NCBI GenBank assembly: GCA_002238765.1
Contig: MPMZ01000008.1
Span: 1 to 64,000, forward strand
Length of the DNA: 64,000 nucleotides
Reading direction: 5' to 3'
Source: Nitrospira sp. bin75
GTDB lineage: Bacteria > Nitrospirota > Nitrospiria > Nitrospirales > UBA8639
The notes under the pieces are model-generated. The model had not been told where the DNA came from. It saw only the letters and a list, made by a program, of their open reading frames with translations, and made no database searches. Position 1 is the stretch's first letter; each line of letters opens with the position of its first letter. The position numbers were made by a program, and so were the translations under genes. This document shows, one piece after another, positions 1-64,000 of the stretch.

Positions 1-24
1 GGGATTTATATCGAATAGTCACAT
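1..24 (+). repeat. Left terminal inverted repeat of the IS1595-type element
   Basis: These 24 bases begin GGGATTTATATCGAATAG and match the reverse complement of 3331-3354 with two mismatches. The window, and possibly the contig, begins exactly at the element end, as often happens when an assembly breaks at a repeated IS. Confidence 0.9.
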
Positions 25-30
25 CGACCC

Positions 31-243
31 TTAGCGTTTCCGCTTCGACTCTTTCTTGACCGATTTGACCCTCGCATTGACTGGCCGAAAGAACGCCTCT
101 CGCACCGTTTTCAAACTCGCCCCCGGCATATCGACCACCTGCTCCTTCTCGGCCTTTGACGGTTGGTAGTCCCGTGGCGGCATGATGATGGTGACGGGTT
201 TAGATCGAGGTTTGGATTTGGCTTTTGAGGTCCGTTTTTTCAT
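31..243 (-). CDS. Small basic protein, passenger of the IS1595 element
   Basis: A 70-residue protein of unknown function with lysine/arginine-rich ends. The start was chosen because AAGGAGA lies a few bases upstream of the ATG at 243; the open frame continues further upstream but overlaps the leader of the glycosyltransferase. The centre (YQPSKAEKE...DMPGAS, then AFFRPV) resembles a motif I remember from small proteins of unknown function in many proteobacteria, which is a weak recollection. It reads outward at the left end of the transposon. The IS1 element at 29929-33889 likewise has a short basic gene reading leftward, near its right end (33595-33831). The two share composition but no clear alignment. 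Confidence 0.6.
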   Translation of the reverse strand: MKKRTSKAKSKPRSKPVTIIMPPRDYQPSKAEKEQVVDMPGASLKTVREAFFRPVNARVKSVKKESKRKR

Positions 244-330
244 AGCCGGTAGTCTCCTTGAAACCGTCTTGACACCCTCACCATTCTGACCCATACTCTT
301 TTCTGCCAACATCTTGCAGGCTGTCCGAGT

Positions 331-514
331 GTGTCGGGCCTCCTGCTGAATACAAGAGCCTCGTCGTGCTGGACAGGGTAGCTCCCTCTCCAAATCGACT
401 GTTTTCCAATGGTAAATAGGTAGGACTTCCCTCGCAGTCTGCGGGATGTTGGCTGGCCCGACCTGTATGTAAATCGGGCCACTCATGAACCAGTCCCCTC
501 ATGAGGAGCCTGCC
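331..514 (+). promoter_or_regulatory. Riboswitch-like leader A, upstream of glycosyltransferase
   Basis: This leader shares blocks with 31589-31768 in the IS1 element: GTCGGG(C/T)C, AATACAA-AGCCTCG, GGTAGCTCCC, GGTAAATA and GGCCCGAC, then a ribosome binding site and ATG 104 nt after the start of GGTAAATA (98 nt in the other copy). Segment 455-462 (GGCCCGAC) can close a long stem with 333-340 (GTCGGGCC). It can instead form a local hairpin with 474-480 (TCGGGCC). The mutually exclusive pairing suggests a switch acting on translation. It does not match any riboswitch class I can recall. No ligand can be inferred. Confidence 0.5.
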
Positions 515-1423
515 ATGCCGAAGATCAGCGTTATTTTGCCCACCTATAACGGCACCACGCGCTTTGTGGATGAAGCCGTGTCCAGTATTCTCAAGCAGAC
601 GTTTCGTGATTTTGAGGTGATCGTCGTGGATGATGCTTCGACTGATCACACCATGAACTTTATTCAGACCCTCATGCCCTCGACACAGGTCACGCAATAC
701 GTCGCCCGTCCGGTCAATGGCGGGGCTGCCGTCGCTCGGAATCATGGCGCACGGCTCGCCAAGGGGGAATTTCTGGCCTTCCTGGATCAGGATGACTATT
801 GGCATCCCACATTTTTGGAGGAAGCGATGGAAGCGTTTGTCCAGCACTCGCCAACCATCGCCGTTATTCATGCCGATCATTGGCGTATTGACGTGACGCG
901 AAAACGAACGAAGTATGTCTCGACGTATCGTTCCCCGTCTCGCCGCACTCATCCTCATCATTTCTTCTGTCACGGGCATTTGTTTGCTGTCGAAGATGCC
1001 TTGTATCGGGCGTCGGTCTTTCATGACATCGGAGGATTTGATGGAACCTTGCGTTATGGGGAAGACACGGACTTGATCATTCGGCTGAATCAGGGGTACG
1101 AAGTCTGGCATCTGCCCAAAGCCTTGGTCACACAACGCCGGAACTACGGCATTTCGGCTTGTTCGGCCACGACGCCGCCAGAGTTGGTGTTGAGACATCA
1201 ACACACCGTCTTGCGCAAACACGCCGCCTTGTGTTTTGAGAGTCCCAAGTTGCTCAGGATCGTCCCAGCCTATGGAGCTATGCTGTATCGATCTCAAGGT
1301 AAGCATGTCTTTCGGTTGTCTCCAAAGAACAGACTTGATGCTCGTCAGTGGTTCAGAAAATCTCTCCAATGCAAAATCACAGCAGAAACCATCTTTTGGT
1401 ATCTGCGATCCTATTTTCCCTAA
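515..1423 (+). CDS. Glycosyltransferase family 2 (transposon passenger)
   Basis: A 302-residue GT-A-fold glycosyltransferase, probably transferring a sugar from a nucleotide-sugar donor to a surface glycan in the cytoplasm. The N-terminus has the family 2 pattern (ISVILPTYNG, then IVVDDASTD), and the metal-binding acidic motif is FLDQDD near residue 90. GGFDGTLRYGEDTDL near residue 180 fits the acceptor-side ED motif. The start at 515 is preferred over an in-frame ATG at 485 because GAGGAG lies just upstream and the homology begins at MPKISVI. It is the only metabolic gene in the IS1595 element and follows the shared leader. Glycosyltransferases are frequent in this genome's glycan cluster (39-46 kb), but none of those is close in sequence. 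Confidence 0.9.
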   Translation: MPKISVILPTYNGTTRFVDEAVSSILKQTFRDFEVIVVDDASTDHTMNFIQTLMPSTQVTQYVARPVNGGAAVARNHGARLAKGEFLAFLDQDDYWHPTFLEEAMEAFVQHSPTIAVIHADHWRIDVTRKRTKYVSTYRSPSRRTHPHHFFCHGHLFAVEDALYRASVFHDIGGFDGTLRYGEDTDLIIRLNQGYEVWHLPKALVTQRRNYGISACSATTPPELVLRHQHTVLRKHAALCFESPKLLRIVPAYGAMLYRSQGKHVFRLSPKNRLDARQWFRKSLQCKITAETIFWYLRSYFP

Positions 1424-1455
1424 ATGCGATACTCATTTCACACCCTTGACGATCT

Positions 1456-1938
1456 TCATGCTCCCTGTAATTTTTTGACAATCATGGGCGACGGCGAGTC
1501 TCGCAAGTGCGGGAAAAAGAACGGCAACAGCACATGCCGACTGAACTCCCACAGAGCCAAATGATGGTCGTTGTTGATGGACACATGACAGCGTTGGATG
1601 GGATTCCATGCAGGATGTGCGAGCAAGCGGTTTCCTGGACAATTGGGATGGACCACATTATAGAGTTCGACTGAGATCCCGCGTTCCGTCCGAATAAACA
1701 GAATTCGTGGTGTACTTCCATTCTCATCATCGACCTCATCGGTGTCATAGCGACGCAAACGAATGCTTGATCGCATTGAGGTTTCAACCTGATCGAGTTT
1801 CACATGATAGCCGTGCCGCTCTTCCACGGTCAGACCATTAAATTCATCTACGTCACGTTGAAGAATCGGCATGAGCCGATCAAACACATACACCGGATTA
1901 CATTGGACCGTTGGCGTTACCCATTGTGGATCACTCAT
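1456..1938 (-). CDS. Transposon-borne 160-residue protein, possible E2-like fold (copy A)
   Basis: Unknown function. The start overlaps the transposase stop in an ATGA, so translation is coupled to the transposase. It aligns almost without gaps to 31023-31487 in the IS1 element: VF..L......RD..EE.N (residues 19-34), HPNxP (97-101), PAWNP (109-113) and LW (129-130). The run YP/CP-x(n)-W-N-P-x(3,4)-C followed by a hydrophobic helix resembles the UBC/E2 core, where YP..PP, WHPN and the catalytic Cys occur in that order; here the Cys is residue 117. The Cys is offset by one between the two copies and no E1 or ubiquitin-like partner is recognised, so the fold is a hypothesis only. Confidence 0.6.
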   Translation of the reverse strand: MSDPQWVTPTVQCNPVYVFDRLMPILQRDVDEFNGLTVEERHGYHVKLDQVETSMRSSIRLRRYDTDEVDDENGSTPRILFIRTERGISVELYNVVHPNCPGNRLLAHPAWNPIQRCHVSINNDHHLALWEFSRHVLLPFFFPHLRDSPSPMIVKKLQGA

Positions 1939-2888
1939 GATTGCACTAGCTCCCGATACCGTAACCGCTTCCCGACTGCCCCCTGCACGATCATCGTCAT
2001 TTGGTCAATCGTATCCGCGTCACGGATGTTATGCCGTCCGGCAAATTCATTGACGTAGCGTTGTAAATGTTTCCGGCTCATCTTGTGGTAGGTGCCGTGA
2101 TACCCACGCTTGAGCATGGCCCAAAAGGACTCAATGCCGTTCGTATGGGCCATATCTCGCACATATTCCCCAACCGAATGATTCACTTGTTCCAGCGGAT
2201 ACCCGCGCTTCCTTAACCCACGATAGCCACGATTCCCGTCGCTATAGACTTGTGTCTTGGGTTCAGTATGACTGGTCACAAACCGTTGCAGGGTCTTCGC
2301 ACTGACTGTCGGCATGACCTCCGCTGTGACTTTATTTGTGGTCCGAGACTTGATCCCGACCACTGGCTGTTTGACGCCGAAACTGTTGCCATGTTGGGTT
2401 TTCTTCGAGGCATGCTTGTTTTTATCCAGCCCACCGATATACGTCTCGTCCACTTCCACGGCACCGGCAAAGGGGCTGGTCTGTGCCTCAAAGACTTTCC
2501 GGAGGCGATGCAGCATGAACCACGCCGCCTTTTGTCCGATGCCTAATGCCCGATGCAATTTCATAGAGGAAATGCCTTTGATGTCGGTGGTAAACAACGA
2601 GATCGCAACTGCCCATGGGCGATACTTGAGATTGGAGCCTTCAAAGACGGTCCCTGTTCGGACAGAAAACATCTTCCGGTTTGGACATTCCCGACACCGA
2701 TAATCCATCGTCTTATGCTTGATGTTGGATTGCACGTTCATGGTGCCACAATACGGACATTCAGGACCATTCGGCCAGCGTTGCTGGGCGATCCACGCCT
2801 TGGCGTCGGCTTCATCATGGAACATGTCGGCAATGTCAAAAAACGTCAATCCCTTTCGATGCGCTTTCCCTGGGGCTTTCTGTGCCAT
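1935..2888 (-). CDS. IS1595-family transposase
   Basis: A 317-residue DDE transposase for the surrounding element. An N-terminal zinc ribbon has CPYC (Cys44, Cys47) and CREC (Cys65, Cys68). The catalytic core shows VDETYIGG (Asp147), YSDGN (Asp217) and TNGIESFW (Asn250/Glu253), in the IS1595/ISXO2 arrangement. AGGAGG precedes the ATG at 2888. The frame is intact, so the element may still be active. The 3' end overlaps the next gene by four bases. Confidence 0.95.
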   Translation of the reverse strand: MAQKAPGKAHRKGLTFFDIADMFHDEADAKAWIAQQRWPNGPECPYCGTMNVQSNIKHKTMDYRCRECPNRKMFSVRTGTVFEGSNLKYRPWAVAISLFTTDIKGISSMKLHRALGIGQKAAWFMLHRLRKVFEAQTSPFAGAVEVDETYIGGLDKNKHASKKTQHGNSFGVKQPVVGIKSRTTNKVTAEVMPTVSAKTLQRFVTSHTEPKTQVYSDGNRGYRGLRKRGYPLEQVNHSVGEYVRDMAHTNGIESFWAMLKRGYHGTYHKMSRKHLQRYVNEFAGRHNIRDADTIDQMTMIVQGAVGKRLRYRELVQS

Positions 2889-3006
2889 GTCGTCGATTCC
2901 TCCTAGTCAAAATGTGACTAAAAGGTATCACGATTAGGAAATAAAGTCAAGGAAATTTCAGTAGTTTTATCCAATTATTTCTGCCTACATATGAAAGGAC
3001 TGACCC

Positions 3007-3273
3007 ATGACACCTGACGCCAGATTTGAAATTGACAAGATCGAGTTTCCTCATGACACCAACGCCATCATGGTGACGATTCAATATGTTCATCCTCCTG
3101 AATTAGCAGGACAGGCAAAGGAAATTCCCATTCTTTTCGCTTCTCCTGAGACACATGCACTTGAACTCCGCATGCGGGACACGATACAGAGTATTTCTGA
3201 CGAAATTCTTCGACAATACCGTCTAGGGTCTCCTTCGGAATTTTTAGGGTATACGGACCCCGAAGAGACTTAG
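3007..3273 (+). CDS. Hypothetical 88-residue protein in IS1595 element
   Basis: Unknown function. AAAGGA lies upstream of the ATG at 3007. The predicted layout is two or three beta strands (FEIDKIEF, IMVTIQYV, KEIPILF) followed by one amphipathic helix (ALELRMRDTIQSISDEILRQ). No signal peptide or catalytic motif is visible. It is divergent from the transposase and sits just inside the right inverted repeat. It does not end in the Gly-Gly expected of a ubiquitin-like partner for the neighbouring E2-like protein. Confidence 0.6.
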   Translation: MTPDARFEIDKIEFPHDTNAIMVTIQYVHPPELAGQAKEIPILFASPETHALELRMRDTIQSISDEILRQYRLGSPSEFLGYTDPEET

Positions 3274-3330
3274 GTTGAGTATCTTCCATTTTTCATCCAT
3301 CCCTTGGAAAAAGACATATCATTCCCTAAA

Positions 3331-3354
3331 ATGTGATTATTCGATATAAGTCCC
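3331..3354 (-). repeat. Right terminal inverted repeat of the IS1595-type element
   Basis: The reverse complement of these 24 bases matches positions 1-24 with two mismatches. The next base begins the interrupted TonB receptor. Confidence 0.9.
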
Positions 3355-4729
3355 TAACACCTACATCCGATACTATCGTCACGACGCCGTGCAAATCGGC
3401 GATACCTTCGTGAGCGCGACTCTGGCCCAGCAAGCCATCGAAGAAGGTCTCTATAATATCGAGAACCCGTTTTCGACGAATCCGGTTCATCTGGCGGCTA
3501 TTCGCAATACCGGACTCAGGCTGACCCGCGATCAGGTTACGGATCACAAGACGGCCCGCGTCTCATTCGACGGTCAGGCATTCGCACTTGGCGGGGGCAA
3601 CGTGCAATGGGCCGCGGGCGCCGCGTTCGCCCACGAGGAACGGAGGAACGTTTACGATTACCGAGACGTCGAGAACAGATCCTACGAAGCCTCGGACGTG
3701 CTCGGCTCGAGTGGCAACTCGTTCTCGGGCGATCGCCAACGCTGGTCCGCATTCACGGAAGTCTCCCTACCCTTGCGCAACGATTGGGATCTCGTCCTCG
3801 CGGGGCGGCTCGATGAACACGACGACGCGGGCACGGCTTTTTCCCACCAGATTACGAGCCGATACCGGTTGCACAAGGCCCTCACGCTCCGTGGGTCCTG
3901 GAACCGGGCATCCAAGGCACCCGACCTGTCTTCGCTACACCAACTCCAGGCAATCAGCTATCCATACGTTTGCGACAGAAAAGCGTTCACCGGCAACTTG
4001 CAAGATTGCCCCAGATACCAAGTGGAACGCTCGTTCGGTGGGAATCCGAACCTGAAACCGGATGAGGCCGAAAGTTTCAGCCTCGGGGCCGTGATGAACC
4101 TGAGGCCGTTTTCCTTGAGCGTAGACTGGTTCAGGATCGGACGGTCCGACGTGCCGACCAGGTTGTCCGCACAATCCATCATCGATCTGGAAGCGGAGGG
4201 CCGGTTGCCCTCAGGCGTAACGGTTAGACGCGACGGAGATTTCATTGATCTGATCGAAAGCCCGTTGGTCAACAGCGGGGCAGGCGACGTGGCCGGATTC
4301 AACGTTCAAGGCAGCATGGACTGGAAAACCGATTGGGCGGACGTGGTCTTTGCCGCCTACTGGTCACATATCACCGAAAACGAATTCCGCGTGGCCGGCG
4401 AGGTCCAGCCGGGAGATTACCCGCGCAATCGCGTCCATGCGTTGCTTCGCGCCAGCAGGGGCAGCGTCACCGCGAATTGGAGCGTGATTGGAGTTACAGG
4501 TTATTCAAATGTACTGGGAACTGCCAGCTACAAGGCGTGGATGGGGCACAACCTCACCATCCAATGGCGCGATGCATTGGGCGTGAAAGGGATGGACGTG
4601 GCAGGCGGTATCCTCAATATCGGCAATCGCGGTCCGTCCACGGCCACCCAACAGGAAGTGGACCTCACGCAGGATTCCGCCAGGGGACGCACGTTCTTCC
4701 TGGCCGCCAAAATCTCGTTCGACCCGTGA
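3355..4729 (+). pseudogene. TonB-dependent receptor, 5' part removed by transposon
   Basis: From 3356 the frame encodes the C-terminal beta barrel of an outer membrane TonB-dependent receptor (about 457 residues): alternating barrel strands, TLRGSWNRASKAPDL and NPNLKPDEAESFSLG, which are typical barrel motifs, and a final aromatic-ending strand (FFLAAKISFDP). The signal peptide, TonB box and plug are missing. The frame is open only back to the transposon end, where a stop lies at 3347. An internal GTG at 3389 could start translation but would yield a plugless, signal-less barrel. The 5' half presumably lies left of the window, beyond the IS element. The substrate cannot be told. Confidence 0.9.
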
Positions 4730-4786
4730 GGAGGACATCACCGCATCGTCGATAACTCTTCCCCCTGACCGGAAATACATGGGCTT

Positions 4787-4814
4787 GTCGGGTCACGCCT
4801 GCGGCGAACCCGAC
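4787..4814. terminator. Palindrome between convergent genes
   Basis: GTCGGGT (4787-4793) pairs with ACCCGAC (4808-4814), with an inner GCC/GGC. It lies between the convergent receptor and porin genes and could terminate both. The same GTCGGGT...ACCCGAC arms recur at 11853-11915 and, less perfectly, 53707-53748, so it belongs to a dispersed repeat family. No U-tract follows. Confidence 0.5.
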
Positions 4815-4817
4815 CTA

Positions 4818-6295
4818 CTAATAGATTTTCTTGTCGAAGTCGTACCGGAAGCCGAGGCTGAACTTGTTGACGACTCCGGTGTCGGTCCAGGCATTGCAAA
4901 CCGGATTGCCGTCATCATCCCTCCTCGGGTTGCCATGCTCATCGACGGCCACCAGTGTCGGGTTACCAAAATCGTCCCGCACCCATTCAACGAACACGTC
5001 CATGGCCGGATTCAACTCCTTGACCAGCGTGACCGCATTGCCGATCAGGCTTGGTCCGCGGTCAAGCGGGCTTTTATTGCTGCTGTCCCTGTCATGGAGA
5101 TAGACGTCGAAGAGAGCTTTCCACCCGCCGCCGAAATCGTAGGTGCCCAACAGGTCCAGCGTATACCGGTTCTGTCTCAGCTCAAGGTCACCCGGATAGA
5201 CTGCACCTTCCAAATGGCGAAGGTACTGATACGTGAAGCCGAGATACAGGTCGTCGGTCGCCTGCCACCGCCCGCCCACTCCGATGAAGTCTCGTCTGGT
5301 GCGACTTCCACTCAACCGGTTGTCGTTTCTGTTGGGGTCGTAAATCGAGCCATCGGGGCCGATGGAGGCAGTTCCTTTCGAGGCATTCGCTCTCAAGTAG
5401 GAGACGCCTAGATAAAGTGGGCCGTCATAAGCGATGCCGATGGAAGCCGCATCCACGTGGTCAGGATCGGTCGCGGTCCTGATGCCGCCGCCTTCGAACA
5501 CTCTCTGACCGCTCCCCGGGCACTCACCCGCGTTGTTCGGTCTGACACGGTCGCCAACTCCGATACCACGGCAACCCTCGCCGTTGACCGGAAGCATGGT
5601 AGCCAGTTTGAAGTCGCCAAACCGGTTGGCGTATTGGATCTGGTTGTTGCTCCGGAAACCACCCTCCTCGTTAAAACCATGGGGGCTCCTGCGATTGTAG
5701 AAGATATCGCTGCCTTCCGTCACGATCCTGTAGTGTGCGTCCCACTGTTTCCCGATGGCCAGATACCCGTACCTGGAGTGTTCCACTCCGATGTAGGCCA
5801 GCCGGGCGTCGCCCCAGTCGCCGTTCTGTTCCAGGTCGATGTCCCATTCCCCCCCATGAACGCGGTGAGGTTGTTGTTCACCTTGGATTGAGCTTTAAAG
5901 CCGACCCGCGACAACGCATCGGTAATGTCCGTGGAAGTGTCTTTCCCGTCACGGTAAGTCACCCTTGGCCAAAACCTGCCGTAGAGAGACACCACGGTCG
6001 CTTGTTCGTCACGTTTCGGAAGCTCGATGACCTCGACGACTTCGACGGCGCGTTCGCGCTTTTTTCGGTCCCGGGCCAACTGCTCCCGTTCCCGCTTGAC
6101 TTTCTCCAACTCCAGCTTCAGCCTCGACGCGGACTCCAGGAGTTTCTCCAGTTTCTTCCGCTCCTGCTCCACCCTTTCCAAGGCCTGTTCAAGCCCTGCA
6201 ATCCGCGCTTCCAATTCGTCCATCGTCGCCGCGCCGACCGGCATCGTGGAGAACACCACCACAACGACACAACCCGTCAGTATTCCGGAAAACAT
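4818..6295 (-). CDS. Outer membrane porin with coiled coil, frameshifted at G7
   Basis: The product is a porin of the Porin_4/DcaP-like type: a signal peptide (VVVVVFSTMPVGAA), a coiled coil of about 70 residues rich in E, K and R, then a barrel ending in FSLGFRYDFDKKIY. Two frames must be joined. The first runs from 6295 to LTAFMGG; the second contains EWDIDLEQNGDWGDARLAYIG and continues to the stop at 4818. They meet at seven C residues at 5849-5855 (G7 on the coding strand); eight Gs would restore the frame. This is either an indel error or a homopolymer-based on/off switch. It is next to a sodium/alanine symporter read in the same direction. Confidence 0.8.
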
Positions 6296-6337
6296 CTCAC
6301 TTCATCCTACCATGCGTGCACGGTCCACACGTATTCG

Positions 6338-7714
6338 TTACGACGCCTGCTTCTCCGCGTCGAAATATTCGCGCGTCACTTTGAAGACCATCGGTGCCAG
6401 CAACAACAAGCCCACCAGGTTGGGCACGGCCATCAGGCCGTTGAGGGTGTCCGAGAGATTCCAGACGAAATCCACTTTCACGTTGGCAAAGCCCAGCGCC
6501 GCCACTATCCACAACGCGCGGTAGACGATCAGGCTGTTTTCACTGAACAGGTATTGCCAGCATCGCTCACCGTAATAGGACCAGCCGAGAATGGTAGTGA
6601 ACGCAAAGACGGTCAGCGCAATGGTCACGATGTACTGTCCGCCGGCAATGGACGCGTGAAAGGCCGTGGACGTGAGCGCCACGCCGGTCAGGCCCGCCCC
6701 GTCGTCGCCCGTGATGGTCCAGGCGCCGGAGGTCAGGATCACCAGCGAGGTGATGGTGCAGACGACGATGGTATCGATAAAAGTGCCCAGCATGGCGACA
6801 ATGCCCTGCCGTACGGGGTTGTTCGTCTTAGCCGCGGCATGGGCGATGGCGGCGGACCCCAACCCCGACTCGTTGGAAAAGACCCCGCGGGCCACCCCGA
6901 AACGAACGGCAGCGGCAACGGCTGCCCCGGCAAAACCGCCTGTCGCCGCCGCGGGTGTAAAGGCATACGTGAAAATCAAGCCGATGGCCCGCGGCACTTC
7001 GGCGACGTTGATGAGGATGACCACCATCGCGGACCCGATGTAGAGCACGATCATGGCCGGTACCAGCTTGCCGGCCACTTCGCCGATCCTCCTGATCCCC
7101 CCGATGATGACAAATCCCACCAAGGCGGCCACAATGATTCCCGTCAGGTACGTGGGAATACTGAAGCTCTTGCCCAAGGCAACGGCCATGGAATTCACCT
7201 GGACCGCGTTACCGATGCCAAACGCGGCCGCGGCTCCAAACGCGGCAAAAGCCAGCCCCAACCATTTGCCAAGCTCGGGGGCGAACGCACCAACGCCGTT
7301 GCGCAGGTAGTACATCGGGCCGCCCACGTATTTACCCTCTCTATCGACTTCACGGTAGGTCACGGCACACACGGCTTCGGCGTACTTGGTGGCCATGCCG
7401 AACAGCGCGATGAACCACATATAAAAGATCGCTCCGGGTCCGCCGAGGGCGATCGCCGTGGCAACACCGGCAATGTTCCCGGTACCCACCGTGGCGGATA
7501 ATGCGGTCATGAGTGCGTTGAAGGGCTTGACCTCCCCTTTGAGATCGGGATCGCTCTTTTCAAACAGCAACCTGAAGCCGTAAACCACTTTTCGCCATGG
7601 CATGAAGACCAGGCCAAGGGTCAGCAAGACACCCGTAACACCCAACATGCCGAGCATGGGTGGACCCCATACAAACGCATTAACTTCATTAATGAACGAA
7701 TTTAACTGTTCCAT
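6338..7714 (-). CDS. Sodium/alanine symporter, AGCS family
   Basis: A 458-residue inner membrane transporter importing alanine, glycine or a related small amino acid with sodium. Family signatures are visible: ALSATVGTGNIAGVATAI near residue 90, GGPMYYLRNG, and FSNESGLGSAAIAHAAA near residue 280. About ten to eleven membrane segments are predicted, the usual number for the family. The length matches AlsT/GlyP-type proteins. It lies upstream of the porin on the same strand, 43 bases from its start, so the two may be co-transcribed and the porin may admit the substrate across the outer membrane; this is inference. Confidence 0.95.
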   Translation of the reverse strand: MEQLNSFINEVNAFVWGPPMLGMLGVTGVLLTLGLVFMPWRKVVYGFRLLFEKSDPDLKGEVKPFNALMTALSATVGTGNIAGVATAIALGGPGAIFYMWFIALFGMATKYAEAVCAVTYREVDREGKYVGGPMYYLRNGVGAFAPELGKWLGLAFAAFGAAAAFGIGNAVQVNSMAVALGKSFSIPTYLTGIIVAALVGFVIIGGIRRIGEVAGKLVPAMIVLYIGSAMVVILINVAEVPRAIGLIFTYAFTPAAATGGFAGAAVAAAVRFGVARGVFSNESGLGSAAIAHAAAKTNNPVRQGIVAMLGTFIDTIVVCTITSLVILTSGAWTITGDDGAGLTGVALTSTAFHASIAGGQYIVTIALTVFAFTTILGWSYYGERCWQYLFSENSLIVYRALWIVAALGFANVKVDFVWNLSDTLNGLMAVPNLVGLLLLAPMVFKVTREYFDAEKQAS

Positions 7715-8006
7715 GATGTGCCCCCCGATGCGGTGCGACGCATGATTGGTAGGGTAGGAAACGGAGAATTCGGGGATTTGCTTTCAAAAGCGTTGCGGAA
7801 AAAGCGCACGAATTATAGCATGAATCAATTTTTGGGGCAGTAGAAACTTTCGTAAAAATGTCCGAAGAATCCCGGATGCCCGATTACAAGTGTCGGGAGT
7901 GACGTCAGGGCGCATGACCCGGAGGTCGAGTGCGTATCGCGTCAACCGACAAGCCCAACAATAACCCGACGGCCCATGTCGGTCGAAGTAGGAAGGAGAC
8001 CAACCC

Positions 8007-8177
8007 GTGGCAGAAGTTAAAATTGAAGATGGGATACTCAAGGTGACGGAGCTCGACGTTCAGGATCCTCGAGTCGTAAAAATTCTGGAAGAATATCCAC
8101 CCAACCGCTGGTGTGAAATCACGCGCCGCGCCATTAAAATCGGCCTCGGTTATTTGCAGGGCGGAGCCCAGGACTAG
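8007..8177 (+). CDS. Small protein, 56 residues, GTG start
   Basis: Function unknown. The GTG at 8007 has GGAAGGAGA eight bases upstream, a clear ribosome binding site. The sequence begins MAEVKIEDGILKVTELDV and contains a single Cys and a Trp in NRWCEITRRAIKIGLGYL; it is mixed alpha/beta with no signal peptide. It precedes the DUF4301 gene by 81 bases in the same direction and may share its transcript. Confidence 0.65.
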   Translation: MAEVKIEDGILKVTELDVQDPRVVKILEEYPPNRWCEITRRAIKIGLGYLQGGAQD

Positions 8178-8258
8178 CCGGCGATACAAGATTCCGTTCG
8201 CGGCAAAGGTATGTTTTAGGAAATGGCAACCTCGGCCGAAAAACGGAGGTCCAACAAC

Positions 8259-9815
8259 ATGGCACGACCACGCGAAACGACTTTGACGCCACGGGACCAC
8301 CGGCAACTCAAGGAACGAGGGATTTCCCTCCGAACGATCGAGCAGCAACTCGCAACGTTTCAACGCGGGATTCCCTTTACCAAGCTGAAAAAACCTTGCC
8401 GGCTGAACGATGGGATTCGCCCCCTCAGTTCACTGGATTCACCCGCCGTGACACAGAGTTTTGAACAAGCCAGGGCCACAGGCCGTGTCTCAAAATTTGT
8501 GCCGGCTTCGGGTGCCGGCACGCGCATGTTCAAATTCCTGGAGGCTGCCCGTCTTCACAGCCAAGCCGGCAGCGTGGCAGCATCAGAAACACCTGAGCTG
8601 AAGCAATTTTTTTCCGGTCTGTCGAAGTTTGCCTTTTACGATGACCTGAAGAACGTTCTGTTACGTCAGGGGCACCAGCTTGACCGGTTACTTGCCGAGA
8701 AAACCTATCGTCCCGTCATCGATGCCCTTCTGGATTCGCTGAACTATGCCAAGCTGCCCAAGGGGCTGCTCGCATTCCACCGATATGGCGACACGACGCG
8801 AACCCCGATCGAAGAACATCTGGGAGAAACCGCGGACTATGTCAAAGACCACGAGGGCCGTGCCCGTATCCATTTCACGGTTCCGCCGGACCATCAACGC
8901 GCTGTCCAACAACATATCGAGCAAGCCTGCCAAAGACTCGATCAGCATAGCGTCACGTGGCTCATCGGCTGTTCCGTTCAATCACCCTCGACGGATACCA
9001 TCGCCGTTGACATGGACAACAGCCTGTTCCGTGACGCCCATGACAATCTCCTGTTCCGACCGGCAGGCCATGGAGCGTTGCTCTCGAATCTTCACGAACT
9101 CCACGGCGACATCGTGTTCATCAAGAACATCGACAACGTCGTGCCCGACCATCTGAAGGAAACGTCCTCCCAATACAAGAAAGTGCTTGGTGGGCTGCTC
9201 GTCAGTTTGCAAGACACCGTGTTTTCATTGTTGGCTCAACTGGAATCCGACACGGTTTCATCAGTTTCCCTCGAACACATCACGGAATGGGCACGGCATT
9301 CGCTGGCACTGACGTTACCCGATGAGTGGAGCACGTGCACCAATGCACAACAAACACAGTGGCTGTTCAAATGGCTGAACCGGCCCCTCAGAGTCTGCGG
9401 CATGGTCCCTAACGTGGACCAACCCGGTGGCGGGCCTTTCTGGGTGGAAGGAGCGGACGGCACCACCTCGTTGCAAATCGTGGAATCATCCCAGGTCGAC
9501 CCCGATTCTCCGGCCCAACGGGACATCTTCATGTCGTCAACCCACTTCAACCCGGTTGACCTGGTGTGTGGTGTTCGAGACTACCGGGGAAATCCTTTCA
9601 ACCTCGATCGGTTCGTCGATCCCGATACGGGATTGATTGCCACAAAATCCTATGAAGGAAGAGAGTTGAAAGCTTTGGAACTGCCCGGCCTGTGGAACGG
9701 GGGCATGGCCAAATGGCATTCCATATTTGTCGAAGTGCCGCGCCGGACGTTCAACCCGGTCAAAACCCTATCGGACTTACTCTTGCCTGAGCACCAACCC
9801 CCGGAACGGCTTTGA
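8259..9815 (+). CDS. DUF4301 family protein
   Basis: A 518-residue cytoplasmic protein of the DUF4301 family, function not established. The start at 8259 is chosen over an in-frame ATG at 8223 because CGGAGG is nine bases upstream. Notable segments are KFVPASGAGTRMFKFL near residue 80, which resembles the nucleotide-binding loop of sugar nucleotidyltransferases, and HFNPVDLVCGVRDYRG near the C-terminus. A nucleotidyltransferase-like activity is therefore possible but unproven. It is followed by acetyl-CoA synthetase after 106 bases. Confidence 0.85.
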   Translation: MARPRETTLTPRDHRQLKERGISLRTIEQQLATFQRGIPFTKLKKPCRLNDGIRPLSSLDSPAVTQSFEQARATGRVSKFVPASGAGTRMFKFLEAARLHSQAGSVAASETPELKQFFSGLSKFAFYDDLKNVLLRQGHQLDRLLAEKTYRPVIDALLDSLNYAKLPKGLLAFHRYGDTTRTPIEEHLGETADYVKDHEGRARIHFTVPPDHQRAVQQHIEQACQRLDQHSVTWLIGCSVQSPSTDTIAVDMDNSLFRDAHDNLLFRPAGHGALLSNLHELHGDIVFIKNIDNVVPDHLKETSSQYKKVLGGLLVSLQDTVFSLLAQLESDTVSSVSLEHITEWARHSLALTLPDEWSTCTNAQQTQWLFKWLNRPLRVCGMVPNVDQPGGGPFWVEGADGTTSLQIVESSQVDPDSPAQRDIFMSSTHFNPVDLVCGVRDYRGNPFNLDRFVDPDTGLIATKSYEGRELKALELPGLWNGGMAKWHSIFVEVPRRTFNPVKTLSDLLLPEHQPPERL

Positions 9816-9921
9816 CGAATGGATCTTGCACCATCAGCCGGACCTGCGCATAATGCACCGATCGCCGTTCGTGCATTCACCCGTGTTCCGCCCACGATTG
9901 ACCCGTTAAGAGGATGTATCC

Positions 9922-11808
9922 ATGGCAGAACAAATTGAAACGTTATTGAAAACATCGACCGTGTACCACCCGACCGACAGAACCCTCGAAGAGGCGTATG
10001 TCAAAGACTATGAGACCGCCTATAAGGAGTCGATCGCCGATCCCGAACAATTCTGGGACGGCATTGCCAAACAACTGGAATGGTTCGCTCCGTGGAACAC
10101 GGTGCTGGAATGGAACTACCCGTGGGCAAAATGGTTTTTGGGAGGGCGCTGTAATATTTCCTATAACTGTTTGGACCGCCACGTGAACTCGTGGCGAAAA
10201 AACAAGGTGGCGGTCATTTGGGTGGGAGAGCACAACGAAGAACGGATCTTTACCTATGCCGAGTTGTACCGCCAGGTCAATCGTTGCGCAAACGCCCTCA
10301 AAGCCCTCGGCATGAAACAAGGTGATCGCGTCACGATTTATCTTCCGAAAATCCCGGAACAAATCGTGGCCATGCTGGCCTGCGCACGGCTCGGGCTGAT
10401 TCATTCCGTGGTCTATTCGGGCTTCAGTGCGCCCGCGCTGGATTCCCGGATCAACGATGCGGAAGCCAGGCTGGTGATCACGGCGGACTATGGATACGAC
10501 CGCGGCAAACACGTGCCCCTCAAAACGGTGGTGGATGCCGCGATTGCACACTGCCCAACCATAGAGAAAGCGATTGTGGTGCGACGGGAAAAACCCGGCA
10601 TTGCCCTGAATACCCAAAAAGAACTCGATTGGGATGACTGGCTCGACGGGCAATCAACGATCTGTGAAGCCGAGCAACTCGACGCCGAAACCCCACTCTA
10701 TTTTCTCTATACCTCGGGCACCACGGGCAAACCCAAAGGCGTGGTCCACGTCCACGGCGGGTACATGGTCGGAACCTACATCACGACCAAGTATGTGTTC
10801 GATTTGAAAGACGAAGACGTGTATTTTTGCGTCGCCGATCCCGGCTGGGTCACGGGGCACAGCTACATTGTCTACGGCCCGCTCCTCAACGGGGCGACCA
10901 TCCTCACGGCCGAAGGAAAGCCCGACTACCCCAATCCCGGCCGCTGGTGGGATCTCATCCAGAAATACGGCGTGTCGATTTTCTATACGACCCCGACGGC
11001 CATTCGCCTCCTGATGAAGTACGGAGAAGACTGGCCCGGGAAATATGACCTCTCTACCCTGCGCGTGTTAGGTTCGGTGGGCGAGCCCATCAACCCCGAA
11101 GCTTGGGAATGGTTTCACCGGGTCACCGGGGGAGACAAACCGATTATGGATACCTGGTGGCAAACGGAAACCGGGGCGATCCTGGTGACGCCCCTCCCCT
11201 GCGTCCCACTCAAACCGGGGTCTGCCACACGTCCGTTTTTAGGAATCGAGGCGGACGTCGTAGACAAGAACGGCAAGAGTATCGGCACCGGCGGAGGGTT
11301 CGCGGTCATCAAGAAACCGTGGCCTTCCATGATGCGGACCATCCACAAAGATCCCGATCGTTACTTGGGCTACTGGAACAACATTCCCGGTTGTTACACC
11401 GCGGGCGACGTCTGTCATAAAGATGAAGACGGCTATTTCTGGTTCATGGGCCGGGCCGACGACGTGGTCAAAGTTGCGGGAAACCGTATCGGTACGGCGG
11501 AGGTGGAAAGCGCACTGGTCAGTCACGACGCGGTGGTGGAAGCGGCAGTGATCGGCAAACCGCATAAAACCGCAGGGGAGATGATCAAAGCATTCGTCAT
11601 CCTGAAACAGGGGCACGGCGAAAGTGCGGAACTGATCAAGACCCTCAAGGCTCACGTCCAAACGGAACTGGGTAAAATCGCGGTGCCTCGAGAGATAGAA
11701 GTGGTGACTTCGCTTCCCAAGACCCGGTCGGGCAAGATCATGCGCCGCGTCCTGAAAGCCAAGGAACTCGGGCAGGATCCCGGAGACATTTCAACGTTGG
11801 AAGAATGA
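9922..11808 (+). CDS. acs: Acetyl-CoA synthetase (AMP-forming)
   Basis: Converts acetate, ATP and CoA to acetyl-CoA, AMP and pyrophosphate in the cytoplasm. The 628-residue length is close to the family norm. The ATP-binding loop YTSGTTGKPKG is at about residue 262, TWWQTETG at about 411, and the C-terminal hinge and catalytic lysine are in TRSGKIMRRVLKAKE near 605, the lysine usually controlled by acetylation. The N-terminal ACS extension is present. In an autotrophic nitrifier-type cell it would recycle or assimilate acetate; that context is inference. It faces the pal-like gene across a palindrome. Confidence 0.95.
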   Translation: MAEQIETLLKTSTVYHPTDRTLEEAYVKDYETAYKESIADPEQFWDGIAKQLEWFAPWNTVLEWNYPWAKWFLGGRCNISYNCLDRHVNSWRKNKVAVIWVGEHNEERIFTYAELYRQVNRCANALKALGMKQGDRVTIYLPKIPEQIVAMLACARLGLIHSVVYSGFSAPALDSRINDAEARLVITADYGYDRGKHVPLKTVVDAAIAHCPTIEKAIVVRREKPGIALNTQKELDWDDWLDGQSTICEAEQLDAETPLYFLYTSGTTGKPKGVVHVHGGYMVGTYITTKYVFDLKDEDVYFCVADPGWVTGHSYIVYGPLLNGATILTAEGKPDYPNPGRWWDLIQKYGVSIFYTTPTAIRLLMKYGEDWPGKYDLSTLRVLGSVGEPINPEAWEWFHRVTGGDKPIMDTWWQTETGAILVTPLPCVPLKPGSATRPFLGIEADVVDKNGKSIGTGGGFAVIKKPWPSMMRTIHKDPDRYLGYWNNIPGCYTAGDVCHKDEDGYFWFMGRADDVVKVAGNRIGTAEVESALVSHDAVVEAAVIGKPHKTAGEMIKAFVILKQGHGESAELIKTLKAHVQTELGKIAVPREIEVVTSLPKTRSGKIMRRVLKAKELGQDPGDISTLEE

Positions 11809-11852
11809 AGCGGGTCTGTCGGATTCGCGCAACGTCATCCGACGGAAGCGTT

Positions 11853-11915
11853 GTCGGGTTACGCCCTTCGACAAGCCTGTCCTGAGCTTGCCGAAGGGCT
11901 CAAGGCTAACCCGAC
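11853..11915. terminator. Nested palindrome between convergent acs and pal
   Basis: Outer arms GTCGGGTTA (11853) and TAACCCGAC (11907-11915) enclose a second stem, CCCTTCG (11864) with CGAAGGG (11892). It fills the gap between two convergent genes and could terminate both. The inner CTTCGACAAG...CTTGCCGAAG sequence is a dispersed repeat and recurs at 53707-53748. Confidence 0.6.
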
Positions 11916-12848
11916 TTACTGACGCACAAAATGCCCGCGCCGGTTTTGCCGCCAGCAACTCGGCTCGGATTCCGTGCAAAACGGTCTTTCTTTCCCGTAA
12001 CTGACGATTCGAATTCTGGATTCCTCGATTCCCAGGTCAACCAAATAATCCTTCACGGCTTGAGCCCGGCGTTTCCCCAATTCCAGGTTATACTCCACGG
12101 TCCCGCGTTCGTCACAATGCCCTTCAATCAGCACGGCGGAATCCTTATACGTACTCTTCAAGAGTTCGGCATCCTCTTCCAGGACGGGGACGGCATCGGA
12201 ACGAATGGCATATTGATCGTAACCAAAGAAGACGTCGGACAGACTTGACTCGACAACCGGCTCGGGGGCCGGTGGGGCCGGGGCAGGCGGTTCAGGTTCT
12301 GGAACGAAATCGTCCGGCTCAAGTTTAGCGACCTCCATTTTCGGTTCAGCAACGGGATCCTCAACAGGGACCGTTTCCTCGACCACCGGCTCCGGTGTCG
12401 GTGGTGCGGGTTCCGGGGCCGGTGGCGCAGGTTCCGGGGCCGATGGTGCGGGTTCCGGGGCCGATGGTGCGGGTTCCGGGGCCGATGGTGCGGGTTCCGG
12501 GGCCGATGGTGCGGGTTCCGGGGCCGATGGTGCGGGTTCCGGGGCCGGTGGTGCGGGTTCCGGTTCTGGAGTCGGTGCCGGTGCCGGGCTGGGAGGAGGT
12601 TCCGGAGCAAAGACGAGCGATTCCGACAAACCTGCTGACGGGATGGGTTTCCCCTCGAACGGGATGCCGGCTTGATCACTTTCTGCCTCTGTTTCGGCTA
12701 CAGGAGCGGGCGTCACTTGAGCCTTGGCACGCAATACATCTTCGGTGCTCATGATCTCGGCATGTTTCGATGACTCACATGCCGACAACGTCACCAGAAG
12801 GCACGTGCCGACAAGAATACAGGCTGCAAAATTCCTCGCCGTTCCCAT
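11916..12848 (-). CDS. Pal-like OmpA-family lipoprotein with Pro/Ala repeats
   Basis: A 310-residue lipoprotein: signal peptide with lipobox LSAC, a linker, a long proline/glutamate/alanine-rich spacer, then a C-terminal OmpA/Pal peptidoglycan-binding domain (FGYDQYAIRSDA; EGHCDERGTVEYNLELGKRRA; GKERPFC). It should anchor the outer membrane to peptidoglycan in a Tol-Pal role. The start at 12848 is preferred because AAGGAGA precedes it. Pal proteins are usually about 170-220 residues, so the spacer is an expansion. No tolB is visible nearby. Confidence 0.85.
   Translation of the reverse strand: MGTARNFAACILVGTCLLVTLSACESSKHAEIMSTEDVLRAKAQVTPAPVAETEAESDQAGIPFEGKPIPSAGLSESLVFAPEPPPSPAPAPTPEPEPAPPAPEPAPSAPEPAPSAPEPAPSAPEPAPSAPEPAPSAPEPAPPAPEPAPPTPEPVVEETVPVEDPVAEPKMEVAKLEPDDFVPEPEPPAPAPPAPEPVVESSLSDVFFGYDQYAIRSDAVPVLEEDAELLKSTYKDSAVLIEGHCDERGTVEYNLELGKRRAQAVKDYLVDLGIEESRIRIVSYGKERPFCTESEPSCWRQNRRGHFVRQ
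12394..12566 (-). repeat. 21-bp tandem repeats coding PEPAP(S/P)A
   Basis: About eight units of 21 bp (GGTTCCGGGGCCGATGGTGC on the plus strand, plus one base) encode a seven-residue PEPAPSA/PEPAPPA motif in the pal-like gene. The central units are nearly identical at the DNA level, which implies recent expansion by slippage or unequal exchange. It resembles the rigid PE/PA spacer of TonB. Confidence 0.9.
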
Positions 12849-13001
12849 ACTGAAATCTCCTTTCATCACGCTTTCTTCACCGGCGAAAATTCATAAAGGA
12901 CTCCCGAAATAATCGGCCTTTCATGCATCCGCATTTGCTGGAGAAGGGGTAAACAACAACCGGAAGAAGTTTGAGTCTACGTCGAGACTGGAAACTGGCT
13001 C

Positions 13002-13031
13002 TATTAAAAAAGAATCCATCCGACTTGTCAA
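13002..13031 (-). promoter_or_regulatory. Probable sigma70 promoter of the pal-like gene
   Basis: On the minus strand TTGACA (13026-13031) is followed after 18 bases by TTAATA (13002-13007), about 150 nt upstream of the start at 12848. Apart from this, I see nothing else in the 368-base gap between the pal-like gene and the ABC operon. Confidence 0.5.
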
Positions 13032-13216
13032 CAAGAAATCGCGTATTATCCCCTTTTATTGCATTATTTCTTGTTACTCATGAACTCTTAGCCAACCTTG
13101 ACGAACATGTGTTCGGCCAGTATGCTCTTCTATCCTGCCGTGCTTCGTAGCCCGACATTCGACCTGGTTGACGCTTGGTTCCGGGAAAGACCCCATTCAT
13201 TCCTTTCTGTGGTTTC

Positions 13217-14215
13217 ATGATTACCGTACAACACGTCTCGAAACACTATGGACGCCACACGGCCCTCGATGACGTGACATTTCACGTCAAGCAGGGAGAA
13301 ATCCTGGCTTTCCTGGGCCCGAATGGGGCCGGAAAAACCACCACAATGCGCATTCTAACCTGTTTCCTACCCCAAAGTGAAGGCATGGCAAAAGTTGCAG
13401 GCTTTGATTGTCTGGATGAGCCTATTGAAGTCAAGCGGCGCATCGGGTACTTGCCCGAAACACCGCCTCTTTACCCGGAACTCACCGTTGATGAATATTT
13501 GACGTTTGTGGGCCGGTTGAAGAGACTCGCACCACGGACCTTGGCGTTACGAAAATCCCACGTGATCGACCAGGTGGGACTGAGCTCCGTACATCACCGG
13601 GTGATTGGTCATCTGTCCAGAGGCTATCGCCAGCGGGTCGGATTGGCTCAGGCCTTGATCCACGATCCGCCCGTGCTGATTCTGGATGAGCCCACCGTGG
13701 GACTCGATCCCAAACAAATCATCGAGATACGCGGCCTTATCAAGAGTCTGGCCGGATCACATACCGTCATCCTCAGCACCCACATTCTTCCCGAGGCCAT
13801 GGCAACCTGTGACCGCGTCGTGATCATTGACCGGGGTCGCATTGTCGCAGAGGATTCGCCGGACCGGCTATCCAGCGGGTTGCGGCAATCCGAGAAAATG
13901 AGCCTCACCGTCAAGCAGCCAGGGGCCGATTGGCTGGAACGTCTGAGAATGCTTCCCGGCGTGCTCGGCGTTCTGCCGACCGCCGAGCCCAACACCTGTA
14001 CCATCGACTGTCAACTGGGGCGGGACCTCCGCGAAACACTCTCGCAATTCGTCGTGAGCCAAGGGTACGGCCTGCTCGAACTCACACCCCTTTCCCTTTC
14101 CCTCGAAGAGGTCTTTCTCCAACTCACCCGCCGGGAGGGGGAAACAGGGACGGGTGAACACCACTACCGTGATGCCATCGGGCAATCAGGCCAAAGCGAG
14201 CAGCGGCCGGCATGA
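13217..14215 (+). CDS. ABC transporter ATP-binding protein, GldA-like
   Basis: The ATPase of a four-gene ABC cluster. It has Walker A GPNGAGKTTTMRIL near residue 40, signature LSRGYRQRVGLAQAL and Walker B VLILDEPTVGLDP, then a DUF4162-type C-terminal extension. The first residue is taken as the ATG at 13217, where homology begins (MITVQHVSKHYG); no strong ribosome binding site is seen and longer versions are possible. It overlaps the permease gene by four bases. Such GldA/GldF/GldG clusters occur widely outside gliding bacteria, where their cargo is unknown. Confidence 0.9.
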   Translation: MITVQHVSKHYGRHTALDDVTFHVKQGEILAFLGPNGAGKTTTMRILTCFLPQSEGMAKVAGFDCLDEPIEVKRRIGYLPETPPLYPELTVDEYLTFVGRLKRLAPRTLALRKSHVIDQVGLSSVHHRVIGHLSRGYRQRVGLAQALIHDPPVLILDEPTVGLDPKQIIEIRGLIKSLAGSHTVILSTHILPEAMATCDRVVIIDRGRIVAEDSPDRLSSGLRQSEKMSLTVKQPGADWLERLRMLPGVLGVLPTAEPNTCTIDCQLGRDLRETLSQFVVSQGYGLLELTPLSLSLEEVFLQLTRREGETGTGEHHYRDAIGQSGQSEQRPA

Positions 14216-14982
14216 CACCGTTCCGGACCATACTCGCGAAAGAATTACGGTGCTTCTTCGTCTCACCTGTTTTCTATGTCGTCGGAGCGGTCTTTCTTTT
14301 TATCTCCGGGTTGATTGCCCACCTGATGACGGCGAACGCCGGCCAGCAGGCGGTTCGATTCCTGCAGATTCAAAATACCTACGCGCAACTGAACCTGAAT
14401 GAGTTGGTGTTCCGGTCACTGTTTTACAGCTTGGATTTCGTCCTCATGTTTCTCCTTCCGATTCTGACAATGCGGCTGTTTGCGGAAGAACGGAAATTGC
14501 ATACGTTCGAACTCCTGCTCACCTCGCCGGTCGGGATTAACGAACTGATATCGGCCAAATATATCAGTGTCCTCCTGATCTATTTGGGCCTGCTCTCTCT
14601 CACGAGCCTGACACCCATCGTCCTGTCCCTGTACAGCAGCTTTCATTGGAATCCCATTCTGACCGGGTACGTGGCCCTGGCGTTGCAGGGCGGGCTGTTC
14701 CTGGCCTGCGGTCTCCTGGCCTCCGCCACGACTGAGAACCAGGTCGTCGCGGCTTTTTTGAGTTTCGGGATGATCCTGCTTATCTGGTTACTCGGGGGGC
14801 TGGGTTCATTATTGGGCGACACGACGATCGGAAACATCCTCTCCTATTTGTCGTTCAGTGAACACTATGACCGGCTCGTCCGCGGCCTCCTGGAGGCGAA
14901 AGACATCGTCTATTACGTGTCCGGTACCGTGTTGATGTTATTCATTGCTCATCGAGTCGTTGATTCACACCGATGGTCATAA
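14212..14982 (+). CDS. ABC transporter permease, GldF-like (ABC-2)
   Basis: A 256-residue inner membrane permease of ABC-2 type with six predicted membrane segments: two in the first 85 residues (FYVVGAVFLFISGLIAHLM; FVLMFLLPILTMRLF) and four in the C-terminal half. FAEERKLHTFELLLTSPV is typical of the GldF/NosY cytoplasmic loop. It starts in an ATGA overlap with the ATPase and overlaps the next gene, indicating a tightly coupled operon. Confidence 0.9.
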   Translation: MTPFRTILAKELRCFFVSPVFYVVGAVFLFISGLIAHLMTANAGQQAVRFLQIQNTYAQLNLNELVFRSLFYSLDFVLMFLLPILTMRLFAEERKLHTFELLLTSPVGINELISAKYISVLLIYLGLLSLTSLTPIVLSLYSSFHWNPILTGYVALALQGGLFLACGLLASATTENQVVAAFLSFGMILLIWLLGGLGSLLGDTTIGNILSYLSFSEHYDRLVRGLLEAKDIVYYVSGTVLMLFIAHRVVDSHRWS

Positions 14983-16482
14983 AACACCTGTTACCCGTTT
15001 TGGGCATATTGGGAGTCGGATTGGGGTTGGGAGGGCTCGTCCTTTCCCAAATTGAGGACGATCTTCCTGCTGGAAGGGATCGCGTTACTGTGTCTCATGA
15101 TCTATTTCGCCGGGAACTGGACACGGCTCAAAACCTTTTCCGGATCCCGGACGACGCGACTCGGATTGAACGGCATCATGGCCATTCTCCTCATGGCCGG
15201 CATCCTGACCATCATCAATTTCCTGGTCGTCCGGCACGGCGGCCGGTGGGATCTGTCCGAAACGCAACATTTTTCGTTGGCCCCGCAAACCCTGCAAGTG
15301 CTCGGACAACTCAAGAACGACGTCCGGGTCCTGGTCTTTGCACATGAGCGAAGTCCCGGATTCCGGACGTATCGTGACCTGTTGGAAGGGTACGTCCATG
15401 CCAGCCCGCAAATTTTCGTGACCTACATTGATCCCGAAAAAGAACCGGGCACGGCTCGCCAATATGAGATTTCCAAAATCGATACGGCCGTCTTTGAAAG
15501 CGGCGGGCAGACCATCCACGTCCCCAAACCCAGCGAATCGAACCTGACGAGCGCGTTGATCCGTGTGACGAAAGAGCAATCCAAGCGCCTCGTCTTCCTG
15601 GAAGGACACGGTGAACGCCGGATCACGGACCAGGAACGAGGAGGATTATCACTGGCCAGAAAAAACCTCGAAGCACAAGGGTACCAAATCGCACGAGGCT
15701 CTCTCCGGAAAGACCCGGCCCTGCTGGATGATACCGCCGTGCTCATTATTCCGGGGCCTCATGAATCCGTTGAGGAAGAGGAGTTGAACCGCATCACGAA
15801 CTTCGTGGCGGGGGGAGGGCGACTCCTGTTACTACTCGATCCGCAATCGTCGAGCGGTCTCGAAAAATGGGTCACCCAATGGGGTCTGACGCTTGGTCCG
15901 GGGATCGTGGTCGATCCCGAGGATCGTGTGGCCCAAGGCAGCCCGACGGCCTTACTCGTTCGTCGATTTACCGACCATCACATTACCAAGGGATTTACCG
16001 CTCCGATTCTCCTACCCGTTGTACAACCGGTCTCGTTCGAGCCTCCCCATGGCGCCGCGCTGAACGTGACGTCTCTTTTACAATCGTCGGAACAAAGCTG
16101 GGCCGAAACAACTTTGGGCCGTTCCACTCCGGAATTTGAGGAAGGGTCCGACCCGAAAGGTCCCTTTACGCTCGCCGTCGCATTGGGCCGGAAAGACACC
16201 GGCTCGGAAACAACTCCTGCGCTGGTCCTCGTCGGAAATTCAGCGTTTGCCGGCAACAGCTATGTGCAGTTTCCGGGAAATACCGATTTCTTGTCCAATG
16301 CCGTCGCCTGGTTGGCGGATGAAAACACGTTGATTTCGGTCAGCCCCAAAGAATCCTCGTTTCCGCCATTTATTCCGAATCCCACCCAGGAACACATGCT
16401 GTTCGCCGTCCAGGTCTTCTCGGTTCCGTTCCTGCTGCTCTTGTCGGGCCTGACGGTATGGCGACGTCGAAGCCGCCTCTGA
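14973..16482 (+). CDS. GldG-like ABC auxiliary protein, apparent frameshift near 15050
   Basis: Encodes an intramembrane/periplasmic Gld-type protein (ABC_transp_aux domain) of about 500 residues. The main frame (15052-16482, TTG as first possible start) begins with the second membrane helix, FLLEGIALLCLMIYFAGNW, followed by TRLGLNGIMAILLMAGILTIINFL, the domain with LVFLEGHGERRI, and a C-terminal helix. The first helix (VIKHLLPVLGILGVGLGLGG) is encoded from the ATG at 14973, which overlaps the permease stop, but in another frame. One base change in length near 15050 would join them. I favour a frameshift or indel error over a TTG start, which lacks a ribosome binding site. Confidence 0.8.
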
Positions 16483-17861
16483 TCATTCCCATGACGGCGT
16501 ATCGAACCACGCTTCTCCTGGCTGTCATTTTTGCGGGTCTTGGGGTCTACGTCTATACCATCGAAGTGCCCACCATGGAACACAGGACGATTCAACAGGC
16601 CGCGGCACAACGACTCCTGCCGTTTGATTACCGGGACGTGACCCATCTGACGTATACCACGCGAACCGAGCGGATCCGGATGAATCGCGATGAACGGAAT
16701 CGTTGGCGAATCGTCGAACCGGTGGAGGCCCGGGGTGACGCTCGCGAGATTGAAAGCGTCCTGCGTGCCCTGGAAATCGGCAAAATCTCTCGTGACATTC
16801 AAGAGGAAGAGACGGAGAAAGGAGCAGTAGCCGAACAATACGGGTTGCAAGCACCGTACGTGACCATCGACCTGCGAACCCCGGAGTATACGGAATCCTT
16901 GGCTCTGGGCAACACGGGTCCCCTCTCGTCCACCCTGTATGCCCGACGAGGATCTGACCAAAACATTCTGTTGACCACCCTCATGGTTGAAGACTTTCGG
17001 GCAAAGACCCTGGAAACCTTTCGCCTGAAGGACATCCTGTTCTTTGACCGGACGCGGGCAGAACGCATCCAACTGCAGACACCGGCACTCACCATGACGC
17101 TCCAACGCGGAGCCGGTTTCCATGGCCCCGTGCCCGGGTGGGATTTCACGTCTCCGGTGAACGCGCCGGCCGATAAAACCACCGTCGGCATCCTGCTGAT
17201 GACGCTCGAAGATCTGTCCGCAACGGGATTCATCGATTCGCGGGCCGAGAAGGAAGCCCTCCTGAAAAAACTCGGAACCCCATCGTTGACAGCCACCGTG
17301 CATACGAAACAACGAGGGCATCACGTCGCGTTCTTTGAACCGGTGGCGTCCGGTGAAGACGCGTACGCCGTGACGTCATCGCAGGACCCCATGTATCGGA
17401 TACCGGCCCACGTGCTTCACGGTCTGCCGAGCAAAGTCTTTCACTTACAGGACAAACGGCTGTTCGGCATGGGATCCGGAGAGATCGCGCTCTTAACCGT
17501 CAGGACCAATGATTGGCACTACACCCTGATCCAACAGCACGGGGAATGGTATCTCGAAGGGAAGGAGTCAGAGCCGATCGACCAGCAACAAATCAAATTG
17601 TTCGTCAGCCGTCTCGTTGATGTACCGGCGGAACTACCCGTCAGTGAAACGACAAACCATCCGGAACAATACGGTCTCAAACCGGCCACCATTGAGATCA
17701 CGGGCATTGACCAAAAAGGCCGGCCCCTTGGGCATCTGGCATTGGGCACGCGAGAGAAAGGCCTGGTCTACGCCACCGGAGCCGGATTATCCGGCATTTA
17801 TCAGACACGCTCGCTGATCCTGAGTCAGATTCCTGCCCCTGAGACCCTGCTGAACCAATAG
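16458..17861 (+). CDS. DUF4340 domain protein
   Basis: A 467-residue membrane-anchored protein: one N-terminal helix (LLLAVIFAGLGVYVYTI) and a large periplasmic region with repeated DUF4340 units (RWRIVEPVEARGDAREIESVLRAL; EWYLEGKESEPIDQQQIKLF). DUF4340 proteins typically follow GldG-like genes. It overlaps the preceding gene by 25 bases; an alternative start is the ATG at 16491. The role is probably assembly or coupling in the ABC complex; the exact function is unknown. Confidence 0.85.
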   Translation: MATSKPPLIIPMTAYRTTLLLAVIFAGLGVYVYTIEVPTMEHRTIQQAAAQRLLPFDYRDVTHLTYTTRTERIRMNRDERNRWRIVEPVEARGDAREIESVLRALEIGKISRDIQEEETEKGAVAEQYGLQAPYVTIDLRTPEYTESLALGNTGPLSSTLYARRGSDQNILLTTLMVEDFRAKTLETFRLKDILFFDRTRAERIQLQTPALTMTLQRGAGFHGPVPGWDFTSPVNAPADKTTVGILLMTLEDLSATGFIDSRAEKEALLKKLGTPSLTATVHTKQRGHHVAFFEPVASGEDAYAVTSSQDPMYRIPAHVLHGLPSKVFHLQDKRLFGMGSGEIALLTVRTNDWHYTLIQQHGEWYLEGKESEPIDQQQIKLFVSRLVDVPAELPVSETTNHPEQYGLKPATIEITGIDQKGRPLGHLALGTREKGLVYATGAGLSGIYQTRSLILSQIPAPETLLNQ

Positions 17862-17864
17862 TGG

Positions 17865-18185
17865 TTACGAAGGATTGGGAGCCATAAAGACCAGCACCCG
17901 CAGCCTGGCACCCGAATGATTGGTGACGGCGTGCTCTTCGCCGGCCGGGGCCAACGTCCCCTGACCAGGCCCCAGGACGTGCTCCTGATTGCCGACGCGA
18001 AAGGTGCCTTGCCCCTCCAACACCATGTAGACTTTATCTTCGTCGGCATGAACGTGCCCTTTTTGCACTTGATCCGGTTCAAAACAGTAGATGTCACAAA
18101 AAAATCGAGGCGTTTCAAATACGTTCTGTTTTTTCATCTTCTCACTGGAAAATACCTGAAAATCCGCCAAACTGATGACCTTCAT
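17865..18185 (-). CDS. Cupin domain protein
   Basis: A 106-residue single-domain cupin. The first cupin motif is GHVHADEDKVYMVLEGQGTF (His, His, Glu metal ligands) and the second is PAGEEHAVTN. The substrate cannot be inferred; such small cupins can act as isomerases, dioxygenases or sensors. It is convergent with the ABC operon, with stops three bases apart, and divergent from the DsbA-like gene. Confidence 0.9.
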   Translation of the reverse strand: MKVISLADFQVFSSEKMKKQNVFETPRFFCDIYCFEPDQVQKGHVHADEDKVYMVLEGQGTFRVGNQEHVLGPGQGTLAPAGEEHAVTNHSGARLRVLVFMAPNPS

Positions 18186-18412
18186 TCTCCCCTGACCTCC
18201 CTGCTGGCTTGTTTGGTAGAATCGTCAATTCAGGCATTGTACCAAAGGCTCGTCGCCTTCCCAAGCCTGCTCTCGACGCCGGTCGTCGATCCTCGATTGA
18301 GTCGAGGACAGGATCTGCCCGGGACGCGTCCGGTTTTGCCCTGTCGGGATCGCTCATGATACCGTATCTACGGCCCAAGGGGTTTTCGCATGCAGCAACA
18401 AAGGAGCGAACG

Positions 18413-19048
18413 ATGAACGGCTTGCAAAAAGGATGGACCATCGTGTTCGGTGGGATCGTGTTCCTCCATCTGTTAGTCACGGGTGTTCAAGCCGCGGAAC
18501 AATTGCCGGGTGATTATGAAGTAATCAAAGGGGAACGCTCTCTTCATACACCGGGGAAAATCCTGCTTCTGGAATTTGCCGATTTCTATTGCCCTCACTG
18601 TCACCTCTTTGAAAAGGCCGTGATCTCGCACCTGAAAAAAGAATTCGGGGAACGACTGGAAGTCCGGTTGGTCGGGTTTCCCGTGATCCGCGGAAAACTG
18701 CCCACGGCTTTTGAAATGTATGAGCAAGCCAGGACGATGGGAAAAGGTTCCGAAATGAAGACGGTCTTATTCCGCACGATCCACAAAGAGAAGATTCAGG
18801 TGTTTGATCGAGGCCTCCGCTCACTGCTGCTTCGTGAGGTCGGGTTGGACGGCAAAACCTTCGAGGCCGGACTGGCCAGCGGCGAGCCGTACAAGGCCCT
18901 GGAAAAAGGCAAAGCGTGGGGGCAACGCATTGCCGTCAAGCATACCCCGACCGTCGTGCTGGATGGAAACCTGCTGGTCCCGAATCTGGATATCGACAAT
19001 CTCCGTACCCTGATCAACGGCATTCTGAAAAAAGACAAAACCTCATAG
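18413..19048 (+). CDS. DsbA-like thiol:disulfide protein
   Basis: A 211-residue periplasmic thioredoxin-fold protein. It has a signal peptide (TIVFGGIVFLHLLVTGVQAA), active site FYCPHCHLFEK at about residue 58, an inserted helical domain, and the cis-proline loop KHTPTVVLDG. It should introduce disulfides into exported proteins. The start at 18413 follows AAAGGAG. CPHC is the classical DsbA dithiol. No dsbB is seen in the window. Confidence 0.9.
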   Translation: MNGLQKGWTIVFGGIVFLHLLVTGVQAAEQLPGDYEVIKGERSLHTPGKILLLEFADFYCPHCHLFEKAVISHLKKEFGERLEVRLVGFPVIRGKLPTAFEMYEQARTMGKGSEMKTVLFRTIHKEKIQVFDRGLRSLLLREVGLDGKTFEAGLASGEPYKALEKGKAWGQRIAVKHTPTVVLDGNLLVPNLDIDNLRTLINGILKKDKTS

Positions 19049-19073
19049 GCTTATAAGCGCCATTCCCGCCTTT

Positions 19074-19110
19074 CCCCTCCTTTGTAAGGAGAGGCGAGGG
19101 GAGGTAGAGG
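19074..19110 (+). repeat. CCCCTCCTTTGTAAGGAG palindromic intergenic repeat
   Basis: A hairpin-forming repeat (CCCCTCCTTTGTAAGGAG, then a tail GAGGGGAGGTAGAG). Copies occur at 47168-47340, 48755-48902 and 53552-53650, always between genes. It follows the dsbA-like gene closely and may help terminate it. Confidence 0.7.
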
Positions 19111-19173
19111 CTCAAGAAGTTGTATTGGATCTGAATTGCTATACGCCTTCATTCAAACCGGAGGATCATTCCC

Positions 19174-19386
19174 ATGAGTAAAAAAAAGTTGCCGAAAGTC
19201 TCCTTCCCGGAATTGGAGGCCATGCTCGAAGACATGAAAGAATTACTCACGGACGAATATGGGAATCCCCTTCCACCCGACCATCCACAGGTGAAAAAGC
19301 TTCAACTCCTTGCCCAACAACTGGAAGGCAGCACGCCTCCCTCACCTGAAAACGAAGGTGGCGAATCGTTGACAGGCCATGCCTAA
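19174..19386 (+). CDS. Hypothetical 70-residue acidic protein
   Basis: Unknown function. GGAGGATC precedes the ATG at 19174. The N-terminus is basic (KKKLPKVSF); the rest is acidic and helical (PELEAMLEDMKELLTDEYG) with no membrane segment. It may be a small cytoplasmic partner protein; nothing in the neighbourhood suggests a role. Confidence 0.6.
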   Translation: MSKKKLPKVSFPELEAMLEDMKELLTDEYGNPLPPDHPQVKKLQLLAQQLEGSTPPSPENEGGESLTGHA

Positions 19387-19542
19387 ACAAATTCTTCATT
19401 CTTTCTCAATTCTCTCTCTTTCTGTGGCGTGTGGTCTCTATAGGGTGGACTTCTTTAGCTATTTTGCCTACGATGTATATCATCGGGATCAGAGTGAACG
19501 TGTAACAGACAGACTTGAAGCGAGAAGTGAGAGGCGAGACGG

Positions 19543-19770
19543 ATGGGCGCAACCAGTTTTGATACTCATACCTTTGTGAAGCGCCTGACAGAGGCAGGCA
19601 TGCCGGAAGCTCAAGCCGAAGTACTGGCGGACTCCCAGACAAAGTTGATTGACGAAAAGCTCGCCACCAAGCAAGATTTGAAAGAGTTGGAGTTGCGTCT
19701 CACGATCCGTCTCGGATCGATGGTCGTCATTGCGATTGGCGTCGTAGCCACGCTGGTGAAATTACTCTAG
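19543..19770 (+). CDS. DUF1640-like coiled-coil membrane protein
   Basis: A 75-residue protein: FVKRLTEAGMPEAQAEVLAD matches the start of DUF1640 (CCDC90-like) proteins, followed by a short coiled coil (KLATKQDLKELELRLT) and one C-terminal membrane helix (MVVIAIGVVATLVKLL). Such small proteins are often near mobile or toxin loci; the function is unknown. It lies 70 bases upstream of the tRNA used as an integration site. Confidence 0.8.
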   Translation: MGATSFDTHTFVKRLTEAGMPEAQAEVLADSQTKLIDEKLATKQDLKELELRLTIRLGSMVVIAIGVVATLVKLL

Positions 19771-19839
19771 CCCATCGCTCCCGATATCAAGTTTAAGAAG
19801 TATTTTTAAGAACGTAAACAAAATCTATAAAATCCACGT

Positions 19840-19930
19840 GGAGAGGTGGCCGAGCGGCCGAAGGCAACGGTTTGCTAAACCGTCGTAGGCTAACCCCCTA
19901 CCGCGGGTTCAAATCCCGCCCTCTCCGCCA
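19840..19930 (+). tRNA. tRNA-Ser(GCU)
   Basis: A 91-nt class II tRNA with encoded CCA. Acceptor GGAGAGG pairs with CCTCTCC, the discriminator is G, the anticodon loop is TTTGCTAAA (anticodon GCT), there is a long variable arm, and the T arm contains GGTTCAAATCC. Its 3' end is the attachment site of the island that follows. Confidence 0.97.
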
Positions 19931-19932
19931 TT
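19919..19932 (+). other. attL: 3' end of tRNA-Ser
   Basis: CCCTCTCCGCCATT covers the last tRNA acceptor bases, the CCA and two following bases. An identical copy is at 35366-35379. Confidence 0.85.
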
Positions 19933-20080
19933 TACAGAGTCTCACGTAGTCTGCCTGGGTCCACGATGTCCCCACCTGTTCCATCATAATTCCTTGATGT
20001 TATTGATGTTTTCATGTAGGATGCCTGTCAATCCCAACACTGGCACGGGGATGGCGTCACCCCACACCCAGGCCTGTTCT

Positions 20081-20101
20081 TGGGAACAAACTTGGGAACA
20101 C
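20081..20101 (+). repeat. 21-bp direct repeat near left island end
   Basis: TGGGAACAAACTTGGGAACA plus C occurs here and at 35284-35304 in the same orientation, both just inside the att sites. The unit itself contains GGGAAC twice at an 11-base step. It is a candidate arm-type site for the integrase or for AlpA. Confidence 0.7.
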
Positions 20102-20120
20102 CTGGCAGCTTGGAGGCACC

Positions 20121-21293
20121 ATGAAGGGGCTCACGGACACCAAAATCAAGACCCTCACCACGCCCGGACGATATGGTGATCGCATCCCTACCCTGTATCT
20201 GCTCGTCAAGTCCGCCTCGAGAAAAACGTGGGTGCAACGCTTGACGATCCACAAAACCCAACACGATTTAGGCTTGGGGCCGTGGCCCCTGGTCACCATC
20301 GAAGACGCGCGCCGGAAAGCCATGGACAATCGCCGCAAACGCTATCAAGGCGAGACGCTCATTCACGGGAAACGACAAGTGCTCGGCATCACGTTCCAGG
20401 AAGCGGCGGACACGGTGATCGCCTTACACGAGCCCACATGGAAGAATGGAGGAAAATCCGCGCAGCTCTGGCGGGCGACCCTGCGCACCTATGCCTTCCC
20501 GGTCATCGGCCAGAAGCCGGTCGCCGCAATCACGCCGGCGGACGTGATGACGATGCTCGATCCCATTTGGACGACGAAACCGGAAACCGCGAAGCGGGTC
20601 AAACACCGGGTGGGCCGGGTGATGAAATGGGCCAAGGCGCAGGGCCTCCGGTCCGACGACCCGACGGACGGCCTCAGAGCGGCCCTCCCCAACACGGCCA
20701 CCCTCAAGAAGCGGTTCAAAAGCATTCCCCATCAGGAGGTCGCCCAAGCCCTGAGCACGGTGCAGGCCTCGGGCGCCCACCGCTCCACCCGATGGTGCTT
20801 CGAGTTTCAAGTCCTCACGGCCATGCGCTCCCAGGAAGTGCGGCTGGCGACCTGGGAGGAAGTCGACCTGAGAAAACGGACCTGGATCATTCCGGCCGCC
20901 CGAACGAAAACGGGCAAAGAGCATCGGGTGCCCTTGTCCACCCGGGCACTGACGCTCCTACAAGATGCCAAGAAGTCCGGATCGCGCCACGCCCTGATCT
21001 TCCCCTCTGCCCGGGGCAAGGCCTTGTCCGACGCGACGATTTCCAAGCTGGTCCGAGAGAACAGCATCAATGGCGTGCCCCATGCTATTGCCAGGGCATG
21101 TTTCCGGTCGTGGTGTGCGGACGTGAACGTGTCACGAGAAGTGGCCGAAGCCTGTCTCGCCCATGTCGTCAAAGGCGTGGAGGCGTCCTATCAACGCTCC
21201 GATCTGTTCGAGCGGCGGCGATCGGTGATGCAAAAATGGTCCGACTACGTCACAGGCGCCCTAAGTGCCGACGTGATTCCTTTGCACGGATGA
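20121..21293 (+). CDS. Tyrosine site-specific integrase, P4 type
   Basis: A 390-residue tyrosine recombinase for the island. The N-terminal arm-binding DUF4102 domain is followed by a core-binding domain and the catalytic domain with LTAMRSQEVRLATWEEVDL (first Arg), FRSWCADV (HxxR region, with Ala-Cys-Phe-Arg in place of the usual His-Gly-Phe-Arg), LAHVVKGVEASYQRSDLFERR (second His and nucleophile Tyr). It starts 190 bases from the tRNA, as is normal for tRNA-targeting islands. The altered HxxR position is worth noting, but a His lies six to seven residues upstream. Confidence 0.95.
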   Translation: MKGLTDTKIKTLTTPGRYGDRIPTLYLLVKSASRKTWVQRLTIHKTQHDLGLGPWPLVTIEDARRKAMDNRRKRYQGETLIHGKRQVLGITFQEAADTVIALHEPTWKNGGKSAQLWRATLRTYAFPVIGQKPVAAITPADVMTMLDPIWTTKPETAKRVKHRVGRVMKWAKAQGLRSDDPTDGLRAALPNTATLKKRFKSIPHQEVAQALSTVQASGAHRSTRWCFEFQVLTAMRSQEVRLATWEEVDLRKRTWIIPAARTKTGKEHRVPLSTRALTLLQDAKKSGSRHALIFPSARGKALSDATISKLVRENSINGVPHAIARACFRSWCADVNVSREVAEACLAHVVKGVEASYQRSDLFERRRSVMQKWSDYVTGALSADVIPLHG

Positions 21294-21325
21294 TTCTGAT
21301 CTGCACATCTTCCTCTCCAGATTAG

Positions 21326-21541
21326 ATGCCCTTGCTTCCCGCTCCCCGGGCGTATGCCGACAAAGTCACGCTGGCCTTCTCTCGGCCGCGCAAGCCGACC
21401 GATCACGCCAGCATTGAGTCGTTCAACGGGAGCTTTCGGGAGGAGTGCTTGAACGTGCACGGGTTCGAGGATGTGACGGACGCGCGGGCCAAGCTGCAGG
21501 TTTTGGTCTGCAACCCGCAAATTGATCCGACATGGAGGTGA
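21326..21541 (+). pseudogene. IS3-family transposase OrfB, C-terminal remnant
   Basis: SRPRKPTDHASIESFNGSFR and EECLNVHGFEDVTDARAKL match the C-terminal catalytic part (with the final Glu of the DDE triad) of IS3-family OrfB. Only about 65 codons remain and the frame diverges after QVLVCNPQ. It lies immediately behind the integrase gene. Confidence 0.85.
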
Positions 21542-21584
21542 TGTTTCTGGCAAAATGAGCCTGAAGGAAGGAGGAGGATTTTGC

Positions 21585-21650
21585 CATGAAAAGGAAGCAG
21601 TAGACGGAGGAACAGATCGGGTTTGTGTTGCGCCCAGCACTGAATTTGGG
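21585..21650 (+). pseudogene. IS3-family OrfA, N-terminal remnant
   Basis: AAGGAGGAGG precedes an ATG whose product starts MKRKQ, then a TAG stop where the family usually has a Tyr codon, then TEEQIGFVLRPA, the normal OrfA start. The remnant lies downstream of the OrfB 3' end, the reverse of the order within one IS, so the two may come from a tandem or circle junction. Confidence 0.7.
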
Positions 21651-21789
21651 GACAGTCAGCGGGAGGAAAACCCCTGTCGCTTCTGGGTGAAGGACAGTAT
21701 CGAAGGCCTTGACGACGAGCACGCCGGTGACTTTGTTGGCTATTCTGCGGTTGTCTTTAGCTTGATAATGAAGAGAAGGGAGAACATTA

Positions 21790-22554
21790 ATGATGGATCC
21801 TGGTGACTTAGGCTCTGAGGCCCTGAACACTGCAAAAGCGATTGCCAAAGCCGCAGGTCAAGGATTGGAAATTGTGAAGAACTCTGGTGCGTTTGTGTCT
21901 CGATTTATAGGTGGATCTTTAGAGCAAGCATTCGGGATAATTGAAGACAAATTGAAATACACGAGATGGGAAAGGCAAGTTAGGCTTGTGGATCGTGCCA
22001 GTCATTTCATGGACAAACGTGGTTCTCGACTGCGACGCAGAGCGGTACCCCGGAACGTCGCGATTCCGATTTTTGAAGCGGCATCATTGGAAGAGGACGA
22101 TGATCTTCAGGATCTCTGGGCGCGACTTTTGGTAAATGCAGCCGACGCCGAGAGTGGCGTCGAGGTGAAACGAGGATTCGTAAGCATTCTCCAAGATTTG
22201 GGTCACATGGAAGTGCGACTCTTGCAGAAAATCCATGATGCCCCGCCCAAGGAGAGTGGCGTTCCGACCATGGGGTCGCCTGGACCACTTGACGTGGACG
22301 GGCGACTGATAGCGCCGCCCAAGAAAGGTGGCGTTGCGACCAAGGGGTTGCCAAACGAATATCTCGAACCTGGAGAAGAAAAAGAGGATCCAGGCTTGCC
22401 GTCAGAACCCGTCCAGATAGGCTTGTGGAATTTGATGAGACTGGGATGCATTGAATCCGCTGGTACGTGGGATAGTCTCGTCGGAATCCGAAGAGTCAAC
22501 ATTACTGCACTCGGCAAAGCACTTGTTCATGCGTGCTCAACGCCGCCGGATTGA
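21790..22554 (+). CDS. DUF4393 (Abi-alpha-like) protein
   Basis: A 254-residue protein of the DUF4393/Abi-alpha family, named for abortive phage infection proteins. The family core is RWERQVRLVDRASHF through NVAIPIFEAASLEEDDDLQD and LWARLLVNAAD at residues 60-118. Residues 151-163 (PPKESGVPTMGSP) and 176-188 (PPKKGGVATKGLP) form an internal duplication, also visible in DNA at 22241-22285 and 22312-22355. GGGAGAAC precedes two adjacent ATGs; the first is used. It is probably a defence gene of the island; the mechanism is not known. Confidence 0.8.
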   Translation: MMDPGDLGSEALNTAKAIAKAAGQGLEIVKNSGAFVSRFIGGSLEQAFGIIEDKLKYTRWERQVRLVDRASHFMDKRGSRLRRRAVPRNVAIPIFEAASLEEDDDLQDLWARLLVNAADAESGVEVKRGFVSILQDLGHMEVRLLQKIHDAPPKESGVPTMGSPGPLDVDGRLIAPPKKGGVATKGLPNEYLEPGEEKEDPGLPSEPVQIGLWNLMRLGCIESAGTWDSLVGIRRVNITALGKALVHACSTPPD

Positions 22555-22984
22555 CAGTGAGTCGAGTTCTGCGTTTGTCATCAACTTCATTCACGCGTAT
22601 CGGCTCTTGGAATTATGGCCAGCAATCGCCTAAGTGCTTCCTCTACCCGCGTCGCTTCTTTCACAATTATTGAAGGCGTGGGGCTTCGCTCTCCTGCTGT
22701 TCCTGCACAAGGTCTAATTCTAACGGATCTCCAACCCGATGTCCGACACAATGCTCCATACCCCACCTCCTTTCAATGGCAAAGTAAAACTGCTAACTTA
22801 AGAGGGGTCACCCCTCGCTCCCTCAATCTCACCCGTCGATCGGAAGACACGCGTTAGCAAACGCATGGCGAGGAAGGCTTGGGAATCGTGGGGATCGTGG
22901 TCCTCTGTTATTGGAACAACGCTTGACCAACCGTCCGGCTCTACGGCTGGACGCCAGGGCCCGTCAGGTGCACGGACCGTACGA

Positions 22985-23055
22985 GTTGTCACCAACAGAC
23001 GCCCAAGCTGGTGTTCGCAGGTCCTGACACAAAGACGGGACTTTCTCGCCAGCCC
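22985..23055 (+). repeat. Diverged inverted repeat, copy 1
   Basis: AACAGACGCC, TGGTGTTCGCA and ACACAAAGACGGGACT match in order the reverse complement of 27346-27412. The copies are about three-quarters identical by eye and about 4.3 kb apart. Confidence 0.6.
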
Positions 23056-23175
23056 CACCACTTGCAAATAGTTATTTGTTTTCAAGAAGTTATATATGTT
23101 ATAAAATATAACACCGCATAAAGCCCCTCTCACTCCTTGACGTGGCACAACACCTAGGACCCGGTCCACGGAACA

Positions 23176-23235
23176 CCTGAAACATTCGACAATCAAGACA
23201 CAGGGAACTAATCTTCAAGATTGTGTCGGAGAGAG
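23176..23235 (+). repeat. Direct repeat flanking a gene block, copy 1
   Basis: GAAACATTCGACAATCAAGA with CACAGGGAA and TTGTGTCGGAGAGA is repeated with differences at 25702-25770. The ends (CGACA and TGTCG) are complementary, so each copy can fold. Together they bracket the four genes between 23278 and 25668. Confidence 0.55.
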
Positions 23236-23277
23236 GGCATTAATCATCGTCGAATCTCAAGCATGGAAGAGGAAACA

Positions 23278-23727
23278 ATGGAGACTCGAATCGAAATCAT
23301 CAACATTATGTGGGAAGATCCGCTGACTCTTGATGATGCAAAGAAATTAACCGGAGATAGCGATTATGGCGTGTATCAATGCTACGGCGACCACCCCGTT
23401 TATGGCCCAGACGTACTGCTGTACATTGGAATGGCTTTGAAACAGACCTTTGGGAAAACACTCGAAAGAGATCAATTCATAGGAAAGTGGAAAAAGTGTA
23501 TCCAGATATATCTCGGCCGCATAGAGCCAAAGCCGACGTCGGATGAAGCTTGGAATGATATGATCGCCCGCGCCAAGAATCTCCTGCTTCACGCGTGTAT
23601 TCCTGCCTACAACGTCAGGTTTCCAGATGTGGATAGACACAAGGAACTGCTTGTCCTGAATTGGGGAAATTATAGGAGTTTGCTCCCGGCAGTCTCAGGG
23701 TACCGTGTCATAGAGAAGAGTCCCTAA
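23278..23727 (+). CDS. GIY-YIG-like protein
   Basis: A 149-residue protein. DYGVYQCYGDHPVYGPDVLL and YIGMALKQTFGKTLERDQF resemble the GIY-YIG nuclease fold (GVYQ...LLYIG, later an Arg), with HACIPAYNVRF downstream. The typical catalytic Glu near the C-terminus is not obvious (candidates are in KELLVLNWGNYRS). The start at 23278 follows AGAGGAAACA. It may be a nuclease of the defence type. It is divergent from nothing and convergent with the DUF4126 gene. Confidence 0.6.
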   Translation: METRIEIINIMWEDPLTLDDAKKLTGDSDYGVYQCYGDHPVYGPDVLLYIGMALKQTFGKTLERDQFIGKWKKCIQIYLGRIEPKPTSDEAWNDMIARAKNLLLHACIPAYNVRFPDVDRHKELLVLNWGNYRSLLPAVSGYRVIEKSP

Positions 23728-23811
23728 AAGGATAGGAGAAATCACCCTTCACTACGTTCGGTGGGAACGGCCCGTGTCGTTGCCCCCTGCGGTTCATAGG
23801 GCGTGCGAGGT

Positions 23812-24393
23812 CTAAGCGGGACCTGGCTGGCGCTTGCCCATCCATTTCTTCAGAGCGAAGGCGGTGACGCCGACTACAACAAGAAAGAGAAACAAGACAA
23901 ATACAGGCGCGAGAATAACCAGAATGGGTGTGACTAATGCGGCAGCATCTTCCACGAGGGAAACCACGGGCGTACTCACTCCTGCGGTGGACGCGTTCAG
24001 GAGGCTCTTCAGGAAACTTCTGGCGACGTGAAGGGCTCCTGCCGAGCCGCCACCGGCAATAGCGGCAAGACCCCATTTCAGGAATGGGTCCATATCCGTG
24101 ATCAAGGACACTGAGAGAAGGGTTGCCGCGATGGGGACTAACGGCGTTTCGACGACATTCAGCACGTCATCTACCACGGGAAACTCATGAGCGATGACCT
24201 CGCCCACCGTGGCGATGCTGAGGGCAATCAGCGTGGGCCATTGACCCAACCATTGGAAGCTCTCGGCTAGTTCGAGGTATCCTGTTTGGGCCGCGATGCT
24301 GGTGATTAGCGGAGGAATGAAGACCCGGAAGCCACACGCCACGCTCAGCCCCAGGCCGGTGAGGATTGCCAAGAATGTGTTTCCAAAACCCAT
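23812..24393 (-). CDS. DUF4126 membrane protein
   Basis: A 193-residue inner membrane protein with about five hydrophobic segments. The N-terminus (LAILTGLGLSVACGFRVFIPPL) and GEVIAHEFPVVDDVLNVVETPLVP-region match DUF4126. The function is unknown. It is the last gene of a three-gene minus-strand set with a small membrane protein and a DUF697 protein. Confidence 0.85.
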   Translation of the reverse strand: MGFGNTFLAILTGLGLSVACGFRVFIPPLITSIAAQTGYLELAESFQWLGQWPTLIALSIATVGEVIAHEFPVVDDVLNVVETPLVPIAATLLSVSLITDMDPFLKWGLAAIAGGGSAGALHVARSFLKSLLNASTAGVSTPVVSLVEDAAALVTPILVILAPVFVLFLFLVVVGVTAFALKKWMGKRQPGPA

Positions 24394-24495
24394 TACTTGA
24401 ACTTTCTCTGAGCGGTCGATTTTCAGCGCCTGAAATCAATTCAATTCGTCGAGAGCCCCTTCCTGGCAGCCGATCAGGGAACGGGGTCAATCCAC

Positions 24496-24645
24496 TCATG
24501 GAGGAGGACCAATATGGGGAAGCCCAAGGAAATCTTGTATATAGTAAGTTAGCGTTCCCAGAATGATCACAAATACATCCATAAATACCCAAATGGCTAC
24601 AAGAGCCAGTATCCACAGAATGCCTTTGTCTAAACGTCCGAACAT
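24496..24645 (-). CDS. Small membrane protein, 49 residues
   Basis: Begins MFGRLDKGILW, contains one long hydrophobic helix (ILALVAIWVFMDVFVIILG) and ends GPPP. It starts seven bases after the stop of the DUF697 gene and lies between it and DUF4126, with no room for another promoter, so co-translation in the operon is likely. No strong ribosome binding site is seen, which fits coupling. No known family is recognised. Confidence 0.6.
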   Translation of the reverse strand: MFGRLDKGILWILALVAIWVFMDVFVIILGTLTYYIQDFLGLPHIGPPP

Positions 24646-24651
24646 CACAAG

Positions 24652-25668
24652 TCAATCCGACTTTGTTGGCGTTGGGGGATTCTCTTGCGCCTCCTGTGCC
24701 CCGGTCGCACCTGTAAGACCATCTGTAATAGATGTCGCGGCACTCCGTATGCGCTCCCCTGTCTTTGTCGCCACCCCTTTCATTTTATTCTTTACGACGT
24801 CTGCGAATGACTTGAGAACCCGCGTTGTCCCTGCTAGAACAGTAGGTCCAAGTAATACGGTGGCTTCGGCAATTGCGGATTTTCTGATCAGCTTTTTGTC
24901 ACGTGTAACCCGGGCATTACAGTATTGTCTGGTAATCATACCGACTCGAAGCGTGAGAAAGGCATTGGCGGTTCCAGAAACAATAGAATTAGTCACAATT
25001 GAGGTCACGATCTGGAACCCTGGAATAGCTCCGGTAAGCGACCCTAACGCGCTCGTCGCAATGGGTGCGATTTGCTCTCCAATCTCGATGTCATCCAATT
25101 TGCCGACAAGGAAGGCCGTAGATACAACGTTTGCATACAACTGGGCCATTTCTCTTAACGTCGGTCTCTGATAGTAAACGTGAGCCACATGCCACACCAT
25201 CTTGGATTGGAGAGAGAGCACGATTATGGCATCAAAATTGCCATTTTGAGAAATGGCGGTGCTTAGAAAGACCTGGGAAGCCGTGTCCTTGATGATGTCT
25301 TCAGCCTGGGCGTCCAATACGTCGATGGCTTTTGTTACGTCCTCTCTCGTTTCAAGTGCAAGATCTTTCATGCGAGGGTTGGTTTTCAGGCGGGTCTTCA
25401 ACAGAGAAAGATGCTTTTCAAATGCAGGTGACGTTTCATCATCGGGAGGTATCAGCGTTTTGGGAAGGCGAAAAAACAGCACGATGGGTGTGAGAATCAA
25501 AACGGCATAGAGTGTGAGCAAGCCCCAGGAGACGAGTCGGCCCAATCGTTCATCGAATTGGGTTGCCAACTGAATGAATTGGTTTGTCTGGTTGACCACC
25601 ATCACGGTGCCGGCTACCAGAATCAACAGGGAAATCAGAACAAAGATGTATTTAATTGAACGATTCAT
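24652..25668 (-). CDS. DUF697 family membrane protein
   Basis: A 338-residue protein: two N-terminal membrane helices (IFVLISLLILVAGTVMVV; LLTLYAVLILTPIVLFF), a cytoplasmic helical region, then a DUF697 domain (MVWHVAHVYYQRPTLREMAQ; GALTGAIPGF-like PIATSALGSLTGAIPGFQIV) and a basic, Thr/Pro-rich tail. DUF697 often accompanies GTPase domains (YcjX/YcjF type), but no GTPase is present here. It heads the operon with the small membrane protein and DUF4126. Confidence 0.8.
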   Translation of the reverse strand: MNRSIKYIFVLISLLILVAGTVMVVNQTNQFIQLATQFDERLGRLVSWGLLTLYAVLILTPIVLFFRLPKTLIPPDDETSPAFEKHLSLLKTRLKTNPRMKDLALETREDVTKAIDVLDAQAEDIIKDTASQVFLSTAISQNGNFDAIIVLSLQSKMVWHVAHVYYQRPTLREMAQLYANVVSTAFLVGKLDDIEIGEQIAPIATSALGSLTGAIPGFQIVTSIVTNSIVSGTANAFLTLRVGMITRQYCNARVTRDKKLIRKSAIAEATVLLGPTVLAGTTRVLKSFADVVKNKMKGVATKTGERIRSAATSITDGLTGATGAQEAQENPPTPTKSD

Positions 25669-25701
25669 TGTTCTTCTACCTTATTAAAGGGATAAGTCCC
25701 T

Positions 25702-25770
25702 ACTTGAAAGATTCGACAGCCAAGACACGGGAAATGACCATCAATTCTTTAATCCTGTGTCGGCAAGAGA
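25702..25770 (+). repeat. Direct repeat flanking a gene block, copy 2
   Basis: GAAAGATTCGACAGCCAAGA and CACGGGAAATGA then CCTGTGTCGGCAAGAGA correspond to 23176-23235. It lies upstream of the DUF697 start. Confidence 0.55.
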
Positions 25771-25929
25771 TTTTGTACCAGGCCCATGACAATCCACACG
25801 GAAACAAAGGAACGGCTGGTCCCACCGCGTCATCCAACAGGCCGCAATCTGCTGCTGAAAAAGAGTACCGGATTGTAAAAAAAGGAATGTGAATTGGGCA
25901 AGAAAAATCTTGGCATTCACATGCATATT

Positions 25930-26870
25930 TGGCGAATGGTCCGACGGTGGGAAAGCGCGGCGTGGCCCAGGGGTGGGGTCAGGGCGCCTCCGGCGCCACG
26001 GTGCGGGCCGTGGCGGGACCGCGCGTCGGCCACCGAGCCAGTGCCCCCGGCCGGCTCCGGCCGGTCCCCCGGCGCAGACGCGATTCCCACGAATCGAGGC
26101 AGGCCAGCCGACCCGCCCCAGCGGATCGGCGGCCGGTGCGGTTCCCGTGCATCGCCAGATGCGGCGGGAACGAGCCCGACACCATCGTCCCCAGACGATG
26201 TGACGGGCGGCCGGAAGACCAACGGATCTGCCCCTCGGCAGAGGCGACGGGAGGCCGAGCCCCAGCGACGCCTCCCGGGTTGGTCGCGGCGCACGGGAGT
26301 GAGCCGTGACCAACCCCTGGGAGAGAGGAGCGTTCAGCGACGTGAACCAGACGGGTTCCCCGGGGGTTGGTCACGGCTGGCGACCCCTCGCCCAAGCCGG
26401 GACAGCGCAGCGGGGTGAATGGCCCAGGTCCGCCGCGTCCAGCGGGGGGCGTGGAGCCAGAGGGGATTCCCCTTGGGCGGGGCCTGGCGCTCCCAGGCCC
26501 CGCCGGTGAATGGGCCAAAAAGCGTTGTCCAAACGCGCAGTTGGCCCAGAGGCACAGCCTCCGCAGGGTGCCGGCGCTCCCGGCACCCTGTCGGGACAGG
26601 ATGCGAGCCTGTCCCGCGACCGGCGACGGCTTCGAGGCGGTCGGTGTATCGCCTCATTGACAGGTAAGTGACCCCTGACGCGCGACAGGGGTCAGATCAG
26701 CGGTAGAATAGGCAGTTGAAGAGGCGAGACACGGGACGAGAACCAGGACGGGTCAGAGAAAATGGCGAGTGACGCGGTACGGTCATAGCGCCCCGCAAGG
26801 CGCCCGCGGCGGGCTGGGACGTTAGAGCGTAGATTCACCGGTCACGTGACCCGTGAATCTACCCGGTACG
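25930..26870. ncRNA. Hairpin-dense GC-rich region, candidate structured RNA
   Basis: There are at least eleven strong hairpins in 0.9 kb. Stem-loop spans: 25983-25997 (6 bp), 26081-26096 (6), 26183-26200 (7), 26227-26242 (6), 26249-26276 (7), 26303-26377 (15 bp, perfect, with inner hairpin), 26476-26504 (12), 26564-26590 (11), 26592-26616 (9), 26669-26694 (9), 26829-26862 (10 plus 5). Two stems share the loop CGCTC between G and C pairs. The frames open here are all GC-driven and overlap one another on both strands, with Arg/Pro/Gly-rich products. The strand and ends of any transcript are unknown, and no known RNA class is recognised. Confidence 0.45.
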
Positions 26871-27832
26871 GCGGTCCGGGGTTGAGGACGGGGTAGCAAC
26901 AGGGCGGAGGCGGGAGGGACAGGGTCACGTAGGGCGAGGGGTTCCATGGACGAAGGCGGCCAGTCACACCGTGATCAGAGTAGCCACTCCTTGCGAACCG
27001 GGAGGGTAACCGGGAGCCGCTTGAGGATAGTACCGTGTCCAAGGCCCGAGACGCATGCCTGGAATCAGAGGGGTGATCGACGGCAGAACGGGCATGCGCG
27101 ACCTGACGGCGAGCTTGCAGCATAGCCCCCGGCAGGATGTGACACGAGGGTCGAGGAGGGTGTGCCCCATGACGCGGAAAACCGTTCCTGCTCTTGCCGC
27201 GTGGGTCCCACAGCGGCCGGTCACGGATTGAGAGGTCTTTCGTCGTGCACGAGGGGGACGCGGTTTCGCTGGTCACACGTGATGCGACCAACTTGCCGCG
27301 CAGTCGGCCTTCTATCCTGATCCAGACCGCTACCCACCGCAGGCCCTCAAGAGAGTCTCGTCGTTGTGTGAAGGCATGCGAACACCAGGCTAGGCGTCTG
27401 TTTGTGACGCACAGCGGGATCCGGCCAGAGGTCACTCTATTGCGGTCCTCCGCCGGCTCACGTTGTCTCCATGGTCCTTTTTTCGGCCTCCGAGCTTCCT
27501 CTGCGTCGGCCGAAGAGCATCGCTTTATGGCGACCCGCGCCAGCCGTGTTTGCGGCTTGCGGCTCGATTGCCTCCCTTCCCCCGTGTTGCCCGTGGCGGC
27601 GTCGTCCCGATCACGTCCGGATTCGCTGGCCCCAGCTCGGCGTGTCCGGGCTTCCTCCTCTCCTTCCCTCTCCTCCGGCTGTATTTGAGGGTCGGGCCTC
27701 GTGCGCTCCGCGCGACCGCCGGAACACCAAACCCTCAGACAGCCCCGTCTTTCGAGTCAAATACTGATCTTTCCCATTGTAAGAGGCGTGCTTGGGCACT
27801 CGAGCCGTTGCCGAAATTGTCTAATCTTTCAA
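26871..27832. other. Gap of about 960 bases without a convincing gene
   Basis: Frames on both strands are open in places, but the products are low-complexity and lack starts with ribosome binding sites. The stretch contains copy 2 of the diverged inverted repeat (27346-27412). It may hold decayed genes or be an extension of the structured region. Confidence 0.5.
27346..27412 (-). repeat. Diverged inverted repeat, copy 2
   Basis: The reverse complement carries AACAGACGCC, TGGTGTTCGCA, ACACAACGACGAGACT in the same order as 22985-23055. Confidence 0.6.
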
Positions 27833-28816
27833 CTATGAAATCATGTATTTCATATACAGTTTGGCAATTTCATCCTGGTCAATCGTTCGAAACTTGACAT
27901 CCCTGCCAAGGTCCGATTTCGAGGCATCCCCAGCATCGTCGAGGTTTCGGTTAAATTCGTCGGTCAGATTTCCGAGAATAACCAAGTAGGCAATGGTCGA
28001 TTCAGAATTGCGTACACATCTCTTCAGATCATCAATCGGTTCGTCCGTGTCAACATCGCCACTGTAATTCTTACATTGAACCGGAACGTTCTCATGAAGA
28101 TACTCGTCTGACAGGGGATCCTGGATATTGATCAAGAAATCCCAGCCCTTGCCGACATCACCCGAACCAGCAACGACCTCAACCCCTCGAATTTTCTCAA
28201 ACAACTCTTTCGCAAAAGTCTCAAGTGCCTTTCCCGGCCAGCGCGTGCTGATGATGTCAATCGTCTTTTCAATGACGTCTAGTTCCATACGCTCTTTTTC
28301 AAGGCCAAGAGTCCTTCTCTTTTCGGCTACGGGACTTTCCCAAAGTTTCCGCTCAATCAGAGAATCAAAATGCTGTATGGTCGCCGGGCGATAGATCTGA
28401 TAATACTGGCCGCGTTTCCTCAGATCGTGCTTGACCCAGGCCGGAATAAATTCAGCATCAATTCCGATGTAATTTTCCGTGATCGCTCGGCACTCCAGAT
28501 AGTGATTAAAATCATCTTCCGAACCCAAGAATCCATAGGGACCAGTTACCTCCGCAATTAGAAACCGACGAAGTGGGCGTTCGGTTTGAATAATCAACCT
28601 ATCCCCGGGCCTAATGCGATTGACAAGAAACTGGGTCATCCGCCAACATTGCTTTTCGGCTTCGTTGAGTGGCGTTTCCCCTTCTAATTTCTTTTGCAAT
28701 GTCCGCAAGTCCATCCCAGGCTCACTCCATCCAAAGTGTGCCGTTCCCTTCAGAACCTGCTGGTAAATCCAATCGGGCTTATCTTCTCGAAATGCGTTAA
28801 ACTTGAAATAGTTCAT
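27833..28816 (-). CDS. EVE-like plus Mrr-type restriction endonuclease fusion
   Basis: A 327-residue two-domain protein. Residues 1-120 look like an EVE/PUA-type domain that reads modified bases (NYFKFNAFREDKPDWIY; INPGD-like IRPGDRLIIQ; RFLIAEVTGPYGF). Residues 180-327 form a PD-(D/E)XK nuclease: WPGKALETFAKELFEKIRG, GWDFLINI (catalytic Asp) and VPVQCKNYSG (QxK). This fits modification-dependent restriction of phage or foreign DNA. It lies 53 bases downstream of the DUF3800 gene on the same strand and probably shares its promoter. The EVE call is from motif shape only. Confidence 0.7.
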   Translation of the reverse strand: MNYFKFNAFREDKPDWIYQQVLKGTAHFGWSEPGMDLRTLQKKLEGETPLNEAEKQCWRMTQFLVNRIRPGDRLIIQTERPLRRFLIAEVTGPYGFLGSEDDFNHYLECRAITENYIGIDAEFIPAWVKHDLRKRGQYYQIYRPATIQHFDSLIERKLWESPVAEKRRTLGLEKERMELDVIEKTIDIISTRWPGKALETFAKELFEKIRGVEVVAGSGDVGKGWDFLINIQDPLSDEYLHENVPVQCKNYSGDVDTDEPIDDLKRCVRNSESTIAYLVILGNLTDEFNRNLDDAGDASKSDLGRDVKFRTIDQDEIAKLYMKYMIS

Positions 28817-28869
28817 CTAAACAATCTTCCTCTATTGCTATAATTTGAAACTGATTCTTTCCCCAATAC

Positions 28870-29784
28870 TCAAAATGGGAGAGAGTTGGTCTTATGTTCT
28901 TGACAAATGATGCAGACACATGTTGAGGCTGAAAAGTGCCGAACGCCGACGACTGTCTGATTGGCGGTCCTATCAGCACGATCGAATATAGGGCTGAAGA
29001 GATCGCCCTCGCCGTTTTCCAGGTAGCGTCGAAGAGCATAGCAACACAAATCCGCAATCTGAACCAATCTCGTTAAACTGCTATCCACGAAGAGCGGGGT
29101 TTCGATGATCCGCTGTATGCCGGTCCACAATGTCCCCTTCTGATGAAACTCTCTCATCAAGGTTGTATGCTTAAGCGAAATGGTCTGGTTATTGTCGTGG
29201 ACGATGAGTCCATAGTTCCGTTGTCCCTGCGTCATATCCGTCACTTGCAAATATTGCTCAAACCGTGACACCACCTGTTCAAATGCCTGTTCAGCAACTG
29301 AACTCTTCGCTCGCGACGGATCAAAATGTGTCTTATCAATACATTCCGCAAATAAGCGAGCAAATCCCCATCCCGACACGATTTGCGCAATCTCGGCTAC
29401 CAACGCTTGCCGTTCGTCCAACGTCAAATGCACATATTCTTCTGTGTGTTGATAATTCTTCTTGGTCTGCCGATATTTTTTGTGTTCCTGCTGTTTTTGA
29501 AGAGAAAGTAAATGGGCCGTTCGGTGTTGGGCAACGGCAGATCTTCTTTGCCGGTAATTTAATTGATCAAAATCAGGAATGCGGGACTGTTCCAGAATTT
29601 TCCGCAAGATCCACGCCGTATGCAATTCTGCGTGCTCAAGGTCATAGCGGCTCATGACCGCAGAGATATCACGGTCGGTATCTCTCCAGTGCCAGATCGG
29701 TATGGAGAGGCCAGCGAGAACAAAATGAGTCGTATTGCCGGGTATATCCGGTGTCCCGGACTCATCAACGTAGCAAAGATACAT
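28870..29784 (-). CDS. DUF3800 family protein
   Basis: A 304-residue DUF3800 protein, RNase H-like fold. It begins MYLCYVDESGTPD with the characteristic DESG, and has FAECIDKTHFDPS, IVHDNNQTI and a late LVQIADLCCYALRRYLENGE, giving the acidic set expected of a nuclease core. It is frequently found in phage-defence islands. The start at 29784 is where homology begins. A promoter and structured leader lie upstream, and the EVE-nuclease gene follows. Confidence 0.85.
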   Translation of the reverse strand: MYLCYVDESGTPDIPGNTTHFVLAGLSIPIWHWRDTDRDISAVMSRYDLEHAELHTAWILRKILEQSRIPDFDQLNYRQRRSAVAQHRTAHLLSLQKQQEHKKYRQTKKNYQHTEEYVHLTLDERQALVAEIAQIVSGWGFARLFAECIDKTHFDPSRAKSSVAEQAFEQVVSRFEQYLQVTDMTQGQRNYGLIVHDNNQTISLKHTTLMREFHQKGTLWTGIQRIIETPLFVDSSLTRLVQIADLCCYALRRYLENGEGDLFSPIFDRADRTANQTVVGVRHFSASTCVCIICQEHKTNSLPF

Positions 29785-29805
29785 GGGTGGGTTTTCCTGA
29801 TTTTG

Positions 29806-29846
29806 GCAAAAAAAAGCGACTGGGCTTTTGGGGCGATAGCCCCAAA
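29806..29846 (-). promoter_or_regulatory. Hairpin leader of DUF3800 operon
   Basis: TTTGGGGC pairs with GCCCCAAA (29827-29846, four-base loop); on the minus strand this is followed 14 bases later by eight Ts (29808-29815). An alternative pairing, GGGCT with AGCCC, would move a hairpin next to the T tract. This could be a transcription attenuator within the roughly 90-nt leader. Confidence 0.4.
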
Positions 29847-29884
29847 TCGAGACGCTTGGCGACTCATCCCAGACGCTGAGAAAG

Positions 29885-29913
29885 ATTATAGCTATTTGAT
29901 ATAGGTAACGCAA
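29885..29913 (-). promoter_or_regulatory. Sigma70 promoter of DUF3800 operon
   Basis: The minus strand reads TTGCGT (29908-29913), 17 bases, TATAAT (29885-29890), about 100 nt upstream of the DUF3800 start. The IS1 element inserted eight bases further upstream, leaving the promoter intact. Confidence 0.7.
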
Positions 29914-29920
29914 GATGTGT

Positions 29921-29928
29921 CTATGAAG
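29921..29928 (+). repeat. Target site duplication, left
   Basis: CTATGAAG, identical to 33890-33897. An 8-bp duplication is normal for IS1-family insertion. Confidence 0.9.
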
Positions 29929-29937
29929 GGTAGTGGG

Positions 29938-30825
29938 TCATTTTGAATTTCGCTTCTTGTATGAACCTCGCGGTCCTGGCTTCGGACGGGCCTCATTCAC
30001 CAGATTCACAATATCCTCAACCTCCCAGACGTGATCCGTGACTCCAGCAGCCATCGCCGGCGTAATCCCTTCTAGGCTTTTGTGTTGTCGACAGAAATTG
30101 TAGTACATGAAATGCAGTGACACGCTATGCACGTGGTTTTCAACCTTCTTGGAGAACGCATTGGTCAGACGAGTAAACCGGCGCATGGACATCCGCATGG
30201 TCAGGTTTTGTCTCTCGGCATAACTGGTCGAGACGTGTTTCGGATCGGGTTTGCCTGAAATCTTCCGTTTTCTGACACCGTTGCATTCGCCAGGACTATA
30301 TCGCGTTTCAGGCGAGGAACCGCCAGCCGACCCATACAGCTTGACCAACATCGCATAGTCCACGTCACCGCCGAAGGCTCCTTCCACGGCATCCAGATAG
30401 GCCCTCAATCCATCACTGGTCAGTTGGACACGATCAGCCAACCGTGACCGCAGATCGTCCATAAATTCAATGGCTGTTTCACTCGACCGATCTCCAACCG
30501 TCCAAGACGGAACCAGTTTCGTGTCGGCACAAATGGCCGTCCATGTCCAGACATCGCCTGCGCCCTTCGGGGCGTCCTTGGTTTTGGGGACATTCCTCTG
30601 CTTGGCATAGACGAAGGACCAGATCTCATCAACCTGAATGCGTTTGCAGGGCAGATCCCGAAGGACACGATCTTGGTAAGCGTTGCAGGCTTTGCCTGTA
30701 TCGACCAGTAGCTTCAAGACGGAGTTCTTGGTCACGTCTGCCGTCCGTGCTGTGGACAGCACGCTGTTGCCTTCAACCAAGCAACGGAGGATCAGGGTTT
30801 GGGTTTTGAGGGGCAATCGATTCAT
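29938..30825 (-). CDS. IS1-family transposase
   Basis: A 295-residue single-frame DDE transposase. The N-terminal helix-turn-helix (LILRCLVEGNSVLSTARTAD) is followed by QVDEIWSFVYAKQRN (first Asp), LTSDGLRAYLDAVEGAFG (second Asp), and FMYYNFCRQHKSLEGITPAM (IS1-type C-terminal motif). Unlike classical IS1 there is no InsA/InsB frameshift. The start at 30825 begins MNRLPLKTQ; the stop codon lies within the left inverted repeat. Confidence 0.9.
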   Translation of the reverse strand: MNRLPLKTQTLILRCLVEGNSVLSTARTADVTKNSVLKLLVDTGKACNAYQDRVLRDLPCKRIQVDEIWSFVYAKQRNVPKTKDAPKGAGDVWTWTAICADTKLVPSWTVGDRSSETAIEFMDDLRSRLADRVQLTSDGLRAYLDAVEGAFGGDVDYAMLVKLYGSAGGSSPETRYSPGECNGVRKRKISGKPDPKHVSTSYAERQNLTMRMSMRRFTRLTNAFSKKVENHVHSVSLHFMYYNFCRQHKSLEGITPAMAAGVTDHVWEVEDIVNLVNEARPKPGPRGSYKKRNSK

Positions 30826-31022
30826 GCCCCCATTACATGATCTTTGTACTTGTCTATCAAGCATTAGAGTATTTTAAATGAACGTTTAGGAATGTAGAAA
30901 AGCGAGCGTGTTCACTCCCTATTACTAGTAAACAATTAACGACAACTCAGGATGGTAGGAATATGTAAAAACTGGGCGAAGGTGGGTATGCTTCTGATGA
31001 AAAAACGATGTATACTTGTCTT

Positions 31023-31487
31023 ATGAACGATTGCCAACAAACCAATTGGGTAGCGACTCGGGCAGCGTGTTTTGTGCCTCACGTCTTTGGTGATTTAGCT
31101 GAGGTCGTGCGCCGTGACATGGAAGAAGCTAATCGTGTCTCACCGCTTTTGATGCGCGGCTTTAGCTTCTTTGTTTCCCCCAACCCAGAGAAACAGCAGA
31201 ACCGCTTGGAGGTGAGGCGGAGTGCTCCGTCCTCAACGTCTGTTGCAGATATTGTCGTCACCTTCACAATGACGACGGAAGCCGTTCGTATAGATTGTCC
31301 TGCTCATCCCAACTATCCCAAAGGATTTTTTCATGTGCGGCCGACGTGGAATCCTTCAGAAGGTCTTTGCTCTCTTCAAATTAACGGTCATGCCCATGAC
31401 CTTTGGCAAATTAGCCAAGAAGCCTTGGGCTACCTCATATTCCCCCAACCTCCAGACGAAGCGGCAGTCATTTTGGGGACGTTCTGA
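31023..31487 (+). CDS. Transposon-borne 154-residue protein, possible E2-like fold (copy B)
   Basis: A homologue of the product of 1456-1938. Shared, nearly ungapped: VFGDLAEVVRRDMEEAN (residues 21-37), HPNYP (95-99), PTWNP (107-111), LW (127-128). The stretch YPKGFFHVRPTWNPSEGLC followed by a hydrophobic helix ending FPQPPDEAA matches the order of E2 landmarks: YP, WHPN, G-x-x-C, then the helix before PNP. Cys116 would be the catalytic residue. No E1-like, JAB or ubiquitin-like gene is nearby, so function is open. It is divergent from the transposase. The start at 31023 is chosen to match the homologue; an upstream ATG exists at 31008. Confidence 0.65.
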   Translation: MNDCQQTNWVATRAACFVPHVFGDLAEVVRRDMEEANRVSPLLMRGFSFFVSPNPEKQQNRLEVRRSAPSSTSVADIVVTFTMTTEAVRIDCPAHPNYPKGFFHVRPTWNPSEGLCSLQINGHAHDLWQISQEALGYLIFPQPPDEAAVILGTF

Positions 31488-31588
31488 CTCGCACCTATTC
31501 CCCCCAGTCATTCAATAGTCATGCCCTATTTACTTGTCTGATACGTTCCCTTATACTCTTTTCATTCTGTTCCACTAGGACGACCCCA

Positions 31589-31768
31589 TTGTCGGGTCGG
31601 ACCTGCAATACAACAGCCTCGCATCGCCTCCGTCGGTAGCTCCCATGCCAGACGATGTTGCATCCCAAAAGGTAAATACAGGCACCGCCAATCGTCTTGG
31701 TGGAACAGAAACGGCCCGACCTTTGTCGTCTGGCCGCATTGCCCTACCAAGACGAAGGGAGGCCTGCG
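31589..31768 (+). promoter_or_regulatory. Riboswitch-like leader B, upstream of exported protein
   Basis: The counterpart of 331-514. GTCGGGTC (31591-31598) can pair, with two G-U pairs, with GGCCCGAC (31713-31720). The same segment can instead form CGGCC/CGAC with GTCG/GGCCG (31712-31736). Between them lie AATACAACAGCCTCG, GGTAGCTCCC and GGTAAATA (31671-31678). The leader ends in GGGAGGCCTGCG next to the ATG at 31769. Conservation between elements with different genes downstream argues for an RNA function rather than a coding one. Confidence 0.5.
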
Positions 31769-31939
31769 ATGCGACAACCCAACTCACGTTTCTTCATCAG
31801 TGTCCTACTCATTGGAGTCGTTGTTGGCTGTCTGACAACGGCCCAACCGAGTCGGGCTTGGGACGAGCTATGGATGCCCAAGGACTCGGAGTGGACAGAC
31901 GCCAATCGGAAACGCTACCAAGATTTTCCTCTAAAGTAA
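31769..31939 (+). CDS. Small exported protein, 56 residues
   Basis: Begins MRQPNSRFFISVLLIGVVVG, a typical signal peptide; cleavage is likely after PSRA, releasing a peptide of about 27 residues (WDELWMPKDSEWTDANRKR...). CLTT after the hydrophobic run could instead be a lipobox. GGGAGG precedes the start. It directly follows the shared leader. Unknown function. Confidence 0.7.
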   Translation: MRQPNSRFFISVLLIGVVVGCLTTAQPSRAWDELWMPKDSEWTDANRKRYQDFPLK

Positions 31940-32006
31940 GCCCTTTCAAGACCGATGCGAAACGCAACTAACGGCGGTACGAGGAACAAGGCCAACACAT
32001 GCTGAG

Positions 32007-32273
32007 ATGTCAGAGTGTATTGATTTGGTCGTGGATGCCTACTACGCCAATCAGTACAAGACGCCACACCAGGTCGGACGCCAAACCGAATCAGGGCGAG
32101 AAGGAGAGGTGCCGCGTCATGCCAAGCAAGCGGCCGTCCAGCAATGCCAAGACTCCTTGGAAGCCTTGGGCATCGAGTTGTCGTCATGGTGGCTCAATGC
32201 GTGTATCAAACAGGAACTACGGTCGTACCAGAAACTCCAGCGCGACTACGGTGATGTGCTGAATGCGCCCTGA
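32007..32273 (+). CDS. Hypothetical 88-residue protein in IS1 element
   Basis: Mostly helical, with two Cys (SECIDLVVDAYY; NACIKQELRS) and a WW pair. It begins MSECIDLVVDAYYANQ. No signal peptide or known motif is seen. It lies between the exported small protein and the exported nuclease, all in the same direction, so it is probably part of one transcript behind the leader. Confidence 0.55.
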   Translation: MSECIDLVVDAYYANQYKTPHQVGRQTESGREGEVPRHAKQAAVQQCQDSLEALGIELSSWWLNACIKQELRSYQKLQRDYGDVLNAP

Positions 32274-32285
32274 CAGGAGAATGTC

Positions 32286-33350
32286 ATGATGATCTTGTTT
32301 CTTCTGACAGTATTGGTGTTCGGTCTACCAAGCCATGCTGCCGAGACCGACATTCTCTCGGAAATGGAGTCTCACTTCCAAAATATCCTAGAGGGGATTG
32401 AGCAATCCGAGTACTCGGCAGAGGAGGTCGTTAAACGCCTCAAGACCTTTCGTGAAATGCTTCATCGTCAGATCCGCACCAAAACCCGAACTGAATTGGA
32501 GGCCCTGCTCAGCCAGGATGCGCTCTATATTGGCCCCCTTCCAGTACTTGAAGAGAATCCTTCAGGCAGTGGACGAGACCGATATCAACTGCTCTCTCCT
32601 CAGCAACTCCGGTCTCGTGCCCAAGACATCGCTCAGAAGCTGACGGCCGCCTTTGAACAGTCAAGAGATCATGCCCTAAAACTCGTCAAACAATTCGGGG
32701 CGGAGTACGGAACCTGTCGGGCTAGGGATGTCTTGGAGGCCGAGATCCCATTGGTTGAATTAACGACGTGGGCCGACTCCTACGACTTTCGCGCTAACAA
32801 AGAGAGAGGCATTCGTCGATTCAATGAGACGTTCCACCGCCTGAAGACGGAGGCAATGCAAAGAAACAAGATCATGGCGTTCGATTGCATGATTGCTGGC
32901 CTCATCCATCGCACGACCAACAAAGACGATAAAACCACACAAGAACTCTCTGGTCGTCCCACGGTGATTGATGCGGACACCTTACTCTTGTCTGGCACAC
33001 GGATTCGACTCCACGGAATTGATGCGCCAGAGAAGGAACAGCGGTGTGCATACTCCAGTGGGAGAGAGTACTTGTGCGGAATCGCAGCGACGGAGGACTT
33101 GCGGGCCAAGATTGGGGATGCGTCTGTCAGATGTGTCATCACTGGACGAGGAAAATACCAGAGACTAATTGGGCATTGCTACCTTGGTGACATGGAATTG
33201 AATCACTGGTTGGTCGAACACGGCTATGCGCTTGCTTATAGACCATCTTCAACACAGTATGTAGCTGAGGAGCAGAAGGCTCAAGCTTCGAGACGTGGAA
33301 TCTGGAGCGGAGCGTTTGAGAAGCCGTGGGAGTGGCGGCAGAGGCATTAA
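32286..33350 (+). CDS. Exported thermonuclease-like (SNase) protein
   Basis: A 354-residue protein with an N-terminal signal peptide (MILFLLTVLVFGLPSHAA), a helical region of about 190 residues, and a C-terminal staphylococcal nuclease-like domain from about residue 225: TVIDADTLLLSGTRIRLHGI, DAPEKEQRC, GKYQRLIGHCYLGDMELNHW and GYALAYRP. The Asp, Glu and Arg positions of the active site look present (DADT, APEKE, KYQR). It should degrade DNA or RNA outside the cytoplasm. GGAGA precedes the ATG pair at 32286. Confidence 0.85.
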   Translation: MMILFLLTVLVFGLPSHAAETDILSEMESHFQNILEGIEQSEYSAEEVVKRLKTFREMLHRQIRTKTRTELEALLSQDALYIGPLPVLEENPSGSGRDRYQLLSPQQLRSRAQDIAQKLTAAFEQSRDHALKLVKQFGAEYGTCRARDVLEAEIPLVELTTWADSYDFRANKERGIRRFNETFHRLKTEAMQRNKIMAFDCMIAGLIHRTTNKDDKTTQELSGRPTVIDADTLLLSGTRIRLHGIDAPEKEQRCAYSSGREYLCGIAATEDLRAKIGDASVRCVITGRGKYQRLIGHCYLGDMELNHWLVEHGYALAYRPSSTQYVAEEQKAQASRRGIWSGAFEKPWEWRQRH

Positions 33351-33594
33351 AGAGGTGGAGGCGGCGGAGAACCGTCTTGGCTAGCCTCACCAAAACTGTT
33401 CTCGGTCTCCCCCGAATGATTCCCTTTCCCCGGTCACATTACGAGCAAGCGGGGGAAATCAAGCTAACAGGTCAACTGCAACCCTGTTGCAATTGGGCCG
33501 CTAACCCCTAGCAGTACTGCCAAGTGTATCAAGTATTGTATCAAGTGTACCTAACTATAATACTACCAACTTTCTGGTTCATCAAGAGCAAGTG
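33351..33594. other. Gap with repeats at IS1 right part
   Basis: No gene seen. It contains a near-perfect hairpin (CAACTGCAA...TTGCAATTG, 33476-33498) and the direct repeat GTATCAAGT twice at about 33527-33548. Confidence 0.5.
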
Positions 33595-33831
33595 TCATTT
33601 TTTTCGTCCCCACCTTGCCTGAGCCGCTTGTTTGGCAATCTCTTGCCGACGTTCTGGTGACAGCCTGTCTGCCCTGGCCTTGCCACCTTTCAATCCTCCC
33701 GCTTGGGCAAAGGTATTGACGGGGTTCACCTCCTGACTGGCTTCTCGCTCGCCAGTGGCGACATCCACAACGAATTTCGCTAGTTGATTCGCGTCGCGTG
33801 GCCTCTTGACTTCTTGTTTCATGTTCGACAT
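33595..33831 (-). CDS. Short basic protein, 78 residues, in IS1 element
   Basis: The C-terminus, GGLKGGKARADRLSPERRQE and IAKQAAQARWGRKK, matches a widespread small basic motif seen in histone-like or RNA-binding-type hypothetical proteins; the first half is acidic to neutral. Likely nucleic acid binding, by composition. It reads inward from the right end of the transposon. An alternative start lies at 33859, but AGGAGG at about 33842 favours 33831. Confidence 0.65.
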   Translation of the reverse strand: MSNMKQEVKRPRDANQLAKFVVDVATGEREASQEVNPVNTFAQAGGLKGGKARADRLSPERRQEIAKQAAQARWGRKK

Positions 33832-33870
33832 CTTTGCATACCTCCTTGCGGTTTGTCACTAGGGTCAGAT

Positions 33871-33889
33871 TTCAAAATGACCCACTACC
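33871..33889 (-). repeat. Right terminal inverted repeat of IS1-type element
   Basis: A perfect 19-bp match to the reverse complement of 29929-29947. Confidence 0.95.
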
Positions 33890-33897
33890 CTATGAAG
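33890..33897 (+). repeat. Target site duplication, right
   Basis: CTATGAAG, identical to 29921-29928. Confidence 0.9.
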
Positions 33898-33947
33898 AAT
33901 TGTTTATGAAAATTTGGTTCGTGGATTTTGATACAGGAGTCCCTTTT

Positions 33948-34721
33948 TTAAAGCGAATCCAGGGTGTTCCCGTGGGGCTCGTGAAGGAAGAGAAAACAGT
34001 CGCGTAAGTGCTCGATGGTATCCGGCTGGAAGTGGGTGCCGGCCGGGGTGATGTTGCCGGTCTGGCGATGGTAGTGATACTCGGGCCAGGCCTGAGCCGC
34101 GAAGAGCGTCTGGTAGTGTACGAGGTCGGATTCGCGGTCGAACAGATAATACACCCCGCTGTAGTGTCGCGTGATGAGCGCCCGCGCATGATTCATGAAA
34201 GACCGATAGATGCGCGGGTCGTCTTGCCGCCAGCGTTCATAGTCCAAGGCCACCCAATAGTGCTGCGGGGAGTGCATCAGGGCGTCCGGCTTGTCGAATG
34301 GCTCGGGTAACGTGATGTGTTTGTCCCAGATCACTTCGTCGTAGTGATCCAGCCGCGTGAGCACGGCGTGTTGCACGGCCAGGTCGTGCACGAGGTGCGC
34401 GTAGCGGTTCAAGCGGGACGTTTGGGTGTGGGCGTGGGCTACGTCCCGGCCGGCGACCTGCAACAGGTCCACCCCGGCCTTGGTGAGCATGAGATAGCGA
34501 GATTGGTTTGTATGGACACTTTTAAAGTGTTGGATGATCTGGTCCTCGAGGAGCGCGCGAAAGAATTTATAGGAACTCTGGGCCGTCAGGCCGAGGCGGC
34601 GGGCGAGCAGGTCGACCGAGGAAAATTGAAATTCCAGGAGCCAGTCCAGGACGAGCCGGCGCTTTTCTGCCCGGACGGCCTGGGGGTATGTCAGCGTGGG
34701 ATCACGGTGTTCAATGCGCAT
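33948..34721 (-). CDS. Replication-relaxation family protein
   Basis: A 257-residue protein with an N-terminal winged helix (FSSVDLLARRLGLTAQSSYK; LTKAGVDLLQ) and the core YAHLVHDLAVQHAVL typical of the replication-relaxation family, which assists plasmid or conjugative-element DNA processing. AAAGGAGGGTGG precedes the start. It supports a mobilisable or plasmid-derived origin for the island. The IS1 element inserted about 50 bases past its 3' end. Confidence 0.8.
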   Translation of the reverse strand: MRIEHRDPTLTYPQAVRAEKRRLVLDWLLEFQFSSVDLLARRLGLTAQSSYKFFRALLEDQIIQHFKSVHTNQSRYLMLTKAGVDLLQVAGRDVAHAHTQTSRLNRYAHLVHDLAVQHAVLTRLDHYDEVIWDKHITLPEPFDKPDALMHSPQHYWVALDYERWRQDDPRIYRSFMNHARALITRHYSGVYYLFDRESDLVHYQTLFAAQAWPEYHYHRQTGNITPAGTHFQPDTIEHLRDCFLFLHEPHGNTLDSL

Positions 34722-34754
34722 GGGCCACCCTCCTTTCTCGGTGTCGGCAAGCCC

Positions 34755-34776
34755 GGCGGCCTGCGCCTAGGCCGCC
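34755..34776. other. Hairpin between AlpA and replication-relaxation genes
   Basis: GGCGGCCT (34755-34762) pairs with AGGCCGCC (34769-34776), six-base loop. It is in the short gap between the two genes and may tune the relative expression of the downstream gene; no U-tract follows. Confidence 0.4.
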
Positions 34777-34811
34777 ATGAACCGGCCACCTCATCAGGCC
34801 TCTTCGTCTTG

Positions 34812-35018
34812 TCATTTTGCTGTCTCGCCATACGAGCGCGGGCGCGAATCGACGTAGGCGCGAATGTCACTTGCGCGCCATCGCACGGCCCGCTCCGAGA
34901 CTTTCACCGGCACCGGAAAGGTGCCCTCGCGCATTTTTCGGTAAATGGTGCTACGGCTGAGCCCCGTGCGTCGCTCAACTTCACGGCGGGTCAGCAGCAT
35001 GTCTTGATCGGTCAACAT
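34812..35018 (-). CDS. AlpA-family transcriptional regulator / excisionase-like
   Basis: A 68-residue winged-helix protein of the AlpA/MerR-like type: LLTRREVERRTGLSRSTIYR, KMREGTFPVPVKVSERAVRW, RASDIRAYVDSR. Such proteins regulate integrase genes or act in excision of P4-type islands. The start at 35018 (MLTDQDM) gives normal spacing to AAAGGAGG; an ATG six bases earlier is too close. Confidence 0.9.
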   Translation of the reverse strand: MLTDQDMLLTRREVERRTGLSRSTIYRKMREGTFPVPVKVSERAVRWRASDIRAYVDSRPRSYGETAK

Positions 35019-35283
35019 GGGCATCACCTCCTTTGTGATGCGCGGAGGGTGCCACACTAGGCGGGGGCTGTCGTCCTGATTATTTCGCCCTTTTACTCAG
35101 GATAAATCCCTGGTGTTCCAGGAGCGTGCCAGAGTATCCAGGGCGTGCCGTCCTGTTGCTTTCGCAGGCTTGCTGAGGACATAATGTCCCGTCCTCCGAA
35201 GTGAAATCCAAGTCTGTCAGAAATAGCATGACAGGAGCCCCGTCGCACGGAGTCCCATCCTGCGGGAGCAGTGCCGCCGTCTG

Positions 35284-35304
35284 TGGGAACAAACTTGGGA
35301 ACAC
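35284..35304 (+). repeat. 21-bp direct repeat near right island end
   Basis: An identical copy of 20081-20101 in the same orientation, 62 bases inside attR. Confidence 0.7.
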
Positions 35305-35365
35305 ACATGACATGATCGGCGAAACGCTCCTGTTTATAGTGGTTTTGCGCATCATTGCAAGAACA

Positions 35366-35379
35366 CCCTCTCCGCCATT
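35366..35379 (+). other. attR of the genomic island
   Basis: CCCTCTCCGCCATT, identical to the tRNA-Ser 3' end copy. Chromosome-like sequence resumes beyond it. Confidence 0.85.
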
Positions 35380-35474
35380 AATGCATCTCTTCTGCCTTCC
35401 TTTCCCTCGCCCCCTAAACATGCAAATCCGCCCAAGGCACAATCGGCTGCTCCACTTCCTGCCGGAACACTGTC

Positions 35475-36536
35475 ATGCGTGAACAGCGCTGGGAATCCCG
35501 TCAAGCCTTGACGTTCCCCCAAGTCCTCGACCTGCTCGACCGGTTGCAAGCCAAAGGATTGCGTCCCGTTGATCCTGAAAAAGAAGGAATCTGTTATATC
35601 GAAGAGTGGCCGGTTCCGTCGCCGGAGGCCATTCAACGACTCGATCAATGGCCGCTGGAGGACGTGACGATGATTCACGTGCTCGACGCCTGGAAGGACG
35701 ATTTCTTTCTTCTGGCCGGCCGCTACCATTCGACCTTCCAACGGTACCAATCCGTCAGCGCCTATTGTTCAATCAGCCACCCGTGGCATCTCTCGATCCA
35801 CCTAGCCACCCTTCAGCCCCTGGCCATGTTCTGGATGGGATTTCGGCATACGCACTCCTTCATCAGAATTCGATTCCATACCGCGACGATCATTGCCCAG
35901 GGTGAACCCTATGACCACCAGCAACGGCCGATCTGGCTGGATGAACGACAAGCGGTATTCCGTGAAGCGATTGAATTACTCGATTTACCGATAGACGTCT
36001 CGATTCAAAAAGACCGGATCACGCTCCGCAACGCCCACGAAGAAGTGCCGTTTTTTTGTTCATGGCCGGACGCGTTCGGTCCGTGTCAATTCGAATTCAA
36101 TTCCTCGGATCCGTTCGCCTTTCTCGTGCCGGCCAGCGGATTGGCTTCGACGCATAGACTGCCCACGGCCACGGTCCGAATTTATCTGACCGGCTTTTCC
36201 CGGGAAGCCCTGAATGAGTTCAAGGCGATCGAGCCCAATGTCCGCACGGTCTACCGCTGTTCCGCGCATGCCTGCCTCACGGACCTTCCGGCCCTGTTGG
36301 ACATTGCAGGCAAGGGCGGCCGGCTGTACACCACGGTTTCCGAATTTCGAACGCAAGCCCTTCTCCCCGATCACCCGGATGCCGCCGCCATTATCGGAAT
36401 CATGGGGACGGACAATCACTATCAACTCGAAGTCCGGTTGAATATGATGCCCCTGCCCATGGACGAGATGACCGCCTGGCTCGAAGATTTGTTCACCTGG
36501 CCCATGACCTACGCTCCACTCTCCCCCTTTCCATAA
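35475..36536 (+). CDS. Hypothetical 353-residue protein
   Basis: Unknown. Cytoplasmic, no membrane segment or signal peptide, with many aromatic residues and no recognised motif. The N-terminal half includes QALTFPQVLDLLDRLQAKGL and the C-terminal half DNHYQLEVRLNMMPLPMDEM. Base composition matches the core chromosome, so it probably belongs to the host rather than the island. The start is the ATG at 35475; no clear ribosome binding site is seen. Confidence 0.7.
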   Translation: MREQRWESRQALTFPQVLDLLDRLQAKGLRPVDPEKEGICYIEEWPVPSPEAIQRLDQWPLEDVTMIHVLDAWKDDFFLLAGRYHSTFQRYQSVSAYCSISHPWHLSIHLATLQPLAMFWMGFRHTHSFIRIRFHTATIIAQGEPYDHQQRPIWLDERQAVFREAIELLDLPIDVSIQKDRITLRNAHEEVPFFCSWPDAFGPCQFEFNSSDPFAFLVPASGLASTHRLPTATVRIYLTGFSREALNEFKAIEPNVRTVYRCSAHACLTDLPALLDIAGKGGRLYTTVSEFRTQALLPDHPDAAAIIGIMGTDNHYQLEVRLNMMPLPMDEMTAWLEDLFTWPMTYAPLSPFP

Positions 36537-36826
36537 AGCTATCAGCCACCAGACCGTTGTGCTATAAAAACGCTCGCGCCACTTCCAGAATTTCGCAGAA
36601 CCGGTGGTCTAGCTTCTAGGAGAGGATGAGAGAAAGGTTACTTGCACAACACGGACTAGGATACGCATACTTGAGTTGATTACGGTTCTCTTGGAATCCT
36701 GGGCATCGGGCATAACCGGTAAATCATAAGCCCTTGAATTCACTTAAACCTTCTCGGTCAAATTCAAATCACCGCAGACACCAGCAAACTTTCGTTCATC
36801 AGCAATTACCGGCGCTTGAGAGGAAC

Positions 36827-37948
36827 ATGACCAAGCTCAACTCGATAGCGATTCGCGGTTTTCGGTCGGTCAAAGAGGCGACGCTGGAATTTCGCCCTCT
36901 CAACGTGTTGATCGGTGCCAACGGTGCCGGCAAGAGCAATCTGATCTCGTTCTTCAAGATGATGAACGAACTGACGGCCGGACGTCTTCAACAATATATC
37001 GCTGCCACGGGACGAGCCGCGGCCAACCTGTATTTTGGCCCCAAGGTTACGCCGCAACTGGAAGCAGAACTGCATTTCAGAGTGACGGATGAAATCGAAG
37101 ACACTTATCGAATGCGACTCTTTTACGCTGCTAATGACTCGCTGATATTCGCAGAAGAGCACCTGTCATTTCTTACCAGAGGTCATGTGACTCCCAGGGA
37201 AGTGAATCTCGGAGCCGGGCACGAGGAAACTTTGATTAGAAACACGGCTTCTGAAGGTGAGTCAACGGCGAAAACGACAGCAAAAACCATTTTGTATATG
37301 CTCAACCGCTGCCGCGTCTTTCATTTTCACGACACCGGACCGACCGCAAGAATCATGCAGTATTGTTACATAGATGACAGTCGTTGGCTCATGCATGATG
37401 CCGGCAACCTGGCTGCAGTTCTCTACCGGCTACAATCGCAGAACGAGACTGCCTATCGCCGCATCGTGGCCACCATCAAGCAAGTCGCCCCCTTCTTCGA
37501 CGATTTCGTCCTCGAGCCCACCGGTCCAGGCAAAAGAGAGATCATACTGAACTGGCGACACCGCGAATCCGATCTGGTTTTTGGTCCACATCAGCTTTCT
37601 GATGGGACGCTTCGGGCCATTTGCCTGATTAGCTTGTTGATGCAGCCTGCGGAAGAGTTGCCTTGCCTGATTATCGTTGACGAACCGGAGCTTGGCCTCC
37701 ATCCTTACGCCTTGAGCGTCATCGCTTCATTATTCCGGTCCGCAAGCCATCACGCCCAAGTTCTGCTGAGCACCCAGTCCAGTGAGTTTCTCAATCATTT
37801 CGACGTTGAAGACATCGTTATCGTCGAACGTGACGGTGAATCATCCAAATTCGTTCGACCCAACGTGGAAGAATTGAAAGACTGGTTACAAGATTATTCC
37901 CTCGGAGAAATCTGGACGAAGAACGTCATCGGCGCCGGCCCTCACTGA
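36827..37948 (+). CDS. AAA family ATPase (AAA15/21-like)
   Basis: A 373-residue SMC/RecF-like ATPase: TKLNSIAIRGFRSVKEATLE, Walker A GANGAGKSNLI near residue 32, LSDGTLRAICL (signature region), Walker B LIIVDEPELGLHP, and HHAQVLLSTQSSEFLNHF. GAGAGGA precedes the ATG at 36827. It overlaps the DUF4276 gene by one base. ATPases of this class paired with a TOPRIM-like partner form anti-phage or RNA-targeting systems (OLD, PARIS), so a defence role is plausible. Confidence 0.85.
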   Translation: MTKLNSIAIRGFRSVKEATLEFRPLNVLIGANGAGKSNLISFFKMMNELTAGRLQQYIAATGRAAANLYFGPKVTPQLEAELHFRVTDEIEDTYRMRLFYAANDSLIFAEEHLSFLTRGHVTPREVNLGAGHEETLIRNTASEGESTAKTTAKTILYMLNRCRVFHFHDTGPTARIMQYCYIDDSRWLMHDAGNLAAVLYRLQSQNETAYRRIVATIKQVAPFFDDFVLEPTGPGKREIILNWRHRESDLVFGPHQLSDGTLRAICLISLLMQPAEELPCLIIVDEPELGLHPYALSVIASLFRSASHHAQVLLSTQSSEFLNHFDVEDIVIVERDGESSKFVRPNVEELKDWLQDYSLGEIWTKNVIGAGPH

Positions 37949-38628
37949 TGGCAAGACTCCAACTTTTTGCCGAGGGCCCGACGGAACAAACGTTCGCGGA
38001 CACCGTGCTGAAACCGCATTTGGCACAGCATGGAGTTTATATACAAAAGACTATCCTGATAGCTAACGCTTACAAGAAAGGGAAAATTTATCGGGGAGGT
38101 GGCAGAAATTTCGACGCGATGCAAAAAGACATCCTTCGCTCTCTTAAGCAGAATTCCGCGCCTGACGTGTTCTTTACGTCGATGATTGATCTCTACGCCC
38201 TACCCAAAAGATTTCCCGGAACTGAAAAAGTTGCACAGTACGATAACGATCCTTACAGACGCGTCGAAGTTCTCGAAGAATCGTGGGCAGAGAACACGAA
38301 TGACAAGCGATTCATACCTCACATCCAGCTACATGAATACGAAGCTTACCTGTTCGCGGATATTTCAAAGCTCTCGTTCTTTTACCAAAACACCGCGGCA
38401 ATCAAAAAACTGCAACACATCGTTGATACCGTAGGAGGACCGCCGGAACTGATCGATGACGGACAACACACCGCCCCATCAAAACGAATCACGAAATGGC
38501 TGCCAAAATATGCAAGTGAGAAAGTCATCGTTGGGGCTCAAACAGCGGAACGAATTGGCTTAGCCAAAATTCGCAGTAAATGTCCTCATTTCGCGAAATG
38601 GCTCGAACGACTCGAGAACCTCGGATAA
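37948..38628 (+). CDS. DUF4276 family protein (TOPRIM-like partner)
   Basis: A 226-residue protein that starts LQLFAEGPTEQTFADTVL, the TOPRIM-type Glu motif, followed by TSMIDLYALPKRFPG (Asp motif) and HEYEAYLFADI. The C-terminus is basic. DUF4276 proteins usually sit beside AAA ATPases, as here (TGATG overlap). Probably a nuclease effector controlled by the ATPase; its target is unknown. Confidence 0.85.
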   Translation: MARLQLFAEGPTEQTFADTVLKPHLAQHGVYIQKTILIANAYKKGKIYRGGGRNFDAMQKDILRSLKQNSAPDVFFTSMIDLYALPKRFPGTEKVAQYDNDPYRRVEVLEESWAENTNDKRFIPHIQLHEYEAYLFADISKLSFFYQNTAAIKKLQHIVDTVGGPPELIDDGQHTAPSKRITKWLPKYASEKVIVGAQTAERIGLAKIRSKCPHFAKWLERLENLG

Positions 38629-38703
38629 ATACTCCATAACCCCACCAAATCCGGCAATCCAACCCCTTGTAGATCGCCAAGCGTCGAAAAAGCCCTGACA
38701 AAA

Positions 38704-39048
38704 TTATGTACTCTCACTTGAATGAACGGCTTGCTTTAAGGTGTCTTTCACCCAAACGTTTAAGGTTTTATTCTCGTCTGCAGCCGCGATGCTGATCATT
38801 TCGTGAACATCAGGACCAATCCGGGCAACAAATTTGCCGGAATATGATTTATAGGGGGCGATTCCCCTCCGTGCACACTCATCCAGATAGACTGCCAAAG
38901 ACTTTTTGAACTCACGTTTCAACTCGGCCACTGTCTTGCCGTAAAAATCCGCGCTGCCGGTTAATCCCAGGATCTCTCCCCGGAACAGTTCTGCATCCTG
39001 ATCAAACTCGATTTTTGCCTTCATGTTCCCGAGCGTCATGATATTCAT
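38704..39048 (-). CDS. HicB-family antitoxin-like protein
   Basis: A 114-residue protein: a degenerate RNase H-like HicB fold (EFDQDAELFRGEILGLTGSA) and a C-terminal ribbon-helix-helix type segment (GKFVARIGPDVHEMISIAAA). The start overlaps the stop of a HicA remnant in an ATGA; an alternative start is at 39024. With its toxin reduced to a stub, it may be an orphan antitoxin or a decaying gene. Confidence 0.85.
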   Translation of the reverse strand: MNIMTLGNMKAKIEFDQDAELFRGEILGLTGSADFYGKTVAELKREFKKSLAVYLDECARRGIAPYKSYSGKFVARIGPDVHEMISIAAADENKTLNVWVKDTLKQAVHSSEST

Positions 39049-39104
39049 GGCTTGACTCCGTTCTCTTCCAATAATTTTCTGATGATGTTCTCCCCAAAAC
39101 GGGG
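39045..39104 (-). pseudogene. HicA toxin, C-terminal stub
   Basis: The last 19 codons before the HicB start read PRFGENIIRKLLEENGVKP, resembling the HicA C-terminal helix. A TAG lies immediately upstream (39105-39107), and no HicA double-stranded RNA-binding core or catalytic His remains in the next 100 bases. Confidence 0.5.
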
Positions 39105-39230
39105 CTAGGTATACTGCGAAAAATCTCTTTCATGAGGGGACCCCGGTCTTTGCATAAACGGGCGGAGTGTTATACCGTTGCAGGGTTTATGAAATAGCTT
39201 CCAAGAACGCCGTATCGAAAGGAATTTCCG

Positions 39231-40304
39231 GTGAAAATTGCACAGGTTATGCTCGACCCGAATTATGGGGGGGCGCAGAGATATTTTGCAGATCTTTGCC
39301 TGGAACTCGCCGGCAGGGGACATTCAGTGCTATCCATAATCCGTAAAAACAGCGTCCTAGAGCCTGAATTAGTCTCGATGGAAAATATAAAGGTGGTAGC
39401 CGTCAACAACCTGTTTGGGTGGTATGATCCATTTGCCACGAATCAGATTAAAATCGCACTCAACCGGTTTCAGCCGAACATTGTCGAAACACATTTGGCT
39501 CGAGCGGCGTTTCTCACAGGGAAAACCAAACCCGCCGGCAAGTGGCCGTTGATTACCAAAACGCATGGCAACATCAACGGCAAGTATTACCGGAATATGG
39601 ATTTCATCGTTCCAACTACAGTTCAGGCGGCGAAATCGGAATACCATCGCAATGTTCCCCAGCATAAATTTTCTACGGTCATTCCCAACTTGGCACGACT
39701 AAAACCAGTATCGACAGTTGTAAAACCTACTCGAATAGAAAAGATCTTTGCAGCAGGCCGGTTTGTAAAGAAAAAGGGGTTTAATATTTTGCTACAAGCA
39801 CTAGCCGAATTGAAATCGATGGATATAAATTTCTCGCTGCAAATAGCCGGCGATGGTCCGGAATTCAACTCCCTCAAGGCACTGTCAACTGAATTGGGAT
39901 TAAACGAAAACGTGCAGTTTCTGGGTCGCAGAAATGACATTCCGGATTTGATCAAAAATGCCGACCTGTTCGTGCTATCCTCCCTTAGCGATCATTTTCC
40001 AATCATTGTACTGGAAGCAATGGCAATGGGGACTCCAATTGTTGCAACCCGTTGTGAGGAAGGTCATCCGCTCGATGCCCTTGATGAAGAATCAGCCATA
40101 CTCGTCGACAAAGGTGAAAAATCCGCACTCTTTCATGGACTGCGAAAAGCCATACAAGACCCGGAAAGTTGTGGGAATCGGGCACAAAACGCGTTAACTG
40201 TATATAAGAATTGCTATGCCGCCGATGCCGTCGTTCCAAAAATTCTAGCTCTCTATGATGGCGTCATACAGCAGTTTGAATGCAACAATGGGACTCGGCA
40301 TTAA
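39231..40304 (+). CDS. Glycosyltransferase family 4
   Basis: A 357-residue GT-B glycosyltransferase: N-terminal KIAQVMLDPNYGGAQRYFAD, C-terminal donor site KIFAAGRFVKKKGFNILLQA, LGRRNDIPDLIKNADLFVLS and the EX7E-like EAMAMGTPIVATRCEE. It acts at the inner membrane on a glycan or lipid-linked acceptor. It is distinctly more AT-rich than neighbours, suggesting transfer. It is the only plus-strand gene of the glycan cluster. Confidence 0.9.
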   Translation: MKIAQVMLDPNYGGAQRYFADLCLELAGRGHSVLSIIRKNSVLEPELVSMENIKVVAVNNLFGWYDPFATNQIKIALNRFQPNIVETHLARAAFLTGKTKPAGKWPLITKTHGNINGKYYRNMDFIVPTTVQAAKSEYHRNVPQHKFSTVIPNLARLKPVSTVVKPTRIEKIFAAGRFVKKKGFNILLQALAELKSMDINFSLQIAGDGPEFNSLKALSTELGLNENVQFLGRRNDIPDLIKNADLFVLSSLSDHFPIIVLEAMAMGTPIVATRCEEGHPLDALDEESAILVDKGEKSALFHGLRKAIQDPESCGNRAQNALTVYKNCYAADAVVPKILALYDGVIQQFECNNGTRH

Positions 40305-40371
40305 TTGCACGTAACCAATTCGATTTGTGCTTAAAATAGTGCCTGTTAACGTCATCACCATCAAATGGGGC

Positions 40372-40389
40372 AAGGCGGCTCCGCCTTTT
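40372..40389 (+). terminator. Intrinsic terminator after family 4 glycosyltransferase
   Basis: AAGGC pairs with GCCTT around GGCTCC, ending in TTTT. Confidence 0.6.
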
Positions 40390-40440
40390 CGTATAGGTCG
40401 GCGGGTTGATTAAACGAATCTGCCCGCGTCAGCGGTCCAT

Positions 40441-41193
40441 TCAAGGCCAGTAGAGATTGATGTACGGCTGCTTTATCAGCTTGGCTCTTTCGCGGAGTGC
40501 GTTCACACGCGGCTCGTGGCCGAGGATCAACCTTTCATGAGTTTCCGCGAAAATATGGTCGATTCGATTCAGAATATCGGGCCTATCGAACAGCGCCTCG
40601 AGCAAATCGACCTCTGCGCCTTCGATATCCATCTTGAGAAGCCCGATGTCTTCATTCAGATCTTCGAGATACGTGATGAAATTGACCTGTTGGATCTCGA
40701 TGGCTCCATCTTCACTAAGCTTCCTGTTGCCTGAGATGACAGAACTCGATTGGGAATTCAGGGCGGGATTCTCTTCGAACCGAGCGTGCCGGTAGAGCAG
40801 AACCGTCGACTCGCTGGCGCCTGCCGCCGCATTTTCAATTTTGACATTGTCTAGACCGGCAACATTGGTCTGAAGCGCCGCATAAGCCCAAGGATCGGGT
40901 TCGAAAGCGATCACCTGTTTGGTCCCCGAGGCCATCTTTCTAGTGTATTCGCCAATATTAGCGCCCAGATCGATGCACGTCATGCCCTCAGAACGGTGTA
41001 TCGCCTTCTCAAATTCGATCAGAGCCTGTCGCCTCATATATTTGCGTTCGTATCGGCGACCAAGCTTTCCGGGCAGTTGGCGCAACGCTGTATATATCAC
41101 CAGCTTCATAGCTTGAATATATTCATTCATCTGTTGTCGGCCCAAAAGCATAGCGCAGTCTCTTTTCGCTCTGACCTTCCCCTCAATTCTCAC
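40441..41193 (-). CDS. FkbM-family methyltransferase
   Basis: A 250-residue SAM-dependent methyltransferase: the AdoMet loop TCIDLGANIGEYTRKMA near residue 75, AFEPDPWAYAALQTN, and the FkbM signature LLKMDIEGAEVDLLEAL. In glycan clusters these methylate sugar hydroxyls. The GTG at 41193 overlaps the stop of the preceding frame (41190-41462); an ATG downstream at MLLGRQQM is an alternative start. Confidence 0.9.
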   Translation of the reverse strand: MRIEGKVRAKRDCAMLLGRQQMNEYIQAMKLVIYTALRQLPGKLGRRYERKYMRRQALIEFEKAIHRSEGMTCIDLGANIGEYTRKMASGTKQVIAFEPDPWAYAALQTNVAGLDNVKIENAAAGASESTVLLYRHARFEENPALNSQSSSVISGNRKLSEDGAIEIQQVNFITYLEDLNEDIGLLKMDIEGAEVDLLEALFDRPDILNRIDHIFAETHERLILGHEPRVNALRERAKLIKQPYINLYWP

Positions 41194-41462
41194 AAACGGA
41201 GTTCCGGCCAGTTGAAGAGAAGGTAATCCAACGCCGCTCGACTACCAAAGAGCTTCGATAGATGGCGAAGACGCATGCGAAGCTGCGAGGCAATCCGGCG
41301 GGCACGATAGACACCTCGTCCGCGCAGTGGAGAATCCCTGCAGGTTGATGATTCTGTCGGAATGGTTGCACCACCACGTAGGCGGCGCACTAATCGAGTT
41401 GCAGGGCAAATCCCGGGTCGGCCTGCCACGAGGTCGATGCCCCCGTCCTTGTCGAAATGCAA
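41190..41462 (-). pseudogene. Possible gene remnant before FkbM gene
   Basis: A 90-codon frame whose stop overlaps the GTG of the FkbM gene. It is basic (RRIASQLRMRLRHLSKLF; ALDYLLFNWPELRL) with no recognised domain. It may be the 3' end of a frameshifted or truncated gene following the family 25 glycosyltransferase, or chance. Confidence 0.3.
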
Positions 41463-41482
41463 GTGTCAGACCTTCGGCACGG

Positions 41483-42229
41483 TCACGTCTTTTTTTGCAT
41501 CCAATGCCAATGGAGAAGCGCTTGATAACGAAATTGATAAATCAGACTGTGCCACGCTTGCATGCTGCCGCGTTTCACCAATAACCGTCGCTCCTCCCGA
41601 ATCGTACGAGTCACTGCCTGCTGATCGCCGGCCAGCACCGGCGATGGCAATACGAGGGCCACTCTGAGCCCGGTCTCCCAGAAAAACTTCTGATCTTCGT
41701 CGACGGGTCGGAAAAAGGGGGTTGCCCGTCTGACGAGATGCCGCGACGCCTCGCGTGTCAAGCCATACCCCACCGTGCAGGAAGGTACCCGAAAAGGTAC
41801 CACAACCTCGTGCCTCGGACCAAGTTGGCGCCGCGTCACTGTCCGTGGTCCCTGATCGAATGAAAACAGCTTGACCATGTCCCAATCTCGCTCGTCCTCG
41901 GACAGCCGGCTTAGCACGTCGGGAAGGTCTTCTGTTGCCAGGAAATCATCCTCGAAGATGAAGCCCCCGGCGCTCTCGCCCTCGGCGACCCGCCGCCAAG
42001 CCGTCACGTGACTGAGGTAGCAGCCGATCTCAGGACGGAGAAGCGGATGCTTCCCTCGCCGGCGGTTGACTTCGGCATCGTAGGCGAGGCTGATTTCCGA
42101 TTCGGACAGCGCCCAGCCATTGACGGCGTCAATCCTTTCGAATGGGATGCGTTGCGCGGTGAGTTGCCGCGCAGTGTTGTCCATCCGTACGGTGTTCTCG
42201 GCCAAATTAATGACGTAGGACGGCCACAT
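41483..42229 (-). CDS. Glycosyltransferase family 25 (LPS biosynthesis)
   Basis: A 248-residue enzyme of the GT25 type that adds galactose or glucose to lipooligosaccharide in the cytoplasm: YVINLAENTVRMDNTARQL, GCYLSHVTAWRRVAEGES, FIFEDDFLAT (acidic ED motif) and VDEDQKFFWE. The start at 42229 (MWPSYVIN) is chosen from homology, without a clear ribosome binding site; upstream in-frame ATGs exist to 42292. Confidence 0.85.
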   Translation of the reverse strand: MWPSYVINLAENTVRMDNTARQLTAQRIPFERIDAVNGWALSESEISLAYDAEVNRRRGKHPLLRPEIGCYLSHVTAWRRVAEGESAGGFIFEDDFLATEDLPDVLSRLSEDERDWDMVKLFSFDQGPRTVTRRQLGPRHEVVVPFRVPSCTVGYGLTREASRHLVRRATPFFRPVDEDQKFFWETGLRVALVLPSPVLAGDQQAVTRTIREERRLLVKRGSMQAWHSLIYQFRYQALLHWHWMQKKT

Positions 42230-42296
42230 GGTCAATGCTGAATCACTCCCAGAAGCGAAGGCAGGATGCACCAGGGGCATCCGTACGAGCATCTAT

Positions 42297-42664
42297 TCAT
42301 AGATAACGGATGAAGCGCCGAATCCTTCTCGACAGCCCAGGCTTCTGGCGACCCTCTGCAAGCACATCGGGTTCTGCACAAAATTCTTTCAGTTGCGGAA
42401 CGTGTGCAAGCCAATTTCGAATTCGCGACGAGTGCGTTGCACCCACCATGACATCTTCGGCCAAAAAGTAGTTCCGAAATCTTACATTCGACAGCATCCG
42501 CAAAATTTTCTCGGTTTTCTGCGCATACTCCGAATCTTGTACAAATCAAAATCGATCATGACATTTCCGATTTTGTGTAACTCATCGCTTTCCATCAGAG
42601 TTCCTGACATAGACGATTTTCCAGGCATTGCGAGGCACGAGATAAGATTGACTATTCGCGCCAT
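42297..42664 (-). pseudogene. Frameshifted hypothetical gene in glycan cluster
   Basis: Two overlapping frames appear to belong together. From 42664: MARIVNLISCLAMPGKSSMS through DFDLYKIRSMRRKPRK. Then in another frame: EKILRMLSNVRFRNYFLAED, VMVGATHSSRIRNWLAHVPQ, to IRRFIRYL at 42297. They would join near 42515. The start overlaps the upstream gene by 13 bases. No family is recognised. Confidence 0.35.
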
Positions 42665-43458
42665 GCTTCAATAATCCACTGGGTTGGTAATGTGTAATGT
42701 GGGAGGTAAGACAAAAAGCTCTCATTGTCTAATTTAAGTCGTTGGTATCCAAGCAGGTGCTCAGTTACATTGATTCCTTCCCGACCTTTCCAGCCACCGC
42801 GGATTCCATGCTCAGGATACATTCCCCCCGGAAAAATCACGATTTTTGTTCTTGAGCGAAGCTTCGGCTGAAGGAAAAGGTTAATTGGAAATCTACGCAT
42901 ACACTGAAGTCGAAAATGTTGGATCCATCGTCCGGGAAAGAATTTGATGCCGCCTGGGGCGTGACGAGTGACGAAGCGCTGCTCGTATATAAATTCCTTG
43001 GAAATGTCAAACGGGTTTTTGCTGAACATCTCCTGAAGAGGGGCAAGCTTGCCCACGGGAAAGCGAAAGACAGAGGTTTGCCCAAGCCTTTCCAAAGGCT
43101 TGACAGGATTACGTGCAAGAATCACATCGTCACGATGACCATAGCTGAACAGTTCATCCAGATTGCCAGTAATGACAATATCAAGATCAAGGAACAGCAC
43201 CGGACCTGCAAGATCGGCTAACCTGGTACCCCAGAGACGGGATTTGTCCCAAATGCCCTTTTGGGTTATGGGTATCTCGACAGGGGTTGGCGGCAAGGGA
43301 TGGCACTCGACTTCGGGTCTGATACCATCATTCCGATCAGTGAAGCAGACAAAGCGAAAGGGAGGAGTGATATTTCGCTCCACCATCGCATACAGTCTGT
43401 TAATGTAGGTAGAACCATACTTGGTCCCCCAGTTGATACAGATAATCTGCTTGAACAT
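42652..43458 (-). CDS. Glycosyltransferase, GT8-like
   Basis: A 268-residue GT-A enzyme. FKQIICINWGTKYGSTYINR, then VLFLDLDIVITGNLDELF with the DxD motif near residue 90, and HAPGGIKFFPGRWIQHFRLQ downstream. It is probably part of surface-glycan synthesis with neighbouring minus-strand genes. The start at 43458 is chosen where the family homology begins. Confidence 0.8.
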   Translation of the reverse strand: MFKQIICINWGTKYGSTYINRLYAMVERNITPPFRFVCFTDRNDGIRPEVECHPLPPTPVEIPITQKGIWDKSRLWGTRLADLAGPVLFLDLDIVITGNLDELFSYGHRDDVILARNPVKPLERLGQTSVFRFPVGKLAPLQEMFSKNPFDISKEFIYEQRFVTRHAPGGIKFFPGRWIQHFRLQCMRRFPINLFLQPKLRSRTKIVIFPGGMYPEHGIRGGWKGREGINVTEHLLGYQRLKLDNESFLSYLPHYTLPTQWIIEAWRE

Positions 43459-43695
43459 GTACCAAGTCTCGTCTTGAAGCAAAAGTGCTCAATTTCAGGC
43501 ATGTAATCTACCATAGAGAGCGGTGCATTCTGAAACAGCCAAATGCAAAGCTCCTCACAATAGCATCCTACCTGTAGAAATTTCCTTACTTGTTGCGTGT
43601 ATCAGATTGAGGATAAGGCAAAATGAGGCCAACGGTTGACCTACGGCAAGATAGGAATGACCACAATCGGCCGACATCTAAAGGCCTAGTTTCTA

Positions 43696-44951
43696 TCATG
43701 TCAAATCGCACTTCTCTGTAATCAGTCGCTCATATATCGCCACCGAATTTTCGGCGGAAAAGTGCTCCGCCCGCTTCAAGAGCAACGTCTTCGGCGGCGG
43801 GTCATCGAGGGTAAGACGCATTGCTTCCGCCAGAGCTTCGACGTCGGCGACAGGCACCAGACAGCCAATCCTTCCACCCTCCAGAATCTCCGCCGGACCC
43901 GAAGGGCAGTCAGTGCTGACACAGGGGCAACCGCAGGCGAGAGCCTCGATCAAAACGGTCGGCAAGCCTTCCATTCGGGAAGATAGCGCGAATAAAGATG
44001 CGCGCGCCATGAAGGCGTAGGGGTTGTCCACCCATCCTGGCATCGAAACCCTGTCCTCCAGGTCCAGCCTGCGAAGAAGGGCAGTCAGGTCTTTTCGTTG
44101 GCTGCCGTCACCGAGCAGGATCAACCGGGAAGGGATCACCAACGACAGCTTGTGGAAAGCCCGGATCAAGGTTGGGAAATCCTTGACCTGTACGAACCTG
44201 CCGGCGGAAAGAATGACAGGTGGCCCCGCTCCGGCCAACCAGGGATGGTCCGGGATCTCTCGGCTCAGTACCTCCAGCCTCGGAGTCACGACAGGGTTGT
44301 AGATCGTGGTGATCCGTTCCTTGGGCACGCCGGCCTTGGAGGAAACGCTGTGACGGACCCCTTCGGAAACCGCGATGATGTGATCGCTGTGCGCCATCAG
44401 GGTGCGATACCTGACCTTGTCTCGCAAACGCCGATTTTCGAGATCGAGATGTACCACCGGAATCACCACCGGAAATGAAACGAGCAAAGATTTGGCGAGC
44501 AAGGTTGCCACCACCTTACCATTGGGCAGAGCCGGAAGAACGCAGTCAGGAGTTTCTTTTCTGACGTAGTCGGCGACGAACACCGCGCTCTTGAACATAC
44601 CGATATTGGCAATGATAGCGGGTGCCAATTGAACGCCTGCAACACACGGAAGACGTCTCTCAAGCGTCCTTTGCCGTCCCTGTCCACGTGCCATCTGCAG
44701 ACGGATGCCGGAATGCGCGACTCCTCTTCGGTCTCCAAAGCCTCGGAGGCGCTCTCAGACAACACGAGGCGTGCCGCGGCCGGGATTTCCTGAGGCTTCC
44801 GAATGCCAGGCGTGAGCAGAACGATAACGACCCGATGGCCCAATCCGATCAACCCATCCGCCGTCTTCAATAAAACGCGGTCCGAACCGCTGCCCCCAAG
44901 GTTGGTAATAACGAAGGCGATATGGAGGCGCGTCTTTCGTGAAAGCGTCAT
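43696..44951 (-). CDS. Glycosyltransferase family 4, apparent frameshift near 44640
   Basis: The N-terminal half, from 44951 (LHIAFVITNLGGSGSDRVLL), and the C-terminal half, starting within 44640 (APAIIANIGMFKSAVFVADY) and ending at 43696, lie in two frames of one gene of about 417 codons. The C-terminal part has the GT4 donor site (VILSAGRFVQVKDFPTLIRA; SSRMEGLPTVLIEALACGCP). Joined, it is a full GT4 enzyme. It overlaps the upstream gene by ATGA. An indel error is as likely as a real mutation. Confidence 0.75.
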
Positions 44952-46012
44952 GGTCTGTCTTCGCCGCCATCCAGGAGTTCACGGTAGAGCGCGTTGAGCG
45001 TCGCTGCCTCATCCTCGATCCGAAACCTTTCCTCAACGCGGCGCCGGGCCGCCGCCGACCATTGTTGCAACGTGGCGGGTGAGGCAAGCGCCGCATCGAC
45101 CGCCACGCGCATCCGCTCTGAGTCACCGGGGGGAATCAGGCGTCCGGTCTCGCCTTCTACCACCAACTCGTCGAATGCGCCGACCGTCGTCGCGATCACC
45201 GGCACACCGCACGCCATCGCCTCGAGCGGGGTCAGCCCGAAGCCTTCCCAGCGCTGCGGGGCCACGAACAGGTCGAGCGCCTGATACCAGCGTGGCATCT
45301 CCTCCACCGGCACTTCCGGCAGGAACAGGATCCGGTCCTGGAGTCCCGCCCGTGCTACCTTCTCTTGCAGGTCCTGCAGAAACGGTCCGTGCTTGTGCGC
45401 AGCGCGGCCCATCACCAGGGCGGTTATCCCGGCGTGTCGGGGCAGCACTTCCAGCATCGCATCGACGAATACGTCCGTGCCCTTCTGGCTCCGGATGCGC
45501 CCGAAGCACCCGATGGTCACGTTCTCGGAGAGACCGAGCGACCGCCGGTGAGCGCGCCGGTCCTGAGGTGGGTGAAACGTCCCGGTGTCGATCCCATGTA
45601 TGATCACGCGCGCTGGTCGACGCAGATAGGACGCGGATTTGTGTGACGTTGCGACAACGGCATCCATGCCCGAGATCAGCAGGCGGGTATAGCGCGTGTG
45701 ATGTCTCTGCGAGGCTGAGGTGAACACGAGCTTCAGCCGCTTTCCGAGAACGTGACGCAGGATGAGACCGAGGAGCATCTCGGTATTGCGCCGGGCATGC
45801 CAGACCCGCCACGTCCGGCCGGACATCGGAATCACGGACCGTAGCGGGATGCAGGGGACGTGGAACGGCAGGCCCGGCCCGGTTGCCACGATCCCGATCG
45901 ATCTGGCTTGCAGAGGCAATAACCGCACGATCGTTGCCGTGACACCCGACAGCCGTCGCTTGAGATTCGGCGCGATCACTTCGATTTTGTCGTCGATCTT
46001 CTCGGACATCAA
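44948..46012 (-). CDS. Glycosyltransferase family 4
   Basis: A 354-residue GT4: VRLLPLQARSIGIVATGPGL, HGIDTGTFHPPQDRRAHRR, GCFGRIRSQKGTDVFVDAML, and the donor-site EX7E, APQRWEGFGLTPLEAMACGV. These features are close to WaaG/PimB-type enzymes, so core oligosaccharide synthesis is plausible. The stop overlaps the next glycosyltransferase start (ATGA). It is more GC-rich than the rest of the cluster. Confidence 0.9.
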   Translation of the reverse strand: MMSEKIDDKIEVIAPNLKRRLSGVTATIVRLLPLQARSIGIVATGPGLPFHVPCIPLRSVIPMSGRTWRVWHARRNTEMLLGLILRHVLGKRLKLVFTSASQRHHTRYTRLLISGMDAVVATSHKSASYLRRPARVIIHGIDTGTFHPPQDRRAHRRSLGLSENVTIGCFGRIRSQKGTDVFVDAMLEVLPRHAGITALVMGRAAHKHGPFLQDLQEKVARAGLQDRILFLPEVPVEEMPRWYQALDLFVAPQRWEGFGLTPLEAMACGVPVIATTVGAFDELVVEGETGRLIPPGDSERMRVAVDAALASPATLQQWSAAARRRVEERFRIEDEAATLNALYRELLDGGEDRP

Positions 46013-46076
46013 TGGTTATCTTCAACATCAGTTATTGGCCGGGGGTGACTCAAGTGCTGACCAAGCCCCGTCACCC

Positions 46077-46106
46077 TACCCTCTCCTTCCAAGGGAGAGG
46101 GTTTTG
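46077..46106 (+). repeat. CCCTCTCCTT palindromic repeat / terminator-like
   Basis: CCCTCTCC...GGGAGAGGG with TTTT following. It is a variant of the palindromic family at 19074 and 47168, and lies between the glycan cluster and lpxK. Confidence 0.55.
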
Positions 46107-46117
46107 TGTCAAACCCG

Positions 46118-47143
46118 TTACAAAGTCGATAGTGCCGTTTTCAACCGGCTTTCGCCATCCAAAAACTCCAATTCGAGGCAAACGGCATAAAGAGGAGTGA
46201 GGATCGACCAACTCGATTGCACTTTTATCAGATCCTTTTCCGTCGTGAGCACCAGATCAGGCCGGCTCTGCTCAACACGTCGATGAATGTCTTCGACCCT
46301 GGAAGGGCCATACGCTTCATGATCCCGAAACACCAGTTCATCCACCACCTGCACGCCAAGCGTGTTCACCGTCCGGCGGAACTGGTTCGGATTGCCGATT
46401 CCGCTGAAGATGAGCGCATTTTTTCCGCAGACGTCGGAAGGTGACATGGATTCAGAAGCCCCGACCAATTTGTTGACCGCAAATCTCGTGGTGATGGGAT
46501 TGATGGTGGAACCCATGGCCCTCTCGATGGGTTCCAATACGTTGGGAATCATTGATGCATCTTCAACCCGCGTCAGGACAATGTCCGATGCTCTTTCGGC
46601 TTCGTGAAGCGGTTCCCGGAGTCTCCCTACAGGTAACAACTCTTTCATGCCCGCACGGTCGGAACTATCCACCAACAACAGGTTCACGTCACGCTCCAGG
46701 CTGATATGTTGGAACCCGTCATCCAGGACAAAACAGTCAACGGGCGTCAGGCCCAACACCCAACGGCCCAATGCATACCGATCGGCCCCGACGGCCACCA
46801 CGACACCCGGACATCGTGTCGCCATGAGATAAGGTTCGTCGCCCGCCTCGTGCGGTCCGGCAAGGATCGACGTTCCATCGGACACCAGCACAAATTCCCG
46901 TTGATTGTTTCGACGGTATCCCCGGCTGAGGATGCCCGGCTTTTTCCCTTGTTCCAACAGCTTTTCGGCCACCCACATGGCCATGGGGGTCTTCCCCGTT
47001 CCGCCGGCCGTGAGGTTGCCTACGCTGACGACCGGACAGGGCAACCGGCGTCGCGTCAGCCATCCTCGTTCATACAGCCGCGTCCGAAAACACGTGACGA
47101 ATCGATATGGGCCGGTCAGCAGCGACTGCCATCCACTCATCAT
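46118..47143 (-). CDS. lpxK: Tetraacyldisaccharide 4'-kinase
   Basis: Phosphorylates the 4' position of lipid A disaccharide at the inner membrane. The 341-residue length fits. The N-terminal helix region is followed by SVGNLTAGGTGKTPMAMWVA (Walker A) near residue 45, LDDGFQHISLERDVNLLLVD (Asp-rich motif) and LVFRDHEAYGPSRVEDIHRR. It is the last gene of the minus-strand lipid A operon. Confidence 0.95.
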   Translation of the reverse strand: MMSGWQSLLTGPYRFVTCFRTRLYERGWLTRRRLPCPVVSVGNLTAGGTGKTPMAMWVAEKLLEQGKKPGILSRGYRRNNQREFVLVSDGTSILAGPHEAGDEPYLMATRCPGVVVAVGADRYALGRWVLGLTPVDCFVLDDGFQHISLERDVNLLLVDSSDRAGMKELLPVGRLREPLHEAERASDIVLTRVEDASMIPNVLEPIERAMGSTINPITTRFAVNKLVGASESMSPSDVCGKNALIFSGIGNPNQFRRTVNTLGVQVVDELVFRDHEAYGPSRVEDIHRRVEQSRPDLVLTTEKDLIKVQSSWSILTPLYAVCLELEFLDGESRLKTALSTL

Positions 47144-47167
47144 GGGGTCATGATCTTTCCGCCTCCC

Positions 47168-47340
47168 CTCTCTTTTCCTCTCCTTTGCAAGGGGAGGTTG
47201 AGCTAGGCATGCCCCCGCGAAAGCGGGGGTGGGGTAGAGTCGTACGCTCAGTGGACACCAGCAACAAATAGACTACGCGGCTTGTCCGTCAGGCACAATC
47301 TCTACCTCCCCCCGCCCCTCCTTACAAAGGAGGGGAACCA
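47168..47340. repeat. Inverted pair of palindromic repeats
   Basis: One copy reads forward (TCCTCTCCTTTGCAAGGGGA, ending GGGGTAGAG near 47238); the second reads in reverse (CTACCTCCCC then CCCCTCCTTACAAAGGAGGG, 47301-47337). An unrelated hairpin, CCCCCGCGAAAGCGGGGG, lies within. The pair sits between lpxK and waaA and would fold into a large structure in the operon mRNA. Confidence 0.7.
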
Positions 47341-47383
47341 TGAGGACAGATCCTAAAGACGAGGGGAATCAAGGAGACAGATC

Positions 47384-48691
47384 TCAAGGACGAGAAGAAC
47401 GGGCCTCACAAAAATCGACGACTTGTTCGACCATATTCAAATTTCTCTCGACCACTCCTTGATTGTCGTCGATGACTTTTCGCGCGCTCAACCCTATATG
47501 AGACACCCAATCCTGATTTTGCATTCCCTTCATCAACGTTTCCGTCAGTTCCTGTCCGTTGCGGACTCGAATGCCGCCGCCGGACTCGATCAACAACTCC
47601 GCAACTTCCTGGCAGTGATCGGTATACGGGCCGAAACATACCGGCTTTCCCCAGGCCGGCGGTTCCAAGAGATTATGCCCTCCGACGGGAACCAGCGTCC
47701 CTCCGACAAACGCCATGAACGCCAGCCCGTACACTTCGGCCAATTCTCCCCGGGTATCCAGAAGGATGATCCGAGGCCCCACGGTTTCCTGAGTAACCTC
47801 TTCACGCAACCGGCTTCGCCTCACCACGGGAAATCCGAACGCCTCGATCGTTTGGGCCAGAACGTCGCTTCGTTCGATATGTCGCGGAGCCAACAGCAGG
47901 ACCATGTTGGGGAAGGAACGAATCAAGTCCCGGTAACTGCCCAAAAGGACTTCTTCCTCCGTGGGATGCGTGCTCCCCGCGACAATCAGCCATTCGTCTT
48001 CCGACACCCCAAAGATCGAACGCTCAAGCAACGGTTGAGAAAAGGAACGTCCGTTCATCGTCAAATCGAATTTCATGTTCCCCGTACTGTGCATCCGGTC
48101 CGGCGAAGCCCCCAACTCGACGAACCGGCGTTCGTCCCTGCCGGATTGCAGCAGCCCCAATGAAACATTCGAGAGGATCTGACGCATGAACGGCCTGATC
48201 CATTGGTAACGGGAAAAGGAACGGGACGACAATCGTCCGTTGATGATCACCGAAGGGATTCCCCGGCGGGAAAGCGCCCGCAACAGGTTTGGCCACAACT
48301 CCGTTTCGACGACGACAAACCCGATCGGGTTCAGCGACGCAATGAACCGGTTGACGATCCAAGGATAATCCAGGGGCAGAAAACAATGCGTCGCGATGCC
48401 GGCCAATCGCTGTCGTACGGCTTCCCGCCCGGTTTCCGTTATGGTCGATACGATGATCCTGACCGCAGGGTATCGCTGATGCAGCATCGTCACAAAGGGG
48501 ACGATGGCGGAAACTTCTCCCAATGACACGGCATGAATCCACAACACCTTCTCCTGAAAACCCCATTCCCGAGGAATGACCCATCCTATCCGTTGCAACA
48601 GGCCGGACCGGCACCGTTTCTTCAGCAGCAGCGCACCAAGAATGAATGGAAAACCGAGAATGAGAAGCACGTTATAGATGCCGTACCACAT
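47384..48691 (-). CDS. waaA: 3-deoxy-D-manno-octulosonic acid transferase
   Basis: Transfers Kdo from CMP-Kdo to lipid A precursor on the inner membrane. A 435-residue protein with an N-terminal anchor (YNVLLILGFPFILGALLL), WIHAVSLGEVSAIVPF (family motif with the catalytic Glu), VVVETELWPNLLRAL and FVGGTLVPVGGHNLLEPPAW. The start at 48691 (MWYGIYN) is chosen over an upstream frame extension because family homology begins there. Confidence 0.95.
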   Translation of the reverse strand: MWYGIYNVLLILGFPFILGALLLKKRCRSGLLQRIGWVIPREWGFQEKVLWIHAVSLGEVSAIVPFVTMLHQRYPAVRIIVSTITETGREAVRQRLAGIATHCFLPLDYPWIVNRFIASLNPIGFVVVETELWPNLLRALSRRGIPSVIINGRLSSRSFSRYQWIRPFMRQILSNVSLGLLQSGRDERRFVELGASPDRMHSTGNMKFDLTMNGRSFSQPLLERSIFGVSEDEWLIVAGSTHPTEEEVLLGSYRDLIRSFPNMVLLLAPRHIERSDVLAQTIEAFGFPVVRRSRLREEVTQETVGPRIILLDTRGELAEVYGLAFMAFVGGTLVPVGGHNLLEPPAWGKPVCFGPYTDHCQEVAELLIESGGGIRVRNGQELTETLMKGMQNQDWVSHIGLSARKVIDDNQGVVERNLNMVEQVVDFCEARSSRP

Positions 48692-48754
48692 CTCAGCACG
48701 ACCCTTCCGAGTGTCCTTCCTGGATGTGTTCACTTATTCGTTGACAATTTCCGC

Positions 48755-48902
48755 TTTTTCCTTCCCCTCCTTTGTAAGGAGGGGTTAGGGGAGGTAGAGC
48801 CGGAAGCGGAGTGGGCAAAATGCGAATGTTCGTCAGTGCTGATGCCCTTTAGGTCTGCGACTCTACTCCACCTACCCTCCCCTTACAAAGGGGAGGGATA
48901 AG
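48755..48902. repeat. Inverted pair of palindromic repeats
   Basis: Forward copy CCCCTCCTTTGTAAGGAGGG with GGGGAGGTAGAG (about 48764-48800) and reverse copy CTACTCCACC with CCCTCCCCTTACAAAGGGGA (48862-48900), between waaA and the acyltransferase gene. Confidence 0.7.
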
Positions 48903-48984
48903 ATGCCTCTGCTTTCCTGGCTCCCCTTCTGTAGTCCTTGCATTCTGCCAACGAAAGAACATTGACATGGCCCGCAACGGCCGG

Positions 48985-49643
48985 CTATTTCCCCGGATCG
49001 TCACACATCGCTTCCGCTTCGGATGACAGTGCGGAAAGGGCGCTTTCCAACTCCACCCGAATATGTTCCATGGTCGCGGGATCGGCGTCGCGGTCAACCT
49101 GAATCGGGTCGCCCCACAGAAAGATCCCGCGGGAGAACGGATATGGGATCAGGAGCCGGTCCCAACTGGAAAAGGTTTTTTTTTTGAACAGGCGAACGCC
49201 AAGGGCACGATAGGCAGGCCCGTCAATTTGGCGAGAGCCACGACACCCGGTTGAACATGGTGCCTCGGCCCCTTGGGACCATCGGGCGTGATGACGAGAT
49301 CAACGCCCTGCCGGCCCAGGCGAATGAGTTGCCGTAATGCATTCTGTCCGCCCCTCGTGGTCGATCCGCGGACGGCGCCGAATCCGAAGCGTTTGACGAT
49401 GCGATAAATGATTTCACCGTCCCGATGCTGGCTGATCAGGATCTCGGGGTGAGAGCCACGGTAGCCTAACGGAATCATCAATTGTTGCCCGTGCCAGAAC
49501 GCCAGGATGATGTTGCGGCCTTCGTGATACATCCGATCGACCGGCTCGAAGCCAAACGACTGCAAGGACATCGACTTGCCGAGAAGACGAATCGTTGCGG
49601 CACCAAGAAACGACAGGATGCTCAATTTCATTTGGTTCATCAT
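48985..49643 (-). CDS. DUF374 lysophospholipid acyltransferase-like, frameshift at A10
   Basis: Two frames form one gene of about 219 codons. The first (to 49186) has NIILAFWHGQQLMIPLGYRG, HRDGEIIYRIVKRFGFGAVRG, DLVITPDGPKGPRHHVQPGV and IVPLAFACS; the second, after ten Ts at 49176-49185 (A10 in the coding strand), gives TFSSWDRLLIPYPFSRGIFL and WGDPIQVDRDADPATMEHIR to a stop at 48985. The family is DUF374, LpxL-like in position, and its normal length is about 215-230. Eight or eleven As would restore the frame, so homopolymer error or slippage is likely. Confidence 0.85.
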
Positions 49644-49666
49644 ACAAGTTGTCAGGGCTTCACTGA

Positions 49667-51415
49667 CTACCGCAACGCGGGCGCTACGGGAGCGTCGTGG
49701 AATTTGGTTTGATACAGGCGCGTATACACTCCGTTACGACCCAGCAACTCGTGATGGAGACCCTCTTCCACAATGCGCCCTTCATCCAGAACGACAATAC
49801 GGTCCGCATGTTGCACGGTCGAAAGGCGGTGCGCAATGACCAGCGTCGTCCGGTTTTTCATCAATTCGGCCAGGGCTGCCTGGACGTTCCGTTCGGACTC
49901 GGTATCCAGCGCTGAGGTGGCTTCATCGAGAATGAGCAGCGGAGGATTCCGCAACATCGCGCGGGCGATGGCCAACCGTTGACGTTGCCCGCCGGAAAGG
50001 TTGACGCCGTTTTCTCCTGTCAACGTATCCAGTCCCTCGGGTAATTCGTCAATAAATTCCCACGCGTGCGCCGCGCGTGCCGCCAAGACGATTTCTTCCT
50101 CGGACGCTTCCGGACGTCCGTACGCGATGTTGGCCCGTACGGTTTCATCGAACAACACCGTCTCTTGAGAGACGATGGCAATTTGTGCACGCAGGGAGGT
50201 CAACGTCACGTCCCTGATATCCCGGCCGTCGATCAGAATGCGACCCTCGGATGGATCATGGAACCTCGGGACCAAACTCATCATGGTGGACTTGCCGCTC
50301 CCGCTTTTTCCGACCAAGGCGACCACTTCGCCGAATTCGACGGCGAGGTGAATGTGCTCGATTGCCGGTTCATCACTCCCTTCATAACAAAAGCTCACGT
50401 CTCGAAACTCCAGGGATCGTGAGATGGCCGGCAATTCCGCACGCCCCTGATCATGAACGAATTCATGTTCCTTATCCAGCATTTCAAAGACTCGATTCGC
50501 CGCGGCAAGCGCACGTTGAATCACGACGTTGGCGCTTGCAAGTTTTTTTACCGGCGCATAGGCCAAAAACATGGCCGCCAGAAAGGAAAAAAATTCACCG
50601 GGTTTCATTTGTCCGTCAATGACCAAGAACCCGCCGTACCATACAATAAAGGCAATGGCGCCAATCCCGATCACTTCCAGCAGCGGTGAACTCAGCGCAA
50701 CCAATTGCGCCGACTTCATCACTGCCCTCAAATATGCCGCGTTCCCCTTGGCAAACCGTTGCTGTTCAATAGATTCACCCCCGTACGCTTTGACAATGCG
50801 AATGCCGGCAAAGGCTTCTTTCAGCGTCGAGGCCATATCCCCCATGGACTCCTGCCCCCTGGCGGCCAACCTTCGCAACCGCTTACCGATCTTGACGATG
50901 GCGTAGGTCGAAACCGGCATCACCAGGATCAACGCCGTGGCCAGCTTCCAATTCTGGTAAAAGGCCACTCCGGTCAACGCAAGGCAGGTCAGTCCCTGTT
51001 GGAACAAATCTTTCACCACGTTGGGAATGGCATTGGCCATTTCATTGACGTCGTTAACGACCCGCGCGACCAAACGTCCACTCGAATGCTTCTGATGAAA
51101 CGTCAGCGAAAGGCGGAGAAACTGCCCGAACAATTGCCGCCGGATTTCCGCCACCACGCGATTGCCCACGTAACTCATCAGGTAGGCTTGGCAATATGAG
51201 AACAGCCCTTTCAACGCGGCCGCGCCGAGAATCACCAGAGGCAAGATCAGGAGCAGCAGTTGATCCTTGGCAATAAAAATTTCATCCAGGACCGGTTGCA
51301 CCAGCCAGGCATACAGTCCCGACATGCCCGCCACGCCTGCCGCGCATAGGCAAGCCGCGACCAGCCGGACCCGGTACTCATGCAAGTAGGATAACAGTCT
51401 GAGAAAAGCGGTCAT
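49667..51415 (-). CDS. msbA: Lipid A export ABC transporter
   Basis: A 582-residue half-transporter that flips core-lipid A across the inner membrane. Six membrane segments lie in the first 310 residues. The ATPase domain has VGKSGSGKSTMMSLVPRF, VNLSGGQRQRLAIARAML and PLLILDEATSALDTESE. The ATG at 51415 overlaps the lpxB stop as ATGA; an ATG nine bases further upstream is an alternative. It is in the expected operon position after lpxB. Confidence 0.95.
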   Translation of the reverse strand: MTAFLRLLSYLHEYRVRLVAACLCAAGVAGMSGLYAWLVQPVLDEIFIAKDQLLLLILPLVILGAAALKGLFSYCQAYLMSYVGNRVVAEIRRQLFGQFLRLSLTFHQKHSSGRLVARVVNDVNEMANAIPNVVKDLFQQGLTCLALTGVAFYQNWKLATALILVMPVSTYAIVKIGKRLRRLAARGQESMGDMASTLKEAFAGIRIVKAYGGESIEQQRFAKGNAAYLRAVMKSAQLVALSSPLLEVIGIGAIAFIVWYGGFLVIDGQMKPGEFFSFLAAMFLAYAPVKKLASANVVIQRALAAANRVFEMLDKEHEFVHDQGRAELPAISRSLEFRDVSFCYEGSDEPAIEHIHLAVEFGEVVALVGKSGSGKSTMMSLVPRFHDPSEGRILIDGRDIRDVTLTSLRAQIAIVSQETVLFDETVRANIAYGRPEASEEEIVLAARAAHAWEFIDELPEGLDTLTGENGVNLSGGQRQRLAIARAMLRNPPLLILDEATSALDTESERNVQAALAELMKNRTTLVIAHRLSTVQHADRIVVLDEGRIVEEGLHHELLGRNGVYTRLYQTKFHDAPVAPALR

Positions 51416-52548
51416 GCCTGACATTCGGCCAACACCACCTCCGCCGCTCGCAAGGAAGCTCCCGGAGTTCCGAGCCGGGCGCGAATGACGCCCAGCGCTT
51501 CCCGCATCCGGTCATACCGCGTTCGATCCTTGAGAAGCCTGAGCGCCTCCTCGCTCAGTCGTTCAGCCGTCATTTCAGATTGCAATAATTCCGGCACAAT
51601 AGCGCGCCCGGCAACCAGGTTCACCAAGCCCACGTGTTCGACGGTCATGAGCAGTCTGGCCAGAAAATAGGTCAGACGGGAAACGCGGTACCCAAGAATC
51701 ATGGGTGTGCCGACCAGGGCTGCCTGCAAGGTGGCCGTTCCCGAGGCCACCAACAGCAAATCCGCGGCCGCCATGACCTCAGTCGGCTGATTCGACACCA
51801 CGGTCACGGGCATCGTCTTCTGATCAAGCGCCTCGTTGAGCCATTCGCCGGCTACCGTAGGCGCCTGTCCGATGACGCAATGAAGGTCGGGGAACGACTC
51901 CCTGATTCGTCTCGCCGCCTCCATCATGTCAGGCAGGAGTGACTGGATTTCGGATTGACGGCTTCCGGGGAGCACTCCGAGAATCAAGCCTTGAGCCGGA
52001 AGCCCCAAGTGCCGTCGTAAACGGGCCGTATCATCGCGTTGCACCACCTGATCGAGTAACGGATGCCCCACGAAACTGCAGGTCACGCCGGCTTCACGGA
52101 AGATCGGCTCTTCAAAGGGTAAAATGACGATCATCCGGCGGACGACGCGCTTGATCAGATTGATCCGGTGTCGCCCCCAGGCCCAAATCTGCGGAGCGAT
52201 ATAGTAGATCACGCGATGGCCGAATTTGGCCGCGATCCTGGCCAATCGAAGGTTCATGGACGGATTATCCACAAAGACCACCCCGTCCAAGGACTCCCGT
52301 CTGAAAAATCGTTTCAAGGTCAAGATATTCGCCAGTCCCTTCCAAATCATGCCCGGTCCCGGCACCCCGACGACGTCCAGGCGATGTAAGCCTTGCACCA
52401 ATTCCACCCCTGCGGCCCGCATGTGTTGCCCGCCTACCCCGACGAGCCTGATTTCAGGCTGAAGTTCTTTTAGGGCTTTTGCCAAGTTTGCACCGTGGAG
52501 GTCGCCGGACGCCTCACCGGTGACGATCATGATCGACAGACCGGCCAT
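51412..52548 (-). CDS. lpxB: Lipid-A-disaccharide synthase
   Basis: Joins UDP-2,3-diacylglucosamine and lipid X to form the disaccharide. A 378-residue peripheral membrane GT19: MIVTGEASGDLHGANLAKAL, VVFVDNPSMNLRLARIAAKF, VIYYIAPQIWAWGRHRINLI and VASGTATLQAALVGTPMILG. Nine bases separate it from the Gfo/Idh gene upstream. Confidence 0.95.
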   Translation of the reverse strand: MAGLSIMIVTGEASGDLHGANLAKALKELQPEIRLVGVGGQHMRAAGVELVQGLHRLDVVGVPGPGMIWKGLANILTLKRFFRRESLDGVVFVDNPSMNLRLARIAAKFGHRVIYYIAPQIWAWGRHRINLIKRVVRRMIVILPFEEPIFREAGVTCSFVGHPLLDQVVQRDDTARLRRHLGLPAQGLILGVLPGSRQSEIQSLLPDMMEAARRIRESFPDLHCVIGQAPTVAGEWLNEALDQKTMPVTVVSNQPTEVMAAADLLLVASGTATLQAALVGTPMILGYRVSRLTYFLARLLMTVEHVGLVNLVAGRAIVPELLQSEMTAERLSEEALRLLKDRTRYDRMREALGVIRARLGTPGASLRAAEVVLAECQA

Positions 52549-52556
52549 ACCCTCCT

Positions 52557-53525
52557 CTACGCCCCGATCTTTGAAAGACCGGGTAGCGGAAACGTCGTTC
52601 CACGGATGGAATCAATGATCGCATGAACCAATTCCAGAGCAGCCAGGCCCTCCTCACCGGACACACCGGCCGGCACACTCGTCTGAATGCCCTGCACGAA
52701 GGCCTGCAATTCCCGTTTAAGCGGTTCTTCGTCTCCTGCCTGAATCGATTCCTCCTGCACGGATGATTCGGCGGTTGCAGGGTCCGTTTGTCGATACACG
52801 ATGCCCTGGCGGGAGAGAAAATCAACGGACAGATAGAGGTGTTCCTGAAAAAGACGCATTTTTCGCAAACGACCGGTCGACATCCGGCTGGCCGTCAAAT
52901 TGACGACGCACCCCTCGTCGAATTCCACCCGGGCATGCGCAAAATCGACCTGCGGGGAAAGGACCGCGGTCCCCACGGCCTCCACGCTCTTCACCCGCCC
53001 CAAGCCGAAAGACAAAATCAGGTCGACGTCGTGAATCATCAGATCCAGCACCACGTTGACGTCCGTTCCCCGTGGCTGGAAGGGGGCCAGCCGGTGAAAT
53101 TCGATAAACCTGGGATTCGAGATACGATCCCGGACCAGAGCCCCGACGGGATTGAACCGCTCCACGTGTCCCACGTGCAACACCAACCCGTTCTGCTTCG
53201 CACGGTGGACCATCTGCCGCCCTTCTTCAGGCGTGGCGGCAATGGGTTTTTCAACCAGGACGTGCACTCCGGCTTCAAGGCAGTCCAGCACGACGTCCCG
53301 GTGCTGCAAAGTCGGCACGGCGACGCTCACCGCATCGACCTGCCCCAACAGACTCCGGTAATCTCCAAAATGGGCTGCCCCGAAACGATTGCCGATCTCG
53401 GTGCGCCGGGCTTGGTCAAGATCAGCCACACCCACCAACCGGGTCTGTGGCAATTCGGAATAGATACGGGCATGGTGTTGCCCGAGATGCCCCACACCGA
53501 TGACGCCTGTCCTAATGACTTCCAT
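52557..53525 (-). CDS. Gfo/Idh/MocA family oxidoreductase, lipid A operon
   Basis: A 322-residue NAD(P)-dependent sugar dehydrogenase: GVIGVGHLGQHHARIYSELP (nucleotide-binding Gly motif), VSVAVPTLQHRDVVLDCLEA, HVLVEKPIAATPEEG (EKP) and DLMIHDVDLILSFG. It sits between lpxI and lpxB. A Gfo/Idh enzyme (GnnA) with an aminotransferase (GnnB) makes GlcNAc3N for lipid A in some bacteria; no GnnB is visible here, so the role is uncertain. The start at 53525 follows AGAGG. Confidence 0.9.
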   Translation of the reverse strand: MEVIRTGVIGVGHLGQHHARIYSELPQTRLVGVADLDQARRTEIGNRFGAAHFGDYRSLLGQVDAVSVAVPTLQHRDVVLDCLEAGVHVLVEKPIAATPEEGRQMVHRAKQNGLVLHVGHVERFNPVGALVRDRISNPRFIEFHRLAPFQPRGTDVNVVLDLMIHDVDLILSFGLGRVKSVEAVGTAVLSPQVDFAHARVEFDEGCVVNLTASRMSTGRLRKMRLFQEHLYLSVDFLSRQGIVYRQTDPATAESSVQEESIQAGDEEPLKRELQAFVQGIQTSVPAGVSGEEGLAALELVHAIIDSIRGTTFPLPGLSKIGA

Positions 53526-53551
53526 ATCGCCTCTTGAACGGCACGATCTCT

Positions 53552-53650
53552 CTACCTCCCCTTGCCCCTCCTTACAAAGGAAGGGCATCAGAATGAAATG
53601 CCCATTTGTCCCTCCCCTTTGTAAGGGGAGGTCAGGTGGGGTAGAGCCCT
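53552..53650. repeat. Inverted pair of palindromic repeats
   Basis: Reverse copy (CTACCTCCCCTTGCCCCTCC, TTACAAAGGAAGGG) and forward copy (CCTCCCCTTTGTAAGGGGAG, GTGGGGTAGAG), between lpxI and the Gfo/Idh gene. The third such inverted pair in this operon. Confidence 0.7.
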
Positions 53651-53706
53651 TCCGTCGGATGACGCTGCGCTCATCCAACCTACGACGGACAAGGCCTTTT
53701 CTTGTG

Positions 53707-53748
53707 AGTCGAGTTAGCCCTGAGCTTGTCGAAGGGGGTAACCCGACA
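53707..53748. repeat. GTCGAGTTA...GTAACCCGAC dispersed repeat
   Basis: Contains CCTGAGCTTGTCGAAGG and the GTCGGGTTA-type arms also seen at 11853-11915. Located in the same intergenic gap as the palindromic pair. Confidence 0.6.
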
Positions 53749-53798
53749 ATCCCAGCGAAGCCCGCCAAGACGGTTGCGGAATCGTGCAACCCTCTCAA

Positions 53799-54665
53799 TT
53801 ATCCTTGGACACCAATGATCACGATGCCGGCCTGATGAGCTTTTTCCAACATCTCTTCCCGATCAAGCATAATGGTCTTGTGGGCCTCCAGGGCCAACAC
53901 CGAAGCCTTCACTTCATCCATCACGTCGATGGTTCGGGGACCGACCGCAGGCAAGTCAAACCGCAAATCCTGCTGGGGTTTGCAACACTTGACGACGACG
54001 GCTCCACTCCGAGCCATTCGACCGCCGCGCCGGATGGTCTCATCCGTGCCTTCGACCGCTTCAACCGCCACGATCACGCGATCTTTCACCACCACGCATT
54101 GCCCAATGTCCATTCGGCCGATCTCTTTCGCGATGCTCCACCCATAGGACACGTTCTCCCGTTCCTTCCTGGACGGCCCACGCCGGGTCAACGTTCCTTC
54201 AGGCACGACAAGATTTGAAAGCCCGAACGTGGATTCCCGAATGGTAATCCCTTCGTCTTCGAGATCGTCGGCAATGGCCCTGAGAATATGATCATCCTTC
54301 CATGATTTCAGTTTGGCAAAAAACGCCATGGCGCGGAAATCAGGACGAACGCCGGAAAAGAGATGCGTCTTTTTCATCCCCCCCAGCATCACGGCTTGTT
54401 CGACGCCATCATATTTGAGGGCTTGAATGACTTTCCCGAATTGCCCGATTCGCACCCAATGCATCCGGTCGACCACCTGTTCCAACTCGGGAGCCGTTTC
54501 ACCATGATGAGCGACGGCCGATACACGAAACCCGAGCTTTCTGGCGTTTTCGGCAAAAATGACGGGAAACCGGCCGTTACCTGCAATGAGGCCTATCCAG
54601 GCACCGGCGGGGGGAAGCGGCAAGGCTGAAGACGACAAGTCTCGATTCACCGCGTGTGGGATCAC
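53799..54665 (-). CDS. lpxI: UDP-2,3-diacylglucosamine pyrophosphatase
   Basis: A 288-residue LpxI (DUF1009) enzyme releasing lipid X, replacing LpxH. WIGLIAGNGRFPVIFAENAR is the N-terminal domain; the C-terminal domain has TLTRRGPSRKERENVSYGWS, AVEAVEGTDETIRRGG (catalytic Asp) and KCCKPQQDLRFDLPAVGPRT. The GTG start at 54665 abuts the lpxA stop (TAGGTG). Confidence 0.95.
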   Translation of the reverse strand: MIPHAVNRDLSSSALPLPPAGAWIGLIAGNGRFPVIFAENARKLGFRVSAVAHHGETAPELEQVVDRMHWVRIGQFGKVIQALKYDGVEQAVMLGGMKKTHLFSGVRPDFRAMAFFAKLKSWKDDHILRAIADDLEDEGITIRESTFGLSNLVVPEGTLTRRGPSRKERENVSYGWSIAKEIGRMDIGQCVVVKDRVIVAVEAVEGTDETIRRGGRMARSGAVVVKCCKPQQDLRFDLPAVGPRTIDVMDEVKASVLALEAHKTIMLDREEMLEKAHQAGIVIIGVQG

Positions 54666-55484
54666 CTAGAATTCTTCCTGCTCGCTTTGCCCTTTTCGCG
54701 CAGAGCGACACATTCCGCGAGTCGAGGTTTCCAGGAACGTCAGCAGGATCAGGACGTCCGGGCTATCCTGGAATTGATGGCGAGCCAGTTTGATGGAATC
54801 GGCCATGCGCTGGTTTGTTCTAAAGAGCAAGCTGTAGGCTTGTTTCAACACGCGGATGCGCTGGGCGGAAAACCCTCCCCGGCGAAGCCCGATGGCATTG
54901 ATGCCGTAAAGGTTGGCCCGGTTGCCGACCGCACGCATGAACGGGGGCACGTCCCTGGCGACGGCGGAACACCCGCCGATCATCGCATAATCGCCGATCC
55001 GCGCGTATTGATGGACGCCGACCAACCCACCGATCACCGCGTAATTCCCGACCGAAATATGCCCGGCAAGCGTCGCGGCATTGGCCATGACCACGTTATT
55101 GCCGATGTGACAATCATGCGCAACGTGCACGTAGGCCATCAAAAAATTATGCCGGCCGATGGTCGTCACCCCGCCGCCGAATGCCGTCCCGCGGTTAATC
55201 GTGACGTACTCCCGCAGGATGTTTTCGTCGCCGACCTGCACGCGCGTCGGCTCGTCATGATACTGAAGGTGCTGCGGAGGAGCCCCGATCGACACATAGG
55301 GAAAGATTTTGCACCGTTGTCCGATTTCCGTATGACCTTCGATACTCACGTGCGAACACAGTTCAGTCCCGTGACCGATTCTGACATGCTCGCCGATCAC
55401 GCAAAACGGGCCCACGATCACGCCCTCATCGAGTTCGGATTTCGGATGCACGATAGCCGTGGGATGGATGGACGTACTCGACAT
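54666..55484 (-). CDS. lpxA: UDP-N-acetylglucosamine acyltransferase
   Basis: Catalyses the first acylation of lipid A synthesis. A 272-residue left-handed beta-helix with hexapeptide repeats throughout residues 1-190; the catalytic His is in MAYVHVAHDCHIGNNVVMAN, and the C-terminal helical domain follows (GFSAQRIRVLKQAYSLLFRT). Whether it prefers GlcNAc or GlcNAc3N cannot be told by eye. Confidence 0.95.
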   Translation of the reverse strand: MSSTSIHPTAIVHPKSELDEGVIVGPFCVIGEHVRIGHGTELCSHVSIEGHTEIGQRCKIFPYVSIGAPPQHLQYHDEPTRVQVGDENILREYVTINRGTAFGGGVTTIGRHNFLMAYVHVAHDCHIGNNVVMANAATLAGHISVGNYAVIGGLVGVHQYARIGDYAMIGGCSAVARDVPPFMRAVGNRANLYGINAIGLRRGGFSAQRIRVLKQAYSLLFRTNQRMADSIKLARHQFQDSPDVLILLTFLETSTRGMCRSARKGQSEQEEF

Positions 55485-55486
55485 CT

Positions 55487-55984
55487 TTATTCCGAAGGGT
55501 CTGCTTGCGCCGCGTCGGCGTTTGTGGAGTCCGCATCTTCCGCCTGCATCATGGCCGTTGATTCAGCTTCACAAACCAGTTCAGACCCGACAAAGGCCTT
55601 CCCTTGCATCTTCCAAAACGGTGGCCGGCGTTTGATCACTTCGACCTCCAACCGTATCTGGTCTCCGGGGATCACGGGCTTACGAAACTTCGCCTTGTCG
55701 ATTCCCGTCAGGTACACGATCGGGGTCCCCTCAACGGACGAGGATCGAATGACCAACACTCCACCCAATTGAGCCAGGGCTTCCACAATCAACACGCCCG
55801 GGAAGATGGGCCTCCCGGGGAAATGGCCTTGAAAGTATGGATCGTTGATCGTCACGTTTTTCAGCCCTACCGCCCGTCGGCCGGGTTCAAACTCCACCAC
55901 TCGATCCACGAGCAGAAACGGGTAACGGTGAGGAAGGATGGATTGCACTTCGACGATATCCATAATGGTGTCCGGCTCAGCCAT
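55487..55984 (-). CDS. fabZ: 3-hydroxyacyl-ACP dehydratase
   Basis: Dehydrates 3-hydroxyacyl-ACP in fatty acid synthesis, competing with LpxA/LpxD for the same substrate. A 165-residue hotdog-fold enzyme: QSILPHRYPFLLVDRVVEFE, YFQGHFPGRPIFPGVLIVEA (catalytic His and Glu). The C-terminal extension (AMMQAEDADSTNADAAQADP) is longer than usual. Two bases separate it from lpxA. Confidence 0.95.
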   Translation of the reverse strand: MAEPDTIMDIVEVQSILPHRYPFLLVDRVVEFEPGRRAVGLKNVTINDPYFQGHFPGRPIFPGVLIVEALAQLGGVLVIRSSSVEGTPIVYLTGIDKAKFRKPVIPGDQIRLEVEVIKRRPPFWKMQGKAFVGSELVCEAESTAMMQAEDADSTNADAAQADPSE

Positions 55985-56070
55985 CCGGTCGCTCCCCGTC
56001 TCCTAGGAGCGCTGTGAGACGAACAGTTCCCGATACGGCTTCTATGATGTGAGGCATGTCACAGTCCTCC

Positions 56071-56673
56071 TCAGCGGAACGTGGTCTGATCCAAGGCTTC
56101 CAACACCTTTGGTGACAAATCCATATTCGATTCATAATACCGCGTCGGAGTATTTTCCCCTTTTTCCACGACTAAAACCAACCCTTGTTGTTGCGCAATT
56201 TGTTTGACCACCAAATCGACCTGGTCACGGAATTCGCCCAGCAACTCGGCCTGTTTTGACTGGAACTCCCTTGTCATATTACCTGCTTTTTGCTGGTAGG
56301 CCAACATCCGCTGGCGCAATTGCTCTTCCTTTTGTTGCTTGGCCTCGGGACTCAAGACGCTGCCTTGGCGCACGAGATCATTTTCCAGATTCCGCAGTTC
56401 CTGCTGTTCGAGTTCAAGCAACGCCTGCCGATCCTTCATGAATTGGTTCAGGGTCTCATTGACCTGACCTCCAATTTTTGACTCTTTCAACAACCATTGC
56501 GTATCCACGACACCGATTGCAGCACCGGAGAACACAGGTCCTTCCGTCGGGGAAATTCCGGAGATTTCAGAAGAAGGCGTCGTGCATCCCAACGTCACGC
56601 ATAACATGAGAGACACTCCTGTCAGGAGAACGTCGGATAACGATACTCCATTACGGTGGCTCATTCTCGGCAT
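56071..56673 (-). CDS. OmpH/Skp-like periplasmic chaperone
   Basis: A 200-residue OmpH family protein that should hold unfolded outer membrane proteins for BamA. GVVDTQWLLKESKIGGQVNE starts the domain; a long coiled coil follows (RQALLELEQQELRNLENDLV), and LVLVVEKGENTPTRYYESNM closes it. VTLGC near residue 27 is a possible lipobox, so it may be membrane-tethered, unlike E. coli Skp. The start at 56673 follows AGGGGG. No lpxD follows, although it is often here in other genomes. Confidence 0.9.
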   Translation of the reverse strand: MPRMSHRNGVSLSDVLLTGVSLMLCVTLGCTTPSSEISGISPTEGPVFSGAAIGVVDTQWLLKESKIGGQVNETLNQFMKDRQALLELEQQELRNLENDLVRQGSVLSPEAKQQKEEQLRQRMLAYQQKAGNMTREFQSKQAELLGEFRDQVDLVVKQIAQQQGLVLVVEKGENTPTRYYESNMDLSPKVLEALDQTTFR

Positions 56674-56683
56674 CGTGGTCCCC

Positions 56684-58987
56684 CTAAAAGACGTTCCCAA
56701 CGGAAAATTCGAAGACGCTCGATTGCTCCTGGGGCAAGCGATCGAGTTTGAGACCCCACGCCGCGCGTAACGGACCGAACGGTGAAATCCACCGCACCTC
56801 CAATCCCGTGGCCCTCCGCAAGTCGAAATCCAGGCTTTCATCTTGGGCAAAGCCTTTGCCGTAATCGAAGAAGAGCACGCCATTCAATTTCGCGGCAGGA
56901 AGGACGGGGAAAATCAACTCGGAATTGACAATCAACTGTTTATTCCCGCCCGCCAGCGTTCCGGACGCGGTGACGGGACCGGCTCGCCCGTATTGAAACC
57001 CGCGCATCGTATTGATACCGCCGACAAAAAAGAGTTCCGTCAGGGGCACGGAGTCACCCAGATAGCCCTCCGCCATGCCAAAACGACCGCGGAACGCCAT
57101 CCGAAGGTCCCAAACGGGTAGCGGGATGTATTTCAACCCGTCAAGAGCAAACCGGTAGAAATCGTTGGTCCCCCCGAGCACCGAAGTGCCGAACCCCAGG
57201 CGCAGACCCGTTCTCGATCCGCTACGCGGATCCTGGAAAAAGTCACGGGTATCACGAAAGATGCTCGAACGGAACCCCGTCGTGGATTGATCGCCAAGTT
57301 GGTTCTGAATGAATGACGTTGCGTCACTGGCCACGTTTGTAATTCTGATTTGCTCCCCAACGAGAGTAAAACTTCCCAAAATATATTCGGAAAAGGCCCT
57401 TCCCCATTGGACTGTTCCGCCCTTTCTTTCTTCCTGGTACGTCAAGAAATTCGTTTGCGTGCTAAACCCGTCCAATTGGAAGGACGTGGGACCGTCAAAC
57501 AGTGCCGGATTCCTGAACGTCAGGACACCAATGGTTCGACGGACACCGACCTGTCCGCGAACGCGAACCAGATAGCCCAAGCCGAACAAGTTGCCTTCCG
57601 TGATATTCGCAATGGCCGTAAATCGGTCGAGCGTGCTGAACCCGCCGCCAATGCTGAATTGTCCCGTGGGCTTTTCCTTGACTCGGACTTCAACGTCGAC
57701 TTTATCTTCCTCCACCTGTTCGGGAAACAACTCGACCGTTTCAAAAAAATTCAGATTGTTGAGTCGTTGAAAACTTCTCCTGACTGCCGCGGAATCCAGG
57801 ACTTCCTGTTCATCCACTCGCAACTCCCGGCGAATGACGTTATCACGCGTCTTATCATTCCCCGTAATGTGAATCTCTCTCACCCGGATCAGCGACCCTT
57901 CTTTGATCGTAAAGGTAATTTCCGTTGTCAGCGTTTCAGCATTCGGGGCCAGATTCGGTGTCACTTCGGCAAAGGAATATCCTTCTGCTCCATACATGTC
58001 CGTAACGCGAGTAATCTCTTCCCTGACCGCCGTTCGTTGAAAGACGTCATCAGGACGGATATACGAAAACCGCGCAAGGGCTTCGTCTTCAAAGACCGTA
58101 TTCCCTTCATAGCGAACCGTTTGAACCGTATAGGGATTGCCTTCACTGATTCGAAACGTCAGGTTGACGTTTTCTTTATCGTCACTCAGTTCAATGGCCG
58201 GCGCACCCACCTGGACGTCGAGATATCCCCTATTCGAATAAAATTCCTTGATCCGCTCGATATCATTGGAGAGTTCTTCCTTGTGTAAAATTCCGGCGTC
58301 CGTGATCAGGGACAGAATCGGGGTCCATTCCCGGTTGGCCATGACGCCCAACAAATCCTTTTTGCTGAAGACGGTGGCACCCGCGAAATGAATCGAATCA
58401 ATCTTGGCCCGCACGCCTTCCTGAATAAAAAAGGTCACGCGATTGCGACTCTGCTGTAACTCCTGAATAATGGGAACGACCCTGACCTTATGATAGCCGC
58501 TCTTTTCATATTCCGCCCGTATCTTTTCCGCACTGAGTTTAATCGCTTGTTGATCGAGAAACACTTGATTCTTCAGCGTGATGACTTCTTTCAATTTGTC
58601 ATCCGATAACGCGTCATTCCCGTCAAAAACAATGCCAACCACAAAGGGTTTTTCCTGCACGACGAAAATCACCGCCACACCCTTTGCCGTCGTCTCAGTC
58701 TGCACTTGCACGTCGTCAAAGAAGCCCATATCGTAAATCCGCCGGATTTGGTCTTGCGTAGCCCGTGTCGTCAGCGGATCTCCCGGTGTGAGGGTCACGT
58801 TTCCCAGAATCGCCGCATCCTCAATTCGCTGATTCCCTTGAATCGCAACGCTGTCTACGAGCACATCAGGTGTTTGCCCCAACACCGGCGGGGACACACT
58901 CATGAACATGAGCCCATACCCGAGAATCACCCCCAGCACTCCCGCGGCTATTGATCTCAAAGGGATTGTGTGGTTGCGAATCGTCAT
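56684..58987 (-). CDS. bamA: Outer membrane protein assembly factor
   Basis: A 767-residue core of the BAM complex: signal peptide (GVLGVILGYGLMFMSVSPPVL), five POTRA domains over about residues 45-410 (VAIQGNQRIEDAAILGNVTL; EVREIHITGNDKTRDNVIRR), then the 16-stranded barrel with FFVGGINTMRGFQYGRAGP (VRGF-type motif) ending in FSVGNVF. The start at 58987 gives the best signal peptide; longer versions to 59086 are possible. Confidence 0.95.
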   Translation of the reverse strand: MTIRNHTIPLRSIAAGVLGVILGYGLMFMSVSPPVLGQTPDVLVDSVAIQGNQRIEDAAILGNVTLTPGDPLTTRATQDQIRRIYDMGFFDDVQVQTETTAKGVAVIFVVQEKPFVVGIVFDGNDALSDDKLKEVITLKNQVFLDQQAIKLSAEKIRAEYEKSGYHKVRVVPIIQELQQSRNRVTFFIQEGVRAKIDSIHFAGATVFSKKDLLGVMANREWTPILSLITDAGILHKEELSNDIERIKEFYSNRGYLDVQVGAPAIELSDDKENVNLTFRISEGNPYTVQTVRYEGNTVFEDEALARFSYIRPDDVFQRTAVREEITRVTDMYGAEGYSFAEVTPNLAPNAETLTTEITFTIKEGSLIRVREIHITGNDKTRDNVIRRELRVDEQEVLDSAAVRRSFQRLNNLNFFETVELFPEQVEEDKVDVEVRVKEKPTGQFSIGGGFSTLDRFTAIANITEGNLFGLGYLVRVRGQVGVRRTIGVLTFRNPALFDGPTSFQLDGFSTQTNFLTYQEERKGGTVQWGRAFSEYILGSFTLVGEQIRITNVASDATSFIQNQLGDQSTTGFRSSIFRDTRDFFQDPRSGSRTGLRLGFGTSVLGGTNDFYRFALDGLKYIPLPVWDLRMAFRGRFGMAEGYLGDSVPLTELFFVGGINTMRGFQYGRAGPVTASGTLAGGNKQLIVNSELIFPVLPAAKLNGVLFFDYGKGFAQDESLDFDLRRATGLEVRWISPFGPLRAAWGLKLDRLPQEQSSVFEFSVGNVF

Positions 58988-59170
58988 GCGCTGATCTTCT
59001 GAACCGACTTTCGTCATCCGGTGTCGGGGAGACAGAACGCCCTTCTTATGAGGCGGACACATACAATCACAAGTTACGTCCGACACTCAACGATGAAAGG
59101 CACACGGTTGTTATCTGGGGACTTGCTTCAGACACTCAAACCTGACAGGAAACCAAGAAGGGTTTCGATA

Positions 59171-59199
59171 TTATAGAGCGACCCGTATGGCTTGTAAAG
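59171..59199 (-). promoter_or_regulatory. Sigma70 promoter of the bamA-lpx operon
   Basis: On the minus strand TTTACA (59194-59199), 17 bases, TATAAT (59171-59176). It gives a leader of about 180 nt before bamA and may drive the whole operon through lpxK. Confidence 0.7.
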
Positions 59200-59242
59200 T
59201 TTTGAAAACGTGTCTGCGAAACGTGAGCAGGAGTTTCCTCGC

Positions 59243-59272
59243 TTGACATTCATTTTTTTGTTCACCTACTAT
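59243..59272 (+). promoter_or_regulatory. Promoter of lon
   Basis: TTGACA (59243-59248), 18 bases, TACTAT (59267-59272), about 150 nt upstream of lon. CTTGACA also fits part of a heat-shock -35 box, but the -10 is sigma70-like. Confidence 0.6.
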
Positions 59273-59424
59273 CAAAGCATCCGTTGGAAACAAATGTTGC
59301 AGACCACAGTCACAACCCGTGTGGGTCAAAGACGAACGATTCCTGCCCCCGGCAGTGCAACCCAACAACGTTTTTCTTGTTACTCGCAACGCTGACCGGC
59401 TTAATCTATTCAAACGCATAATCG

Positions 59425-61884
59425 ATGACGCAAGAACTCCATCCCGCACCTCAACACGTTGACATTCCTGACGATTTGCCACTGATTCCAGTCAGGGACA
59501 TCGTCGTCTTCCCCTATATGGTCCTGCCCCTGTTTGTCGGGCGGGAAATGTCGATTAAAGCGATTGAGACGGCCCTCGCCGGCAATAGAATGGTCCTGTT
59601 GGCGGCCCAGAAATCCCATGACACCGAAACGCCCAAACCGGCGGATATTTTCGAAACCGGAACCGTCGGCATGATCATGCGCATGCTGAAGCTCCCCGAT
59701 GAACGGATCAAGATTCTGGTCCAGGGCCTGACCAAGGCGAAAATTCTCGACTATCTCCAATCTGAACCGTTTTACTCCGTCCGCATTCAGCCCTGCCCGG
59801 CTTCCGGAGAGCAGGCCCCGTCCCTCGAGACCGAAGCTGTCATTCGGACCGCAAAAGACGGAGTGGACCGGATCGCCAGTCTTGGGAAAGTGCTCATGCC
59901 GGACGTCATGGTCGTCATTGAGAATTTGGACGAACCCGGCCGGCTGGCGGACATCATCGTGTCGAACCTCGGATTGAAAGTGGACGTGACCCAGGAGATT
60001 TTGGAAATTGACGACCCGGTGACCCGATTGAAACGCGTCACGGAGATCCTTTCGAAAGAAGTGGACGTCTTATCGATGCAACAAAAGATCCAGGCCGACG
60101 CCAAAGGCGAAATTGATAAGACCCAGCGGGAATATTTTCTTCGTGAGCAGTTGAAAGCCATTCAGAAAGAACTTGGGGAACTGGATGACCGGGCCGAAGA
60201 AGTGGCGGAATTTCGTAAACGCATTGAGGAATGCCGCATGCCGGAAAAGGTGCTGAAGGAAGCGGATAAACAATTGAAACGCCTGGAAAAAATGCACCCG
60301 GACACCGCTGAAGCGGCGACCGTGCGCACCTACATGGAATGGATGGTGGAAATTCCGTGGAGTCAGGCCTCCACGGACAATCTGGACATTCAAACCGCCA
60401 AAAATGTGCTCAACGAAGACCACTATGACCTGGAAAAAGTCAAGGAACGCATCCTTGAATATTTGGCCGTACGCAAGCTCAAAGAGAAACTCAAAGGACC
60501 GATCCTGTGCTTCGTCGGTCCGCCCGGCGTGGGCAAAACGTCATTGGGGAAATCCATCGCCCGCGCCCTGGGCCGGGAATTCGTGCGCATGAGTCTGGGC
60601 GGGGTGCGGGACGAAGCCGAAATCAGGGGGCATCGCCGGACGTACGTCGGAGCCTTGCCCGGACGGATCATGCAGGGGATCAAGCAAGCAGGAACCAACA
60701 ATCCCGTGTTCATGCTGGATGAAGTCGACAAAGTCGGTATGGATTTCCGCGGCGATCCGTCAGCCGCGCTGTTGGAAGTATTGGACCCGGAGCAAAATCA
60801 TGCGTTCACCGACCACTATTTGGGCGTCCCCTTTGATCTCAGCAACGTGATGTTCATCACGACGGCCAATATCATGGACCCCATTCTTTCGGCTCTTCGG
60901 GACCGAATGGAGATTATTGAAATTCCCGGATACACCGAAGAAGAAAAACTCGGAATTGCCCGCCGCTTTCTCATCCCACGGCAACTGGATCAACATGGGA
61001 TTTCGGAAAAACATTTTCACATTACCGATCCTGCCGTTCAGAGAATCGTGACCCACTACACGCGTGAAGCCGGCGTTCGCAACCTGGAACGCGAACTCGC
61101 CAACGCGATGCGGAAAGTGGCCCGGCGCGTGGCCGAAGGCAAACCGAAACAGTGTTCCATCACGCCGCATTCCCTCCGCACCTATCTCGGCATTCCAAAA
61201 TTTCTACCGGAAACCGAAAAGGAAAAAGACCAGGTCGGGTTGACCATCGGGCTGGCGTGGACGGAAACTGGTGGGGAAACTTTGCACATCGAAGCCACGG
61301 GGATGCAGGGCAAAGGCAACCTGACCTTAACGGGCCATCTCGGTGACGTCATGAAGGAATCCGCCCATGCCGCGCTCAGCTACGTCCGCGCACAGGCCGG
61401 CACCCTGGGCATCAAGGAAGAAACCTTCTCGACGACCGACATTCATATTCACGTTCCGGCAGGCGCCATCCCCAAGGATGGACCTTCAGCGGGAATTACC
61501 ATGGCCACGGCTCTCGCGTCGAGCCTGGCGAACAGGCCCGCCAGACACGACGTCGCCATGACGGGAGAGATCACCCTGCGCGGGCGCATTCTCCCCATTG
61601 GCGGTTTAAAAGAAAAAATCCTTGCGGCGAAGCGGGCCTCGATCCCTCGCATCATTCTTCCGAAACGAAACGAAAAGGATTTGGAAGAACTCCCCAAGCA
61701 TTTATTGAAAGGCGTCAAGATCATTTTTGTGGAGACCGTGGACCAGGTCTTTGCAGCCGCGCTTCGACGACCGTCCCGCGCGCGCGTCACCCCCAAACCG
61801 TCAAAGCCCACGCGCGCCAAGACCGTCTCTCCAAAGCGAAACAATCGAGTCGCCGCTCTGCCTGCAAAAAAGGCTCGGCGGTGA
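59425..61884 (+). CDS. lon: ATP-dependent protease La
   Basis: An 819-residue cytoplasmic AAA+ protease degrading misfolded and regulatory proteins. N-terminal substrate domain (LPLIPVRDIVVFPYMVLPLF), ATPase with FVGPPGVGKTSLGKSIA near residue 365 and VFMLDEVDKVGMDF, protease domain with PKDGPSAGITMATAL (catalytic Ser near 689) and LPIGGLKEKILAAKRA (Lys near 730). The C-terminus has a Lys/Arg-rich extension of about 45 residues. The stop overlaps the thiL GTG. Confidence 0.97.
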   Translation: MTQELHPAPQHVDIPDDLPLIPVRDIVVFPYMVLPLFVGREMSIKAIETALAGNRMVLLAAQKSHDTETPKPADIFETGTVGMIMRMLKLPDERIKILVQGLTKAKILDYLQSEPFYSVRIQPCPASGEQAPSLETEAVIRTAKDGVDRIASLGKVLMPDVMVVIENLDEPGRLADIIVSNLGLKVDVTQEILEIDDPVTRLKRVTEILSKEVDVLSMQQKIQADAKGEIDKTQREYFLREQLKAIQKELGELDDRAEEVAEFRKRIEECRMPEKVLKEADKQLKRLEKMHPDTAEAATVRTYMEWMVEIPWSQASTDNLDIQTAKNVLNEDHYDLEKVKERILEYLAVRKLKEKLKGPILCFVGPPGVGKTSLGKSIARALGREFVRMSLGGVRDEAEIRGHRRTYVGALPGRIMQGIKQAGTNNPVFMLDEVDKVGMDFRGDPSAALLEVLDPEQNHAFTDHYLGVPFDLSNVMFITTANIMDPILSALRDRMEIIEIPGYTEEEKLGIARRFLIPRQLDQHGISEKHFHITDPAVQRIVTHYTREAGVRNLERELANAMRKVARRVAEGKPKQCSITPHSLRTYLGIPKFLPETEKEKDQVGLTIGLAWTETGGETLHIEATGMQGKGNLTLTGHLGDVMKESAHAALSYVRAQAGTLGIKEETFSTTDIHIHVPAGAIPKDGPSAGITMATALASSLANRPARHDVAMTGEITLRGRILPIGGLKEKILAAKRASIPRIILPKRNEKDLEELPKHLLKGVKIIFVETVDQVFAAALRRPSRARVTPKPSKPTRAKTVSPKRNNRVAALPAKKARR

Positions 61885-62960
61885 ACCGCTCGACCGCTCT
61901 CCCTCCTTCAGGGATGAGCACATCTTCCAAGCGTGACTCCCTCAAGACCATCGGAGAATTCGGTCTCATCCGACAACTACAACAACAGTGGCCCACGTCC
62001 TCTCCCTGTATCGTCAAGGGGATCGGCGATGATGCCGCCGTTCTGAACGCACGTCAGGGGCAACAGTTTCTTATCAGTACCGACGTTTCTATTGAGGGGG
62101 TCCATTTCGACCTTGCCTTTCACACACCGAAGGACGTGGGGTGGCGAGCGGGAGTGGCCAACCTCAGTGACGTCGCGGCCATGGGGGGAACCCCGCTGTA
62201 CGTGCTCGTCTCAATAGCCGTTCCCGTCCGGACTCCTCCCAAGAACATTCGAGCACTCTATCGAGGGCTGCAAGACGCCTGCGCCCCCTGCAACGTGGAA
62301 TTGATCGGCGGAGACACCTCCTCGTCTCCGTCGCATGTGTTTCTGAGCCTGACCATTGTGGGGTCCGTCCGAGCGAATCGTGCGCTCACCAGACACGGGG
62401 CTGAAGTCGGCGATCGCCTTTACGTGACCGGGACCGTCGGTGATGCCAACGCCGGCCTCCGCATCCTGCAATCCCACTCGAACAACCTTCGACGGTTCAG
62501 CCCGTCGGCTGCTGAAAAATTTCTCATCCGGCGTCATAGACGACCCACCCCACGAATTCAGGTCGGGCAACTCCTGGTCGATCGAAACCTCGCGCACGCT
62601 GCCATCGATCTCTCCGATGGACTCTCGTCCGACGTTGGTCACGTCTGCGAAGAAAGTCAGGTGGGGGCCGAGATCAGGGGGGAGGCCCTTCCGCTCTCGT
62701 CCCCACTGCGTGCCTTTGCCAAACGGCATGACCTGGATCCCATGGAACTTGCGCTCCAGGGAGGGGAAGATTACGAACTCCTGTTTATCGCCCCCGCCAA
62801 ACACCATCAAAAAGTGTTACTCGTCTCCGAGCAGACCAAGGTGCCGATTTCCTGCATCGGTGAAATCAAACCGAAAACCTTCGGGCAACAACTTGAACTG
62901 CCCGGAGGCCGGATACAAAGACTTGCAACAATGAGTTTTCAGCACTTCAGCAGCCGGTAA
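61881..62960 (+). CDS. thiL: Thiamine-monophosphate kinase
   Basis: Phosphorylates thiamine monophosphate to the active diphosphate. DSLKTIGEFGLIRQLQQQWP, VKGIGDDAAVLNARQG (metal site), FLISTDVSIEGVHFDLAF, NLSDVAAMGGTPLYVLVS and LQGGEDYELLFIAPAK match ThiL. The GTG at 61881 overlaps the lon stop as GTGA; an ATG at 61914 is an alternative start giving 348 residues. Confidence 0.95.
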   Translation: MNRSTALPPSGMSTSSKRDSLKTIGEFGLIRQLQQQWPTSSPCIVKGIGDDAAVLNARQGQQFLISTDVSIEGVHFDLAFHTPKDVGWRAGVANLSDVAAMGGTPLYVLVSIAVPVRTPPKNIRALYRGLQDACAPCNVELIGGDTSSSPSHVFLSLTIVGSVRANRALTRHGAEVGDRLYVTGTVGDANAGLRILQSHSNNLRRFSPSAAEKFLIRRHRRPTPRIQVGQLLVDRNLAHAAIDLSDGLSSDVGHVCEESQVGAEIRGEALPLSSPLRAFAKRHDLDPMELALQGGEDYELLFIAPAKHHQKVLLVSEQTKVPISCIGEIKPKTFGQQLELPGGRIQRLATMSFQHFSSR

Positions 62961-62980
62961 CAGTTGCCGGTTCCCGCATC

Positions 62981-63448
62981 GTGGTGACGCCCAAATACTT
63001 TCGCGCCAAAATACGGGAGGCGCTCCACCTTGGAGAAACGCCTCAACGGACGGCCGTTGCGTTTGCGATCGGGGTCTTTATCGCGTTCACGCCAACCTAT
63101 GGACTGCATTGCGCCAGTGCCATTTTCCTGGCCTGGGCCTTCCGCCTGAATTTTCCCGCGCTCCTGGTCGGCACCCTCATCAACAACCCTTGGACAGTCG
63201 TACCGATTCTAGGCGCCACGATGTGGACGGGCTTTTTTCTGTTGCGCATGCCGGAAGTTCCGGACGTTTCCTGGGAACAGCTTTCCCTTGTCACACTCTA
63301 CGAATCGGTGCTGCCCTTTATTCTTCCGTTTACCCTAGGGGCACTCACTCTGAGCGTGCTGGGCGCCCTGCTGGCGTACCCTTTGGGGTTGTTCCTGATT
63401 ACCCGGTACCGCAAACAACACACCAACCTCCTTGCTCAAAAAATGTAG
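62981..63448 (+). CDS. DUF2062 membrane protein
   Basis: A 155-residue inner membrane protein of the DUF2062 family: LGETPQRTAVAFAIGVFIAF, FTPTYGLHCASAIFLAWAFR, NNPWTVVPILGATMWTGFFL and a last helix LLAYPLGLFLITRYR. Three to four membrane segments. The function is unknown; in some genomes it is fused to glycosyltransferases. GTG start at 62981 or 62984. Confidence 0.85.
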   Translation: MVTPKYFRAKIREALHLGETPQRTAVAFAIGVFIAFTPTYGLHCASAIFLAWAFRLNFPALLVGTLINNPWTVVPILGATMWTGFFLLRMPEVPDVSWEQLSLVTLYESVLPFILPFTLGALTLSVLGALLAYPLGLFLITRYRKQHTNLLAQKM

Positions 63449-63540
63449 AGCCGCGACTCCATCACGGGGACGCGGTGCCGGTTGTCCGTTCCATCACGCT
63501 ACGTTAAGATTTGCCTGAGAGTATTCTTCCGACGCAAGAC

Positions 63541-64000
63541 ATGATGGTCAAACCAATCCCTCACGACGTTTCCCTTATTGCCGATCCCATTCATCACTAC
63601 ATCCAATTTACGGTTCCTCATTCCCTATCGGGTACCGGCGAAACGACCGAAAAAGATCTCATCGATTCTCCCTGGCTCCAACGCCTTCGATACATCTATC
63701 AATTGCAGAGCGCACGATGGGTCTATCCCGCGGCGGAACACAGCCGGTTTCAGCATTCCCTGGGAGCCATGCATCTTGCCGGCCAATACGCGAAACACGT
63801 CTATCCGACCCTGGCCGAAACGGTTCGGGACGCTCCCACCCTCCCGTACGTCGAAGCATTGCTCAGGATCACCGCACTGCTCCACGACGTGGGGCACGGC
63901 CCGTTTTGTCATTTTTTCGACCACCACTTTCTTCAACAATACGGGTTATCCCACGAACACGTCAGTCAAGCCATTATCCGTCATGAAGTCGGCGCCCTGA
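63541..64000 (+). CDS. HD domain phosphohydrolase, truncated by window end
   Basis: The frame from the ATG at 63541 is open to the end of the window (153 codons). It has IHHYIQFTVPHSLSGTGETT, DLIDSPWLQRLRYIYQLQSA, HSRFQHSLGAMHLAGQYAKH and the HD motif ITALLHDVGHGPFCHFFDHH. This matches dNTPase/SAMHD-like and related HD phosphohydrolases. ATG ATG at 63541; the C-terminus lies outside. Confidence 0.9.
   Translation, partial: MMVKPIPHDVSLIADPIHHYIQFTVPHSLSGTGETTEKDLIDSPWLQRLRYIYQLQSARWVYPAAEHSRFQHSLGAMHLAGQYAKHVYPTLAETVRDAPTLPYVEALLRITALLHDVGHGPFCHFFDHHFLQQYGLSHEHVSQAIIRHEVGAL

Follow-up and report, generated by a model that had tools for sequence, protein, structure and literature searches.

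A leader RNA shared by two transposons of Nitrospira sp. bin75 is a distant relative of sRNA-Xcc1 and probably a translational switch

Background

The Rfam family RF02221, sRNA-Xcc1, occurs in Xanthomonas, Xylella, phages and integron cassettes. In Xanthomonas, sRNA-Xcc1 was mapped by Northern and RACE as an RNA of 88 nt (PMC2996969). It has been filed and cited as a trans-acting sRNA, and in the widest integron cassette of Xanthomonas it precedes symE and is oriented as that gene is (PMC12444791). For its trans action, our literature search gave target predictions only. In another described system, IsrK, a single promoter gives both a short RNA and an mRNA that is long (PMC4825925).

The present analysis concerns a leader found twice in the window, i.e., the whole stretch of 64,000 nucleotides of contig MPMZ01000008.1. 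A preliminary description had regarded it as a translational switch or regulatory RNA of two transposons that fits no known class. The observation is confirmed and extended below, and the interpretation is supported in part. The structure of the leader, its covariation, its complementarity to its own SD and its kinship were established computationally.

Results and discussion

The two copies and their transposons

The two transposons and the genes behind the leaders are as follows.

1..3354, no strand: transposon a (3.35 kb), TIRs at 1-24 and 3331-3354 (24 nt, 92%; repeat search); on the left it stops where the contig stops
503..1423, + strand: glycosyltransferase family 2 gene behind copy a with its SD (GAGGAG, 503-508); start ATG at 515, in-frame ATG at 485 possible, end at 1423
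1935..2888, - strand: IS1595/ISXO2-type transposase of transposon a (Pfam PF12762, E 9.6e-42)
29927..33891, no strand: transposon b (3.97 kb), TIRs at 29927-29947 and 33871-33891 (21 nt, 100%)
29938..30864, - strand: IS1-type transposase of transposon b (Pfam PF03400, E 1.5e-7)
31769..31939, + strand: ORF of 56 aa behind copy b, secreted or lipoprotein-like
32286-33350: SNase-family gene after the copy b ORF (Pfam-confirmed)

The leader is about 160 nt long in both transposons and lies immediately 3' of a promoter. That the two leaders share their blocks in identical order was confirmed by reading and by alignment: TGTCGGG(C/T)C, AATACAA, GGTAGCTCCC, GGTAAATA, GGCCCGACCT and AGG..CTGC.ATG, with GTCGGG(C/T)C at 333-340 in copy a and 31591-31598 in copy b. 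As had been noted, the genes behind them differ (the family-2 glycosyltransferase against the 56-aa ORF and the SNase-family gene), and the start codon follows GGCCCGAC at a nearly equal spacing (52 nt in copy a and 48 nt in copy b). The alternative pairing of GGCCCGAC, upstream or downstream, also exists in both copies, the downstream partner being 473-480 in copy a and lying within 31713-31736 in copy b.

SNase-like secreted nuclease genes are found repeatedly behind leaders of unrelated lineages (window 32286-33350, L179 and L358), Pfam confirmation applying to the window copy only. The sole Rfam match at the gathering score within the window is a tRNA gene (19840-19927).

Anatomy of the leader

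The elements recognized in the two copies are the following.

269..297, + strand: promoter of copy a, TTGACA (269-274), 17 nt, CATACT (292-297), from the sequence
305..323, + strand: P1 5' strand of copy a, GCCAACATCTTGCAGGCTG, where the RNA is predicted to begin
333..340, + strand: pseudoknot 5' strand of copy a, GTCGGGCC, corresponding to the first helix of sRNA-Xcc1
342..424, + strand: P2/A-rich loop/P3-P4 domain of copy a, with CCTGC (342-346), TGAATACAAGA (347-357), a hairpin with GGGTAGCTCCC (376-386), GGTAAATA (411-418) and GTAGG (420-424)
425..434, + strand: pyrimidine-rich linker of copy a, ACTTCCCTCG, a candidate anti-SD in the position of the relatives' anti-SD linker
435..453, + strand: P1 3' strand (P1') of copy a
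455..462, + strand: pseudoknot 3' strand of copy a, GGCCCGAC
473..480, + strand: alternative downstream partner of GGCCCGAC in copy a, ATCGGGCC (fold of 455-480, -11.5 kcal/mol)
31552..31557, + strand: -10 element of copy b, TATACT, from the sequence
31565..31583, + strand: P1 5' strand of copy b, TTCTGTTCCACTAGGACGA
31591..31598, + strand: pseudoknot 5' strand of copy b, GTCGGGTC
31602..31682, + strand: P2/A-rich loop/P3-P4 domain of copy b, with CCTG (31602-31605), CAATACAACA (31606-31615), GGTAGCTCC (31635-31643), GGTAAATA (31671-31678) and CAGG (31679-31682)
31692..31710, + strand: P1 3' strand (P1') of copy b
31713..31720, + strand: pseudoknot 3' strand of copy b, GGCCCGAC
31746..31762, + strand: P1'' and SD of copy b, ACCAAGACGAAGGGAGG, complementary to 31685-31701 (linker and P1') in an SD-masking hairpin

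The outermost element, P1, is a helix of 14-20 bp in nearly every copy; its sequence varies between copies while the two strands stay matched. A -10-like hexamer occurs just 5' of P1 in 58 of the 72 members, against 24 of 72 in a control stretch. As the gap between this hexamer and the P1 5' strand is 4-9 nt in most members, the P1 5' strand is predicted to be the 5' end of the RNA. The structured part starts earlier than had been noted, at the predicted transcription start (305 in copy a and 31565 in copy b), and the coordinates need to be widened accordingly, because P1 includes bases that the preliminary description had left out.

Inside P1 the order is GUCGGG, P2 (CCUGY/RCAGG), an A-rich internal loop in which GAAUACAASA faces GAAUA or AAAUA, and P3-P4 with a GGGU(A/C)GCUCCC hairpin, which may be reduced to a tetraloop (L171, L175). 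Because CCCGAC lies directly 3' of the P1 3' strand, the GUCGGG/CCCGAC helix crosses P1 and forms a pseudoknot. One leader (L190, 1501-1665) has a duplicated GGUAGCUCC hairpin motif.

Covariation of the helices

Among 68 distinct sequences, 93.3% of the cells are paired and double-sided changes occur in 37 of the 42 pairs. Cells with double changes number 644 in these sequences, against 196 in shuffles (0 of 500), and the covariation score is 0.63, against 0.21 in shuffles. When the strands are slid as a control, the paired cells fall to 31-46%. With 81 sequences, the score is 0.743 against 0.202; the absence of covariation in further homologues, which had been named as an outcome that would speak against the reading as an RNA, is therefore not what is seen.

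Since the alignments behind these values had been fitted to the model, the P1 strands were also compared without any alignment. The mean duplex energy of a leader's own strands is -30.8 kcal/mol, against -14.7 kcal/mol for swapped strands, and the own partner is the best in 46 of 51 cases (0 of 5000 permutations; the permutations ignore phylogeny, but common ancestry would favour swapped pairs, not disfavour them). Repeated on 72 leaders, the own-versus-other comparison gave 0 of 2000. P1 is the main covarying element of the leader. The pseudoknot helix, in contrast, is nearly invariant, with four of its nine pairs changed on both sides, and covariation supports it weakly. The preliminary description, which had seen compensatory variation in the GGCCCGAC pairings, had missed P1.

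A conservation at the level of DNA or protein would make the leader a transposon end, a site like the attC of integrons, or else the reverse complement of a conserved protein frame. The location of leaders inside transposons, and of sRNA-Xcc1 in integron cassettes (PMC12444791), would agree with a DNA element, but most copies lie away from element ends, their position between promoter and SD is fixed, and G-U pairs are tolerated throughout the leader helices. An antisense frame stays open in 18 of the 51 leaders at most, so the antisense-frame explanation foreseen in the preliminary description fails as well. These non-RNA readings are very improbable. An attC-like recombination site was rejected on inspection, the orientation of the inverted core being unfit and the place between promoter and SD fixed, and the antisense frame was rejected on the count of 18 of 51.

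Masking of the SD

The linker and P1' are complementary to the SD region of the leader's own gene, beating swapped combinations in all permutations (0 of 2000; 72 leaders), and a control stretch after the ATG has no such excess complementarity to them (187 of 2000). The best linker/P1' duplex covers the SD in 55 of the 72 leaders. The signal is significant, yet modest in the single sequence (median rank 22 of 72). In MFE structures of the 3' half, the SD is masked by the linker or P1' in 25 of 48 leaders, clearly so in L175 (TCCTTATAAATTTTGTC with GACAAAATTTGCTTAAGGA), L177, L172 and L147. The P1 5' strand, in turn, resembles the SD region of its own gene (direct-repeat test, 0 of 5000); the resemblance is clear in roughly a dozen members.

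The SD-masking hairpin of copy b was recovered blindly as an inverted repeat (31685-31701/31746-31762) that includes GGGAGG. The MFE structure of the whole leader is the fold with this hairpin (fold B) in copy b and the fold with P1 (fold A) in copy a. For the SD of copy a, the prediction is a local hairpin (approximately 483-504) and not pairing with P1'; as its partner is a nearby segment, the expression platform varies.

The GGCCCGAC strand gave no own-versus-other signal with the downstream sequence (584 of 5000). GGCCCGAC alone as the switch was rejected, the downstream GGCCCGAC hairpin not demonstrably co-evolving in that comparison.

Proposed mechanism

Because the P1 3' strand is complementary both to the P1 5' strand and to the SD region, two mutually exclusive folds exist, through which a cis-acting 5' leader RNA would control translation. 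In fold A, the P1 5' strand would pair with P1', and GUCGGG with the CCCGAC just behind P1', around the core of P2, A-rich loop and P3; the SD would be left free (ON). In fold B, the linker, P1' and the CCCGAC strand would pair with a segment that includes the SD and the bases immediately 5' of it (OFF). The choice of fold would fall to the conserved core, which most likely binds a ligand or protein or else serves as a processing scaffold. We infer that the leader would switch, being ON with P1 and the pseudoknot formed. As P1 (-30 kcal/mol) is far longer than in the usual riboswitches, re-pairing may be slow and the fold may be set co-transcriptionally.

The most probable reading, though not a firmly secured one, is therefore that the leader is a bistable cis translational switch, a divergent branch of the sRNA-Xcc1 superfamily, and that promoter and leader are spread as a unit by transposons. 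The phage members of this superfamily would govern antirepressor genes through the same pairing of linker and SD, in a manner close to C4 RNA. The earlier proposal of a translational switch or regulatory RNA fits a structured, covarying leader with exclusive pairings able to mask the ribosome site.

The very stable P1 begins at the predicted 5' end of the transcript (the -10 ends 4-9 nt earlier in most members), as would be expected if P1 and the pseudoknot at the 5' terminus merely shielded the mRNA from decay that depends on the 5' end, with no switching. Such a passive stabilizer would leave unexplained the conserved A-rich loop, the conserved pseudoknot and the excess complementarity of P1' to its own SD, and the phage relatives described below are without P1 yet keep the SD pairing. 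This explanation is improbable.

Distribution and downstream genes

Further copies were found in the same genome by BLAST, some of them preceding small lipoprotein genes, and 31 distinct copies in related genomes. The covariance model R1, a check proposed in the preliminary description, was run on the whole genome and finds the window copies at E 3e-24 and 6e-20; both are in its training alignment, so that the independent test lies in copies outside that alignment, and its E-values are rough. Within the same Nitrospirales genus, R1 matches 46 sites, spread over 13 of the 14 genomes, which is far beyond chance. In a sample of 296 genomes of the phylum, ten matched, every one from that genus, and the other 286 gave zero R1 matches.

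A pattern scan of public genomes found carriers among Nitrospirales MAGs, several of which have titles or isolate names that point to sponge or coral, as well as single matches in Gammaproteobacteria, Alphaproteobacteria, Latescibacterota and Binatia, where the helices are formed as well. With model R2, the leader is found in 12 of 136 genomes of an alphaproteobacterial order, 7 of 53 genomes of a gammaproteobacterial order, 23 of 64 genomes of the phylum Latescibacterota and 16 of 145 genomes of the class Binatia, with a maximum of 18 copies per genome. Several of the hosts are MAGs, in which single contigs could be misbinned. One such copy (L106/L168) comes from a Binatia MAG, where its contig (JAJDZM010000059.1) is 7.3 kb long, with a leader of the Nitrospirales type and the same type of lipoprotein; misbinning or recent transfer is possible.

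An element of about 0.95 kb occurs at six or more places in the same genome (C33, C11, C74, C29, C99, C54; L002-L007, L145, L154). The copies share a stretch of 950 bp with ATTATCCNTTTAACTTGAC inverted ends, and the leader lies in six near-identical ends. The cargo is a promoter, the leader and a membrane protein of 70 aa; no transposase was seen in it, and the element is MITE-like. Leaders also occur in pairs: two divergent ones stand back to back within about 400 bp (L160, G004:C86:12512-12904), and tandem leaders on the same strand (L174/L187 in G327:C189, L358/L370 in G453:C132, and L201 in a phage) resemble tandem riboswitches.

Of the 72 downstream proteins, 53 have a hydrophobic N-terminus, against 10 of 34 background ORFs, and many have a lipobox and a Gly run. 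The unit of promoter and leader, moved by transposons, stands before genes whose products are lipoproteins or are exported in other ways. Most copies precede chromosomal genes of this kind, and the attribution of the RNA to the transposons themselves is not supported.

Relationship to sRNA-Xcc1 and to phage leaders

At the gathering score, Rfam gave no match on the window leaders, the leader region or the first relatives, nor any plausible riboswitch match at permissive thresholds; a known Rfam class at that score was rejected for the window leaders and the leader region. In the divergent member L141, a match to RF02221 falls exactly on the leader, as it does in L179, and RF02221 is the best Rfam family for both. 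The best leaders score 28-39 bits (28.3 in L141, 31.4 in L179 and 39.2 in G453:C132), below the RF02221 gathering cut-off of 53 bits. The cmscan alignment of L141 has the RF02221 core in order (closing helix, P2, AAUACAA loop, P3, (G)AAUA and P2'), and its first helix corresponds to the GGCCCGAC pairing. When RF02221 was run on 12 whole genomes, each of its ten best matches (E up to 0.17) fell on an R2 leader site, none above the cut-off; reciprocally, R2 detects RF02221 sites of phages (best E 0.0027). With no RF02221 score over the cut-off, the window leader is a distant relative of sRNA-Xcc1 and not a member by the Rfam rule. That no known class fits was thus too strict a statement for its core.

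In viral contigs and E. coli prophages, the scan found RF02221 above the cut-off at sites that immediately precede antirepressor genes (Ant, KilA-N/BRO-like), which agrees with the annotation of the phage records. The linker of these leaders pairs with its own SD at -18.8 kcal/mol, against -11.3 kcal/mol (0 of 5000; controls negative), and covers the SD in 35 of 39. Such cis complementarity argues, on sequence grounds, for cis rather than trans action of RF02221. The upstream strand of the phage leaders has no clear complementarity to the linker (314 of 5000), and P1 is therefore specific to the branch of the window.

In one viral contig (L209, IMGVR_UViG_3300025325_001027), an sRNA-Xcc1-like leader occurs together with a C4 RNA and two hammerhead ribozymes of type II. 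A BLAST search with the RF02221 consensus in plasmids gave a single usable record, a Neisseria entry: a chromosome-like 2.17-Mb 'plasmid' of Neisseria gonorrhoeae in PLSDB (L197, NZ_CP119140.1) in which a KilA-N-like gene is preceded by a copy of sRNA-Xcc1.

In phages, the linker is complementary to the antirepressor RBS in two blocks, which copies the C4 design (PMC12197685), and the leader might likewise be cut or terminated to give a free RNA of about 90-160 nt that silences its own or a sister mRNA at the RBS, the core being a scaffold for processing or stability and not a sensor. The 88-nt sRNA-Xcc1 (PMC2996969) and the short RNA of IsrK (PMC4825925) agree with such a C4-like antisense. 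However, each copy in the window branch owns a P1/P1'/SD triple, so that cross-regulation of sisters is not expected; inspection revealed no intrinsic terminator between core and gene; and the 5' strand of P1 would have no antisense role. This alternative is rather unlikely.

The conserved core occurs in the antirepressor leaders of phages and in integron cassettes and, across five or more bacterial lineages, in as many as 18 leaders per genome. It is conceivable, but doubtful, that this core (the pseudoknot and the AAUACAA/GAAUA loop) is the aptamer of a new riboswitch superclass sensing a widespread signal, with sRNA-Xcc1 a mis-filed member.

Implications

The finding joins sRNA-Xcc1, regarded as a virulence-linked trans-acting sRNA, with phage antirepressor leaders and with exported-protein genes of bacteria associated with marine hosts, the association resting on MAGs whose record titles or isolate names point to sponge and coral. 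If it is true, sRNA-Xcc1 and its annotated homologues would have to be re-read as cis leader switches, the predicted trans targets of sRNA-Xcc1 would become suspect, and mobile elements would carry, besides their cargo, a ready-made unit of promoter and translational control. What signal the conserved core senses becomes a concrete question.

Comparison with known systems

The leader resembles translational riboswitches in having a conserved core beside exclusive pairings of an expression platform and in occurring in many copies per genome before exported proteins; a covarying, conserved fold with exclusive platform pairings, as expected of a riboswitch, was found. It differs from them in that no Rfam riboswitch family matches it and in its far longer P1.

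IsrK of the Salmonella prophage Gifsy-1 (RF01394) is likewise an RNA 5' of an antirepressor gene in which alternative structures control the ribosome site (PMC4825925). In contrast to IsrK, the leaders have no Rfam IsrK match, and the short IsrK is a trans activator.

With C4 of phages P1 and P7 (RF01695), the leader shares segments complementary to the ribosome site, there of the antirepressor mRNA (PMC12197685). Such complementarity to the RBS of the downstream gene is strong in the phage relatives and weaker but significant in the window branch. The C4 model had no match on any leader tested at any threshold used. We know of no 5' P1 competitor in C4.

The closest system is sRNA-Xcc1, with which the leader has in common the GUCGGG-type helix, P2, the AAUACAAYA/(G)AAUA loop around P3, P2', the linker and the closing strand, as well as the position on the same strand upstream of genes and on mobile DNA. 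In contrast to sRNA-Xcc1, the window branch has lipoproteins and exported proteins as targets and a P3-P4 of larger size, and it adds a P1 of 14-20 bp from the 5' end of the RNA, which makes the GUCGGG helix a pseudoknot; this platform of P1 and pseudoknot at the 5' end is new relative to the sRNA-Xcc1 literature found.
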